Source: Perognathus longimembris pacificus (lineage: Eukaryota > Chordata > Mammalia > Rodentia > Heteromyidae). Taken from it: 64,000 nt of DNA. Of this stretch, positions 1 through 64,000 are shown piece after piece. The DNA lies in contig NC_063171.1 in NCBI RefSeq assembly GCF_023159225.1, positions 15,451,142 to 15,515,141 of the forward strand. The letters run 5' to 3'. How positions within the stretch are numbered: the first letter of the stretch is position 1; every line of letters starts with the position of its first letter. Below the pieces are notes generated by a model. That model did no database searches. It had not been told where the DNA came from and saw nothing but the letters and a program-made list of their open reading frames with translations. Position numbers and translations under genes: made by a program.

Positions 1-41
1 ATGTATTGCTTGAGCATACTTAATTCTGAGACACAACAGTT

Positions 42-55
42 AAAAGGCAGCAAGG
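42..55. repeat. Left target-site duplication of L1-A
   Basis: AAAAGGCAGCAAGG here matches AAAAGGCAGGAAGG at 9553-9566 in 13 of 14 bases. The right copy sits directly after the A-rich tail of L1-A and the left copy directly before its 5'UTR, as expected for one target-primed insertion spanning about 9.5 kb. Confidence 0.7.
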
Positions 56-720
56 AGGAGTTCTGGGAAGACGGCAGAGGAGCAGCAGAACCCAAGCTGA
101 GCTCCCACCAACAGCTCAGTTTTCCCACCCCAGAGAAACTTTTACCCCTAGATACACTGCCCAAATAAGTTATAACAGTACAGGGATTCTGGCCAGGAAA
201 TAAAAATCGACTTTGCTGGTCAGTTCTGAGCTCCAGGCTGCATCCCGCCACCATGCCATTACCGGCGCTGGTACAGCGCTGGGCACCCAGCGCAGCTCAA
301 CAAAGACCAGGGAGAAATCCTCCAGATGGCAGCATACAGACACGGATCCAGGACCGCCAGATTCCATTGACTCCTGGTTGTTGGACAGAGCCATGCTTAA
401 TCCAAGTGAATCAAATGGGGTTCTTAGAGAAAGCCAGTCCAAAAAGAACTTCATATAAGAACAAGAATTGCTCATGGGGTTGTAAGAGTAAATAAGTAAC
501 TACTGAATACAGGGCTCAGGATTGGTTGTTAGATTGGTGTTCTTTAGGAACACCAAATCTAATTTTATACACAGGTATAAAAGGTATCTGTACATAATTG
601 TAAACTTCTAAGATCTACACAACAGTGCTTGGTAAGGTCTGCTTTAGGTCTTAAACGGTGCTCATAGGTGCTTGTAGATTGGCATTCCCAATCCAAATGG
701 GCAGAAGAAACACAAGAAAG
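56..720 (+). promoter_or_regulatory. L1-A 5'UTR (internal promoter region)
   Basis: It begins with a purine-rich stretch (GGAAGACGGCAGAGGAGCAG), typical of an L1 start, and runs to the ORF1 ATG. The part from about 350 to 720 aligns with 6505-6875 of L1-B, but the upstream part (56-345) has no obvious match to L1-B's upstream part (5459-6480). The two copies therefore carry different promoter modules. Transcription from here is inferred from L1 biology, not seen. Confidence 0.7.
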
Positions 721-1817
721 ATGGCAAACAATGTAATCTTATCTCCCACTCAAAATCAGCAGGAAGCAGAGCAGTCAATCAAAGACATAGAAGAGAACCC
801 ACAAAATGCTCTACAAAGTCTTCTGATAAACATCTAAATGAAAAGTTTGAATCTCTTCAGTCAATTATTCTAGAGCGTGAGGAGGCAAAGCAAAAATTAA
901 TGGAGAATTTCATGGCCTCCACAAATAGAAAGATAAATGAACTTCAAGAGTCAAATGAAAAGATAGCTACCCAGCTTAAAGATTTGAGAGACAACTCTCA
1001 AAACCAAATTAATGAAGATAATGAAGTAAAGAAGTCCACACAGGACCTAAGAAATGACATGGAAATCATCAGGAAAGACCAGTCAGAAGGAAAAGAGATT
1101 AGAAATCAAGTAGCTAGCCTACAGTCCCAACTAGCTAAAGCAGAGGATCGAATCTCAGGAGCTGAAGATTCCCTAGAATCTATGGAGAAAGATAAAAAGT
1201 AAATACAAAACCAATCCAATCGACAAAACAGATCGCTACAGGAGATTCAAGATACAACCAGAAAACCCAATTTAAGGATAATAGGTATTGAGGAAATCCT
1301 GGAGAAGGAAGTTAATGGAATAGGCAACCTATTTAACAGAATATCAGCTGAGAACTTCCCAAATATCCAGAAGGAAAGGCATATACAGATACAAGAAGAA
1401 TTTAGAACCCCAAACTGACCAGAACAGAATAGGACATTCCACTGACATATTGTGATAAAAACAGGATCAGTAGAGTTCAAGGAAAGAATCCTTAATTCTG
1501 TTAGGGTGAAGAAAACAATCACATAAAAAGGAAAAGCAATCAGAATTACCCCAGACCTCTCAGCAGAGACCATGAAAGCAAGGAGAGCCTGCAATGAGGT
1601 ATGTCAAAACCTAAATAAAAATAACTACCAACCAAGAATAGTGTACCCAGCTAAATTCTCATTCATAGCTGAAGGTCAAATAAAAGTCTTCCACAGGAAG
1701 GAAAAACTGAAACAATGTATCTCCACCAAACCAGCTTTACAAAAAATACTCAAAGATGTACTATACAGAGAAAATAATCAAGATCCCAATGCAGACAGAG
1801 AAATGAACCCTAAATAG
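721..1817 (+). pseudogene. L1 ORF1 (ORF1p RNA-binding chaperone), broken
   Basis: ORF1p coats L1 RNA as a coiled-coil trimer. The ATG at 721 sits in an AAAGATGG context identical to that of L1-B at 6876 and begins MANNVILSPTQNQQEAEQ. Near 833 a base is missing relative to L1-B (AAACATCTAAATG against AAACATGATAAATG), which shifts the frame. The frame then resumes at 900-1202 as a Lys/Glu/Gln-rich coiled coil ending LESMEKDKK; the TAA at 1200 replaces TCA in L1-B. After more breaks, the C-terminal domain reads at 1572-1817 (ITPDLSAETMKARRA upstream, then LYRENNQDPNADREMNPK). About 365 codons if intact, the usual ORF1 size. At least three independent lesions make it non-functional. Confidence 0.88.
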
Positions 1818-2548
1818 TAAACAAGAATAACAGATCAACAAATGGGAATACTCAATCTTTAACAAGATAGGGATAATGAAAGAAACAAATAATCATCTCT
1901 CAATCCTAACTCTCAACATTAATGGAATTAATCCGCCAATCAAACGATATAGGCTTATAAGTTGGATCAAAAATCAAGATCCATCTTTCTGCTGCCTCCA
2001 AGAGACTCATCTATCCAGCAAAAGTAAACATCTTCTAACAGTGAAAGGCTGGAAACAAATATATCAAGCAAATGGCCCCCATAAGCATGCCGGAGTTACA
2101 TTCCTAGTATCAGACAAAATTGACTTCAAATTAAAAAAGGTAAGAAGAGACAAAGAAGTTTTCTACATACTAATAAAGGGATCTCTCCTACAGGAAGATA
2201 TAACCATCCTAAATATCTACACCAAATACAGGAGCACCCAACTTCATCAAACAAACACTACTGTATCTAAAAACACTCATAGACCCAAACACATTGATAG
2301 TTGGGGACTTTTACACTCCACTATCACCTCTGGACAGATCAACACGCCAAAAACTGAACAAAGAAACCACAGCACTAAATAATTGCACAGACCAACTAGA
2401 CTTAATCGGAATCTACAGAATATTCCACCCTGCAACAACAGAATACACATTCTTCTCAGCGGCACATGGAACATTCTCCAAAATAGATCACATCTTAGGG
2501 CACAAAGAAAATCTATACAAATTCAGAAGTGTCAAAACCATTTCCTGC

Positions 2549-2772
2549 TGGGCTGGGGATATAGCCTAGTGGCAAGAGTGCCTGCCTCGGATACACGAGG
2601 CCCTAGGTTCGATTCCCCAGCACCACATATACAGAAAACGGCCAGAAATGGCGCTGTGGCTCAAGTGGCAGAGTGCTAGCCTTGAGCGGGAAGAAGCCAG
2701 GGACAGTGCTCAGGCCCTGAGTCCACGGCCCAGGACTGGCCAAAAACCACAAAAACAAAACAAAACAAAAAG
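2549..2772 (+). mobile_element. Dimeric ID-type SINE in ORF2 linker
   Basis: The first unit carries tRNA-like Pol III boxes: A-box-like TAGCCTAGTGGC and a perfect B box GGTTCGATTCC. The second unit runs from GTGGCTCAAGTGGCAGAG to CCAGGACTGGCC, followed by a CA/A-rich tail. The flanks match as a TSD, AAACCATTTCCTGC (2535-2548) against AAACATTCCCTGC (2773-2785), so this copy is somewhat aged. Confidence 0.92.
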
Positions 2773-4474
2773 AAACATTCCCTGCATTTTCTAAGACAAC
2801 AATGGAATAAAATTAGAGCTCAACTCAAACAGCCATCACAGAAAATCCTACAGTTCATGGAGACTAAACAACACACTGCTGAACCATGAGTGGGTCATTG
2901 AAGAAATTTAATCGAAATTCAAATATTTATGGAACTGAACCAAGATGAGGACACAAAGTACCAACTCCTTTGGGTCACAGCAAATGCAGTACCCAGAGGG
3001 AAATTTATCTCTCTGAATGCATAGAACAACAAACTGGAGAAATAGCAACTAAATAATTTAGGGAAGCACCTTAATTTCCTTGAAAGAGAGCAACAAGCCA
3101 AACCCAAAGTCAATAGACGGAAGCAAATAATTAAAATCAAACCAGAATTAAATGAATTAGAGACAAAAAAAAATCAAAAGAATAAAAAAACAAAGAATTG
3201 GTTCTTTGAAAAAATCGAGACAATAGACAGACCCCTAGCAAACCTGACTAAAAAACAAAGGCAGCACACTCAAACAAATAAGATAAGAGAGGAAACAGGT
3301 AACATCTCCACAGAAACAACTAAAATTCAGACCATAATAAGGGACTATTTTGCAAACCTTTATGCCAATAAAATCGAGAACTTGGAAGAAATGGATGATT
3401 TTCTAGAAAAAATTCATATCCCCAAACTCAACCATGAAGACTTAAACCTTCTAAACAGACCCATATCCAGTATTGAAATAGAAAATGCAACAAGTGATCT
3501 CCCAGCCAAGAAAAACCCAGGTCAAGACGGATTCACAGCAGAATTCTACAAGGCCTTCAAAACAGAACTCACACCAATATTTCTCAAACTCTTCAATGAA
3601 ACTGAAAGAGAACGTTCACTACCAGGCACATTCTATGAAGCCACTATAACCCTCATCCCAAAACCAGGCAGGGACTCATCATGGAAAGAGGACTATAGAC
3701 TGATTTTCCTGATGAATATAGACTCAAAAATTATCAGCAAAATTCTGGCCAATCGACTTCAACAGGTCATCAAAAAAATACATCACGATCAAAGTGGATC
3801 CATCCCAGGGATGGAAAGTTGGTTCAATATATGCAAGTCAATTAATGTAATCCACCACATCAACCAGAGCAAGTTAAAGAACCACATGGTTATAGCACTC
3901 GATGCGGAGAAAGCGTTTGATAAAATCCAGCACCCATTTATGCTAAAAGCCCTGGAAAAACTGGGATTCCAAGGAACATTCCTGAATATAATCAAGGCAG
4001 TTTATGACAAACCAACAGCAAGCATAACTCTAAATAGTGAAAAACTAAAGCCATTCCCTTTAAAATCAGGAACAAGACAGGGATGTCCACTCTCTCCCCT
4101 TCTCTTCAACATAGTACTAGAATTCCTAGCCAGAGAAATTAGGCAAGAAGAAAATATAAAGGGGATCCAAATAGGAAAAGATAAAGTTAAACTATCTCTC
4201 TTTGCAGATGACATGATCCTATGCATAAAGAACCCCACAGACTCTACCCCCAAGCTACTAGAGCTGATCCAAAACGTTGGCAAAGTTGCAGGATATAAAA
4301 TAAACCCTCAAAAATCAACGGACTTTCTCTATGCTAACGAACCGAAGACCGAGGCTGAAATCACGAAAGCAACTCTTTTTGCAATATCCCCCCAAAACAT
4401 AAAATACCTAGGAATAACCTTAACCAAAGAAGTGAAAGACCTCTACAATGAGAAACTTAAAAACATGAAAAATG

Positions 4475-4666
4475 GGGGCTGGGGATATGGCCTAGTGGCA
4501 AGAGAGCTTGCCTCGTATACATGAGGCCCTGGGTTTGATTCCCCAGCACCACATATACAGAAAACGGCCAGAAGTGGCGCTGTGGCTCAAGTGGCAGAGT
4601 GCTAGCCTTGAGCAAAAGGAAGCCAGGGACAGTGCCCAGGCCCTGAGTCCAAGGCCCAGGATTGGC

Positions 4667-4712
<46 letters not shown>
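4475..4712 (+). mobile_element. Dimeric ID-type SINE in reverse transcriptase region
   Basis: Same two-unit design as the copy at 2549. It ends in about 50 uninterrupted adenines (4668-4717), part of which overlaps the duplication. A perfect 16-bp TSD, AAAAACATGAAAAATG, lies at 4459-4474 and 4713-4728. The perfect TSD and long pure tail indicate a recent insertion into an already decayed L1. Confidence 0.95.
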
Positions 4713-4718
<6 letters not shown>

Positions 4719-5458
4719 ATGAAAAATGAAATTAAGGCAGAACTAAGGAAATGGAAAAACCTCCCATGCTCCTGGATTGGGAGGATTAATATAATCAAAA
4801 TGGCAATATTGCCAAAGGCTATCTACAAATTCAATGCAATTACCATTAATATCCCAACACCATTTTTTAATGTAATAGAGGAAGCAATCCTGAAATTCAT
4901 ATGGAACAATAAAAGGCCTAGAATAGCAGAAACAATCCTAAGCAGAAAGAACGGTGCTGGAGGAATTATAATACCCAACTTCACACTGTATTATAAAGCT
5001 ATATTAATAAAAAACAGCTTGGTATTTGCACCAGAACAGGTCTGAAGACCAATGGAACAGAATTGAAGACCCAGAAATGAACCCACAGAACTATGCCTAC
5101 TTAAACTTTGATAAAGGAGCTAAAACTATAGCCTGGAAGAAAGATAGCCTCTTTAACAAATGGTGCTGGCAAAAGTGGTTCAACACATGCAACAAACTAA
5201 AACTAGATCCTTATATATCACGCTGCACCCAAATCAATTCCAAGTGGATCAAAGATCTCGAAATCAAAACAGACACCCTGAAAACAGTAAAGGAAGGAGC
5301 AGGAGAAACACTTGGGCTCCTTGGAACAGTACAGAACTTCCTCAACAAAGACCCAGAAAGGCTACAAATCAAAGAAAGGTTAGACAAATGGGACTACATC
5401 AAACTACAGAGCTTCTGCAGGGCAAAGGACATAGCTCACAAGATAAACAGAAAGCCCA

Positions 5459-6875
5459 CAGAAAGCCGTGTCCTGGGCCACGACTCAGCCAGAGGTGCCC
5501 CGTCCTGCCCACCGGAATTTCTAAATTCACAGCAAATGCAGAGAGCAGCTCCCGGTGGCACGGAAACACCAGACAGGGGAACAAACAGTTCCTGAGAAAG
5601 TTAAACAGTCCCGTCACAGAGGAAGCCCAATTCCCAGCCCGAAATGGAGCTGCACTCCATAGCCACCTCCACCAAGGAGGCCGCCCCACCCAGGAGCATG
5701 TAGCCTCCCCCAGGCAAGCAACTCTCAGTTGGATAAATCAGGCCAAAGGCGCCCCGCTTTGCTGAGTCCACAGCCTATTCATAGCCAGGCATTAAAGGCA
5801 GCGGCCCCACAGCAGACAGAGGAGCTACGGTTCCTGAGACTCCTCAAGTCCCCATCTACAGAGGACGCCAAGGACTGCCAACAAGCTGTGCAAACCACAG
5901 AGACCCAGGATTGCACCAACAGAGGTGAAGGATCAGAACAGAACCACCCCATGCAAACTGAAATCAAGTCAAACACAGCCAAGCAGCAAAATAGACTGCA
6001 GACCATCGCGAGGAAACCAGAGACTGGGGAAAGACCACCCAAACAAGGAGGACTCCATTTTTTTTTTCACTTCTGAAACGTCGTCGGTTTTTTTGTTTGA
6101 TTGTTTGTTTTGTTTTCCATTTTTACCTGTTTGTTTTATCAAGTTTTTTTTTTTCTTTGCTGTTTGTTTGGGTTGTTCCTTTTCTGTTTTTTTTTTTTCT
6201 TTTTCTTTTTTTTATTTTTTAAATATTTTTTCTCTGTTTTGTGCATCTGAATTCCACCATCTTCACTTTATTTCTCTCTTTGCATTCCCTTTCTCTAAAA
6301 ATTACTTTCCTATGAATAACAACTCCACTCTTTTCTGCTAACTCTCCATTGTCAATCATTTTAACCTTGTTCTTTCTACTGATTCTACTCTTCTCCACAT
6401 TTCCACATCACTGAAACTAAACCCAAACCACCCCCCCCCCACCCTCCCCAATACATTTTACTCTATTCTCTTTACTACCCTCCTGACTTACTGCCTGGAC
6501 CTCCAGTTTCCATTGACTCCTGTTTATTGGATAGAGGGTATCCCAGCTTAATCTGAGTGAATCAAAGGGGTTCATAGAGAAAGCCAGTCCTAAAAGAACT
6601 TAATATAAAAACAAGAACTGCTTATAGGGTTGTAACAGTAAATAAGTAACTACTGATTACAGGGCCCAGGATCAGTTGCTATATTGAAATTATATTCTTT
6701 AGGAACACCAAATCAAATTTTATAGACAGGTATATAGGGTATCTGTATATAACTGTGAACTTGTAAAATTTACACAACAGTGCTTGGTAAGGGCTGCTTT
6801 GGGTCTTAAACGGTGCTCATAGGTGCTTGTAGATTGGCATTCCCAGTCCAAATAGGCAGAAGGAACAAAAGAAAG
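5459..6875 (+). promoter_or_regulatory. L1-B 5'UTR with two diverged monomer-like units
   Basis: The first 600 bp are markedly GC-richer than the surroundings. Two blocks recur in the same order about 242-253 bp apart: TCAGCCAGAGGTGCCCCG (5485) against TCAGGCCAAAGGCGCCCCG (5738), and GTTCCTGAG followed by an AGTCCC...ACAGAGGA pattern (5588 and 5830). This resembles tandem promoter monomers known in mouse L1. A long T/C-rich tract (6056-6240), a run of Cs near 6430, and a stretch shared with L1-A (6505-6875) follow. Confidence 0.65.
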
Positions 6876-7421
6876 ATGGCAAAAAATGAAGTCTTATCCC
6901 CCACTCAAAACAAGCAGGAAGCAGAGCAGTCAATCAAAGACATAGAAGAGAACCCCCAAAATGCTCTACAAAGTCTACTGATAAACATGATAAATGAAAA
7001 GTTTGAATCTCTTCAGTCAATTATTCTAGAGCGTGAGGAGGCAAAGCAACAATTAATGGAGAATTTCATGGCATCCACAAATAGAAAGATCAAGAGTCAA
7101 ATGAAAAGATAGCTAACCAGATTAAAGATTTAAGAGACAAGACTCAAAACCAAAGTAATGAAGTTAATGAATCAAAGAAGTCCATACAAGACCTAAGAAA
7201 TGACATGGAAATCATCAGGAAAGACCAGTCAGAAGGAAAAGAGATTCTAAATCAAGTAGCTAGCTTACAGTCCCGACTAACTGAACAGAGGATCAAATCT
7301 CAGGAGCTGAAGATTCCTTAGATTCTATGGAGAAAGATAAAAAATCAATACAAATCCAGTCCAATCAACAAAACAGATCACTACAGGAGATTCAAGACAC
7401 GATCAGGAAGCCCAATTTAAG
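6876..7421 (+). pseudogene. L1-B ORF1 N-terminal remnant
   Basis: The ATG at 6876 opens MAKNEVLSPTQNKQEAEQ, the same start as L1-A ORF1, and reads to a stop at 7110-7112. Relative to L1-A, 11 bases encoding NELQ are missing near 7091, which shifts the frame. Coiled-coil-like sequence continues out of frame to CCCAATTTAAGG at 7411-7422, where a deletion junction ends it. Confidence 0.85.
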
Positions 7422-7447
7422 GACTTCTCTGATGAGGAAATGAGAAT

Positions 7448-7806
7448 TTCTGAGATTCCTCAGAAGGATAAATATAGAACTCCCCTATGACCCGGCAGCC
7501 CTACTTTTGGGTATCTATCCAAAACACCACAAACAAAATCACAGTAATGCCACCAGCACAACAATGTTCATCGCAGCACAATTTGTCATAGCTAGAATCT
7601 GGAACCAACCCAGATGCCCCTCAGTAGACGAATGGATCAGGAAAATGTGGTACATATACACAATGGAATTTTATGCTTCTATCAGAAAGAATGACATTGT
7701 CTCATTTGTAAGGAAATGGAAGAACTTGGAAAAAATTATACTAAGTGAAGTGAGCCAGACCCAAAGCAATATGGACTCTATGGTCTCCCTTATTGGGAAT
7801 AATTAG
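7448..7806 (+). pseudogene. L1-B ORF2 C-terminal remnant
   Basis: It picks up at GAGATTCCTCAGAAGG, equivalent to 8658 in L1-A, and reads the terminal ORF2 segment: LLGIYPKHHKQNHS, AAQFVIARIWNQPRCPSVDE, MEFYASIRKNDIVSF, then stop at 7804-7806. It is collinear with L1-A 8658-9011 and similar to fragments at 37233 and 46590. Endonuclease, reverse transcriptase and zinc knuckle are all deleted. Confidence 0.88.
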
Positions 7807-8327
7807 TACAGGTTTAGGCAACTCATAGCAGAGCATCACAAGGCCCAATAGCTATACCCTTATGAATACCTAAGATGATGCTAAGTTAAATGAACTCCAT
7901 GTTATGGAGACAATTGTTATATCACAGTTGTAACTACTTTCAACGTCCCATGTGTATCTGTAGCTTCTACTATTGATAATGTTCTTGTATCACCTTCCTG
8001 TGGTTGTACCTACACTATCTCTGTAATCTTATCTGAGTATATTGGAAACCATGTTTACTGGTACTGGAATTAGGAAATTGAAAGGGAATACCAAAATTGA
8101 GAGACACAGGGTAAAAAAAGACAAACAACTACAATATCAATACTTGCAAAACTGTTTGGTGTAAGTGAACTGAACACGTCAGGGGGGGAAAGGGGAAGGG
8201 GAAGGGGGAGGGGGGTATGAGGGACAAGGTAACAAACCATACAAGAAATGTATCCAATGCCTAAAGTATGAAACTGTAACTTCTCTGTACATCAGTTTGA
8301 TAATAAAAATTTGAAAAAAAATAAAAT
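7807..8327 (+). other. L1-B 3'UTR and tail
   Basis: Typical 3'UTR of the family here: AATAGCTATACCCTTATGAA near 7848, a GGGGGG-rich purine tract at 8180-8215, then CTGTACATCAGTTTGATAATAAA and an A-rich tail. Confidence 0.85.
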
Positions 8328-9011
8328 ATATGCAGAACTAAAAAGATTACATTCATCTAAAACAAAACCGCAAAGAACCAATAGCCCCCTCATCAAGTGG
8401 GCTAGAGACTTAAAAAGAGACTTCTCAAATGAGGAAATGAGAATGGCCAAGAGACATACGAAAAAATGCTCTCCATCACTGGCCATAAAAGAAATGCAAG
8501 TCTAAACAACATTGAGATTCCATCTCACCCCAGTAATAATGTCCTATATCAAGAAAATAACAATAACAACTGTTGGAGGGGATGTGGCCAAAAGGAAACC
8601 CTACTTCATTGTTGGTGGGATTGTAAACTGGTTCAGCCACTCTGGAAAGTGGTATGGAGATTCCTCAGAAGGCTAAACATAGAACTCCCCTATTACCCGC
8701 AGCCCCACTTTTGGGTATATATCCAAAAGACCACAAACATAATCACACTAAAGCCACCAACACAACAATGTTCATTGCAGCACAATTTGTCATAGCAAGA
8801 ATCTGGAACCAACCCAGATGCCCCTCAGTAGATGAGTGGATCAGGAAAATGTGGTACATATACACAATGGAATTTTATGCCTCTTATGAGTAAGAATGAC
8901 ATTGTCCCATTCTTAAGGAAATGGAAGGACTTGGAAAAAGTTATACTAAGTGAAGTGAGCCAGACCCAAAGAAACATGGGCTATATGGTCTCCCTTATGG
9001 GGAATAATTAG
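8328..9011 (+). pseudogene. L1-A ORF2 C-terminal part (resumed)
   Basis: It resumes with [16 protein letters not shown] and [20 protein letters not shown], directly continuing the ORF2 order broken at 5458. The Cys-rich knuckle is visible near 8574-8640 (CWRGCGQKETLLHCWWDC, the CX3C...H...C pattern of L1 ORF2). The segment ends ...GNN-stop at 9009-9011. Several frameshifts are present, for example near 8500 and 8885. Confidence 0.88.
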
Positions 9012-9552
9012 CACAGGTTTAGGCAAGTCATAGCAGAGGATTACAGGAGCCCAATAACTATACCCTTATGAACACATAAGATAATGCTAAGTGAAATGAA
9101 CTCCATGTTATGGAAACGATTGTTATATCACAGGTGTAACTACTTTCAACATGCCATATGTTACTGTAGCCTCTATTATTGATGATATTTCTGTATCAAC
9201 TTCCTGTGGTTGTACCTACACTATCTCTGTATCTTATCTGAGTATATTGGAAACCTGGTATACTGGTACTAGAACCAGGAAATTGTAAGGGAATACCAAA
9301 ATCGAGAGACACATGGTAAAAAAAGGACAAACAACTACAAAACCAATACTTATGAACTGTTTAGTGAAAATGAACTGAACAACTGAACAACTCATGGGGG
9401 GGGAGGGGGAAGGGCAAGAGGGAGGGGGGAGAAGGAATGAGGGACGAGGTAACAAACAGTGCAAGAAATGTATCCAATGCCTAGTGTATGAAACCGTAAC
9501 CTCTCTGTAATTCAGTTTGATAATAAAAATATATATATTAAAAAAAAGAAAA
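9012..9552 (+). other. L1-A 3'UTR and tail
   Basis: Collinear with the other young 3'UTRs (37473-37979, 46886-47371). The G-rich tract is at 9396-9440, followed by GATAATAAAAATATATATATTA and an A-rich tail reaching the right TSD. Confidence 0.88.
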
Positions 9553-9566
9553 AAAAGGCAGGAAGG
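9553..9566. repeat. Right target-site duplication of L1-A
   Basis: AAAAGGCAGGAAGG, partner of 42-55 with one mismatch. Confidence 0.7.
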
Positions 9567-9989
9567 CATGATTTTAATTTTATACCTTTTCTAATGTCCT
9601 ATTTTTATGTGGCAATTAAAAAAAAAAGGCACAAAGGCACCCTGGTGATTCTCTTCATACATGCAGAATATTCAGTGGCATTAGGAGCAATCTCTGTCAC
9701 TGTATCTCATCTGCTTATTTTCCTAGAGTTATAACTTCTTTTGCCAGTCATGCATGAATAGTCACTAGTGATATTATCGATTTCACTTAAAACACTCAGT
9801 TTATTTAAACATTGAATACTTTTGAGATATAATCAATTATATGCATATTTATTTGATTTATGCAGAAGATACATCTTTATATAGAGAGATATACATAAGA
9901 TAAAGGAAAAACTCACCAAGACATGAGAAACTGTATTGCTAAATTTCAATAGAAAAAATTATATAAGGATCTAGCTACTTAAAAAGGAA

Positions 9990-10525
9990 GTGCGCTATGG
10001 TTTCCTTCATAGGGAATAATTAGTACATCTCTACGGTAGACACAGCAGATCACAATAGCTCAATAGCTATGCCTGTGTGAACACATAAGATAATGCTAAG
10101 CAAAATGATCTCCATGTTATGGAAATAAATAGTATATCATTGTTGTAGTTAATTTCAACATGTTATGTGAAACCATACCTTTTTTTTTTTCTCTCCTATT
10201 CCCTTCCCGTGATTTTTACTCCTGCTATTACTGTAACTGATCTTAGTACCTTGGATACTGTATATACTTACATTGGAACCGGGGTAGGGAAAGGGAATAC
10301 AAGAATTGAGAGACAAAGAATAAAAGGAAAAAACATTCCAAAAGCAATACTTTCAAAGCCATTTGGTGTAAACCAATTGTACAACTCATGGTGGGGAAGA
10401 GAGAAACAGGGAGGAGGAGGCGGTGGAAAAATGAGGAAGGAGGTAGCAAGTTGGATAAGAAATGTACTCACTGCCTTATATATGAAACTGTAACTGTACT
10501 TCACTTTGACAATAAAGTTTAAAAA
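9990..10525 (+). mobile_element. L1 3'-end fragment
   Basis: Starts just before the ORF2 stop (ATAGGGAATAATTAG) and covers the 3'UTR through CTTCACTTTGACAATAAAG. It carries a substituted T-rich block (10180-10200) also seen in the copy at 39244, so both belong to one older 3'UTR variant. 5'-truncated. Confidence 0.88.
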
Positions 10526-10614
10526 ATGACATGCGATGAATACTCTTACCTTATAAAAGTTTCCATAAGCCTATGGTTTATTTACAATAAATGCTTCATT
10601 TTTGAATGAATTCT

Positions 10615-10760
10615 TTGTTATTGATGCTGTAAGTTGATATATAGAGAAGTTACAGTTACATGAATAAGGTAATGCATAATGAGTACAATTCCTTTTGAAC
10701 GATGTCTCCTCTTCCACCACTCTTTTCATCCCCACTCACAAGATATCTAGTTCATTTTCA
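10615..10760 (-). mobile_element. Old L1 3'-end fragment
   Basis: Minus-strand tail pattern: TATTGATGCTGTAAG, GAGAAGTTACAGTTACAT, AATGAGTACAATTCC, then a pyrimidine-rich block. It is the diverged counterpart of the antisense 3'UTR seen elsewhere. The limit toward 10860 is unclear. Confidence 0.65.
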
Positions 10761-11285
10761 ATGTGGTGTCCAGTGAGCCATCTTAATATCGTGATACACC
10801 ATGTATATGTCCTGAGTATGATACATACATAGGATTACAGACCTGTGTGACAGGCACTTGGCCCTAATTCACATGTATATTTAAGGTCTAACTCCATCAA
10901 CCGAATTCACAGAGCCAGTTGTTACTTCTTGACTTATGCTTTCTTTCACTTTTCATTCCCCAGGGGATTATATTCTATCACTATGTAGAAATTCATCTGC
11001 ACCTTCAGAATGAAAGGCAGTGGACATTGTTTAATCTTAACATCTATAAGCTTTCTAAATATTCCCTAATAAGCCCCACTGGCTCCCCAGTTGTTAGAAT
11101 AAATGGACTCATGTTCTGTTTGAAAATCTGCAGTATTTTGCATCACCTTCAGCAAATGTGAGTTTTACTGAGCTCTTTATCTTGTTTTTCCTACTTATCT
11201 AAATATGCCTTGTTTTAACTTTTTAACTGCACTTATCTATTCTCAACCTAAATTTTCATAATTTATAGCTTTTTCCCCTTAGGTG

Positions 11286-11407
11286 CTATCTTCTCTTCTT
11301 TACTCATCTCTTTTCCCCTCCCTTCCTTTCCTCTCCCCTCCCTTTCCTTCCTCTTCCCTCTTTTCCTCCATTCTCTCCCACCCTTTCCTTTCCTTTCTAT
11401 TTTCCTT
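11286..11407. repeat. Pyrimidine-rich tract
   Basis: Interrupted CCCTTTCCTT-type sequence, almost pure C/T on the plus strand. It adjoins the A/G-rich tail side of the minus-strand ID element, so it probably grew from that tail. Confidence 0.75.
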
Positions 11408-11483
11408 CTAGAACTGAGGACTGAACTCAGGGCCTTATGCTTGCCAGGGAAATGCTATTCCGTTGAGCTAAATCCTCAACCCC
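11408..11483 (-). mobile_element. ID element (monomeric, BC1-like)
   Basis: The reverse complement begins GGGGTTGAGGATTTAGCTCA and contains AAGGCCCTGAGTTCAGTCCTCA. This is the layout of the rodent ID/BC1 tRNA-Ala-derived SINE, with A box TTAGCTCA and a mutated B box. It differs from the dimeric SINEs by lacking a second unit. Pyrimidine-rich sequence flanks it on both sides. Confidence 0.82.
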
Positions 11484-11592
11484 TTCCCTTTCCTTTCCTT
11501 TTCTTTCCCTTCTTACATCCTTTCTTCTTCTATTCTTCTTCGTCCTCCTCCTTCCTCCTTTTCTGTCTTCCTACTTTCTTTTTTCCTTAGCG
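11484..11592. repeat. Pyrimidine-rich tract
   Basis: CTTTCC/TTCTTC-type sequence on the 5' side of the minus-strand ID element. Cause unknown; possibly a pre-existing tract into which the ID inserted. Confidence 0.65.
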
Positions 11593-13029
11593 TATTCTAG
11601 GGAATCTTTTCCACTGCCGTTCTTTTACATTAATAGAGATAGCCAATAGTGCTACGAATGTTCATTTGGGGATGCCAAATAATTCTAACAGGCTATTGCC
11701 TGCACTAAGCATTGTGGCTGTGTGCGGCCTCTGCTCCCCAAACCGGGCAAAGTAGAGGAGACTTCTGCCCTTCCTCCTCCCCTGAGAAGGTGCTTTTGAT
11801 CAACAAACATTAAATATTTTATTTTACTTACCTTGAAATTTATTCTGTCCACATTCAAAGGAATGGATAGATTTTACTGAGATCATGTTTGATATCTTAG
11901 TTTCTTAGATAAAAAAACTGCTTCTTTTAAAATATAACAACCAAATAAGCTAGGATGCACATCTCTTGTTAGTGTGTATGTTAAAAAGCTTTCTATTGTC
12001 TATGTTGTTCTTCAAAAAATATGCCGTATGGAAATAGTAGCAATAGAAGTCCTTTATTCTTTTGACTGTTTTATCTGCTTAAAGAAAATACTCTCCAAAT
12101 CATTTGCCTGGTCCCTCTGTTCGTAGACTGATATGCTAACTTTTTGGACCATGTAGGTAAGGGCAGACTTTTTTGTGTGTTTTACATACTGAGCATATAT
12201 CTTCTGGTAAGTTGCACATTTTGTTCTTTTCGATGGCTTTCATGCATTGTTATTCCATTAGTACAAGGCTACCTATTGCTATGAATATCCCACAGAGAGA
12301 ATATTTCCTGACTCCTTGACAATGCTGAAAACTCTTTGTTTAGTATTCATTCTACTTCCTAATTCTGTTCTCTTCATGTCACTCTCTGTGTTCCACTCTA
12401 ATTCAGGCTAAGCTATTTTTATTCTTTCAGTTTCTAATCATTTGCTTTAATGTCTTTAAATTATACAGACCTGAGCAAAACTTTGGTCTGGACTTGCACA
12501 AATTTTCTCTGTAGGTTAAGTACAGATATAAAAATAGATTTTATTTCTTGTTACAACCATTTTCTTATAGTCCGAGTCAGACAAAATTGTCCAAAAATTT
12601 GTTCAAAAATACTGGTGTTTTATTTAGAATAAAATAAAATGTGCTTAGCATGGAACTGTGGAAAATATGATATTTAGTAATATTTATTTGATGTGGTTCA
12701 GGACATATTGCCCCAAAATATGATACCTTGGCATTGAGGAAACAATACAACATGAAGTTACTCATACTATCTTCTTCTCTGAAAGGAGGTTGTATAATTA
12801 AGATGCTAACACTTTCTCTCCTCTTTTCCCTAAATACCAGTCTTGATGATTCACCATAAAGTATTTATACTTCTTTGAAATGAGAATGGAACAACTTACT
12901 TCTGAAGACTGGAGGGTGCTGAGATGAATCAGTACATGTAAGACTTGCTAAGTTCTGTGTGGCTTACACTATGACATGTAATACTATTTAGCATTGCATA
13001 CTAGTAAGCAAACCTTAGCATAAAAGTAC
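11593..13029. other. Unassigned AT-rich sequence
   Basis: No coding frame with credible composition and no young repeat recognised. There is a short GC-richer patch at 11700-11800. Confidence 0.5.
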
Positions 13030-13192
13030 ATACTTTCTTATATTGTGCCCTGATTTAAATTCCTTTGGATATATACTAAAACAGTGATGTACTGGATCAA
13101 ATGTTACTTTAATTTTCAAGCAGCACTATTCATAATAAATGAGCTACGTAAATATACAGGATGCTCTAGAGGTGGTGAAACCATCAAGAAAA

Positions 13193-13262
13193 TGTATGTA
13201 TATATATATATCCACATATATATGTACATATGTATATATGTATATATATATGTATATTTCTA
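13193..13262. repeat. TA/TATG-rich low-complexity repeat
   Basis: Alternating TATATA and TATG/CATA units, adjacent to an old L1 remnant. Confidence 0.8.
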
Positions 13263-13320
13263 CTTCTTTTTACCATCCAATATGTTTACTTGTAGATTTA
13301 TAGACACATTCTAGTTATCA

Positions 13321-13648
13321 CAAATGAGGGAAACCATGCAACTTGTGTCTCTCTGGGTCTGGCTTACCTCACTTAATATATTTTTTCAAGTCTTTACATT
13401 TCCTTGAAAATGATACAGTATCATTCTTTCTAATGGATGAGTAGAATTCCAATGTGTATATATATCACATTTTCTTGATCCATTCATCCAGTGAGGAGCA
13501 TCTGGGCCCATTCTGTATCTTGGCTATGGAAAAAAATGCTACAATAAGCTTAGTTGTGCTGGTAGCCTTAGTGTGGTCTTGTTTGTGTTCTATTGGATAA
13601 ATGCCCAGAAGTGAAATTGCTGGGTCGTAGGGAAGCTCTGAGTTTGGT
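13321..13648 (-). mobile_element. Old L1 ORF2 3' fragment
   Basis: Read on the minus strand it is the end of ORF2. CTTGATCCATTCATCCAGTG is the complement of the conserved 'dMDeW' coding region, and ATAAATGCCCAGAAGTG complements the LLGIYP region. It diverges more than the neighbouring copy. The stretch 13030-13180 may be a further decayed piece. Confidence 0.75.
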
Positions 13649-13649
13649 C

Positions 13650-14004
13650 TTTTTTTTCTTATTTATTGTCAAAGTGATGTACAGAGAGGTTACAGTTTCA
13701 TACGTTAGGCATTGGATATATTTCTTGTACTGTGTGTTACCTCCTCCTTCACTCCCCCCCTCCCCCTCTCCCTCTCCTCTCATGAGTTGTCCAGTTGGTT
13801 TACAACAAACAGTTTTGCAAGCATTGCTTTTGTAGTCGTTTGTCTCTTTATCCTGTGTCTCTTGATTTTGGTATTCCCTTTCACTTTCCTAATTCTAATA
13901 CCAGTATATACAGTTTCCAATGTACTCAGATAAGATACAGTGATAGTGCAGGTACAACCACAGGAAGGGAATACAAGAGGATCATCAACAATAGAAGCAA
14001 CGGT
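13650..14004 (-). mobile_element. Young L1 3'UTR fragment
   Basis: Starts with T-rich tail complement and TTATTGTCAAAGTGATGTAC, continues through the C-rich complement of the G-tract (13755-13790), and ends at ATCAACAATAGAAGCAACGG. It is inserted into the older L1 ending at 13648. 5'-truncated, about 350 bp. Confidence 0.88.
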
Positions 14005-14059
14005 TTCTTTTAAATTATACATTTCTCTATCATTCACAGAGTAAAACCAAAGGAGAATA

Positions 14060-14432
14060 TTCTTAGGAGAGGATCACAAATGCACAATAGCTATGTGCAT
14101 CTGAATATATAAAATAGTATTTATCAAAATGAGCTCCAGGAAACAAGGGTTTTAATAATGTATGTTTCTTTGCCTTCTTTGTTGCTGTTGTTTTCATTTC
14201 TTTTTGCCTTATTTCTTCCTTTATCTGTCTTTGGGAGTATATGGTAGGAAAAGGAATGAACAAAAACAGCAGTGATATTTTCTAGACACTGTTGAAAAAA
14301 ACTATACAACTCATGGGTGAGTACTGGAGGGAAAAACTGGAAGACAGGGAAGGGGTGAAGAAATGAATTCATTATTTGACTTACATAACCATAACCTCTG
14401 TACATTTCCTTTGCAAAAACAACAAATATTTT
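14060..14432 (+). mobile_element. Old L1 3'UTR fragment
   Basis: Diverged but collinear with young 3'UTRs: GGATCACAAATGCACAATAG, TATACAACTCATGGG, a purine block, then CCATAACCTCTGTACAT. Confidence 0.72.
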
Positions 14433-14609
14433 TATACAGGTTGCATATGTGTAACTTTCAAATTTTGGATGAGTACTAATGTTCACATCAATAGGAAGAA
14501 AGAAAAAACTGACAAATTTTTAATACATAAAAAAATCAAAATTGTGTGCATATATTCTTCTTATATCAATTTAGAAAAGCTAAGTCTAACTCTGGATACA
14601 GATTGACTG

Positions 14610-14870
14610 GCTTTCTTTTTTATTATTAATTAGATGTACAAAGGAATTAAAAGTCATAAATCAGGATATGAGTAAGATATACCTTGATCAGTTTTACTTC
14701 TTTCATCGTTCTCCCCAATTTTTTTCTTCCCATAACTACTCTCAACTTACATATTTCAATTTATACATAATGTACATTGAACATAGTGGCTCCTTCTCCT
14801 TCCTCCATTTATGTGCCCTCCTCAATTGCCCTCCCCATCCAGACTGAAAGCCTTTGATTCACATTTCTGT
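14610..14870 (-). mobile_element. Old L1 3'-end fragment
   Basis: Antisense tail pattern (ATTAGATGTACAAAGGAATT, then C/T-rich sequence), strongly diverged. Confidence 0.5.
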
Positions 14871-15600
14871 CTGGATTTCACATTGGAAACCAATTTTCAC
14901 ACTTGTATTTCCTTATATGGAAAGTCAACTTGTTATTATGCCTAACAATACTCCACTAGCCAAGACATATAGCATGTCTGAACCCAAAGTCAACCTGGAG
15001 AAAGTAACTTCCTCCTAACCATGGATATGATGCTCATACAAGATTGGAGTGATGAATGACAGATAACATCTCCTGAAAAAATGAGATCTCTATATCACTT
15101 AACAAATTTCAGATGGTTAACATTCATGAAATCTTTCTTTTCATACATCTACTTTCACTTTGTTGCCTGTAGACAATATTAAGAGTCATAGAAGTGTTTT
15201 GTCAATAACTTCATTTGATGAATGGAGAAACTGGCATCCAAGAGCATTTAAGCATTTTTTCAATGTGCATGATAAATCATTGGTAACTAACACAGAGGTA
15301 TTTGACTTGACATTGCACAACTCAATGTCACATTTACTTTCTCTTGCTATTCATGTCCACTTCCAATATTCTAATGCATTTCTACTAGAAAAGAAAATGA
15401 ATGATGATCTCAAAAGGACGTTACAGAAGTTCTGCTAAACAAGTTTAAAGAGTTTAACAGATAATATTTTTAAGAAAGATAAGGTAATTTGAAAGAATCC
15501 ATAAAAAGTAGTTAGCAACTGCTGGAGGCCCCATCAATGCTGAGTTTGTAGGGACAAAAAGAGAAAAGAGAGGTCTAAGAAGAGGATCTAAAGTCTTAGA
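14871..15600. other. Unassigned sequence
   Basis: No repeat recognised. A 92-codon open frame at 15160-15438 has no recognisable domain or conserved context and is treated as chance. Confidence 0.5.
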
Positions 15601-15616
15601 AAAAGAGTAAGCCTGA

Positions 15617-15826
15617 GGGCTGGGGATATGGCCTAGTGGCAAGAGAGCTTGCCTCCTATACATGAGGCCCTGGGTTGGATTCCCCAGCACCACATATACA
15701 GAAAACGGCCAGAAGTGGCGCTGTGGCTCAAGTGGCAGAGTGCTAGCCTTGAGCAAAAGGAAGCCAGGGACAGTGCTCAGGCCCTGAGTCCAAGGCCCAG
15801 GACTGGCCGAAAAAAAAAAAAAAAAA
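15617..15826 (+). mobile_element. Dimeric ID-type SINE
   Basis: Complete two-unit copy with an A tail. A perfect TSD, AAAAGAGTAAGCCTGA, lies at 15601-15616 and 15827-15842. A recent insertion. Confidence 0.95.
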
Positions 15827-15842
15827 AAAGAGTAAGCCTGAA

Positions 15843-16218
15843 GACAAGTAAAAAAAAGGAATCCTTACTGTGAACACAGAATTTCAGAATAATTATCTCA
15901 CATATATTTTCCCTCTTCCTGTCCTTCTATGTCCTTTCAGGGTTTTCCCATGGGCTGAGCAAAACTGAGACCCAGCAAGGAAGGTCTGGGAGGCAGTTGG
16001 AAAAGTCAGTCTTTCAAACTCATTTGGGGAAAAAAGGTGAAAGGAGAAAAAAAAAGGAGAAAAGAGCAAGAGAATAGCCAACACAGCCTCCATGTTCACC
16101 CTTGAAGAGTACAGAATATTAACCATCAATTCTTTTACTCGTGTTCATTATCTTCTAGTGCTGAGTTGATGTTTGACCTGAGCTGATGTAAGTTTGCAAA
16201 TAAGTTTTATTTGCAATC

Positions 16219-16220
<2 letters not shown>
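15843..16220. other. Unassigned sequence
   Basis: Nothing recognised; includes A/G-rich patches near 16030-16070. Confidence 0.5.

Positions 16221-16221
<1 letters not shown>

Positions 16222-16264
<43 letters not shown>
16222..16264. repeat. (GA)n microsatellite
   Basis: About 21 uninterrupted GA units. Confidence 0.97.
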
Positions 16265-16268
<4 letters not shown>

Positions 16269-16656
16269 AAGCCAGATGTGCACAAACACTTTTGTAAAAA
16301 TAGGATGAGTAAATATCTCCTTTTTATCCTGAGTATGTGTTTTAATTCATTTGGGAGACTAAGTAAGTTTGTCGATTAGTTTGAAAAGAACACACATGGA
16401 AACAAAACATTTATCTTCGGAAGATAGTGATTTGGGTCTTACTTTATACACTGAAATCTATACAAATATTCATCAAAAAGTTAACCTAACTGCTAATATA
16501 GAAGGAACATCCATCTAATTTAGATATTTCTCCATGTGAAAATAATTCTAGATGGTTAATTCTCCAGGAGAATGATCACAATGAATAGCCTTCCAAGTAA
16601 CTTACTATGTGGTAAGAATGTTTTATAAATAATTTCTGGTCATAAAATCATTATTT
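16265..16656. other. Unassigned sequence
   Basis: AT-rich; nothing recognised. Confidence 0.5.
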
Positions 16657-16670
16657 AGTTGTTAAATATT

Positions 16671-16881
16671 TGTTTTTTTCCTTTGGCCAGACCTGGGCCT
16701 TGGACTCAGGGCCTGAGCACTGTTGTCCCTGGCTTCCTTTTTGCTCAAGGCTAGCACTCTGCCACTTGAGCCACAGCGCCACTTCTGGCCATTTTCTGTA
16801 TATGTGGTGCTGGGGAATTGAACCCAGGGCCTCATGTATATGAGGCAAGCTCTCTCGCCACTAGGCCATATCCCCAGCCCC
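16671..16881 (-). mobile_element. Dimeric ID-type SINE
   Basis: Complete minus-strand copy: T-rich tail complement at left, CCATATCCCCAGCCCC at right. A perfect 14-bp TSD, AGTTGTTAAATATT, lies at 16657-16670 and 16882-16895. Confidence 0.95.
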
Positions 16882-17130
16882 AGTTGTTAAATATTTTACT
16901 ATGACCTATTAAGCCTGATGTTATCCTAACAGGCATTATAATAATTTCAAATACTGCCCTCTCAAATTCTAGCATTCCATCCATTTTAGATCCTACCTAT
17001 GAATGAGATCATGATGTGCCCATTATTTTGTGCCTAGTTGATTTTTCTTAACATTATGATCTCTGTTTTCATCGATATAACAACTGACAAGTATTCATTC
17101 ATTGTATGAATGAAAAGCCCCGAGTTTATA

Positions 17131-17145
17131 TAGATAGATAGATAG

Positions 17146-17181
<36 letters not shown>
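17131..17181. repeat. (TAGA)n/(TA)n compound microsatellite
   Basis: A few TAGA units followed by about 16 TA units. Confidence 0.95.
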
Positions 17182-17184
<3 letters not shown>

Positions 17185-17344
17185 CAATGTTTTGTGATTT
17201 CTTCATTAAATGGAGGGTATCTTTGTATAGAATTGTGAATCATGTTATAATAAATGTTTATTTGACATACTGGATATTCCAAGAAGTGATTACTGAAATA
17301 TAATATATAGCAATATGTTAATTTTTTTAATTTTATTTTGATGG

Positions 17345-17450
17345 TCATGGAGCTTGAATGTGGGAGCTGGACACTGTCCTTGAGCTTTTTGACTCAAGGC
17401 TATCCCTTTACATTTGAATCACAGCTCTACTCCACCTTCTTCTTTTTTTT
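17345..17450 (-). mobile_element. Old ID-related SINE fragment
   Basis: Minus-strand, diverged form of the SINE second unit: CACTGTCCTTGAGC, GACTCAAGGCTA, TGAATCACAGCTCTAC. Confidence 0.65.
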
Positions 17451-17459
17451 TTTTTGAGA

Positions 17460-18704
17460 ATATCCTGTTTATTGTTTATGATTTACACAGAAAATGATGG
17501 GCTGGGGATGTAGAACAATAAACCAATTATTACATTTAGACCTGGGATTTTGAAAAACTTGCATTTCATTTTAACAGTTCATATATATTTAATAGCTTAT
17601 ATATAAATCCAGATCATAAATACTCTTAAGAGTTAGCTTTGTGATAAACAATTATGAAACACAAAAGAAAACTACAAGAATCTAACTTAAATATCAGCAT
17701 TCATATTACAAGTAATAAGAAAGTGTTCAAAAATAAAATTATTATATTAACAACATAGAGAAATAAGATAAACAATAATTTATTAATATTCATATCCATT
17801 TCTAATATACCTTCATATATTCATAACTTTTTCAAAAGGATCCAAGATAAGATCAAATAATATTTTTTAGTTCAGTTTGTCCTGGTAGTTTCCGTATATG
17901 TCATGTACTTAAGTATATAATCCAATAGGAATTGACTTATAAGTACACTTAAGAATAAGAATATAACTTCGTTCTTCTGCAGTGGATATCCAGTGTTATC
18001 AATAATAATGTTGAAAGGATTGTCCTTTCTTCAAGGACACCTGTTTAGACATCAGTTGGCTATATCATTTTGTACATTTGGGATTTCTCTTCCTTCCATT
18101 GGTCTTCATGACTCTTTCTATACCATTTTATAGTCTTCATTACAAAACTGTGTAGTATATTTTGAGGCTTGGTATTTTACTGCATCCAACTATTTTTCTT
18201 CAGTACTTATTGCTTTAGATTTTTTGAATCTTTTTAAGTTCCTTAAACTGCAAGATAGTTATTTTTTTCTTTGTCTCTGAATATATCATTGGCATTTTGA
18301 AAGAGACTGCATTTAATCTGTAACTCACTTTGGTAACACGGAAATTTTAATAACTAAATCTTACAATTCCTGAGTGTGAGGCATTTTTCTATATGAGTCT
18401 TCTTTAATTTCGTTTCTCTGTGAATTATATCATTTATTGAAGACAATTTTCTCTTCCTTGCTTAAATATACTCCTAAAATTGTAACCATTAAAAATCCTC
18501 ACTGTCTCAATTTCTAATTCTGCAGATTTGATATTTGTCTATAGAAAACTACTGAGTTTTTAATCAGGGATTTTTGTACTCGCTATAGTATTGAGTTCAT
18601 TTTGCAATTCTAATAGTTAATAGGGTATCTAAAGGTTTCCACATATAAAATAACCTTAAGAAAACAGAAGTCATTTAAACTTTTACCTAATTGCTGAGTC
18701 TGGG
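17460..18704. other. Unassigned AT-rich sequence
   Basis: No coding signal or recognised young repeat. Parts around 17980-18600 read like highly decayed L1 antisense sequence, but not clearly enough to call. Confidence 0.45.
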
Positions 18705-18860
18705 ATTTATTATTTATTTTTATTTTTATTGTCAAGGTGATAAACACAGGGGTTACAGTTTCATGTGTTAGGGAGTGAGTACATTTCTTATCAAACTTGT
18801 TATCTCCTTCCTTATATTTCTCCCACTATTCCTCCTCCTCAATTCCATCTCCTTCTCCCC
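18705..18860 (-). mobile_element. Old L1 3'-end fragment
   Basis: TTTTTATTGTCAAGGTGATA, GGGGTTACAGTTTCATG, GAGTACATTTCTTATC, then a C-rich block. Confidence 0.75.
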
Positions 18861-19242
18861 GGCACCACACGGGAAGTTTGGACTTGTGCTAACTAAAAGT
18901 GCTCTGAGTAGTTACATTAATATTATTCCAGATAATAAGGGAAAACCTTTCAGCATTTGTCATTCTGCATGATGTTAATTCTGTGATTAGTCATATAAAA
19001 TGTACACTACAGTAATGAGTGTATAGTTCCTGTAAGATTCTGAGGACCTAATACAAAAAAATGTTGAAATAAGAAATTCTTTCAAATACCTTCCCTGCAT
19101 CTATTAAGTGATCATAATGCTTTCATTTATTCTGTTGAGTCATGCTTACAGAATTTCATATATTTAACCATTGACATCTTCCTTGGATGAATGACGTAGG
19201 TGAATACCTCTTGCTCATAAATATTCTTTTTATTGTGCTGTT
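18861..19242. other. Unassigned sequence
   Basis: Nothing recognised. Confidence 0.5.
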
Positions 19243-19260
19243 GTTGAATTTTAATGTGTT

Positions 19261-19617
19261 GTTGAATTTTTTTATATTTTTATTGTCAAACTGATGTACA
19301 GAGGGGATACATTTTCATATGTTAGGCATTGGATATATTTCTTGTACTGTTTGTTACCGCCTCCTCATTCCCCCCTTCCCCCTCCCTCTTTCCATTTCCC
19401 CCCATGAGTTTTTCAGTTGATCTATTATTGATGATCCTCTTGTATCCCCTTCCTGTGGTTGTACCTGCACTATCTCTATATCTTATCTGAGTACATTGGA
19501 AACCGTGTATACTGGTATTAGAACTAGGAAACTGAAAGGGAATACCAAAATCGAGAGACACAGGGTAAAAAGACAAACGACTACAAAAACAATACTTGCA
19601 AAACTGTTTGGTGTGCT
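19261..19617 (-). mobile_element. 5'-inverted (twin-primed) L1 3'UTR insertion
   Basis: 19265-19421 is the L1 3' end in antisense (TTTTTATTGTCAAACTGATG to GAGTTTTTCAGTTGATC). 19422-19617 is the immediately preceding 3'UTR segment in sense (TATTGATGATCCTCTTG to AAACTGTTTGGTG). In element coordinates the two pieces abut with only a few bases missing. An exact 18-bp TSD, GTTGAATTTTAATGTGTT, lies at 19243-19260 and 19618-19635. This is the classic twin-priming product. Confidence 0.93.
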
Positions 19618-19635
19618 GTTGAATTTTAATGTGTT

Positions 19636-20077
19636 ATTTGATAGATATTGTTAATGATTTCTATGTCTATCTTCAATAAGGTTATTGTCCTGCAGTTTTC
19701 TCTATATGTCTTGTTTTCATCTGGTTTTGTAACAAGTTATTAGGTATATTATAGAAATGATTGGCAAAAATGACCAATTCTTCAAATTTTGAAATAATTT
19801 AGACTAATTGGCATTAATTTTTCTTTATTTATTTCTTAGAATTTTGAATTGAATCTGTCTCATTATTGATGTTTCTACTAGCTATAAATTATGTAGGTCC
19901 GGATGTTTTGTAAGGGCATACACATACATATACTTCTATATTCAAATACATGTCCAATACTTTATTCATATGTAATTTTTCCTTATTTTATGCGTTCAAT
20001 ACATAATAAATATATATACATATATAATTTCAGTGAATATGTTAATATCCTACAAATATGCCGCTAACTGAAAGTAT

Positions 20078-20081
<4 letters not shown>
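19636..20081. other. Unassigned AT-rich sequence
   Basis: Nothing recognised. Confidence 0.5.

Positions 20082-20125
<44 letters not shown>
20082..20125. repeat. (GT)n microsatellite
   Basis: About 21 GT units. Confidence 0.97.
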
Positions 20126-20127
<2 letters not shown>

Positions 20128-21873
20128 GCAGCAAAGCACAATTTGGAATTATTTTTATCAAAAGAAATGCATTCCTCATATTACCTATAAAGAAACTGAT
20201 GTTTCAAAAGGTCAAATTGTTGTGTACAATTAACAACTAAAGAAATTGTGATGTGAAGTCGTGACTCCACTCTGATGCTCCTGCACTACATCACCATGTT
20301 CTGTACAATGGAGTCAGTTGGCTGTTTCTGGAAACTCCAGACCAAAGTGCCTTAACACCAGTGAAATGCCTTGTCAGTCAGGATCTCTCCCTTTTCTTAG
20401 GCAAAACCTAACAAAGATGTATCAAATTGACTGATGTACAGAAGTTAGTTAATGGTTTATTATATCTCACTAAACCAACTTTGTAGAATATTAATATTCA
20501 ATCTTGTCTTTCTAAATTATTCTGAATTTTTTCATTCAAATATGCCACTGAATCACTACCATTATTCTATAATTTCTTCCTAGAGTCAAAACTAAACATT
20601 TTGGTAAATATTCTGATAAACACCAGTACTTTATAATTTTCTCATGTACCATAACATAAGAATATATTCTTACAAGGACTGTATAAAATGAAATAACATG
20701 ACAATATAGTATTTCCAAGATTCCTCTTAAATTATTAGTGCTCTACCATTCAAGTGTATCTTATTCATTAGTTTGTAGAATGAAGTGCAAAACATTACCT
20801 ATCATTTTCCTCCTAGAGAAGATAAGTTGCATTAATTTACAAAACTAAATCAAAGCTTCTCAAATGCATAACATTATTAAAGATCAAACAGATTCTGTAA
20901 AATGTGATTAATAAAATAGAATGTAACATTTGCCCTAAATTATTATTGTGTCACTTTTCTGTGTATAATATTATGAAATATAGGAAACTTTCATCATTTC
21001 CTTCAAACTTTATTCAAGTTTGCTTTTTAACCAGTACATATTACTATGTTCAATTCACTAAGGGAGTATTACAGGGAAAAATGTTATGTACATTTACACT
21101 CCTCACACATACACTAAAGATACAGCAAATTAAACTGAGATTTTTAAAAATCTCAGTAATATTGTCTATTCCAATATTTAATTTCCTTCTCTTCTTTTAA
21201 AGTGGATATCATTCTTTTCCTATATTTACAACCAACCAATATTTTTGAATCTCATTCACCAATGTTTATCATTAACTAATAGCATGATCAGCACTATTGG
21301 CATGTCTGTATAACTTCCACAGTTATTCCTGGGACCCCAACTATTTCTTCACCAACCCGAACTGGAGTGTTTAAAATGACTTTTAATCTAAGTCTCCTAA
21401 TTTGTCATAAAAATTAGGCTTATTCACTGTTCCTGAGAGACTACAATATAAAAGCCTATCCATCATAGTGTATCTAATTAAGAAACTAAGTTAAGAGGTG
21501 TTTGAACAAGATATTTTAAAATCTCAGGGGACCAGACAATTGAATTGGTATTTCAGACATATCAAATTAGTTAATGATTTGGGAATCTTTATACTGCAAG
21601 AGCATGTAAATTAAAAAAGAATAATGAAATTCATTAAAGCTCCATATCAGAAAGAAAAGAGGGCCCTTTACACCATTGCATGTAATTATAAGTACCTGTT
21701 TCATTCAGATAGAAGGACAGGAGGCTGGGGAAAACAAAGCAATTTAGACTGAATAATTCTTATATTTAACATAGATAATTACAATTATTTTTCTTTATAT
21801 TTTTTGAGGCATCTCCAGTATAACTGACAAGTCCGTATTTGGTAACCAGTCTTGCTTTCCATTTTCACTTCAC
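20126..21873. other. Repeat-poor unassigned sequence
   Basis: No recognisable L1 or SINE over about 1.75 kb, unusual for this window. It contains the palindrome at 21134-21157. Confidence 0.5.
21134..21157. repeat. 24-bp perfect palindrome
   Basis: ACTGAGATTTTT is followed directly by its exact reverse complement with no spacer, so it could form a cruciform or hairpin. No gene or repeat context explains it. Confidence 0.8.
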
Positions 21874-21984
21874 CATATGAACTTGTAAGATAAGTGTCTT
21901 GCCATTCAAAATGACAATAGATGTTGGATTTTTCTCATCAAGTCTAACAAAGTATTTTCTTTCTTTTGTCAACCTATTTTGAGG
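21874..21984 (-). other. Candidate coding exon, unidentified
   Basis: On the minus strand a strong acceptor (TTATCCTTCTCTTTCTTTCAG, 21985-22005) precedes 111 bases open in one frame only; the other two frames hit stops within five codons. The frame includes KYFVRLDEKNPTS and VILNGKTLILQVHM. At 21873 a possible donor ATG|GTGAAG follows. Reading on past it, the same frame meets one TGA and then another 27 open codons (KWKARLVTKYGLVSYTGDAS), so it might instead be a decayed retrocopy. The protein is not recognised. No partner exon was found, though exons in large introns would lie beyond this window. A chance open frame of this length is possible. Confidence 0.35.
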
Positions 21985-24900
21985 CTGAAAGAAAGAGAAG
22001 GATAAAACTCTCTGAATTGAAAATTAAACCTCACTTAATAAATAATTGGGCTGGAATAGATGTTTGAAATGTAAACGGACCGATTGCTTGTTTCAAAGTG
22101 ATGTATTCTGAGTTTTTCTAAATCAATAGGTGGAATCAATTATTTACATTTTGTTAAATAAAATTAAGCTTAACTTTTTTGATGCCTTTCTATTTGAACC
22201 TTCATAGCATTCATTTCCATTTATCATTTTATAACATATAAATACTGATAAATTATACACTTGATTCAAAACTCCAATGCTTGTTCACTAAGCTCAACTT
22301 ATGAACATTTTTTCTTCTAAGTTCTTGTCTATTATAACTGTGAATATATTTTAAAACTATTGTTTGGAACCAATAGCTTTATATCTGATAATACTTGGTA
22401 AGAAGTATAAATAGCACTATTTACAGTGCCAGAGCTCTTCTTGCACACCAGTTAAAAAGACTTATGAACATTACTATACATACTGTAGTTTTTACTAAGT
22501 TCCATTCTACCTAATAAATTTTTTATTCTACATTTTTAAATTCTGTGCTTGGTGGTATTAACCTGTTAAGGCTGTGTTGTTTCCATGGCCAGAAAATTTT
22601 AGAAAAGGCTTTCCAACTTATATCAGATAAATGAGGTGGGGACAGAAAGGGGTGAGACTGATCAAGATGCACTATACTCAAGTTATACAGTGAATTGAAA
22701 TCCCTTCATGCAACTATTTAAAGATAGCAATAATAAAAGTATTCAGTGATTCAGTGAATAATAGAATTCACTGATTATATACATATATATTCTCTATGTT
22801 CTCTATATGGAATATATATGTATATATACATATGCATACAGAGAAAAAGAGAGTGAATAATATAATTATTTGGTATCCTTTAGGTTAAACTTGCCCATTA
22901 AGAGAAAGGCTTTTAATTCAGAAAGAATTTTTTTCTATCCTAGAAATATTTTATCCTAGAAAGATTTCTATCCTGGAAATATTCTATAATATGGAAATAC
23001 TGTAACACTGCTTCTCTTCTCATGAACATTAAAGGTATAATCAGCCTATGGAGTACAGCACACTTCAGTGAACCCTTCATCTAAACTCGCTGACATTTAG
23101 GGTTTCACAATGTAAAACCCAGCACAATTTAACCACATTAGCTCATGTAGATCTTTTTGGATCATGGAAATTTAAGTTTATGTTTTTGTTACATTTGATA
23201 TAGACTCCTTAAAGACTAGATCCAATGATACTAGACTGTACTTCAGATTTATTACACAAGATTAGTTTAACATTATCACAAGGAAAATAAGGACAAAGGT
23301 ATGGCCCTGTCCTCAGACACTGTAGTATGAATTCTGACACATCTAAACTACATTAAGTATACAGTCAGCATTTAACATGTTCAAGGCTTCCTTTTAAAGT
23401 CAGTGAGCTATATTCTTTAAAACAAAACACTAATCTACTTATGAAGCCATAAATAATGGTCAGGTTGTTAACTTCAGTTTGTTGAGTTCCTTCATATGCT
23501 CAGTTCTACAAATTATACTAAAATTTTGTTAGAAACTACAAAGTTGTTTTCATTTCCTATATACTGCACTGATGTGTTCCTGCCTGAGTACAGCTCCAAA
23601 GTATGAATATATGTCTACTATGAGTTAACATCTCTTCATTCATAAACCATGGTGAAAATGTATTTTAAAAATAGAATATACCATTGCCCACAACTAAAAT
23701 GGCCTTAACATATAGGGTGCAAACATATGCTGCAAACTCACCATTATGATGTCAATACCCTCACCCCATATATATGGTGATTTTTGATGAATCATTCTAA
23801 AATCTTAGCTTCAAATTGCATAAAACAAAATAAAATGTCTAAAGACCTTTACTACTTTGGGATATCTTACAAAGAAACCACAAGTCCATTTAAACTGTCA
23901 AAGTAGGAATTATTGTTGGAGGACAGAAGTAATTATCCATAGTACATGTGTGGCTTACAGAGGGTTTATTTGAGAAAAATTTAACAAAAACAAAACAAAA
24001 ATAACTCTTACCTAAATACACCTGATACCAACTTCTCAGGAAAATGATGATGAGATTGAGCTTTTGAACTTCTATAAACCAAATTGTAATTTCTCTTTAC
24101 TAATTTGCTTAATTGGAAATATCTGTATATCAATGTATCTATCTGTGTGTGAGCACTAGGTAGATATAATAAAATGAATCATCACATTAGTACTTACTGT
24201 TTTATGTTATGTATATTTATTGTATCTAAATTTCACCTGAAGATTTAGCTCACCAGTAAATGACATTTTCATAGTTAAAAACAGATAAGCAGAAAATTAA
24301 AAATTATTTTAATGGATTAAGTTATAAACAGTGTTGATGAGGAGTATGCTTATCAAATGAGAAGAAATACTATATTTTACTATATTTTTATTTAAATGCT
24401 GAGTGATTCATGAAGTTAAAGTTTAATATTAAGAACTGTCTTGACACTTAGAAAAATTAAGAAATCCTCAGAAAGAACACCAGAAGCTCCCTCTCAACTG
24501 CATTCTCCTGAGTAAGATCTTATGATCCAAATTCTCCTTATCATGGGAACCAGGCAGTGCCTGCCTATCTCTGAGTACAGTGGTTTCAGTTCACTGCACA
24601 CCAGCAAAATTATTCAAATAAGACTGTGTCAGTCAAAAAAAAAAAAGCAAAAACCAACAACTATATTCACTGCAAAACTCCTTTCCCACAGCCTCAAATG
24701 CTTTACTCTAAGTTCAGACCCTCCCTTCATGGCCCTCATGGCATGTGACAACTACCTTTCCTAGGTTGTGAGGCACAACCCACTCTCTGCGTCACCTGCC
24801 TAATATAGATTTTGTGTGATCCTCTTTCCTGTACTGTTTTTAGGTGCCTCCCTACCTGCCCAATGGTGGAGATCAGATTTGGGGAACAACAACAACAAAC

Positions 24901-25143
24901 AAATCCAGCATCTTAACTTACTGAGAATCATTCAAACACTTGGATTACTTCTAGATGAATTTAAGTTTTACATCAGTTTTTACACTGATTTTTCTTTTAT
25001 TTGCCTTTGAAAATTACAACTTAATTTATTTTTAGGTTTAGGGACTTCTTTGTGACTTCTCACTGCATTCACTATGTGGCATTGCTAAACTACAGTGTCT
25101 GCTACACCAATTAGAGAATTCGATGGAAATATATGCCATTCAA

Positions 25144-25145
<2 letters not shown>
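21985..25145. other. Repeat-poor unassigned sequence
   Basis: Over 3 kb with only a TA-rich patch (about 22775-22835) and no recognisable young L1 or SINE. No credible gene structure apart from the exon candidate next to it. Confidence 0.5.
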
Positions 25146-25191
<46 letters not shown>

Positions 25192-25199
25192 TGTGTGTG
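25146..25199. repeat. (GT)n microsatellite
   Basis: About 26 GT units with one GAGT interruption, next to an old SINE. Confidence 0.97.
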
Positions 25200-25425
25200 C
25201 CAGTACTGTGGCTGGAACTCAAATCCTCAGCACTATCTCAGCTTTTCCATTAAGGCTCTTGTTTTATTACTTTAGCTACAGCTCTAATTCCAGTTTATTA
25301 GAAGTTAACTTGACATAAGTGTCACAGACTTTCCTGCTCAGTCTGGCATTAAAGTGCCATCCTCAGATCTCAACTTTTTGACTAGGTCGTATTATATGTG
25401 TGAGCTACCAGCTCCCAGATGTATT
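25200..25425 (-). mobile_element. Old 7SL/ID composite SINE
   Basis: Minus strand. Its ID-like tail comes first (CTGGAACTCAAATCCTCAGC, TAGCTACAGCTCTA), then the 7SL-like head in antisense (TCACAGACTTTCCTGC, CAGATCTCAACTTTTTGAC, GTGTGAGCTACCAGCTCCC). Confidence 0.75.
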
Positions 25426-26309
25426 CACTTTTTATGACAGTAAATATGCTTGTTTTGATGAGATTGATTATGAGGTATGTTATATGAACTTTGATGTAAA
25501 CACTTGTATGTTTGCATTAAAACACAATTATAATAGGGAGTATTGTATTGCACATATTACCTTGAAAACATTAGGATACATGCTCATATTTCAAGGATAA
25601 TCTTTTCTTTGCATTTTCCTGAACAGGTGATTATTTTTTCAGAAGAAGGTAATAAAATGAGGAAATGATGTAATATGATTAAGCTCTAAAAGAACAATCT
25701 CTTTATTGGAATAGCTTAGGAAATTAATGCTGTCAAAAGTTGTATTATGCTATCATTTACATATGATTGTAGTGACTTTTAGAAAATACAGTCTTAGAGA
25801 AGTACATATTGCAGGGTTATAGTCTCCCTCCAAAATCCTTTTCAAAATACATGTGAATTGAATGATTAGTCTGAAATAGAGACTGTTTCAAACTGTTTTC
25901 CTCCTATAAAGATATCCTCAATTTATTCAGAAACTTGGAGCCTAAAATAAGTAGCAACTGTATGTTGAAAGAAAACTGATAGAAAACTTGTAGATTGCCT
26001 TTTTAATTCACAAAGAGTTGTTAGGAGGAAATATGTGAAATATTGTGTCTAGCTATAATTTAATTTAACTCTTAGAGTTTAAAACCATAACAAGATCATT
26101 AAAGACTAAAATGATAAAGTATTTTGTTCTAATACTTTTCTCACAGATCCACAGTCATTTTGTTATTGTACTTAATAGAATTATTAGCATCCAAAATAAC
26201 AGGAATGGTGTATATCATACTGTCACAGAAGATCCGTCATTAATCAGTTATCTTCTAAAAATATACAGTTCCCTTTTAAATTTCAGCAACTAGATAATAA
26301 TCAGACCCC
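25426..26309. other. Unassigned AT-rich sequence
   Basis: Nothing recognised. Confidence 0.5.
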
Positions 26310-26388
26310 CTTTCTTTTACTTTCTTCTTTTTCCTTCCTCCCTTCCTTCCTCCCTTCCTCCCTTCCACCCTCCCTCCCTCCCTCCCTC

Positions 26389-26483
<95 letters not shown>

Positions 26484-26580
26484 CTTTTTTCTTCTTTCCT
26501 TTCTTTGCTTTCTTGCTTGCTTGCTTTCTATCTTTCCTTATTCCTTGCTTCACTCCTTCCTCTTTCTCTCTTCTTGCCTT
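26310..26580. repeat. Pyrimidine tract with pure (CTTT)n core
   Basis: CCTT/CCCT-type sequence, then about 23 CTTT units (26389-26482), then CTTG/CTTT variants. Minus-strand open frames across it (Lys/Glu/Arg repeats) are artefacts of the repeat. Confidence 0.95.
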
Positions 26581-26639
26581 TATTCGTCTTATCTAAGATT
26601 ACATTGATAGAAGAGAGACTTGATAAGTGAGATTACAAA

Positions 26640-27945
26640 AAAAATTAAACAAAAGACATCTGTACAGTTAAGGATATTGTTACCAAGCTAGAAAGGCAGC
26701 CAAGCAACTGGGAAAAGATCTTCAAAAGTAATGTATCTACAAAGGCCTAATATCCAATATATACAAGGAGCTCAAAAAAAAATTACCTCTCCGAAACCTA
26801 ATAAACCAATTACTAAATGGGAAAAGAAGCTAAGGAGAGACTTCTTAGAAGAAGGGTTCAGAAGCGGGCAGGGGGATACTCATTATTTCTGGCCATAAAG
26901 GAAATGCAAATCTAAACAACTATAAGATGCTATCTCATCCCAGTAAGATTAGCCAGAACTGAATTCAACCAACAAAAAATGTTGGTGGGGATTTGGGGGA
27001 AAAGGAACCCTATGGCCATGTTGGTTGGGATGTAAAATAGTATAGCCACTTTGGAAAGCAGTCTGGAAGTTCCTCAAAAGTCTAAACCTGAATCTTCCCT
27101 ATAACCCAGCCATACCACTCCTAGGGATGTAACCTGTGTATCCTGAACCAGGATATGATAAGGAAACTTGTATATCCATGTTAATTGCCATACACTATTC
27201 TCTTTAGTCGAGATATAGAAACAGCCCAGATTACCCACATCAAATAAGTGGGTCCAAAATATGCGGTTCATACACACAGTGGAATTTTACACAGAAATTG
27301 GAAGAAAAAAAAAGTAAAATGATGTCAGTTGCAAGGAAATGGCTGGAACTAGAACAATGCATATTAAATGATGTAAGCCAAGCTTGAAGAGACAAAAGGC
27401 ACATGTTCTCTCTGATAACATGAAAATTAGATCTAAAATTAATTGAAATATGAGAAATTATACAGGATCCTATACAGGATACACACACTCAGTAAGACCA
27501 AAAGCAGATACTCTTAGAGAAACTCAAAGGCATAATGCCTAAGGGCCGATTCATATTTATGTAAAATAATATGAATCCAGAATAAACGTCAAGATATGGA
27601 AACAAGAGACCTAATCCCCCCTTTTATTCTTTTAATTCTGTTTTTTTATGGTTCTGTCTTCTTTATATTATGTATCGTGTATTCAAGTGTACAACTTTGG
27701 AATGGTTGTGTGGAGGGTACAGAACTGTAAGGGAAAGGTTACAAACATGCATCCATGGATTGCAATGGACACTGATGGAAGTGAACTATGCAACTTGTGA
27801 GTGAAGTGAGGAGGGAGGATTAGGAAAGAATGAGGGAACAGAAGACACAGTATGAAAGGCAATGGAAATGCACTCATTATCTGATTCATGTAAATGTAAT
27901 CCCTTTGTACATCATCTCTAAAATAACAATAAAGTAAATTTACAA
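26640..27945 (+). mobile_element. Older L1 lineage, ORF2 3' end plus distinct 3'UTR
   Basis: ORF2-derived text is readable through many lesions: CAATATATACAAGGAGCTC (IYKEL region), CACTTTGGAAAGCAGTCTGG, CCCTATAACCCAGCCATACC, GTGGAATTTTACACAGAAAT. The 3'UTR (27400-27945) differs from the young family: no AATAGCTATGCCC block, but still CAACTTGTGAGTGAAG, a purine block, and TGTACATCATCTCT with an AATAAAG end. This indicates an earlier L1 subfamily. Confidence 0.85.
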
Positions 27946-28140
27946 AAATGAGTATGTTAACTTGCTTATGAAAAAGAAGATTAATAAAGAGAAATAAGAG
28001 GTTACTTACATAGGAAAAAACTAATAAAAATCATAAAAAATTTCCATCTATTTACTATGATAAGAATTATGAAAATGTGTTTCAGTGTTGTGTTGCTAAT
28101 GTAGTATAAAATTAGAAGTGTAATTCTTCCTGAGTATTGC

Positions 28141-28226
28141 TGTTTTTTTTTCTTCTTATTTATTGTCAAAGTGATGTACAGAGAGGTTACAGTTTCATAA
28201 GTAAGGCCTTTGGTACATTTCTCTTC
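28141..28226 (-). mobile_element. Short L1 3'-end fragment
   Basis: T-rich tail complement, then TTATTGTCAAAGTGATGTAC and GAGAGGTTACAGTTTCATAA. Only about 85 bp of the element: an extreme 5' truncation. Confidence 0.85.
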
Positions 28227-30951
28227 TGCCTCTATTCAGTGTTTATTCTGAGAGTTTAAATGATTCAAAGACACTAACTTTCTCTCTGTGTATCTGTGCT
28301 TCTCTCTGCCTCTCTCTCACTTTTATTCTTGACTTTTGGGTAGGTAGGCCATTAACCCAATATGTAATATCAGCTTTCTGATTCTTAATGTCAGAATAAA
28401 TGATATTTTCTCTTTCATTACAGCAGTAATGCCAAAAGAACATATTTCAAAATCACATGAAATATTCATGTGTTTGTTTCTTTATAAATTATAGGTGCCA
28501 AAGTACTAACTAATACCAAAACAAATTAGAACATTAGATGGAACATTGCCCAGGGTAGACACTTTATAATCACCCTTGGTGAAGCAGTCATGCTCTAGAG
28601 AAGAGCCATCATGATATGCTCTTGCTGGCAACTAGAATTCTTCTGCTGCTATTGTTTTTGTTGTTGATTGCTCTGATGACAGGACATGTTTTCGAATAAC
28701 AGGTATGCTACTGGAAAAAGTAGAGCCCAGTACCAGCATTCTGGAGAGAGGGTCCTTATTGTTTCTGTTATTTGACCCACACCATTAATTCTGGCCTGAG
28801 GCTAAAAAAGAATCCCTTGAAAAGGTAGATAATTTGGATTGCTGAAATGTAACACACCAGAAATTACAGTGGATAAAACTCAATATTATACATATTATTT
28901 GAAATCTCCTTGTACTGCTTGCTCTTCCTGGAGTGAGTAATACATTAGGTCCACTCAAGGAAATAGAAAAGAACAATTTCCACCACATTACAATAAACAC
29001 AGAATACTAAAGCCAGGAGCAATGACAGAACAATTCTACAGCCTGCTCAAAAACAGATATAGGAAAAGCCAAGGAAATGAGTAAATTTAATAGTAGTAGC
29101 TGTTTAATGCAATGTGCTCATTTGTGTTGTAATCTGAGTTTTTTCCATAACATGGCAAATTACCATGAAACCTTACTTTCACCAACACAAAACAGCTTTA
29201 GATTTCCCATACTTCCTCATCAAAGGTAGATGGTAGGTATCCTACACTTTCCCAATCACGGACATGGAACTTTGGTTTGTGTTGGATAATTAGTGAGGGG
29301 TACTTCGCAAGACAGTTTCTTTGCTGCTTGTACACATGATTGCCTTGCTCAGGAGAAAATGAACTTGGTTTCAAGTATCAGTATGGGAAAAGTTGCATAA
29401 AAGTTAATATTATTCATTTTGTAAGTGATAATGAGAAAGGTGACACATGGTTTTTCCAGACCATATTGCTCTAGGAGCACTGAAGGTAGTTTCCACAGTG
29501 AGCACACCCAAGTTTTTTCATTACATTTGTATTAAGTTCTTTCTAATATTCCAGTTTTTCATAAGTAGACAATGAATTTTGTTGTTGAAATGATATTGTA
29601 ATGCATATATAGGTAGGATAAAACATGGGAAAGCCAAACACAAATCATTCAAGGAAAACAAAAATAAATTCATATCCTCCATTGGCTTGAGTAAAATAGA
29701 TATTGGCAATAAGACTCTAATTGTATCAGGAAGTCATTCAGGTAATTAATATAAGGACACTGTGTTTGTTCCTTAAATTTTGCAGGAAATCTGAAAGAAT
29801 AGAAAATATATATTCAAAATCCTCAATTCTCAGATCAAGGTATAATATCCAAACCATAACTTTGTGTAAGTAGGCTAAAGGTTGCTAATATTTTTGTCAT
29901 GTAACTAACACAGCAAAATAATAAAAGTAATAAATGCTTCTGTATGACATGATTTAAATTTATTTCCTTATCAGATTTCTTAAGGGAAAGATAGAGTATT
30001 AATGAAGAAGAATATCATCTTAACATATCTATGTAATGGATAGAAAATACATAGAAAAAGGATCGTGACCCAAAATTCCTCAATAGTCACAAATTTCACT
30101 GAGTGTTAACTACTAATCACCTACTCTGTGGAAAGGGTGTTTTAAATCATGCCCTCTTTTAAGACCCCTATGAAAGTCCTGATAGATTTACATGGAAAAC
30201 TACAGTACCTCTCCAGTAACATCCTTATTAGGTCATTTGGCTTGACCTAAGAATCCAACAAGCAACATGAGTTGGCTGTGGAGGAAGAACAGAAGGTAGC
30301 ATTTTCATAGAAATGTACAAAATTACATTGTTCCATAATCAATTAGCTGTATAAAAATGGAATATCATTTGGCAGATCCTAAACCCAAAAGAGAAATACA
30401 GTTTCAAACGTGACTCAATTTTTTGATACAATGTAAATAAGCAGAGACTCTTACAGTCAACATGTTGGTCTAAGTTTCAGAAGGTAGCTGATGATTAGTA
30501 GATACTTAATGGAAAACTAGACTTATTGGTGACTTTGGTAAAGGTAACTGGAAGCTGGAATTTCCATGTACTTTGAACAATGAGAGCTAGTAGAACAAAT
30601 TAATTACATCTAAATCCTATCCGTCCTTATGTTTCAAAAAAAAGTCATAAAAATATTTTTACTAAAGAAATATTGAGAAATATAGAAAACAAAAAGATGC
30701 TAATTATTCATAAAACATTTTAGTGTCTATTCTGATTAAGCAAGGAAAGTAAGTGAAAATGAGAATTTTTTCATTCAAAAGGATTTCTGAGAGTAACAGA
30801 TTTGGGGTGGAAAATTTGGTATGTCACAGAAATAAGAAGCAATGACTTTTGGAAGTGTTTAGGTGATCATAAGGTGTCCGTACAAAGGTATATCCTCACA
30901 TGCTGAACAGATACCATCCTTTACCCCAACCCATAATAGGTTCAATATCAG
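28227..30951. other. Unassigned sequence
   Basis: About 2.7 kb without a recognised repeat or credible gene. Open frames are short and lack recognisable domains. Confidence 0.5.
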
Positions 30952-30965
30952 AAAATGATTTTGAG

Positions 30966-31219
30966 CCAGGTTCCTGTGGCTCATGCCTGTAATCCTAGCT
31001 ACTTAGGAGGCTGAGATATAAGGGTCAGAGTTTGAAGCCAGTCAGGCAGAAAAGTCCCTGTGAGACTTATTTGCATTTAACCACTCAAAAACAAGAAGGG
31101 GCACTTTGGCTTAAAGTGGTAGAGCACTACTCTTGAACAAATGGAGAGCTCAGGGAAAATGCTCAGCCCTGAGTTCAAGCCCCACAACCAACAACAACAG
31201 CTAAAAAAATAAATAAATA
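30966..31219 (+). mobile_element. 7SL/ID composite SINE
   Basis: The 7SL-like head (CTCATGCCTGTAATCCTAGC, GGAGGCTGAGATATAAGGGT) is followed by the ID-like tail (GGCTTAAAGTGGTAGAGCAC, CTCAGCCCTGAGTTCAAGCC) and an A/AAAT tail. Imperfect TSD AAAATGATTTTGAG (30952) against AAAATGGTTTTAG (31220). Confidence 0.88.
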
Positions 31220-31232
31220 AAAATGGTTTTAG

Positions 31233-33722
31233 AAAAGGCATGCTTTATCCAAATCTTTCAGTTTTAATATCCTAAAATACATCAACTTCCAAAATAAGAA
31301 TCCAATGAAAAATAAATTAACTCATCCAAACTCCAGAGTAAATGCTTTACAAAGATATACAGTAATGAATACTCATGGAAGAAGACATTTTCTCATTTGA
31401 ATCTTCAGAATATTCGAAGTAAAAAAAATCTTCATAGTATAGAACTAAAATGAGAAAAATAAATAAAGCCAATCTATTACCACACCAAATTCTGGTGAGA
31501 ATCCAGAGCAAGAGGAAAATATGTGGCTGGCAAGGGATAAAAAAATGTCCAGCCACTGTGAGTGACAACTTGGAAGAACTTTAGAAAACAAATTACAGTC
31601 TACCATAAGACCTGGCAAATGTGCTCTGAGTATTTACTCAAGTTGAAAATTATGTCATCATAAAAGCCTACATATGAATGTTTATTGATTCGTAAGTCAT
31701 AATTTTGTTCATAACTTCCAAAATAGGGAATCAAAAATCTCTTAAATTGCTGAATAGCTATTCTGTCAAAAATTCAGAGAAATACTGTTCAGAGATTTTT
31801 TAAAAAGGAATGAGCAATCCTCCAGAGAAACACATGGAAGAACTTTAAACACATGTCAGTTAGGCAAAAGAAAGCATTTTCTCCCTCAAAAAGTACATAA
31901 CATATGAGGACAATGTGATGAATGCTAAACTATAGCAATGGCATAAAAATATAGACTTGAGGGGTGTATACTGTGGAATAAGGGAAGAACAAGTAAAGCA
32001 CTGGTAAATTTTAGTTCAAGAAAGTTTTTGGTGAGATACCACAATTTGGAGACACATAACATTATGCATTTGCAAAACCAGCCTGAATACAAAACTGTAC
32101 CAGATGAACAGCACACTTTAATGAAAGCTTCATATTTAACTAATAAGAGCAAAATAATAATAACTTGGCATTTATTAATTAGTGATAACAATTCATCACA
32201 GTAATGTGTGTAAATGCTACATGGTAGGAATTTGAGAATGCGGTGTATTTTCTGTTCTGCTTCTCTGGAAATGTAAAGCTTCTCTAAAAAGAATACTTTA
32301 CTTAAAATGGAAGTCAACTATGAAACAAAAAGAAAAAAATAATAATTTGTATTTCTAAGTGAAAAAAGCCATATGGAGTCTATATGGTATGTGATTTCAG
32401 TTATATTATTTCCATTAAAAGTCATACTTTACAGATAGAAAAAAATAATACTGGTTGCCTGAGTTTTGGAGGATGGTGAAGATAAAAATGGGTAAAGTAG
32501 AGGGATGTTTGGGGGAAGAGAAACTATTTTCTGCAATGCTACAATAGGATATTATGCATTGTCCAAGAATTTATAGCAAAAGAGTTGAAAATTTATAGAC
32601 AATAATTTATAGAACAAAGAGCAAGCTTTAATACATGAATATTTTAAAGGCTCATTCAGAAGTTCAGGGAAAGCCAGTAAAAGATACAGACTTTGACAAG
32701 AGATTTCTACTGCATTACAAACGTATGAACCAATCTCTCTGAAGGAGGTGCTGATGTGAGTAATTTCAGAAATGAATTGAATCTGTAATTCTAGAAGCAA
32801 CAGGAACTGCTCTTAAGCATGTTATTTGAGGAAGCTCCCCAAGAGGGCATGGGTTAAGAATTTTGGTATACTATAAATGATGAACTAAATTAACATCTTA
32901 ATATCTCACTTATGTTTTGGGGATTTGCAAGAGCAAGAGCAAGAGTAGATAGAAGGCTAGAATGATTCCTGTGGCCATGGTTTAATATTGGTGATGCAAA
33001 TATAGTTGCATAGTTATTCTCTTATAAATATTTATGTTTAGATTTTTGTACACATATGATAATATGCACACATATCTCCTTGTCCAGGTTTCTGAGAAAG
33101 CCTAAAAGAATAGTAACTTATTTGAGCAGCTCATATTAAAATATCTCTAGCTTATATGATGCCTTGAGTTCAAGTTCCAGAAACCTATCTCCAAATTATG
33201 CTTTTAAAATGTGATACTCTAGTAAGAATAAGAACACCAATGATAAAAGTTGGGTAAATAGGAAGTTTCACAATATTATCCTCAGGGCTTTATTTTATAG
33301 TTTATTTTAAGAATTTCATATTTGTTCAAGTGATGTTCTGGCAGCAATCCTTAAATCTGAGGCATTTCATATAAACCCTTTCTCAATTCAAAGGATAAAT
33401 TTGAAATATAAAATCTTATGATACCAAAGTAATATCACATCAAGGAAAATAAAACACTTTCCAAGAAGACAGAATAGTCAATAATTTTACCAAGAAAGAA
33501 TAGTTACTCATGAAGAAGAATGAAAGCCAAACAAAATAGATCTGTCATCATGTAATATAAAATCCTCCACTTAGGAAGGACAAGAATACACTGGCATGCA
33601 AATACAATAGAAAAAATTGGATAAGTATCTTTTAAAAATTTCACTTAAAATTCTATAAAGGAATGAGATAGCCTTGAATTGTCATCTGAAGAAGAAATGG
33701 GTTGTCTTCACTAGTTAATGGT
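31233..33722. other. Unassigned AT-rich sequence
   Basis: No recognised young repeat. A minus-strand frame of 130 codons (31925-32317) has no recognisable motif and is probably chance. Confidence 0.5.
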
Positions 33723-33736
33723 ATTGTTTAATCTAG

Positions 33737-34450
33737 TATTTCTTTTTTTTTTGTTATTTATTGTCAAAGTGATGTACAGAGAGGTTACAGTTTCATATGC
33801 TAGGCATTGGATACATTTCTTGCACTGTTTGTTACCTCCTCCCTCATTCCTCCCTCACACTTTCCCCTTTCCCTCTCCCCCCTGATGAGCTGTTCAGTTG
33901 ATTTACACCAAACAGTTTTGCAAGTATTGCTTTTGTAGTCGTTTGTCTCTTTATCTTGTGTCTCTCGATTTTGGTATTCCCTTTCACTTTCCTAGTTCTA
34001 ATACCAGTATATACAGTTTCTAATATACTCAGATAAGATACAGTGATAGTGCAGGTACAACCACAGGAAGGGAATACAAGAGGATCATCAACAATAGAAG
34101 CTACGGTTTCACATGGCATGTTGAAAGTAATTACAAGAGTGATATATCACTCATTTCCATAACATAGAGTTCATTTCACTTAGCATCATCTTATGTGTTC
34201 ATAAGGGCATAGCTATTAGGCTCTTGTGATCCTCTCCTGTGACTAGCCTAAACCTGTGCTAATTATTCCCTATGAGGGAGACCATAGAGTCCATGCTTTT
34301 TGGGTCTGGCTCACTTCATTTAGTATAATTTTTTCCAAGTCCTTCCATTTCCTTATGAATGGGGCAATGTCATTCTTTCTGATAGAGGCATAAAATATGA
34401 AACCAACCCAGATGCCCAGACGAATGGATCAGGAAATTGTGGTACATATA
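33737..34450 (-). mobile_element. 5'-inverted (twin-primed) L1 insertion
   Basis: 33742-34398 is antisense L1 from the tail through the 3'UTR into ORF2 (CATTCTTTCTGATAGAGGC). 34399-34450 flips to sense with the adjacent upstream ORF2 segment (GAACCAACCCAGATGCCC to GTGGTACATATA). About 9 bases are lost between the pieces. Probable TSD ATTGTTTAATCTAG (33723) against ATTGTTTCTTCTAG (34451), 12 of 14. Confidence 0.88.
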
Positions 34451-34464
34451 ATTGTTTCTTCTAG

Positions 34465-35545
34465 CACTTAAGAATGAGCAATAAGTTCAATATCCTCAAG
34501 GATTTATTCTTCATCCCAAATGTGATGATATCACTGGTTTCATTTTTGCTACACTTTATTTAAATGGCGTTTTATCAGAAGAAATTTGTGTGTGAAAGCT
34601 GTTTGTTTTCTAAAGGAATCCGCTCACTATAAAACAATTATCAATTGTTCCTAACAAACCAATTCACTGTTAGTGGCTTTACTAATGCTAACACACAAAA
34701 ATTTTGAATTAATACTTTGGGATGATTTTTCTATAGCACTACCTTGGTTTCTATTACATGTCTCATAGAGTTTGTGCTGAATACACTAGGATGTCCTCTC
34801 TATATCCAGCAACTGTGCTGTCAGTAAGGGTGAAGTTCAGGACCATTCCATCTCTTGTTCACATTTTTGATCTGAAAATTACTTTGATTTTTTTTACTTG
34901 ATAGTCCTAGAATTCCATGGGAAGCAAGGAAATAGCTTCACTACATTAGAATCTGTAAGCTTCCATTTGCTTCCCATTTACCAATAGCTTATGTGTGAAA
35001 CATATTATATTGATTAAAATTTAAGGAGTGGAGAAATAAACTCCATCTCGTGATGAAGGATTGGAGAATATGGAACAGAAGAATAGGGAACTTAATGATA
35101 TTTCATTCATATTATAGTATATATTTGGGGAAATAGTTGAATATTTCTTTTTTTTCTTTTTTTGGGGGGTATACTTCCTTAAAGAAGTTTTATCTGTCTT
35201 TAATCACCACAGACAATTTTTATATAATTGCTAAATTTGTATTCACTGTAAAATATAAAATACAAGGAAAATAGACAACTATGTATCGAAGATTGAAGCT
35301 TTTGTCTCTTCAACTCCAAATCCAGTGGCAAACTTTATGTTCTTAAGCTTCATTTCAAACATTTTTTCTTCTACATATCAAAATTACATATCTATTGTAG
35401 CTGTATTCATATTTCATATATACAAATTGCACATGATTTTAACTAGAATCATATTTTCTATATCAAAGTACAACTATGTTTTGACTATGAGCATATTTTG
35501 TATATATTTTTTATTATTTGATTTTTGATTACCCATGGGTCACTA
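34465..35545. other. Unassigned sequence
   Basis: Nothing recognised. Confidence 0.5.
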
Positions 35546-35547
35546 CT

Positions 35548-35893
35548 ATTTTTTTTTAATTTTTATTGTCAATCTGATGTACAGAGAGGTTACAGTTTCA
35601 TACATCAGGCATTGGATACATTTCTTGTACTGTTTGTTACCTCCCTCATTACCGTTCCCTTTCCCTTTTCCCCCATGAGTTGTTCAGTTGATTTACACCA
35701 AACAGTTTTGCAAGTATTGCTTTTGTAGTCATTTGTTTTTCATCCTGTGTCTCGATTTTGGTATTCCCTTTCACTTACCTAGTTCTAATACCAGTATATA
35801 CAGTTTCCAATGTACACAGAAAAAATACAGTGATGGTGCAGGTACAACCACAGGAAGGGGATACAAGAGGATCATCAATAACAGAAGCTATTT
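35548..35893 (-). mobile_element. Young L1 3'UTR fragment
   Basis: T-rich tail complement, TTTTTATTGTCAATCTGATG, C-rich block, ending ATCATCAATAACAGAAGC. 5'-truncated at the same 3'UTR region as the copy at 13650. Confidence 0.88.
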
Positions 35894-35936
35894 TTTCCAT
35901 ATTGAATAGTGTTTGATTCATGAAAATATATAAAAA

Positions 35937-36081
35937 CGATTAGCTAGACTGCATGTAGCTCATGCCTGTAATTCTAGCTAGTCATGAAGCTGAGATCTGA
36001 ATATCGTGGTTTGAAGCCAGCCCAGACAGAAAAATACTGTGAGATTCTTATCTCCAATTAACCACTCAAAAACTGGAAGTA
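35937..36081 (+). mobile_element. 7SL/ID composite SINE, left part
   Basis: The head reads ATGTAGCTCATGCCTGTAAT, then TTATCTCCAATTAACCACTC and AAAACTGGAAGT, where the SINE sequence stops. Its right part appears at 36702-36775, so about 620 bp (L1 fragment plus GGA tract) sits inside the SINE. Confidence 0.82.
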
Positions 36082-36234
36082 AACTTGAGGAGAAGGGAAG
36101 GTGGGAGAGATATGCCTAGGAGAAAATGAAGAAGAGGGTGACACTGTTTAAAAAGAAATGAAGAAATGTGCTCCATACCGCCATACCTGACTTACATAAC
36201 AGTAACCCCTCTGTATATCACCTTTACAATTAAC
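36082..36234 (+). mobile_element. Old L1 3'-end fragment inside SINE
   Basis: Purine-rich block (GAGAAGGGAAGGTGGGAGAG), CCTGACTTACATAACAGTAA, CTCTGTATATCACCTTTACA. It ends exactly where the poly(A) tail would begin and is replaced there by the GGA tract. Confidence 0.78.
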
Positions 36235-36701
36235 GGAGGAGGAGGAGGAGGAGGAGGAGGAGGAGGAGGAGGAGGAGGAGGAGGAGGAGGAGGAGGAGGA
36301 GGAGGAGGAGGAGGAGGAGGAGGAGGAGGAGGAGGAGGAGGAGGAGGAGGAGGAGGAGGAGGAGGAGGAGGAGGAGGAGGAGGAGGAGGAGGAGGAGGAG
36401 GAGGAGGAGGAGGAGGAGGAGGAGGAGGAGGAGGAGGAGGAGGAGGAGGAGGAGGAGGAGGAGGAGGAGGAGGAGGAGGAGGAGGAGGAGGAGGAGGAGG
36501 AGGAGGAGGAGGAGGAGGAGGAGGAGGAGGAGGAGGAGGAGGAGGAGGAGGAGGAGGAGGAGGAGGAGGAGGAGGAGGAGGAGGAGGAGGAGGAGGAGGA
36601 GGAGGAGGAGGAGGAGGAGGAGGAGGAGGAGGAGGAGGAGGAGGAGGAGGAGGAGGAGGAGGAGGAGGAGGAGGAGGAGGAGGAGGAGGAGGAGGAGGAG
36701 G
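36235..36701. repeat. Giant perfect (GGA)n tract, about 155 units
   Basis: 467 bases of GGA with no interruption visible on either strand. The plus strand is pure purine and the minus strand pure pyrimidine. Open frames across it (poly-Gly, and on the minus strand poly-Ser, poly-Pro and poly-Leu) are consequences of the repeat. It lies at the tail position of an old L1 fragment, a common seeding site for microsatellites. Such DNA is known to favour triplex (H-DNA) and G-rich tetraplex forms. Exact length may be an assembly or polymorphism issue. Confidence 0.97.
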
Positions 36702-36775
36702 TTGAGTGCTTCCCTTGAGCAAAATAGCACAGTAACAGAGCCCAGACACTGAGTTCAAGTTCAGAGACCAGGGGG
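36702..36775 (+). mobile_element. 7SL/ID composite SINE, right part
   Basis: GTTGAGTGCTTCCCTTGAGC and GACACTGAGTTCAAGTTCAG match the SINE tail, completing the copy begun at 35937. A (GA)n run follows. Confidence 0.78.
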
Positions 36776-36778
36776 TAA

Positions 36779-36801
36779 AGGAGAGAGAGAGAGAGAGAGA
36801 G
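36779..36801. repeat. (GA)n microsatellite
   Basis: About 11 GA units at the SINE's end. Confidence 0.93.
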
Positions 36802-37196
36802 ATTAGCCAGACTTTTAGATAAAGTGTGAAATAAATATGTCAAAATCTTTCTGCATAGTAAGATAATATGATATATTTGAAAAAATAAAAGAAATGTTTA
36901 ATAATTACATTTGTATATACTACAAGTCTTATGATGTACAAAATAAAAGCACTGAATTTATAATTAAGTATGGCTGCCTATATATTAATAATATTGTCAC
37001 ATATATCTTGCTCTATGGTTATCTAATGCTTATGAAGTTCATATATTATAAAAGGACTCAAAAACATTATTCATGAGAAAATTCTCAAAAGCCTTCTTCT
37101 CATTATATCTTGTCATATTTCTAGCACCTGACTTACCATCAGGTTGATCTGCATTTCGTATCTCATCTGGAAGGTTCTTTAACATTTGGTGAAATG
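36802..37196. other. Unassigned AT-rich sequence
   Basis: Nothing recognised. Confidence 0.5.
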
Positions 37197-37209
37197 AAAA
37201 GAAGGATTT

Positions 37210-37979
37210 CACCCATCTGGTTGTTCTGTGCCACAATCGCAGCACAATTTGTCATAGCTAAAATATGGAACCAACCTAGATGTCCCTCAGTAGACGAATG
37301 GAACAGGAAATTGTGGTACATATACACAATGGAATTTTATGCCTCTATCAGAAAGAATGACATTGCCCCATTCATAAGGAAATGGAAGGACTTGGAAAAA
37401 ATTATACTAAGTGAAGTGATTCAGACCCAAAGAAATATGGACTTTATGGTCTCACTCATAGGAAATAATTAGCACAGCTTTAGGCAAGTCACAGGAGAGG
37501 ATCACAAGAGCCTAATAGCTATGCCCTTATGAACACATAAGATGATGCTAAGTGAAATGAACTCTATGTTATGGAAACAAGTGATATATCACTCTTTCAA
37601 CATGCCATATGAAACCGTAGCTTCTATTGTTGATGATCCTCTTGTATCCCCTTCCTGTTATTGTACCTGCACTATCACTGTATCTTATCTGAGTACATTA
37701 GAAACTGTATATACTGGTATTAGAACTAGGAAAGTGAAAGGGAATACCAAAATCGAGAGACACAGGATAAAGAGACAAACGACTACAAAAGCAATACTTG
37801 CAAAACTGTTTGGTGTAAATCAACTGAACAACTCATGGGGGGAGAGGGAAAGGGGAAAGAGTGAGGGAGGAATGAGGGAGGAGGTAACAAAACAGTAAAA
37901 GAAATCTATCCAATGCTTAGTATATGAAACTGTAACCTCTCTGTACATCACTTTGACAATAAATAAGAAAAAAGAAAAG
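37210..37979 (+). mobile_element. Young L1: ORF2 end plus 3'UTR
   Basis: From 37234 it reads the ORF2 C-terminus without a break: AAQFVIAKIWNQPRCPSVDE, MEFYASIRKNDIAPF, ending GNN-stop at 37470-37472; the full 3'UTR and A-rich tail follow. TSD AAAAGAAGGATTT at 37197-37209 and 37980-37992. The first 24 bases inside the TSD (37210-37233) do not match L1 and look like filler at the truncated 5' end. Confidence 0.93.
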
Positions 37980-37992
37980 AAAAGAAGGATTT

Positions 37993-38669
37993 TCTGAGAA
38001 TGATTACAATCAATTAAACACAGGCTGTGTAAAATCTGTAGCTCATAATGTAACTACAAGTGACAGAATCCAGACCCTGCAGTTCATTAAATAATGTCTC
38101 TCTCTCTTCTTGCAGAAGTCTTACTGGACAAATAGTGTACAGTATCCTGCTCCACCTTAACCCTCTTCTAGGATTATGGCGTTGTTTTGTCTTGACTCAA
38201 CCAACTCCTTCAAAATGTTTGAGCTTATTACATCCTTCTCATGTTCACTATTCACAGTCTTAAACCAGTTTTAAAAATGTCTATGCACTCATCTAAAACA
38301 TGTTCTGTAAGAAGTGAACATGAATCCAATATGGATTTTGCGAGAATTTTGCTCCCCCTGCAAATTGTTAAATGAAGCTGGTAGTCTTTAAATGCTATCC
38401 TATGTAGATCCATCTTCAGCAAACAGTAAAATGATTTTAGTATGCATGTTCAGTGTATAAATATTGATTCCTCTTTGGTTGTCTGGGTGGTTCTAGGGTT
38501 TGAAGTAAGGGACTCATACATGTTAGATGACTCTATTGCATTTATTTTTTAAGATAGTGAATCCCCTTTTCCATGAAGTGGCCTGAATCATATTCCCCGT
38601 AGTTGCACAGAACACCAGAGCTGGTAAGACAAACAAAGATGTCTTTTATGAGACCTTGCAAAGTTTTAT
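37993..38669. other. Unassigned sequence
   Basis: Nothing firmly recognised. A faint minus-strand tRNA-SINE-like patch may lie at 38490-38560. Confidence 0.45.
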
Positions 38670-38772
38670 TTATTTATTATTTGGCCCATGCTGGCCTGAC
38701 ACAATTTTCACAATTTCAACCTCCTAAGTCACTAGGATTACTACTGGCATTAGTAGCATGAATTACAATTTG
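38670..38772 (-). mobile_element. Old 7SL-type SINE fragment
   Basis: Antisense head: CATGCTGGCCTGACACAATT, CAACCTCCTAAGTCACTAGG, GCATTAGTAGCATGAATTAC. Strongly diverged. Confidence 0.6.
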
Positions 38773-38773
38773 C

Positions 38774-38809
<36 letters not shown>
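38774..38809. repeat. (GT)n microsatellite
   Basis: About 17 GT units, next to an old SINE. Confidence 0.95.
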
Positions 38810-38812
<3 letters not shown>

Positions 38813-38819
38813 TAAATTA

Positions 38820-39243
38820 TATATGTGTGTGTATACTAGTATGTATGTGTATATATCTGATTATTTTTCGTAGCAGTATCATTATTGTACACAACTTATA
38901 TAGTTGAAGGCTTGTACTTTGTTCATGGCTGAATGTTTTGTGATTCCATTTTTTTCTTTTAACATTAAAATTGCCTTTTATAACATTTATTCCTATGAAT
39001 TTTTTGAAATTAATTTTAAAAGTATGTCTTCTGTATACACAGTTGTACTGAAAGCCAGTCTGATAGATTTAGAAAATGCAGTATACTATTAAATTATTTA
39101 CATTACTATCTTTTCCTTTTTGAAATATGAGTTGAAATTATGATTACAATATAATAATACCAAGAATATTTTGAGCATCTGTGATATACTTTATATATTT
39201 TAATTCATTTGTGTCTAGACTTTATCCTATAGAAAAATGTACA
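38820..39243. other. Unassigned AT-rich sequence
   Basis: Nothing recognised. Confidence 0.5.
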
Positions 39244-39745
39244 TGATTAGGTTAGTCATAGCAGAAGACCACAATAGCCCAATAGCTATGCCCGTATGAA
39301 TACATAAGATGATTCTAAAGGAAATGTATCCACATTATGGAAACAAGTGATATATCATTGTTGTAATTATTTTCAACATGCCATGTGAAACCATACCTTT
39401 TTTTTTCTATTTTTCTCTTGTATTACATTCCCTTGTTTTTATCCCTGCTGTCACTGTATCTGATCTTAGTACCCTGGATACTGTATATATGTGTATTAGA
39501 ACTAGGGAAGGGAAAGGGAATACTAAAATCGAGAGACAAGGGATAAATGATAAACCATTCCAAAGGCAATATTTACAAAACCATTTGGTGTAAACTCATG
39601 GGGGGAGAGGGAAATGGGGAGGAGAGAGTGGTGGAGGGGGGTAATGAGGGAGGAAATACAAGCTGAATCAGAAATGTACTCATTGCCTTACATATGAAAG
39701 TGTAACCCCACTGTACTTCACTGTGACAATAAATAAAAAATGCAA
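39244..39745 (+). mobile_element. L1 3'UTR fragment (older variant)
   Basis: Shares with 9990-10525 the T-rich block after CATGCCATGTGAAACCATAC. It continues through the G-rich tract (39598-39650) to CTTCACTGTGACAATAAATA and an A-rich tail. Confidence 0.9.
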
Positions 39746-40764
39746 AAAAAAAGAATTAGACAAGAAATCAGAACATAATTAACTTTATTACTGTACAGAA
39801 AACAATAAAATAATTCAGCAGGACTCAGACCTGAAATGGAGATCTGTATGTACTAGAAAATCATTTCCCCTTACAGTCACTACTCAGCCCTTTGATTTGT
39901 GAGTTCTGTACCTACAGAACTAACTAACAGTAGATTGGAAATGGTTTTCATTTTTAATTGCATCCATAGTGAGTGTTCACATTTTTCCTTATTCCATAGC
40001 ATAAAGCATAATAATTATTCACATACAATTTAAATTTTGTTATGGTTTACAAATAATGGAGATATGATTTAAATTAGAGAATATACATAGATTTCATGCA
40101 AATATTAGGCCACTTTATATATGCAGTATAAGCATCTATGGATTTTAATATCTGCAGGAATCTTGGAAGTGGTTCCCTGTGGATACCAAGGAACAAAGCT
40201 TTCAACAATGATTTGTGTACAATGTCTTTTTTATTTCTCTTGAAAGATTCTATTGTAGTTCACAGATTTATATTGAAAACAATTTTGAATAAATGTTCAA
40301 TATAAAAGAAGTAGCTGCATTTAAACATCTTATAGTCAGATAAATGTAGTTGTTTTGAAATACAGTCTTAATTACATGTGAACTAGACCAAAAAAAGACA
40401 AAAATAATTCATCTGAAACAAATAATACAAATACAAAACCATCTGGTGATACAGTAAAATATTTTAATATTTGGTTCAGTTACAATTATTTAGTTTAGAA
40501 AATAAGTCTAAAGAAAATGAAGTCAAGAACTTCTCACACTTTATTAAGACATAACATAGTCACAAAGAAATTAAATCTAGTAAGTAGAGCATTTTTGTGT
40601 ATGAGAAACAATTGCTATAAACTTACTTGTAATTAAATCCATTAAAAATATGAACAAATTTTTATTCTTACTTTTTCTTCCAAAGAATTTGGGCCCATCA
40701 TTTGCATTTTGAAAATCTATACTCTCAACCTCCTTTTATTTATTTTTTATCTATTGTTTCTTTT
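39746..40764. other. Unassigned AT-rich sequence
   Basis: Nothing recognised. Confidence 0.5.
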
Positions 40765-40960
40765 TGGTAGGACGCAGGTTCGAACTGAGGGACTGGCACT
40801 AGCTAGGCAGCCCATCAACCACTTGAACCACTCCTTAAGCAAGCATTTTTTTGCTTCAGTTATTTTTCAGATAGAATCTTGTCCTTCAGCCTCCTTCTCC
40901 CTTAGATGTAGTTTTTCTACTTGTGCTTCTCACATAGTTTAGATTACAAATATGTAAAAA
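40765..40960 (-). mobile_element. Old SINE fragment
   Basis: Minus-strand traces of a tRNA-derived unit (GGTTCGAACTGAGGGACTGG, ACTTGAACCACTCCTTAAGC), then a decayed 7SL-like head (TTCAGCCTCCTTCTCCCTTA). Confidence 0.5.
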
Positions 40961-41289
40961 GAGTCTTTGTTTGCTGCTTGGATTTGAATCTTTCTAACTT
41001 TCTTACTTGACTAACCTCTAACAGCAATCCTCCCAACATCTGCTTCCCAAGTATTTGGGGTTATAAGTGTGTAGCATTCTTCTGGACCCCTTCCTAAAAC
41101 TACTTAACACTACAAAGAAGCAATAATTTTCAGGGTGATCCCTTTGCCTCTCTTTTATTTTTAAGTATGTGTTTGCAACCTGTAAACAAGGAGGAAATAA
41201 GTGAAGGACATTTTTCTGCCTAGTGTTGGATATTGCCATTAAGTAATAACGATGTGGAAGAAGTTGAGAGGATGATTTCTGTCAAACAC

Positions 41290-41406
41290 AGAGGTCCCCT
41301 GTAATCCTAGCTCCTCAGAGCCAGAGCTCAAAGAATCTCAAGTGAAAGCCAGCTCAGGCAAGGAAATCCTTGAGAGGCTAATCTCCAGTTAACCAGCAAA
41401 AAACAG
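41290..41406 (+). mobile_element. 7SL-type SINE head fragment
   Basis: CCTGTAATCCTAGCTCCTCA, AAGCCAGCTCAGGCAAGGAA, TAATCTCCAGTTAACCAGCA. Cut by the adjoining L1 fragment. Confidence 0.78.
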
Positions 41407-41705
41407 TACCCTGGGTAATGAGTATATGTTTATCGGAAGTAGGGAACTAGGGAAGGGAAGGGGAACATCAAAATGGAGAGACAAAGGGTAAAAGGTGAAC
41501 CAATGCAACAGCAATACTTAGAAAATAATATATATGTATATATACAGATATATACTGTAATCCAACTGTACAACTAGGGGGGTATAGGAAGGGGGGAGGA
41601 AAATGAGGGAGGAGCTAACAAGTTTGATAAGAAATGTACTCACTGACTTATGTATGAAACTATAATCCTTCTGTATATCACTTTGACAATAAATAGATTA
41701 ATAAG
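41407..41705 (+). mobile_element. L1 3'UTR fragment (older variant)
   Basis: GTACCCTGGGTAATGAGTAT aligns with 39468 onward. The G-rich tract is at 41574-41600; it ends ATCACTTTGACAATAAATAG. A TATATG insertion lies at 41527-41555. Confidence 0.85.
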
Positions 41706-41721
41706 AAAAAGTAGAAAAATA

Positions 41722-42100
41722 AAGCTGGTGCTGCTAGCTCATGCCTGTAATCCTAGCTACATGGGTTGATGAATTCTGAGGATCATGTTAAAAAGTTAGC
41801 CACCATAGGAAAACCCATGAGACTTGTATCTCCAATTATTCCCAAGAAACTGTAAGTAGAACTGTGGTTCAAAATGGTAGAGTATTAGGCTAAAGTCAAA
41901 GAGTTTGAGGACAGTGCCAATACTCTGCATTCAAGCCCAAACACCACCACCAATAACAGCAACAAAACAAACAAACAAGCAGAAAATGGAGCTGTAGCTC
42001 AAGTGCACTAGCACTAGTCCCAAAACAAAAGCAAACAAAAAACTAATTCAAGGAAAGGATCCAGGCCCTGAGTCCTGAGTTCAAGCTCCAGGGCTGACAT
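41722..42100 (+). mobile_element. 7SL/ID composite SINE plus extra ID-like tail unit
   Basis: Head at 41722 (GCTCATGCCTGTAATCCTAG); tail at 41850-41945 (ATTCAAGCCCAAACACC). A second tail-like unit follows at 41985-42100 (GGAGCTGTAGCTCAAGTGCA, CCCTGAGTCCTGAGTTCAAG), giving a head-tail-tail arrangement. Confidence 0.72.
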
Positions 42101-42284
42101 ATATACACACATATTCACTGGGGAAGGGCATAATGAGGTGTTTTTAATCACAACAACTTCATCAAACCTAACACTACAGGAAGTATAGTCATCTGAGAAT
42201 GCTCTTCCAATGAAGTAGAGATTGAATTAAAATCACAATATTAATTTTTATCTATGATCATATTTCAAACCAATGTTTATATTC

Positions 42285-42340
42285 TCAGCCTCTTGAGTAG
42301 CTAGGATTTCAGGCATGAGCCACAGGCCTCTGGCTATATG
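42285..42340 (-). mobile_element. 7SL-type SINE head scrap
   Basis: CTCAGCCTCTTGAGTAGCTA and GGCATGAGCCACAGGCC, the antisense head only. Confidence 0.7.
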
Positions 42341-42345
42341 TGTAC

Positions 42346-43068
42346 TGGTAAAAGAAAATATGTGAAATACCATGACTTCCAAAGTCATTTTTCATTTCCA
42401 AAGTCTTGTGTTACCTTTCATCAGGATTATTAGAGAGGAGAGGACTGAATGACCTCAAATGCCTAGAATCAACTTTACAAATGTGAAAAGGGCATAATAC
42501 AAATACAAGTGGTCTACAAAATAATAAAAATTGTAACCTCTCAGGTAATACATTTTTATGGAGCTAGTTTGTATTCTAAGACAGCAATACTTACTATTTT
42601 AGTTATTATAGTGAAATCATCCAAAATTATTGCTATTTATACAGGATTGGTTTCTAATAAGCAAGTTTGAATCTTTTTTTTTTCTTTACAAAAAGAAAAA
42701 GAAACAAGAAGCGTAATTAACAATATCTATCTGCTCACACTCGGTGTTAAATTTCCCATTTGTGCATTTTTGGAATGCAGAACCCATTAAACTATGAAGG
42801 AGCAATTATTCAGTCATTCATGGAGTGGCTTGGCTTTTGTCTCTTAAGCTTGGAGAGAGTTGACATTAATCTCAGTAGACTTTCTGGAGCAGTCTAAGGA
42901 CAAAACTGTGTGCCAAAAGCAAGAGGAAAGGGAAACTAACCTTTCACACAAATCATATTACCATAATATTCATTCGATAACTACAAGCGTATTTCTTTCC
43001 TTCCAAGATAATTGAAATCCTAAAATACATATTAAAATTCAGAAAGGCTAAGATAACTTTCCATTATT
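42346..43068. other. Unassigned sequence
   Basis: No repeat or gene recognised. Confidence 0.5.
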
Positions 43069-43477
43069 GTTGTAGAGCTGACTCCATCTTGATTAGCAAA
43101 ACATATTAGGAAATGTTGGGGAGTAGATTAGGTCAACCTGACCCCAAAATTCTGCTTCTGTAAATGGCTTGTTTAACTTGTGTGTTGCTTGCTCTACCCC
43201 CTGCATCAAGACCCTACATCTGTGCTACGCTTTTACCTTTATAAACCCCAATTTGAGAACTGCTCAGGGTCACAGTGGCAGCTCCCCAGTCTGCCCTGTA
43301 TCCCTGGCCAGTGAACCCACTTTTCACTGTCGCAGTTCAGCTCCCAAGTCTATGATTCATCCCTGGCCAGTCAGTTGACTTTCTGCTTCCCCAATAAATC
43401 CATCCTTTTTTTGAGACTGTCTCTGAGTGGAGAACTCCTGGAGGAACGAGGAATCCCCTCCATCGAATCCCGTAACA
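43069..43477 (+). mobile_element. Solo LTR-like element (endogenous retrovirus remnant)
   Basis: About 405 bp, GC-richer than its surroundings, bounded by TG (43069 or 43071) and CA (43477). It contains a TATA-like TTTATAAACCCC near 43240 and CCCCAATAAA near 43391, at the spacing and context of promoter and poly(A) signal in gammaretrovirus-type LTRs. An imperfect direct repeat of about 45 bp (CAGCTCCC...TCCCTGGCCAGT) occurs at 43279 and 43338. No internal retroviral genes adjoin it, so recombination to a solo LTR is likely. No convincing 4-6 bp TSD was found. Confidence 0.65.
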
Positions 43478-43571
43478 TTTCTAACCCAGTAACAACTATA
43501 AATTTTCATAAGATTGAATTATACTCAATTTCATCGTATTAACTATGATAGTTTGCTTTAATTTTTATTTT

Positions 43572-43574
<3 letters not shown>

Positions 43575-43608
<34 letters not shown>

Positions 43609-43799
43609 GCCAGTCCTGGGCCTTGGACTCAGGGCCTGAGCACTGTCCCTAGCTTCTTTTTGCTCAAGGCTAGCACTCTGCCACTTGAGCCACAGCGCCG
43701 CTTCTGGCCGTTTTCTGTATATGTGGTGCTGGGGAATCGAACCTAGGGCCTCGTGTATCCGAGGCAGGCACTCTTGCCACTAGGCTATACCCCCAGCCC
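43575..43799 (-). mobile_element. Dimeric ID-type SINE
   Basis: Minus strand with a pure tail of about 34 T (43574-43607). A perfect 16-bp TSD, TAATTTTTATTTTTCT, lies at 43559-43574 and 43800-43815. A recent insertion. Confidence 0.95.
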
Positions 43800-43815
43800 T
43801 AATTTTTATTTTTCT

Positions 43816-45470
43816 AAAAAATTAGTTGAGCAGCTTTGCTGACAGCAGACCTGTGTTCCAATTTCAGCCTTGTTTAACCATGCAATTATCATCAATGCAT
43901 CTGCTTCTCTTTTCCCATTGACACTAGTGGAGTAAGCTTTGCTTCTTTTTCAGTCTATTCACTTTAATAGTATTCTTGGAACCATGCCAATTTGCTAATA
44001 GGAATAAAAAGAAAGTTCAGCACAACACTTGTACTTCAGAGGATATATTTTATAAAATGTAATAAACACAAACTCTTTGAATGTTAAATCTCTATCATCT
44101 GTGTGTATATGTGTGTGGTGTGTAACCTTTTGCCTTTTGCTCCAAAGAATTGGCCTTTCTCCTTATCTCCATTTCCTTTCTGTCAAATTGCTTACAGCTC
44201 TGATGTTAAAAATAATAATTGTTATTTTTAGTAGCTTCATTTTCTATGAATTACATTGAAAATAAAACTAAATCACAACTACAGAGACTCACAAATTTAT
44301 TTCAAATTTTAAAAATATTACTAAGAAATCTGTGTGTAGGTTTTTCTCACATCACTCAATTCCTTTGAATAATTTACATCTTTGCTCTCTCATAACTCCA
44401 CTAGGATATTGCTTTATTTCAGTATGATAAATTCACCCGAAGCTTATGGCTGACTGTACTTACAGAGATACAAAAACAGTTGTATGTATACAAGTCTTAA
44501 TTTTATGATGTAACTAAAGTTTTTTTTTTTAGCAGACATGTCTATTTTTAGCCATCCAATTTCTTGTACTGTTTAGATGTGAAATCATCACGAAGCAGAT
44601 ATTTCCCAAGGACAAATATTGCCTTAAGAAGAATTTAGCTGACATGTATCTATGAACTATCTGTAGCATTTCCATTTCCAAAGGTACATTACACAAATCT
44701 CCAAGGCTGCATGCTCTCCAAGGCACATTAGTAAATATCTGCAAGGTTTCCATTTTCCTGACAGAAACAATTACAAGTGCCATGCAAGAATAATTTCACA
44801 CAGAGTTGAGGCAGCTATCAGAACTCTCATAGGTAACAGTGGCAAATGTTTATGCAAATGTTATTTAGCTTTTCACCTTAACTTAAGAAATCAGGTTGCT
44901 GAATTTAGTGCCTTTCTTGTATTGTCAGTGTAGCTCTAAAGAAAGAGAAGGATAATTTTTTAAGGGTGAAAGTATGATTATGTTCACTTTAAACCTATAT
45001 GTTTGAAAAAAATACTGTGGTGTGTTTTCACTAGGGAATTCTTGTATTTCCTCTTTCATTTCTGTGAGGAAAGAAGGAAAGCCATCTGGCTAGTTCAAAC
45101 ATATGAAGTTGTGCTTCTATATATAAATGGTGGCATATGGAAGGGGAGGCTTGCTGTTCTGTGTGTTCCTGGAAATACTTAGAGATTCATTTCCCCTCAG
45201 AAATGTACATGATATGCTTCATCCAACACAATACATGAGATCCCTGAAAATATTACTAAACATGGGAAGTTGCTTCCATGCAGCAATTTAAAAAAAATCT
45301 TGATAGTTCAAGTGTATATTTTGCTTATTTAAAGTGCTTCCTTTTAAAGATAGATATATATGTACTTTCATACTCTGCTTCCCAGGACCTGCTGAAATTA
45401 TACTTAAAACAAAAGTAGGCAAATATAGAAGTGATAAAGAATAATCACGGTAGAAGGTATAATAAATGTC
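43816..45470. other. Unassigned sequence
   Basis: About 1.65 kb without recognised repeats or gene structure. Confidence 0.5.
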
Positions 45471-45471
45471 C

Positions 45472-45700
45472 ATGATGTTGGTGGCTTATACCTACAATAC
45501 TAGCTACTCAAGAGTCTGAGAAATGAAGGTCACAGTTTGAGGTAAGCCAACACAGGAAATTTCAGTGAGAGCCTTTATCTCCAATTAATCACAAAAAAGC
45601 TATAGTGGCTCAAGTGATGGGTGCCACCCCTCAGTAAAAAAGCTAAAGTACAGCACTACAACACTCAGACCCTGAGATCAAGCTCCAATACTGGCAGAAG
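45472..45700 (+). mobile_element. 7SL/ID composite SINE
   Basis: GTTGGTGGCTTATACCTACA head, TTTATCTCCAATTAATCAC join, TAGTGGCTCAAGTGATGGGT tail start, CAGACCCTGAGATCAAGCTC tail end. Moderately diverged. Confidence 0.82.
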
Positions 45701-45896
45701 ATGAAGAAAGAGGAGAAGGAGGAAGGGGAAGAGTAAGAGGAAGAAGAGAACAAAGACAAAGGAGGAGGAAAAAAGGAAGAAGAAGATGGGGAGGACAGGG
45801 GAGAGAAGGAAGAGGGGGAGGAAAAAGAAGAAGAAGAAGAAGAGGAGGAGGAGGAGGAGGAGGAGAAAGAGGAGGAAGAAGAAGAAGAAAAAAAGA
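45701..45896. repeat. Purine-only tract at SINE tail
   Basis: GAA/GGA/GAAG mixture, nearly 200 bp with almost no pyrimidine on the plus strand, starting at the SINE tail. The long minus-strand frame across it (Pro/Leu/Ser-rich) is an artefact. Confidence 0.93.
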
Positions 45897-46255
45897 GTTA
45901 ATCTTTAGACAGATCTTTGCTGTATGGAGACCCATCAGATGAGTAGAAAGGACCATTCTCCAGACAGAAACCAAACAAAAAAGACTTGCATCTTGAAACA
46001 GATGGTCAAGATATGGCAAAATCATTCCAATATCACACAACATAAAGTACACTTATATTCCTGTTGCTCTGCATATTGATACCTCTGTACAGGTCAGAAA
46101 ATGTAAAATTTCTCCAGGGTATTTGAACTGGATAGAGAGGTTGTGAGATTTTTGTCTCTCACTCAGTTGTAGATCCCACATCCTTTCTAACTTTTCAGTC
46201 AAACTCCAGGGCTCAGTAACTGAGTTTTCAATACATGAACTCTAATAGCAGATGA
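45897..46255. other. Unassigned sequence
   Basis: Nothing recognised. Confidence 0.5.
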
Positions 46256-46300
<45 letters not shown>

Positions 46301-46302
46301 AA
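46256..46302. repeat. (GATA)n microsatellite
   Basis: About 11 ATAG units. Confidence 0.96.
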
Positions 46303-46581
46303 GATATATATGATATATATAGTTAAAGAAATTAAATGTGGTTTTTGTTTCCTCAGCGTAACAATGCAAATATATATTATACTCATCAAAAACAGGGGTA
46401 TTGAAATGATATAAATAGGAGCCTGTCAATAGTAAGACAAATGATCACTTCATAATAAAAATATGATCAATTCTAAAAACATACACAATATAGGTAATGT
46501 ATATATGCACATGCGTGCATAAATAAAAACATAGGTTTCAAAATAAAATAGAGAATATCATAGAAATAAAAAGGAAATAAA

Positions 46582-47371
46582 TTGTGCTGCTATGCACAAT
46601 TTGTCATAGCTATAATATGGAACCAACCCCGATGCCCCTCAGTAGAGAAATGGATCAGGAAAATGTGGCTACATATACACAATGGAATTTTATGCCTCTA
46701 TCAGAAAGAATGACATTGCCCCATTTGTAAGGAAATGGAAGGACTTGGAAAAAATAATACTAAGTGAAGTGAACCAGACCCAAAGAAACATGGACTCTAT
46801 GGTCTCCCTCATAGGAAATAATAAGCACAGGTTTAGGCTAGTCACAGCAGAGGATCACAAGAGCCTAATAGCTATGCCCTTATGAACACATAAGATGATG
46901 CTAAGTGAAATGAACTCCATGTTATAGAAATGAGTGATTTATCACTCTTGTAATTACTTTCAACATGACATGTGAAACTGTAGCTTCTATTGTTGATGAT
47001 CCTCTTGTATCCCCTTCCTGTGGTTGTACCTGCACTATCTCTGTATCTTATCTGAGTACATTGGAAACTGTATATACTGGTATTAGAACTAGGAAAGTGA
47101 AAGGGAATACCAAAGTCAAGAGACATGGGATTAAAAAGACAAACTACAAGACAAAACTACAAAACTACAAAAAACAAAAGACAAAACTACAAAAGCAATA
47201 CTTGCAAAACTGTTTGGTGTAAACCAACTGAACAACTCATAGGGGGAGAAGGAAAGGGGGAAGGGGAAGGGGCAATGAGGGAGGAGGTAACAAGCAGTAC
47301 AAGAAATGTATCCAATGCCTAACATATGAAACTGTAACCTCTCTGTACATCACTTTGACAATAAATAAGAA
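46582..47371 (+). mobile_element. Young L1: ORF2 end plus 3'UTR
   Basis: ORF2 C-terminus with MEFYASIRKNDIAPFVRKW at 46682, then the 3'UTR. A perfect 14-bp TSD, AAAAAGGAAATAAA, lies at 46568-46581 and 47372-47385. The GACTACAAAAGCAAT region is expanded into a local ACTACAAAA-type array (47138-47190) not seen in sister copies. Confidence 0.93.
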
Positions 47372-47451
47372 AAAAAGGAAATAAAACTAGCTATAAAAGG
47401 AAGTGTATTCTAGCAACCTAAATGTTCTAAATTTTCTCTGATAGAAGTTTT

Positions 47452-47661
47452 TTTGTTGTTGTTGTTTTGTTTTTTTTGGCCAGTCCTGGGGCTTGGACTC
47501 AGGGCCTGTCCCTGGCTTCTTTTTGGTCAAGGCTAGCACTCTGCCACTTAAGCCACAGCGCCCCCTCTGGCCATTTTCTGTATATGTGGTGCTGGGGAAT
47601 TGAACCCAGGACCTCATGTATAGAAGACAAGCACTCTTGCCACTAGGCCATATCCCCAGCC
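47452..47661 (-). mobile_element. Dimeric ID-type SINE
   Basis: Minus strand, with a TTG/T-rich tail complement at left. A perfect 16-bp TSD, CTCTGATAGAAGTTTT, lies at 47436-47451 and 47662-47677. It lacks the GAGCACT before GTCCCTGGC that other copies have. Confidence 0.95.
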
Positions 47662-47677
47662 CTCTGATAGAAGTTTT

Positions 47678-48385
47678 AAACACAGAAGCCAGAATATATT
47701 TTATCAAATATTGTTCTGTTCCAGACTATTAATGGCCAGAATTGAGATGCACAGAAGATTGACAAGAGAACTAAATTCAATACATATTATGTAACCATTT
47801 AGAAGGAAGAAAACCACATACCTGCATTACACACACATGTGCAAATAGCATTAAGCTGTTTAAAAACAACACTGGAAACTATTGTTAGATGAATTCATAT
47901 AAGAACATACTTTTGTAATCTGGATGCTTTGGGTACTGCAAAAAAAAAACAAATAAAATAAATATACTTTTGAACATTGAATTCTATAACTAGTGAATTC
48001 AGACTATCAATTGTGAAGTCAAAATGAAAATTTTTAAAAGACAAGATAATTTCTTCGTATTTTCTCTCAAGAGGGAACTATGAGACAAGGTGATCTCTGA
48101 ATTGGATTTTTGCTTCCTGTTTGTGTCAAGTTAAGGTTAGGAGGACTTGTTGCTTCCTGGAAAGTTTGAACCTAATGCTTTGTTATAAACCCAGAAAGTT
48201 AACATTTTATTCAGAAATAATATATGTTGTACAATATTTAGTTTTAAATGCAAGTGAAATGCAAAACAATTGTGCTGCCAAGACTGTGCAGCAGATGTGA
48301 GCTGATCCCAATCTGCAGAAATCATTTCCTTGGATGGGTGTCAGGAAGTCTCATAGTGGACAGATGAAGTAAGTACTTTTTTTAA
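47678..48385. other. Unassigned sequence
   Basis: Nothing recognised. Confidence 0.5.
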
Positions 48386-48389
48386 AAGA

Positions 48390-48478
48390 AATTTTAATTT
48401 TGTTGTAAAGTTTGATGTACAGAGGGTTTGCAGTTACATATATAAGGTAATGAGTACATTGCTTTTCTTTCATTTCTT
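48390..48478 (-). mobile_element. Old L1 3' end, left part of split copy
   Basis: TGTTGTAAAGTTTGATGTAC, GGGTTTGCAGTTACATATAT, AATGAGTACATTGC. The continuation lies at 49085 (GAGTACATTTCTTGTTG), so younger insertions split this copy. Confidence 0.72.
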
Positions 48479-48484
48479 TTTTAT

Positions 48485-48970
48485 TTTTTTTTAATTTTTA
48501 TTGTCAAACTGATGTACAGAGAGGTTACAGTATCATACGTTAGGCATTGGATACATTTCTTTTTTTTCAATTTTTTATTATCAAACTGATGTACAGAGAG
48601 GTTACAGTTTCATACGTTAGGCATTGGATATATTTCTTGTACTGTAATGTTTGTTACCTCCTCCCTCATTCCCCCCTCTCCCCTCCTCCTTTCCCTTTCC
48701 GCCTCCCCCATGAGTTGTTCAGTTCATTTACACCAAACAGTTTTGCAAGTATTGCTTTTGTAGTCGTTTGTCTATTTATCCTGTGTCTCTCGATTTTGGT
48801 ATTCCCTTTTAGTTTCTTAGTTCTAATACCAGATGTACTCCAATGTACTCAGATATAATACAGTGATGATGCAGGTACACCATAGGAAGGGGATACAAGA
48901 AGATCATCAATAATGGAAGCTACGGTTACACATAGCATGTTGACAGTAGTTACAACAGTGATGTAACAAT
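48485..48970 (-). mobile_element. Young L1 3'UTR with duplicated 3' end
   Basis: 48485-48560 gives the first 76 bp of the antisense 3' end (to GGATACATTTCTT). 48560-48970 starts again from the tail (TTTTTTATTATCAAACTGATG) and runs on through the 3'UTR to ACAGTAGTTACAACAGTG. Either two successive insertions or a local duplication. Confidence 0.85.
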
Positions 48971-48974
48971 CGTT

Positions 48975-49084
48975 GTGGTACTGTGGCTCAAGTGGTTGAG
49001 TGCTAGCCTTGAGCAAAAAAAATCCAGGGACAGTGCTCAGGCCCTACGGTCAAGCCCCAGGACTGGCAAAAAAAAAAAAAAAAT
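48975..49084 (+). mobile_element. SINE tail unit (ID-like second unit) with A tail
   Basis: GTACTGTGGCTCAAGTGGTT to CAAGCCCCAGGACTGGC and about 17 A. Only the second unit is present, a 5'-truncated SINE. Confidence 0.85.
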
Positions 49085-49925
49085 AGGTGAGTACATTTCT
49101 TGTTGAACATTGTTACCCATGCCTTCATTTTTCTCCCACTACTCCTCCCCATTCCTAACTCTCCCCCCTCCCCTGCCATGTATCTTGTATCTTGTGAGTA
49201 CCATCACTGTTTCATTGGTTCAACCTTTCTCTTTTTTTCACCATTTTGTTATTATTTTTCCCTTCCCCAATCAGAAAAAAAAAATTATATACAAGACACA
49301 TGCAGCAGAGTCAAAAACAATGATAAACTAAAAGGATACAAAAAGAATTTGATAGAGTACATTAAAAACAACAATATCATCAAGACCAAAAACTCTTGTT
49401 TCCATACCTTGGAGCTCATTTGATGAACATTAATTTTATATGGGAATATGTACATAGCTATTGAGCTCTTGTGATCTTGGAAGAGATAGGGCCAAAAGAG
49501 AATGTTACTACACTTTTGGTGGGAGTGCGAACTGGTTCAACCACTCTGGAAAGCAGTATGGAGGTTCCTCAAAAGAATCAACATAGAGCTCCCCTATGAC
49601 TCAGCAATCCCATTCCTAGGCATTTACCCAATGATCATAAACCAGGCCACATCAAAGCCACCAGAGCAACCATGTTCATTGCAGCATTGTGCACCATATC
49701 TAAGGTATGGAACCAACCCAGATGCCCCTCAGTAGATAAATGAATCAAGAAATTGTGGTAAATATACACAATCAAATTCTATACTTCCATCAGAAATAAT
49801 AACATTGCCCCATTCATAAGGAAATGGTAACACTTGGCAGGGGGAAAAAACATTAAATGAAGTAAGACAAATCCAAAGAAACACAAGATCCATGTTTTTC
49901 CTCATAAGTAATAATTACTATATGT
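49085..49925 (-). mobile_element. Old 5'-inverted L1, right part
   Basis: 49085-49476 is antisense 3'UTR, ending ATAGCTATTGAGCTCTTGTGATC. At 49477 it flips to sense ORF2 (GATAGGGCCAAAAGAG, MLLHFWWECELVQPLWKAVW, GTATGGAACCAACCCAGATG) and runs to the ORF2 stop region near 49910. In element coordinates the sense piece ends about where the antisense piece begins, so this is a third 5' inversion, older than the other two. Confidence 0.8.
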
Positions 49926-50384
49926 ATAGCATAGTCCTAGCAACTACTTTTAAAAGTCTGTTTGAGTTATCATGACATTCTACAGGTGCAAATGATGTCT
50001 TTAAATTTAAATTTTCTGATATTATTTGCCTAGCATATCCACCACATATATTTGAACGCAGCACTCACTGTGGTGAAGCACAGGTGCTTTGGTTCAGGTG
50101 ACCTTGATATACCTTAATAATCACCTTAATGCCCTTGGAAAGGCATTAGTGGTGCTGTGATTCAGATATGTGGACGACAAGCCTTCCCTTGCTTTCTTCA
50201 AGTGAAAAGATAAAAGTCTTTCACTTGATAAACATAACAGTATTCTGAGGTTGTGAAAATGGACAGTAAGAGACAAATCTTGAATAGAAGAAAAAAAAAC
50301 TGTGTACTGGTTTGCAGTGGTGTCCAGAGAGCAAAAGTTACAGTTATAATGTGGAAGGTAATTTAATAAAAGAGTTATAAACTT

Positions 50385-50416
<32 letters not shown>

Positions 50417-50644
50417 TAGGGAAAATGTATAATATAAATCTGCATGCTTTGGGACTATCTGTGGTTTCCTGTTTTTACTAAGAGTATTGGAATGTGTTTT
50501 CCATGGAAAATGAGAATTGTAGTAAAATGTAGCGTCTTATTCCACAAGTAAATGGTAAAACTAGTACAAATGACAAGGTTGTTTAGAAGCTATAATCTGT
50601 ATGCTTAACCATTACACAACTATGCATCTCAAAATATTTTTGTA
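49926..50644. other. Unassigned sequence with a (GT)n run
   Basis: A microsatellite of about 15 GT units lies at 50387-50418; nothing else recognised. Confidence 0.55.
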
Positions 50645-50852
50645 CCAAGCCCAGTGGTAGTGACTCCTGCCTGTAATCGTGGCTACATGGGAGGCTGGGA
50701 TTGGAAGGCCAGCCTTATTGCAAACATCCAGGGGACACTATGTCTATGGAAGGAAGCTGGATGAGGTAGCAAGTGCCTATGATCCCAGAAAGGATCGGAA
50801 ACCCAATGTAGGAAATTTCAGCTGAACTATTTGTCTGAGTAATCTTATCTCA
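50645..50852 (+). mobile_element. Two 7SL-type SINE head fragments
   Basis: CAGTGGTAGTGACTCCTGCC and CATGGGAGGCTGGGATTGG (50652-50720), then a second decayed head-like piece ending GTCTGAGTAATCTTATCTC (50760-50852). Confidence 0.62.
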
Positions 50853-51084
50853 GCCGGGCATAGGTGGCTCATGCCTATGCATCCCTTTGGACATGAGGCT
50901 GAGATGTGAGGATCATGGTCCAATGCCACCCTGAACATGAAAATCTGTGAGACACTTATGTCCAATTAACTATCAAAATGCAAGAAATGGGTCTGTGGTT
51001 CATTAGCAGGAGAGCCAGCCTTGAGTCACACTGCTAAGGAACAGTGCCCATGCCCTGACTTCAAGCACCAGTAAGGCATGCATG

Positions 51085-51085
<1 letters not shown>
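50853..51085 (+). mobile_element. 7SL/ID composite SINE
   Basis: AGCCGGGCATAGGTGGCTCA head, GTCCAATTAACTATCAAAAT join, TCTGTGGTTCATTAGCAGG and CCCTGACTTCAAGCACCAG tail. Confidence 0.82.

Positions 51086-51087
<2 letters not shown>

Positions 51088-51115
<28 letters not shown>
51088..51115. repeat. (CA)n microsatellite at SINE tail
   Basis: About 14 CA units directly after the composite SINE. Confidence 0.95.
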
Positions 51116-51129
51116 CCCTGAGAAAACAA

Positions 51130-51215
51130 GGCTGGGTGGCATGGCTAAAGTGATAGAGCACCAGCTTAGCAAGCACAGTGATGGTATCAAATACCATTAC
51201 CACTAAAAATGACCA
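51130..51215 (+). mobile_element. tRNA-derived SINE-like fragment
   Basis: GGCTGGGTGGCATGGCTAAAG and GATAGAGCACCAGCTTAGCA resemble a tRNA-type SINE head with A box and anticodon region; the B box is degraded. Confidence 0.55.
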
Positions 51216-51696
51216 AAAATACCTAAAAAGGACAAAAAACAAAAAAGTATGAACCAATTACAGTATGCCCAAAGTCATTTCCTCCTACCCTTAGTTACAC
51301 CAATACTGAGCATTAAGACTCAATTAGGATGAAATATCTTTTGATTATTTTATGCCATATAAAATACAAAGCTGATTACAGTACTGACCTCAATATGTAA
51401 AAATATAATGTATTGAGTCCTTGTTTTCTATTTAAAGTACAAAGAAGTTAAAATGTACATAATACAATGGGTATGGCAAGAGAAAAAGTTTGTATTGGAG
51501 CACATTGTAGGTACACTGGAATAACTCTAAGGGTAGAATTAAGAAAGAGCTTGCAGATAGAAATAGTGAAAGACCTGAAATGTGAATTCAGAAGCAAAAT
51601 AATGAGCTGAAAATGAAAAGCTAAGATATTATGTGCAGATGAAATATCATGCTTAACAACACAGAGGCATGGTAAAGAATACACTAGTTCAAAATG
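51216..51696. other. Unassigned sequence
   Basis: Nothing recognised. Confidence 0.5.
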
Positions 51697-51775
51697 TATG
51701 TAAAGGTGATGTACATAGGGGTTACAGTTACATAAATAAGGAAATGAGTACAATTCTTGTAGAACATCATATTTA
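51697..51775 (-). mobile_element. Short old L1 3'-end fragment
   Basis: AAAGGTGATGTACATAGGGG, TTACAGTTACATAAATAAGG, AATGAGTACAATTCTTG. Confidence 0.75.
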
Positions 51776-51818
51776 ACCACAAAAAAATAAAATGTAGTTT
51801 TAAAAGAAACTTTAAGTA

Positions 51819-52027
51819 GCCAGGTGCTGGTGGCTCACGCCTGTAATTCTAGCTATTTGGGAGGCTGAGATCTGAGGCTCTTGGTTGAAAACCAGCCCAG
51901 GCAGGAAAGTCTGTGAGACCCTTATCTCCAATTAACCACCAGAAAACTGGAAGTGGTGCTATGGCTCAAATGATAGAGTACTAGCACCATGCCCAGAGTT
52001 CAAGATCCACAACAGACAAAAAAAAAA
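51819..52027 (+). mobile_element. 7SL/ID composite SINE (best-preserved copy)
   Basis: GCCAGGTGCTGGTGGCTCAC head (compare the B1/Alu start GCCGGGCGTGGTGGC), GGGAGGCTGAGATCTGAGG, TTATCTCCAATTAACCACC join, TGGAAGTGGTGCTATGGCTC tail, then CAGAGTTCAAGATCC and an A tail. It lacks part of the tail middle. Confidence 0.9.
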
Positions 52028-53545
52028 TTATGTGCATTTATATTGCTGAGGTATAACATTGGAGAAGAAGAACTTAAAGCAAACTGTATCCTGAAAGAAG
52101 TTCATCAAGTATATGATATACAGAATAATTACTTCATGATTTTCCTTTAATGTATTGGATTTACTTGCATACTATCTACAAATACTATTTAAAATTCAAT
52201 TTATTGTCATTTTATATACCAGATAATTTGCTATAAATTCTTAAAAATGTAGTACTATTTCAGCAATTATTCTTCTAAACTGCTATACTTAAAATAAAGT
52301 AACAAATTCAACATGAATAATATGGACCTTTATTTAAAAACGGATTCAGCCTGTGGTAATACATTTGTGTGATTCCTAAAAAGTAATTTTTAGAATGATA
52401 CCTGCATCTATATTTCTTCTGGAAACTTTCTGAAATGTCATAGCTATAGTAAGTGATATTTTTATTCTTTCTTTTATTCTTTCTTTTTCTGAAAACTTAA
52501 ATACAACTTTTCTTTCCCTCCAGTTTTGGTCTTGTGCCCAGATGTGAACTTCTAAAAGTTAAACAAATCAATATGTCTTTACTTCAATGGTCTAACTTGA
52601 GGTCATCATGAGAGAAATAACAGATAAGAACTATCTCTTTTCCCCATGAGCAACAATTTCTTTTCACTTAGATTTCTGACTTTTCAGTGCTCCATGTATT
52701 TTGTATGGAACCGACATAAAAAGCCTTTCAAAGAGTGATGCTGCTAGATTTAAAGAGTGATGTGCTAGATTTCCTAAGTTTGAGCATTCTCAGACATAAT
52801 TGATCAATCTTATTTTTATTAGTTCAACCATATTTCCCCATCCTAAATGTATTGATATTGATTGTGTGCTCATTTTCCAAGGTTACTGATACACATCTAC
52901 AGTAAATTCTCATAATGAGGATAAAATGTTTAATAGCCAATATTTTGTCATATCTGAAGTTAATATGTACAAAATTACAGTACTCATTGTAGGAAGCATA
53001 ATAGTTTTATCTTGCAGTAGTCTCTGACAGAACATGTTTAAATCAATGAACCTGTAATGTGGAAGAAAATTTAATATGTGTTCTGCATAACTGGGCCTTG
53101 GTTTTAAATGGTTGTAGGGTGTGACCCAGAATTTTGAAATGAGTAGCTTGTTTCCTGAAGATAAGTATATGTGTCCTTTATTGTCAAAAAGCAAGTTAAA
53201 ATAGATACCTATAAACAGAATGCAAAATTCAAATCCATTTTTGTTTTCTTATCTTTCATTCCAAATTCAGGACACTAACACTGGACTGTTTAAATCTATG
53301 CTGCAATTAGTTCAGACAAATTTCTTGAAATCAATTAAGAATGGTCTATAACTAGCAGCATATTTTAAATGCTTTCATGATGATTGTTACACATGCATAT
53401 TAATACTGCATAGTAACTAAATAGATACAGCTCTTTGAATCTGACAAACAATAAAGGCTGAAATATTAGAGAAAATTGCATAAAATACTTCCATGTCCCA
53501 GAGACTTTTTTCCCTCTTATGCAGTTTCTTTAACAATGTGCATAT
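52028..53545. other. Unassigned AT-rich sequence
   Basis: Nothing recognised. Confidence 0.5.
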
Positions 53546-53546
53546 T

Positions 53547-53617
<71 letters not shown>

Positions 53618-53640
53618 CAGAGACAGACAGAGACAGGGAA
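53547..53640. repeat. Compound (GT)n-(GA)n-(CAGAGA)n repeat
   Basis: About 12 GT units switch directly into about 14 GA units and then CAGAGA hexamers. Confidence 0.95.
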
Positions 53641-53650
53641 AAGAGAGAGA

Positions 53651-54239
53651 ACATATTTTTCTAATACTGCTATCACACTATCCTAAGTATTGTTCATATA
53701 TACATTTGCTTCTATACTCACCTGAGATTACTGACCTTTCTAAAAGACAGAGTAAAGAGATACCACCGGCACAGAGAGTATATTGATAAGGTAGCCCCTG
53801 GCAACCTCGTATCATAGTTTTCTTTGGCATTCCTTCCTAACAGTTGCCATAGCTAGATGCTTGCTTAAAGGACTCTCTGCTATCCCAACATCCTGATTGA
53901 CATTAAGTTCCACTACAATCATGTTCAAGCTCTAAATTGCCAGGAAAATAATGGCTTGAAAGCTATATGTATACTTTACTCTTTTAATATTAGTTCTCCA
54001 AATAGCTTTTCTTTAGCCTAAATATGAATGGAGATATTTGTTAAGTTGTACTGATTTCAAAGTCAGAGATTAACTCCTCAGCATTGCTTTTAAAAAGTCA
54101 CAACCTATTTATGTCACATCTAGTGACTGAGTTTATGTATTTTAAGGTTCTCGTATTTTCAAATATTTTAATTTTGCTAATAGTAAACTTTGTGTATAAA
54201 CTCTTTGAAGCTGTAACCCCACTTGAGTCATGCCTCCAA
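53651..54239. other. Unassigned sequence
   Basis: Nothing recognised. Confidence 0.5.
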
Positions 54240-54350
54240 CTTGTGTTTTGCTGTTTAATTGGAGATGGAATCTCAAAGACTTTGCCTGGGCTAGTACTCC
54301 CAATCTTAGAAACATGAGTACTTATGATTATAGGCATTATCCACCAGCAC
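54240..54350 (-). mobile_element. Old 7SL-type SINE head
   Basis: TTTAATTGGAGATGGAATCT, GCCTGGGCTAGTACTCCCAA and TATAGGCATTATCCACCAGC are the complement of the composite SINE join and head. Confidence 0.72.
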
Positions 54351-55244
54351 TTGACTTGAATACTAGTTTCTTGTTACAACACATGCAATGTCCACTGCTA
54401 TGTTAAATAGTCTCACCTCAAGTATTTTTATCTCTTGTCACTTTTGTCTGTGTGCTTTCCCATTGCAATTCACAGAACATCCAATGAAAGTTGCATTCTT
54501 TTCCATCATATATTCAGACAAACTCAATAAATATGAGGTTGTATAGGGAAAGAAAATACTGTTAAATGGGAAAAGATGTATAGATGATGGAAAGTGGAGG
54601 TTGGTAGGATTGCAAGTCCTGGCAGTCAGTGTGTGGGGTGCAAGGGATCAGGAACTGACTAGATATTACCCTGGGGAATGGCTCCTTCACCAGGAAAAGG
54701 GGAAAGCTAGCCAAAAAAATCAAACAAAACAAAAACCCAAAAAACAGAGACCTGTATCATCACATCATCACATACTGTGTAGTAATGATAGATCATCTCT
54801 CAGTTAAGAGGCTTGAAAAGAAATATTTTGTCCGGAACCAATGTCTACTCCAAAAGTTAAGGGCAGTGAAACACCAGCACATGGTGGCCTGAATATAATG
54901 AGTCCTATCACATTTTTATTCATCACTGTATTTTATTCAGCACAAGCAGATATGCTTTTGCTTTTGGTAGGTTGCCTAATACAGACAGCACTGATGTGGG
55001 TTTGCAGATACACCTAATAGGCCAACTAGAAAGATCACTGGCCAAATTGGGAAAACCCAAATGAATTCCTGCACACCAAATTTCCAACATGTTTTTAAGA
55101 ATCTAAATGAGTAAAATGAAAGAAAAGGGGTTGGGATCTTAGTTCTGGAAATGTGTTACTTATCTATCTGATTTGCATTCCTGTAGCCTGCGCACATGTG
55201 CCAAATACTAGTGATCACACACACGAAAACACTTTCTATGCCAT
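54351..55244. other. Unassigned sequence
   Basis: Nothing recognised. Confidence 0.5.
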
Positions 55245-55400
55245 GTGATACCTTTGCTCAAAATCTTACACTTTCACACCTCCCTACTCCATTTAGACAA
55301 AAACCAAGTATCTGATGCTATCTTACATGAGCTGGTACTAATTACCTCTTTGTTTTTATTACTTACTTCTCTCCTTATTTTTAGTCAATCAAACACTTTT
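55245..55400 (+). mobile_element. Possible L2-type ancient LINE remnant
   Basis: TTGCTCAAAATCTTACACTT, then a stretch with the word order of mammalian L2 3' sequence (paired CTC...AAACCAAGT...ATGAGCTGGT...ATTACCTCT). Recognition is from memory of the consensus and weak. Confidence 0.35.
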
Positions 55401-56290
55401 TTCTACATCCTTTTCAATCGTAGGTTTTATATTTATAAATATAACCCTGTCTCCCATGTGGATATGTATGTGTTCTAAGTTCCTAGGTGCAAGCTTTTTC
55501 TTACTGCGTTTTAAACAGCTTTATAAACTATTGCTCATAGAATGTATTATGTACATTTATTTCAGATAAAGAAAAGTAAGCTTATTTTGTTTCTGAATTC
55601 AGCAAAGAAGTTGTATATTTCAACATGAAAAATTGGGGTTTCCACACACACTGTAGCCGCCCCCCCCCCAGCCCCAAGACCCCAGGCTGCCTTCTGTGTA
55701 CACTATATAAACATGTAAAAATAAAAAAATAAAATTATAATCACTGTATACTGAGCTCTCCTAATCCTCTTGTATGTGTCCAAGTTCCATAGGAAAATAC
55801 CATTATTAGGACATAGATATACATGAGATAACAGATGCATAGATAGATGAGATAAGAGATACTTGAGGTGATAGTAACAAGTCTCAAAGTCTCAGAACCA
55901 GTTAAGACAATGTAGAAATTTCCAGGGTGAGAAACAAAGTATAGAAAACAGGAACCACTGATGTTACTGCTGGAGTCCCAAGAGCACCAGAGGTCCTGGA
56001 TTCTGATGTCCAAGATCAATTCCAAAATAAAGAGAAAAGGACTACTAGTCTCTCCTTTTGGCTCCTATCCTGGCCGCAGTAACTTAGATAATAGCTTCCT
56101 ACATCAAGGAAATACAGTCTTCACTCAGAGCATTGGCTTGCCCAGTTTTCTCTGCAAAAACTTCAAACATAGGCCAGGAGTAACATTTTACAAAGGACAG
56201 AAGAATTACTGAGCTAGTCACTTTAACTACAATTGTTGAATCACCAATCCTTCACACAACTACTTTAATAATAATAAAAAAATGAAATCA
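55401..56290. other. Unassigned sequence
   Basis: Contains a C run (55656-55668) and ATAGATGAGATAAGAGAT-type low complexity near 55840. Nothing else recognised. Confidence 0.5.
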
Positions 56291-56505
56291 CTGTGCACTG
56301 ATGGCTCACACCTGTAATCCTATCTACTAAAGAGGCTGAGATCTGAGGATTGTGGTTCAAAGCCAGCTGGGGCAGGAAAGTCTATGAAACACTTATCTCC
56401 AATTGACCACCAGAAAACTGGAAGTGGCGATGTGAATAAACTGGTAGAGTGCTAGCCTTGAGCTGAAGAACTCAGGGACAGTGCTCAGGCCCAGAGTTCA
56501 TATAT
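56291..56505 (+). mobile_element. 7SL/ID composite SINE
   Basis: GATGGCTCACACCTGTAATC head, TTATCTCCAATTGACCACC join, GAGTGCTAGCCTTGAGCTG and GTGCTCAGGCCCAGAGTTC tail; a TA-rich tail follows. Confidence 0.88.
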
Positions 56506-56924
56506 GGTATATATATATATTTCACTGTTTCTCTTATAGCTTTCTGATATCCTCATGAGGACATGAGGGCCTCAATGAGGACAGAATTCTTGATGCTCTA
56601 ATGGTGTTGCAGGGCCTAGATCATATATGAAAAGACAAATATTCAAAAGATATTAGTCGAAAAAATTAGCGAAATAGAGCTAATGTCAAAGACTTCCCCC
56701 TTTTGGTGGCAAAACTGTTTAGAACACATGTTCAAAAAAGGTTGTTAAAGAAACCAGAAACTATGGCAAAGTAAGTTTCACCACACTAATGGAAGCTCTA
56801 ACAAAGCGGTCCATTGCCAGGCCAGGGCCTATAGAAGTTCTATTGTGCATTTCTCGCTGCTGAATAGGCTGCGAGCTACATGATCACTTTCTGTAATACT
56901 CCATATCCAACTACCAGTAAAAAG
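56506..56924. other. Unassigned sequence
   Basis: Nothing recognised. Confidence 0.5.
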
Positions 56925-57010
56925 TCTAGCTTGCTGGAATTGCTTAAGTGGTAAAGCAAGGCAAGGAAGCAAGCAGAGAAAGAGGCCCTGAGTTAAAACC
57001 CCAATAAAGT
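56925..57010 (+). mobile_element. tRNA-derived SINE-like fragment
   Basis: GGAATTGCTTAAGTGGTAAAGC (A-box-like) and GAGGCCCTGAGTTAAAACCCC (degraded B box). Single unit. Confidence 0.6.
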
Positions 57011-60000
57011 CCACCCTCGTTAAACACAACCCCTGTTGAAATAAATTACTAGTGTGAAGAAATGAAGTTTGTCCAAATGTGATGCAATAAAATTACTTAT
57101 GTAGCATACTCATTGTTTTGCCTTCAATAAAGTAAGTGGTCAATAAAGACACTCTTACCCATTTTATTCAGACTATTTTTTATAAAGACTTGATATGTAT
57201 TTGCCAAATTTGGTATTATTGTTTTGCTCATGAAAATTATGTTCTCAAACATTCCCTGGCTCATATTTTTAACATTGTAACCAAAAATTTTGATCCCACC
57301 AAGTAAGTAATAGTTATCTGTTAGAGAGTAGAAAAGTTTTGCACTCCTTTCTTAAAGAATTAGTGGCTTTGTGTAAAAATATAAAACTGAGCAAAATTTA
57401 AAGGATCAGCAAATATTGAGTCTGTTCACATTTGAATTATTTATGAAAAAGGTGACTAGAAGAACACGAATCTTTTATTTCTCTCCATTTGAAAACTGTT
57501 ACATACAAAGGAAGAATAATGAAAGAAAATCTGGCTGAGGTAAATGCTGAGGCGATAGTGAGTAACTAAAGTAGCAAAGAATAACCTGCTAAGAAGATAA
57601 ATGTCAGATCCTGCCATGAGGCTGCATCACATAAAACCTTGTGTGTCTTTTTCAAGAGACTTGGAGACAAGCAACTCAAGAAGGGAAAGCTTGTGAACTT
57701 AAAAGGTTAAACAGATAAATGAAAAAAATCTAAGTAGGTGACACTTGATGAGTCATCTCTTACTTCATCACCAGTCTATGGAAAGTGGGTATATGCATAA
57801 TGACAAGGGAGAAGAGAAACAGTCAAGGTCTGAGAATCTTGAGATAGGTCAGTACTGTAATGCTGCAGTAATTCTCACCTCCCAGCCGCACTCATGTCAG
57901 CTTTCAGCTGAAATACTCACTCACAGCTTCTTGGAGGGAGGTGATGTGAAATAAAAGGCAAAATATGCTCTCAGAGCAATGCTAAAAATGAAAACCATTG
58001 CATACCATTGTTACTTTTAAGTTTCTTGTGAGCCCTTTTGTATATTGAATATATGCCCCTGAGAGAGAAAAATATTCTAAATAACTTGTCTTTGTCAAAT
58101 GTACACTGGATTTACTGGAGTTGCTTTGCCAAGAATAAACAAATATAGGTGAATCAATGAATTTTTCATGTCAAACTAAAACATAGTTACATATTTTATT
58201 TTGTATGCACTATACTAAAGAATGAAATTTGGTCACTATATCAGTTCTACTTTTTTAAAAAATCAGAGCAAATGATTGCTCTCTACCTATCCCATGAGCA
58301 ACTCACACATAACACACACACGCACGCACACACACATGCACACTTCTAATATTGATACTCTTCCAACACTTTCCAAATTAAATCACAGCATACTAATTTG
58401 CACTGTCTTTCAGTAGTGAAAATTGTAAGAAAAGGTTGGGATATGAGAAATTTTCCCCCATAAAGGTTAAGTAAGATATAGATTCTGAACCTCACGGGTA
58501 ATATACTAAAAAATAACGTGATTATTTTCAAAGGATTAATGATTAATACAAATAGTTTTGTGGTCTTTCTGGCAAGCTTTTTTCTCTCCAGTGATAAAGT
58601 AGAATGAACGAAATCTTCAGCAGATACTGGTAAAATATCACATTGAAGTAAATGTATAGGAACAATGCTCTGTTCTTGTGTTTCAGTGCTATGATGAGAG
58701 CCCCAAATTTCAGAACTGCATTTGAGGAATTGGTATTTTAAGACACCTATGGTTAAAGGGCCAAAGTGAAGACAGTATGTATTTATCTTGAGGTGCTTTA
58801 TCTGTTTGAAAATAGGATCACTTGATAATTCACAGCAGTGTTAAAAGAGATAGTTTTAAAATTAATTATCTAGAGGTGCATGTTGTTAAGATAGTGTAAT
58901 AGGTTTTGATTAAACTTTCCAAGAGCAGGAACAAGAAGTCAGCAAAGTGCTGGTTTGTCTAAGATGACTGTAACAGAGATTGGCTAGTTATTTACTAAAG
59001 TCTTGTGGTTTTTTTTTTCTTTTTCATGTTTTCTTTTACCCATCCTAGAAAGGTTTTTATACAACCAAGCATGTCTGTGTGGCTGAACTATAGCTAACAG
59101 AGTTGATATGAAAATTTGACTACCAACGTGGCACATACATTTTTTTTCCAAGAGATGAATTTACTTTTTTTTCCCCTCACCTCCCTACAAGACACAGAAG
59201 GTCCAGCAGATAACAATGATATTTGGGGCATTCTAGAGATACAAGTTGGAAGGATCTAGAAGGCTAATTCATTGCATATAATACCACAGACTATCATGAA
59301 CCATTAGATAAGCAAAGAAATAAGCTTCTAATATGTTAAGATTGTGAAATTGTCAGTGTGTTTAATCATAATTTAGTACATGAAATAAGATGTCAGTTGA
59401 TTAATGTTAAATTTTCTCTATCTCAAAAATGTTCATAATATATTGTAAGACAACAAACAAAAATTAGATCATTCATTGCAGTAATGATATAATGTTAAAT
59501 ATTTTCTCAGAGTATATATGCAACTAGATTTGTAAAGAAGATTTAAAAATAAGGGTAAAATAGAACAAATTTTTGGAAATAAAGATTGAATGGTATTTGA
59601 TAGATGACTCAAGAACCTCAAAGTGTGCACCATAAAGGAAATGGAGCTGCTCATGTTTCTTCAGTCATAAAATATGCAACAGACCTGGTTGATAGTTTAG
59701 GAAAGAGGTGCTTTCAATGGATGAGGAAAGCTAAAAGGATGTTTACAACCATCCTGATGTCTGGGTACTTGCTATAGGTAAGAGTGAGCAACTATCATGA
59801 GTTACTGTTCCAAAAGTAAAATTACCTGAATTGTACAATAGCCTTATTCCAAACAAGACACAATGTGACCAGATGCCGGTTGAATTAGAAAATTTCTGTG
59901 ATGAGTTAACATATCAGGGAATGTATCTTCTTTGCTATACTGACTGGGTAAGCAAGAGACTCACACTCCATAAGGAGTGATTATTTCATTTTTCAAGAAA

Positions 60001-60236
60001 CTGACAGAAAGCTTTAAGCAAATGTGTGACTGGGTGGGGCTGGGGTGTCTAATACCTAAAAGTATGTCATATTTTCATGAAAGAAAGAGAAATGTTTCCT
60101 TTAAAGAAATAATAATCTTTTCCTAGAGTTCAGCATAAATGCCACCTAAGAGAGCAAATACTAGATGTGTTTCCTCTAGTTAGCATTTAAATACTTGTTA
60201 TCACAATGTTTGCTTTATCAACTCCAATCTTTAAAA
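57011..60236. other. Repeat-poor unassigned sequence
   Basis: About 3.2 kb with only a short CA/CG-rich run (58312-58342). No recognised gene or young transposon. Confidence 0.5.
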
Positions 60237-60448
60237 ACAGTTCTGGTTCGCTCACATTTGTGATCATAGCTACACAGAGGGCTAAGATCTGGAGGAATAT
60301 GTTTTGAAACTGGCTCAGATAGAAATGTTCTCAAGACTACATCTTCAATAAACAAGTGAGATGCAAGAACAGATGTATGGTTCAAGTGGTAAAGCACCAG
60401 AAATGAGACTGAACATCAAGCTCCAAGTTAAATCCCCAGTGCCAGAAA

Positions 60449-60449
<1 letters not shown>
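60237..60449 (+). mobile_element. 7SL/ID composite SINE, diverged
   Basis: TTCGCTCACATTTGTGATCA head, CTACATCTTCAATAAACAAG join, GTATGGTTCAAGTGGTAAAG and TAAATCCCCAGTGCC tail. Confidence 0.75.

Positions 60450-60527
<78 letters not shown>
60450..60527. repeat. Compound (CA)n-(GA)n microsatellite at SINE tail
   Basis: About 18 CA units then about 20 GA units, directly at the SINE end. Confidence 0.96.
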
Positions 60528-60530
<3 letters not shown>

Positions 60531-61144
60531 GAACACATACTTCCTCTCTTTTCTCTAGAGGTCACTGGATAAGTAATGCTTTACTATTGAGTGATGAAAA
60601 GAAAAGTCTTTGAAAATAGTTGGAATTCTGATGCGAGAACCTACCACAAAGCAAACATAACTCTTTTGTAGAGGTAACAGCTTTATTATATTCCCTAAAA
60701 TCTTGACAGAACTCTTGATAGCTCTCCATCTCCTATACAGGCTACCCAACATCTGTTGCATCTTATAGCTCTCTAAACCATTGCAGTTATCCTCTTCTTA
60801 TTGATAACTTTGATTTTAAAGTAGTTTTGGTTGCTCATATATAAGACCTGAACATAACTCGTTCAAATAACATAATGTAAAAAGTTATTAACTAGGTGAA
60901 GTCAATGTCAGATGCTGATGTTTTCCTGTTTCTGAAACATACTAATCAAACATTACTTTTGAAATTTTGAAACAAAAATTTATTTGCTTTATTTTACCTT
61001 TAAAATACTAGCAATGTCGGATTCAAATATGACATATTTATCTATTAAAATTATGTCAACTCTAGAAGATCACTTGCACACTCCCTTAGAGAATTCCCTG
61101 ATATGGAGATAATTATTATTGTACTAAAAACAAGCAGAAGAAGC
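60528..61144. other. Unassigned sequence
   Basis: Nothing recognised. Confidence 0.5.
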
Positions 61145-61245
61145 TTTGGGCATTTTTGTTAGTCACTGGAGTTTGAGCTCAGAATCTGCTTGCTTGACTT
61201 ACTGTTCCTTTACTCTACTACGTGAACCACATCTGCTGTCTTACA
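61145..61245 (-). mobile_element. Old tRNA-derived SINE fragment
   Basis: GGAGTTTGAGCTCAGAATCT and ACGTGAACCACATCTGC look like an antisense tRNA-SINE unit with degraded boxes. Confidence 0.5.
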
Positions 61246-63617
61246 TCTTGGTGATTAATTATAAACTGGAGTGGCTTAACTTTTCTTTCCAGGTTGTCTT
61301 CTAACTGCATTTCTCCAGAGTCTCAGCTTCCTGTTTAAGATGAAAACCCTGAGCTACTCTGCCCCAGTTGGAAAGAAATTTGGTGACAAAAATGTTCGAT
61401 AAATAAAACTTAAGGAGTTAAGAGAAATATGAATTATATTTTCTAATGATAGTGATTTTAGCTGTATGTTTCTATTCACTTATGCTTTCTTCATATGATT
61501 GCTTTCTTTATATGCTTGATTTCTTTATATGATTGCCTGGAAGAATTCTCACTCAGAGAAAAACTAGATCCTACAGTTTCTTTCACAATAGGAAGGGACG
61601 AGCTCATTATGATAGTGGGAATGACACCTGACATTTTCATTTATGGCCTTAAAGTCTTAAAAATATGGTTTCTGCTATTTCTTCCAACTGGTGGTGTGGG
61701 ACACAGATATGACTTCAGAGCAAAATAACCACTCTTAATTCCCAGATAAACAACATTAAGTGTGAAAATTCCATTGGTTAAAAAAAAAACAACGTGTGCC
61801 TGTCTTGAATCTACTGCATTTTAGAAAATTTAATTTCAATTTCAATTAATGCTTCTGATTTTAGCAACTCATAGATATATAGTTTAGCCTATGCCCATAA
61901 ACTAAGGAAAGCATTCTTTAAGGCCACTGATCAAGAGAAGCATTTTAAGGCCAATTTAACTGCAATGTTAGCTTTGTTACATTGCTCTAGGATCATGTGC
62001 TATCAATCTTAGAATGATTCCAAGTCAACTAGATTTGTATTAGCCATTTCAAAACATTAAGTCTTAACCACATGCCCCTAAAGAGAAATACTGTAACAGG
62101 GGAAATTTTTATTTTCTGTGTTCTATCACAGTATGAAATTATAGAAAACATTTCCAATATTTCTCCAATTTCTATATGATTTATCATGCTTGAGAAGAAA
62201 ACCCTTCATTCTATGGCTCTTATTTTATATAAATGACACCTTCTTAATTACATAATTCTCTATATATATTCACTTATTTGAATTAGAGGAAGGGTCTAGC
62301 CTATTTTCATTAGTTCTCCATGTGTGTAGTATTATTCTGCATATGCAGTATAATGATGATAATTCAAGAGCTCATGTTTATGCTTATGAATGAACTTACA
62401 GTCATAAACCCTATATCTCTTTATTATTGAACCAGATTCTGTATCCCTAATTAAGAAGTTTATATACAGAACTAAAAGATATTACATTTAAGAAGCATCT
62501 AGTAAGCCCTGAAATTAATATGCTCTAAGACATACATCCTTTAGCCATAACCTCAACCAACAAGCATCTTTAGATCAATACATTTCCTCTTCTCTAAATT
62601 AATTCCCATCCAAGGCTGAGAAATACCCTGCTTGTAGGACATACAAGGCATGGTAGATGACAAATCAGACCCGTAGGCTTCTCCTTGTCTGCCCAATGCC
62701 ATCTACCTATATCACTAATTCTGTGTGGTCTAAAATAATGGTATGCATATTCAAAAATCTTTGGCAGAAAAAAAAAAAGATTCCCCCAGCCTTCATGGCC
62801 ATTCAGCCTCTTGTTTTCCTGGTTTTTCTCCTTTGAGGTTTAACCCAGAATGATTTTCACTAATTAAAATACTAATCTCTCTAAAACATGTGGAGGAGAC
62901 TCTCTCTTGCTTAAATATGAATTTTGTGATTAAGCCTATATGCAATCTAAGCTAAAGTTCATGTATTGGCATTCTTCTTTTAGGAATATACTACCTGCTT
63001 CTATTTCTTATTGTTAATCCTTATTCATAGAAGAGAGTTCTCGGAAGCATAGAAAACATGAGAATAAATGTAGTTTTTTTTAATCAAATGATTTACCACA
63101 AAGGGCAAGGGTTATACTTTAAAATAAAAAGGAAAAAATAAAAAGGAAATCAGACAATATATTAGGGCTATTTTTACACTTACTGAAAAACCTGCTCACC
63201 AAAATAATGCATTTAGTACATGAGCAAATGTATGTTATGAAACAATTAGAAGAAGCAAAATATATATTAGGTGTTTTCAAAGGAAAAATTGGTGTTATGA
63301 AGAGTACATCCTTGCAGGAATTATCTGAGTCCTTTTTTTATTTTTTTAAGAATTCTTGAGCTTACTTACAACTATGTGGACTGTAAAAACAAACAAACCC
63401 AACTCATAACACAACAAACAATTCTTTCTTGTGGAATTTCAAAATTTACCTGCCAGCTTTAAAACCATCTGTAAATTCACTTCTATGTTCTTATTGTCTA
63501 AATAAGAGAACATAATATTTTCAGTTAATTTTTATAACACTTAATGGGTTGCTAACTGAATTAAATAAAATATTTGCAGTGTTTGTTTGACATTTTTATG
63601 TCAGAAAGCTTTTCAAG
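61246..63617. other. Repeat-poor unassigned sequence
   Basis: AT-rich. A 77-codon plus frame at 61495-61728 has no recognised domain. No transposon seen. Confidence 0.5.
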
Positions 63618-63718
63618 CTGAGCACCAGTGGCTCATATCTGTAAATACTTAAGTACTCAGGAGGCTGAGATCCAAGGATCACAGTTCAAAGCCAGCCTCA
63701 GCAGCAAGCCCATAAGCT
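63618..63718 (+). mobile_element. 7SL-type SINE head fragment
   Basis: GAGCACCAGTGGCTCATATC, CAGGAGGCTGAGATCCAAGG, GTTCAAAGCCAGCCTCAGCA. Truncated by the L1 that follows. Confidence 0.85.
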
Positions 63719-63724
63719 TCTTTT

Positions 63725-64000
63725 TGTAATTTTTTTTTTGTGAAGGTGTGTACAGAGGGATTACATACTTAAGGTAGTGAGTACATTTCTAGTCAAACTT
63801 ATTACCTCATCCCTCATCTTTCCCCCTCCTTTCTTCCACCCTTCTCCTCCCCTACCCCAAGTTGTACAGTTAATTTAGTTAGTTTAAAACATATTGTCTT
63901 GTAAGTGTTGCTGTTGCATTGGTTTACATTTTACCCCTTGTCTCACCAATTTCTGTTTGCCTTCCCTTCCCTAATTCAGACAAACATATGTACAGTACAC
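63725..64000 (-). mobile_element. Old L1 3' end, running off the window
   Basis: T-rich tail complement, GGTGTGTACAGAGGGATTAC, GTGAGTACATTTCTAGTCAA, C-rich block, TTGTACAGTTAATTTAG, GTTTACATTTTACCCCTTG. It continues beyond 64000. Confidence 0.88.

Follow-up and report, generated by a model that had tools for sequence, protein, structure and literature searches.

The question raised by this locus is how an unusually long and pure GGA repeat came to stand within nested retroelement debris. The window, i.e. the whole 64,000-nucleotide stretch of DNA that was analysed, was inspected by direct reading and with an exact script, and both identified a perfect (GGA)155GG array of 467 bp, every base of which fits the GGA unit. 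Tandem Repeats Finder yielded 155.7 copies with 100% matches, no indels and a score of 934. All three approaches recovered the uninterrupted tract of the original prediction at exactly its coordinates. As also claimed there, the array is far longer than the other tracts, being about five times the length of the runner-up among perfect tracts with units of 1–6 bp in the window, a (TCTT)n stretch of 95 bp at 26389–26483. This stretch forms part of a long TTCC/TCTT pyrimidine block (26320–26561) with no retroelement end within 30 bp. Only one further GGA run of at least six units was returned by the exact script (22 bp, 45844–45865), and no other all-purine or all-pyrimidine run in the window exceeds 139 bp, against 467 bp for the array. 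Chance cannot be the source of (GGA)155GG. The features of the locus and of a comparison element are listed in Table 1.

Table 1. Coordinates of the GGA array, the elements of the surrounding nest and a comparison SINE (positions within the window).
Feature	Position	Strand	Basis or remark
Probable target-site duplication of the whole nest, 5' copy, 13 bp	35938..35950	+	GATTAGCTAGACT; 12/13 identical to 36801–36813
Dimeric SINE, left half and first bases of right half	35943..36090	+	BLAST and alignment
Old 5'-truncated L1 fragment, part of 3' UTR and L1 3' terminus ATCACCTTTACAATTAAC	36091..36234	+	BLAST, alignment
Perfect (GGA)155GG array	36235..36701	+	Stands where the L1 poly(A) tail and the target duplication to its right would be expected
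Rest of the dimeric SINE's right half	36702..36780	+	BLAST matches, alignment
Short (GA)n tail of the dimeric SINE	36781..36802	+	Sequence
Probable target-site duplication, 3' copy	36801..36813	+	GATTAGCCAGACT
Comparison SINE of the same kind, mixed purine tail block with (GAA)5 next to (GGA)7	45470..45889	+	Sequence, alignment

The predicted nest of a transposon within a SINE was borne out in outline, with an L1 3' fragment lying between the two parts of a split dimeric SINE. The left half of the SINE, which we take to be 7SL/B1-like, gave BLAST matches at nine other places in the window (71–82% identity), and the remnant of the right half aligned over 58 bp with the corresponding halves of two young SINEs, at 4597 (79%) and 15738 (78%). 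The SINE breakpoint to the left of the L1 falls between about 36080 and 36090, and the 5' edge of the L1 fragment is uncertain by about 10 bp. This fragment was identified as L1 because its last 36–48 bp match eight other L1 3' ends in the window at 79–86% (BLAST), together with a weaker alignment of the longer fragment, which shares 92 of 138 sites with the reverse-strand L1 end at 18720–18880; its values against nine other compared stretches were 44–71%. The L1 ends used for comparison were located by BLAST; a fuzzy pattern scan gave only five exact ends. The nest is probably bracketed by a 13-bp duplication, the 5' copy of which overlaps with its 3' part the first bases of the SINE (start at about 35943). 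An equal duplication score was reached by 9 of 1500 random pairs of 46-bp stretches, so that the duplication is suggestive, not decisive.

The surrounding DNA can be assigned to a mammal because an L1 ORF2 lies nearby. A frame at 3382–4524 contains a reverse transcriptase domain (PF00078, E 1.5e-43; L1 ORF2) and another at 1876–2382 an endonuclease-family domain (PF03372, E 1.6e-7). A search with the ORF2 frame gave 6575 relatives; of the best 120, every entry naming an organism was a mammal, with identities of at most 69% among the matches listed. Two very similar young dimeric SINEs were noted at 4475–4717 and 15615–15830, one of them with a perfect A50 tail and inserted in an L1 ORF2 region; the pair points to a recently active family. 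By eye, their left monomer looks ID-like, and the right monomer is common to the older 7SL-like dimers. As a lead only, they may resemble IDL-Geo, a SINE type known from kangaroo rats, pocket mice and gophers in which a tRNA-Ala-like (ID) left monomer is joined to a Geo right monomer. An SP-D-Geo element is named in the available part of a beaver paper (PMC5335264). A 32-base SINE core pattern was found at no locus in viral_contigs and genome_contigs (viruses and prokaryotes), and Rfam gave no match in the window at gathering scores. Also noted was a tandem pair of the L1 3' terminus at 48480–48638 (77-bp unit, 2.1 copies, 92% matches), which with a third L1 end at 48396 represents stacked or tandem L1 tails. 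A protein reading of the array was rejected: the four listed open reading frames through it (poly-Gly, poly-Ser, poly-Pro and poly-Leu) are a by-product of a GGA unit that contains no stop codon in any frame, and do not represent a gene.

At its left edge, the array starts one base (C) beyond ACAATTAA of the L1 3' end, the terminus reading CTTTACAATTAAC, i.e. TTAAC, with GGA immediately next. It was therefore correctly placed at the L1 tail position by the original prediction: the L1 extends to 36234, the repeat begins at 36235, and the purines lie on the L1 strand. At its right edge, the final GG is also readable as SINE (GGTTGAGTGC versus GGTAGAGTGC). The array stands where the L1 tail and duplication would be, and it is a microsatellite at a retroelement 3' end, a known kind of repeat, here unusually long and pure. 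With 155 units and no interruption in the assembled sequence, it also has the long unbroken tract of an expandable triplet repeat, and instability is a reasonable expectation, judged from one assembled copy. No A-run or non-GGA unit was found within the 467 bp, and neither edge shows an A-run or a GAA unit; no tail remnant or intermediate motif by which descent from poly(A) could be demonstrated was thus found. Inspection of the alignment revealed no clear target duplication of the inner L1 insertion, and 7–17 SINE bases, depending on the placement of the left breakpoint, are apparently missing at the L1/array site, so the junction could have arisen in another way.

The age of the tract was approached through the divergence of the nest. 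Compared with a consensus of the other copies, the left half of the focal SINE departs at 25 of 137 sites (18%, K2P 0.215) and the right half at 29 of 82 (35%), figures that are rough, the consensus having been built from nine copies of two SINE types. At the lower SINE rate, a 467-bp sequence as old as the SINE should have gathered about 85–100 changes, against none observed, and the 95% bound on the age of an unpurged array is 3–4% of the SINE age. Accordingly, the pure tract either arose long after the nest or has been kept pure by slippage. As slippage can remove interruptions and consensus making can hide them, recent homogenisation accounts for the tract as well as recent formation does. 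Of the predicted recent expansion, the youth of the pure tract relative to the nest (0/467 versus 25/137) stands, although loss of interruptions through slippage or consensus making could also explain the purity.

The best explanation of the array, to which we assign a probability of roughly 0.7, is that the A-rich tail of the L1 drifted through purine repeats to GGA, followed by expansion through slippage. The old L1 3' fragment would have inserted into the older dimeric SINE, bringing an A-rich tail, which A-to-G changes would have converted into a mixed purine repeat. A GGA stretch within it may then have grown by replication slippage, possibly aided by the GGA/TCC strands folding into quadruplexes or triplexes, and would have overrun the entire tail and the right-hand target duplication. 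The path would thus lead from A through GAA to GGA, with slippage as its motor. Such an origin is supported by the array adjoining the L1 3' end with nothing separating it from the interrupted SINE, and by its purines lying on the tail strand, as those of a tail descendant should. Against it count the array edges, free of any A-run or GAA, which leave position as the sole ground from which we infer tail ancestry.

Other tails in the window have also turned into repeats, namely those of SINEs at 25146 and 51088 (TG/AC) and the 195-bp GAA/GGA mixture of the comparison SINE at 45695–45889, where 203 bases (45695–45897) comprise 106 A, 90 G and 7 others. The last is plausible as an earlier or intermediate stage on the way to a pure GGA array. 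Association with tails was assessed for 18 perfect tracts of at least 24 bp, merged into 15 loci, or 13 without homopolymers. Three of these 13, the array included, begin within 30 bp of an L1 or SINE 3' end (expected 0.29, P 0.003), and two of 12 after removal of the array locus (expected 0.27, P 0.03); with homopolymers, the count was five of 15 (expected 0.34), reached in none of 20,000 random placements. By this test, the remaining 10 of the 13 have no such end. Many repeats, those at 16223, 20080, 38775 and 26389 for example, lack an element end within 30 bp. For this count, 35 of 41 BLAST-derived ends were used, with six rows of an internal ID-left piece dropped, and nine forward-strand ends were shifted by eye by 2–23 bp to the start of the tail; the counted matches lie within 30 bp unshifted too. 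Repeats noticed by eye beside old elements at 45695 and 60451, and an impure block at 11312, fall outside the count. At 60451–60527, (AC)n is directly followed by (AG)n at the apparent tail of an old SINE, and at 11290–11560, on the reverse strand, an apparent ID-type element is flanked on both sides by purine-rich low-complexity DNA. By-eye reading found a run of at least five A within the next 30 bases at 17 of 18 other L1 ends (exception, 51691), so L1 tails in this window do not as a rule turn into microsatellites, a further point against the explanation.

The main rival, though unlikely, places the seed outside the tail. Purine sequence at the L1 5' junction (CTTGAGGAGAAGGG, 36084–36097), which insertion would have copied next to the tail as a target duplication, or the SINE's own GTGGTAGAG would have expanded leftwards and displaced the tail. 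Such a seed would supply the right-hand target duplication that is otherwise missing, and it agrees with GAGGAG at the left L1 junction and with a right array edge reading GAGGAGGTTGAG. Yet the breakpoint on the left can be placed only to within about 10 bp, GAGGAG may belong to the L1 3' UTR, and the same slippage is required, the seed alone being different. A purine stretch of the L1 3' UTR was set aside as source, as it lies some 95–145 bp upstream, at the opposite end of the fragment. An error of assembly or consensus, by which a shorter or interrupted array was lengthened or cleaned, appears quite improbable. Assembly of pure arrays this long is difficult, and interruptions can vanish when a consensus is made. 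GGA-rich alleles of FXN are reported to resist ordinary PCR (PMC13158230, in its available part). However, the two flanks are parts of a single SINE whose ends carry a probable duplication, so the locus itself is coherent, and an array of uncertain length would remain even so.

Maintenance by selection, as a regulatory or structural element acting through quadruplex or triplex formation, is very hard to credit, and the structural properties of the array bear on it directly. The array is a perfect 467-bp mirror repeat with 39 non-overlapping two-tier G4 motifs, which speak for this explanation, and no three-tier ones. Its mean G4Hunter score of 1.34 is non-specific because 1011 25-bp windows elsewhere also reach the cut-off of 1.2 in absolute value. 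Both the purine mirror of H-DNA and the repeated G2N1G2N1G2N1G2 of a GGA quadruplex are present, as sequence potential only. In the available part of PMC6749722, d(GGA)4 and d(GGA)8 reportedly form tetrad:heptad quadruplexes, with four units per fold and the same repeat unit as here, and GGA repeats in promoters such as that of c-MYB are reported as quadruplex-forming regulators. That work concerned oligonucleotides and promoters, whereas our array is known from sequence alone; the predicted capacity for triplexes and tetraplexes accordingly holds in principle. Set against selection, the array sits amid nested retroelement debris, and recent slippage accounts for its purity. A Pfam search of 10 of the 62 stop-to-stop frames (at least 75 aa, 10.6–64 kb, outside masked repeats) gave no match at E 0.1, a weak test that is still compatible with an intron. 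Most likely, the array is a functionless, expandable microsatellite.

Retroelement tails have long been described as sources of microsatellites (PMC7027126 and PMC1634856, both as far as available). The array belongs to a known class of retroelement-tail expansions, which the original prediction did not name, and this membership makes it less surprising. Microsatellites in carnivore SINEs share with it an A-rich retroelement tail as birthplace, and by the accessible account in PMC1634856 those in tails are shorter than others, a point against the tail origin, since it gives no reason to expect 155 units. The mean length of the carnivore arrays ranges from about 10 units for tail-borne tetramers to 14 for dimers of the poly-Y region; A, AAAG, AAAT and AAAAT are singled out as tail motifs, and AG arises in the poly-Y region (PMC1634856). 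Going by that account, such tails do not usually give rise to 155 units of GGA. Among the titles listed by open-access literature searches around, but not exactly on, this topic, none concerned pure (GGA)n at an L1 tail.

Two human systems come closer. At RFC1 (CANVAS), an expanded (AAGGG)n takes the place of the (AAAAG)11 that lies at an AluSx3 3' end, as stated in the available part of PMC6612533, so that there, as proposed here, an A-rich tail repeat gives way to an expanded purine motif richer in G. The RFC1 repeat is a pentamer at an Alu, intronic in a known gene, whereas ours is a trimer at an L1 3' end. In Friedreich ataxia, composite GAA–GGA alleles of FXN, seated in an AluSx, carry 22–342 GGA triplets in total according to the portion of PMC13158230 available. 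Like the array, they hold GGA triplets in a retroelement-seated purine repeat, and 155 units lie within the reported GGA content. That range, however, is the total per allele within a larger GAA array in a gene, whereas a single pure GGA tract was found here, with no GAA units beside it, at an L1 3' end inside a SINE with no known gene or phenotype. The array may act like an FXN-type composite but falls outside that class. It is possible, if rather doubtful, that the locus is the end point of a motif takeover in which GGA wholly replaced A and GAA, consuming the tail, the right-hand target duplication and some SINE bases, and passed 150 pure units outside any known gene or disease context, so that GGA without GAA could drive large expansion. 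Should the length prove an artefact or invariant, the locus would be one more retroelement-tail microsatellite, set apart by nothing but its length and purity. A real and variable length, on the other hand, would allow the expansion of pure GGA to be followed in retroelement debris and would make the locus a useful companion to the FXN alleles, in which conventional PCR commonly overlooks the GGA tracts according to the same available portion of PMC13158230.
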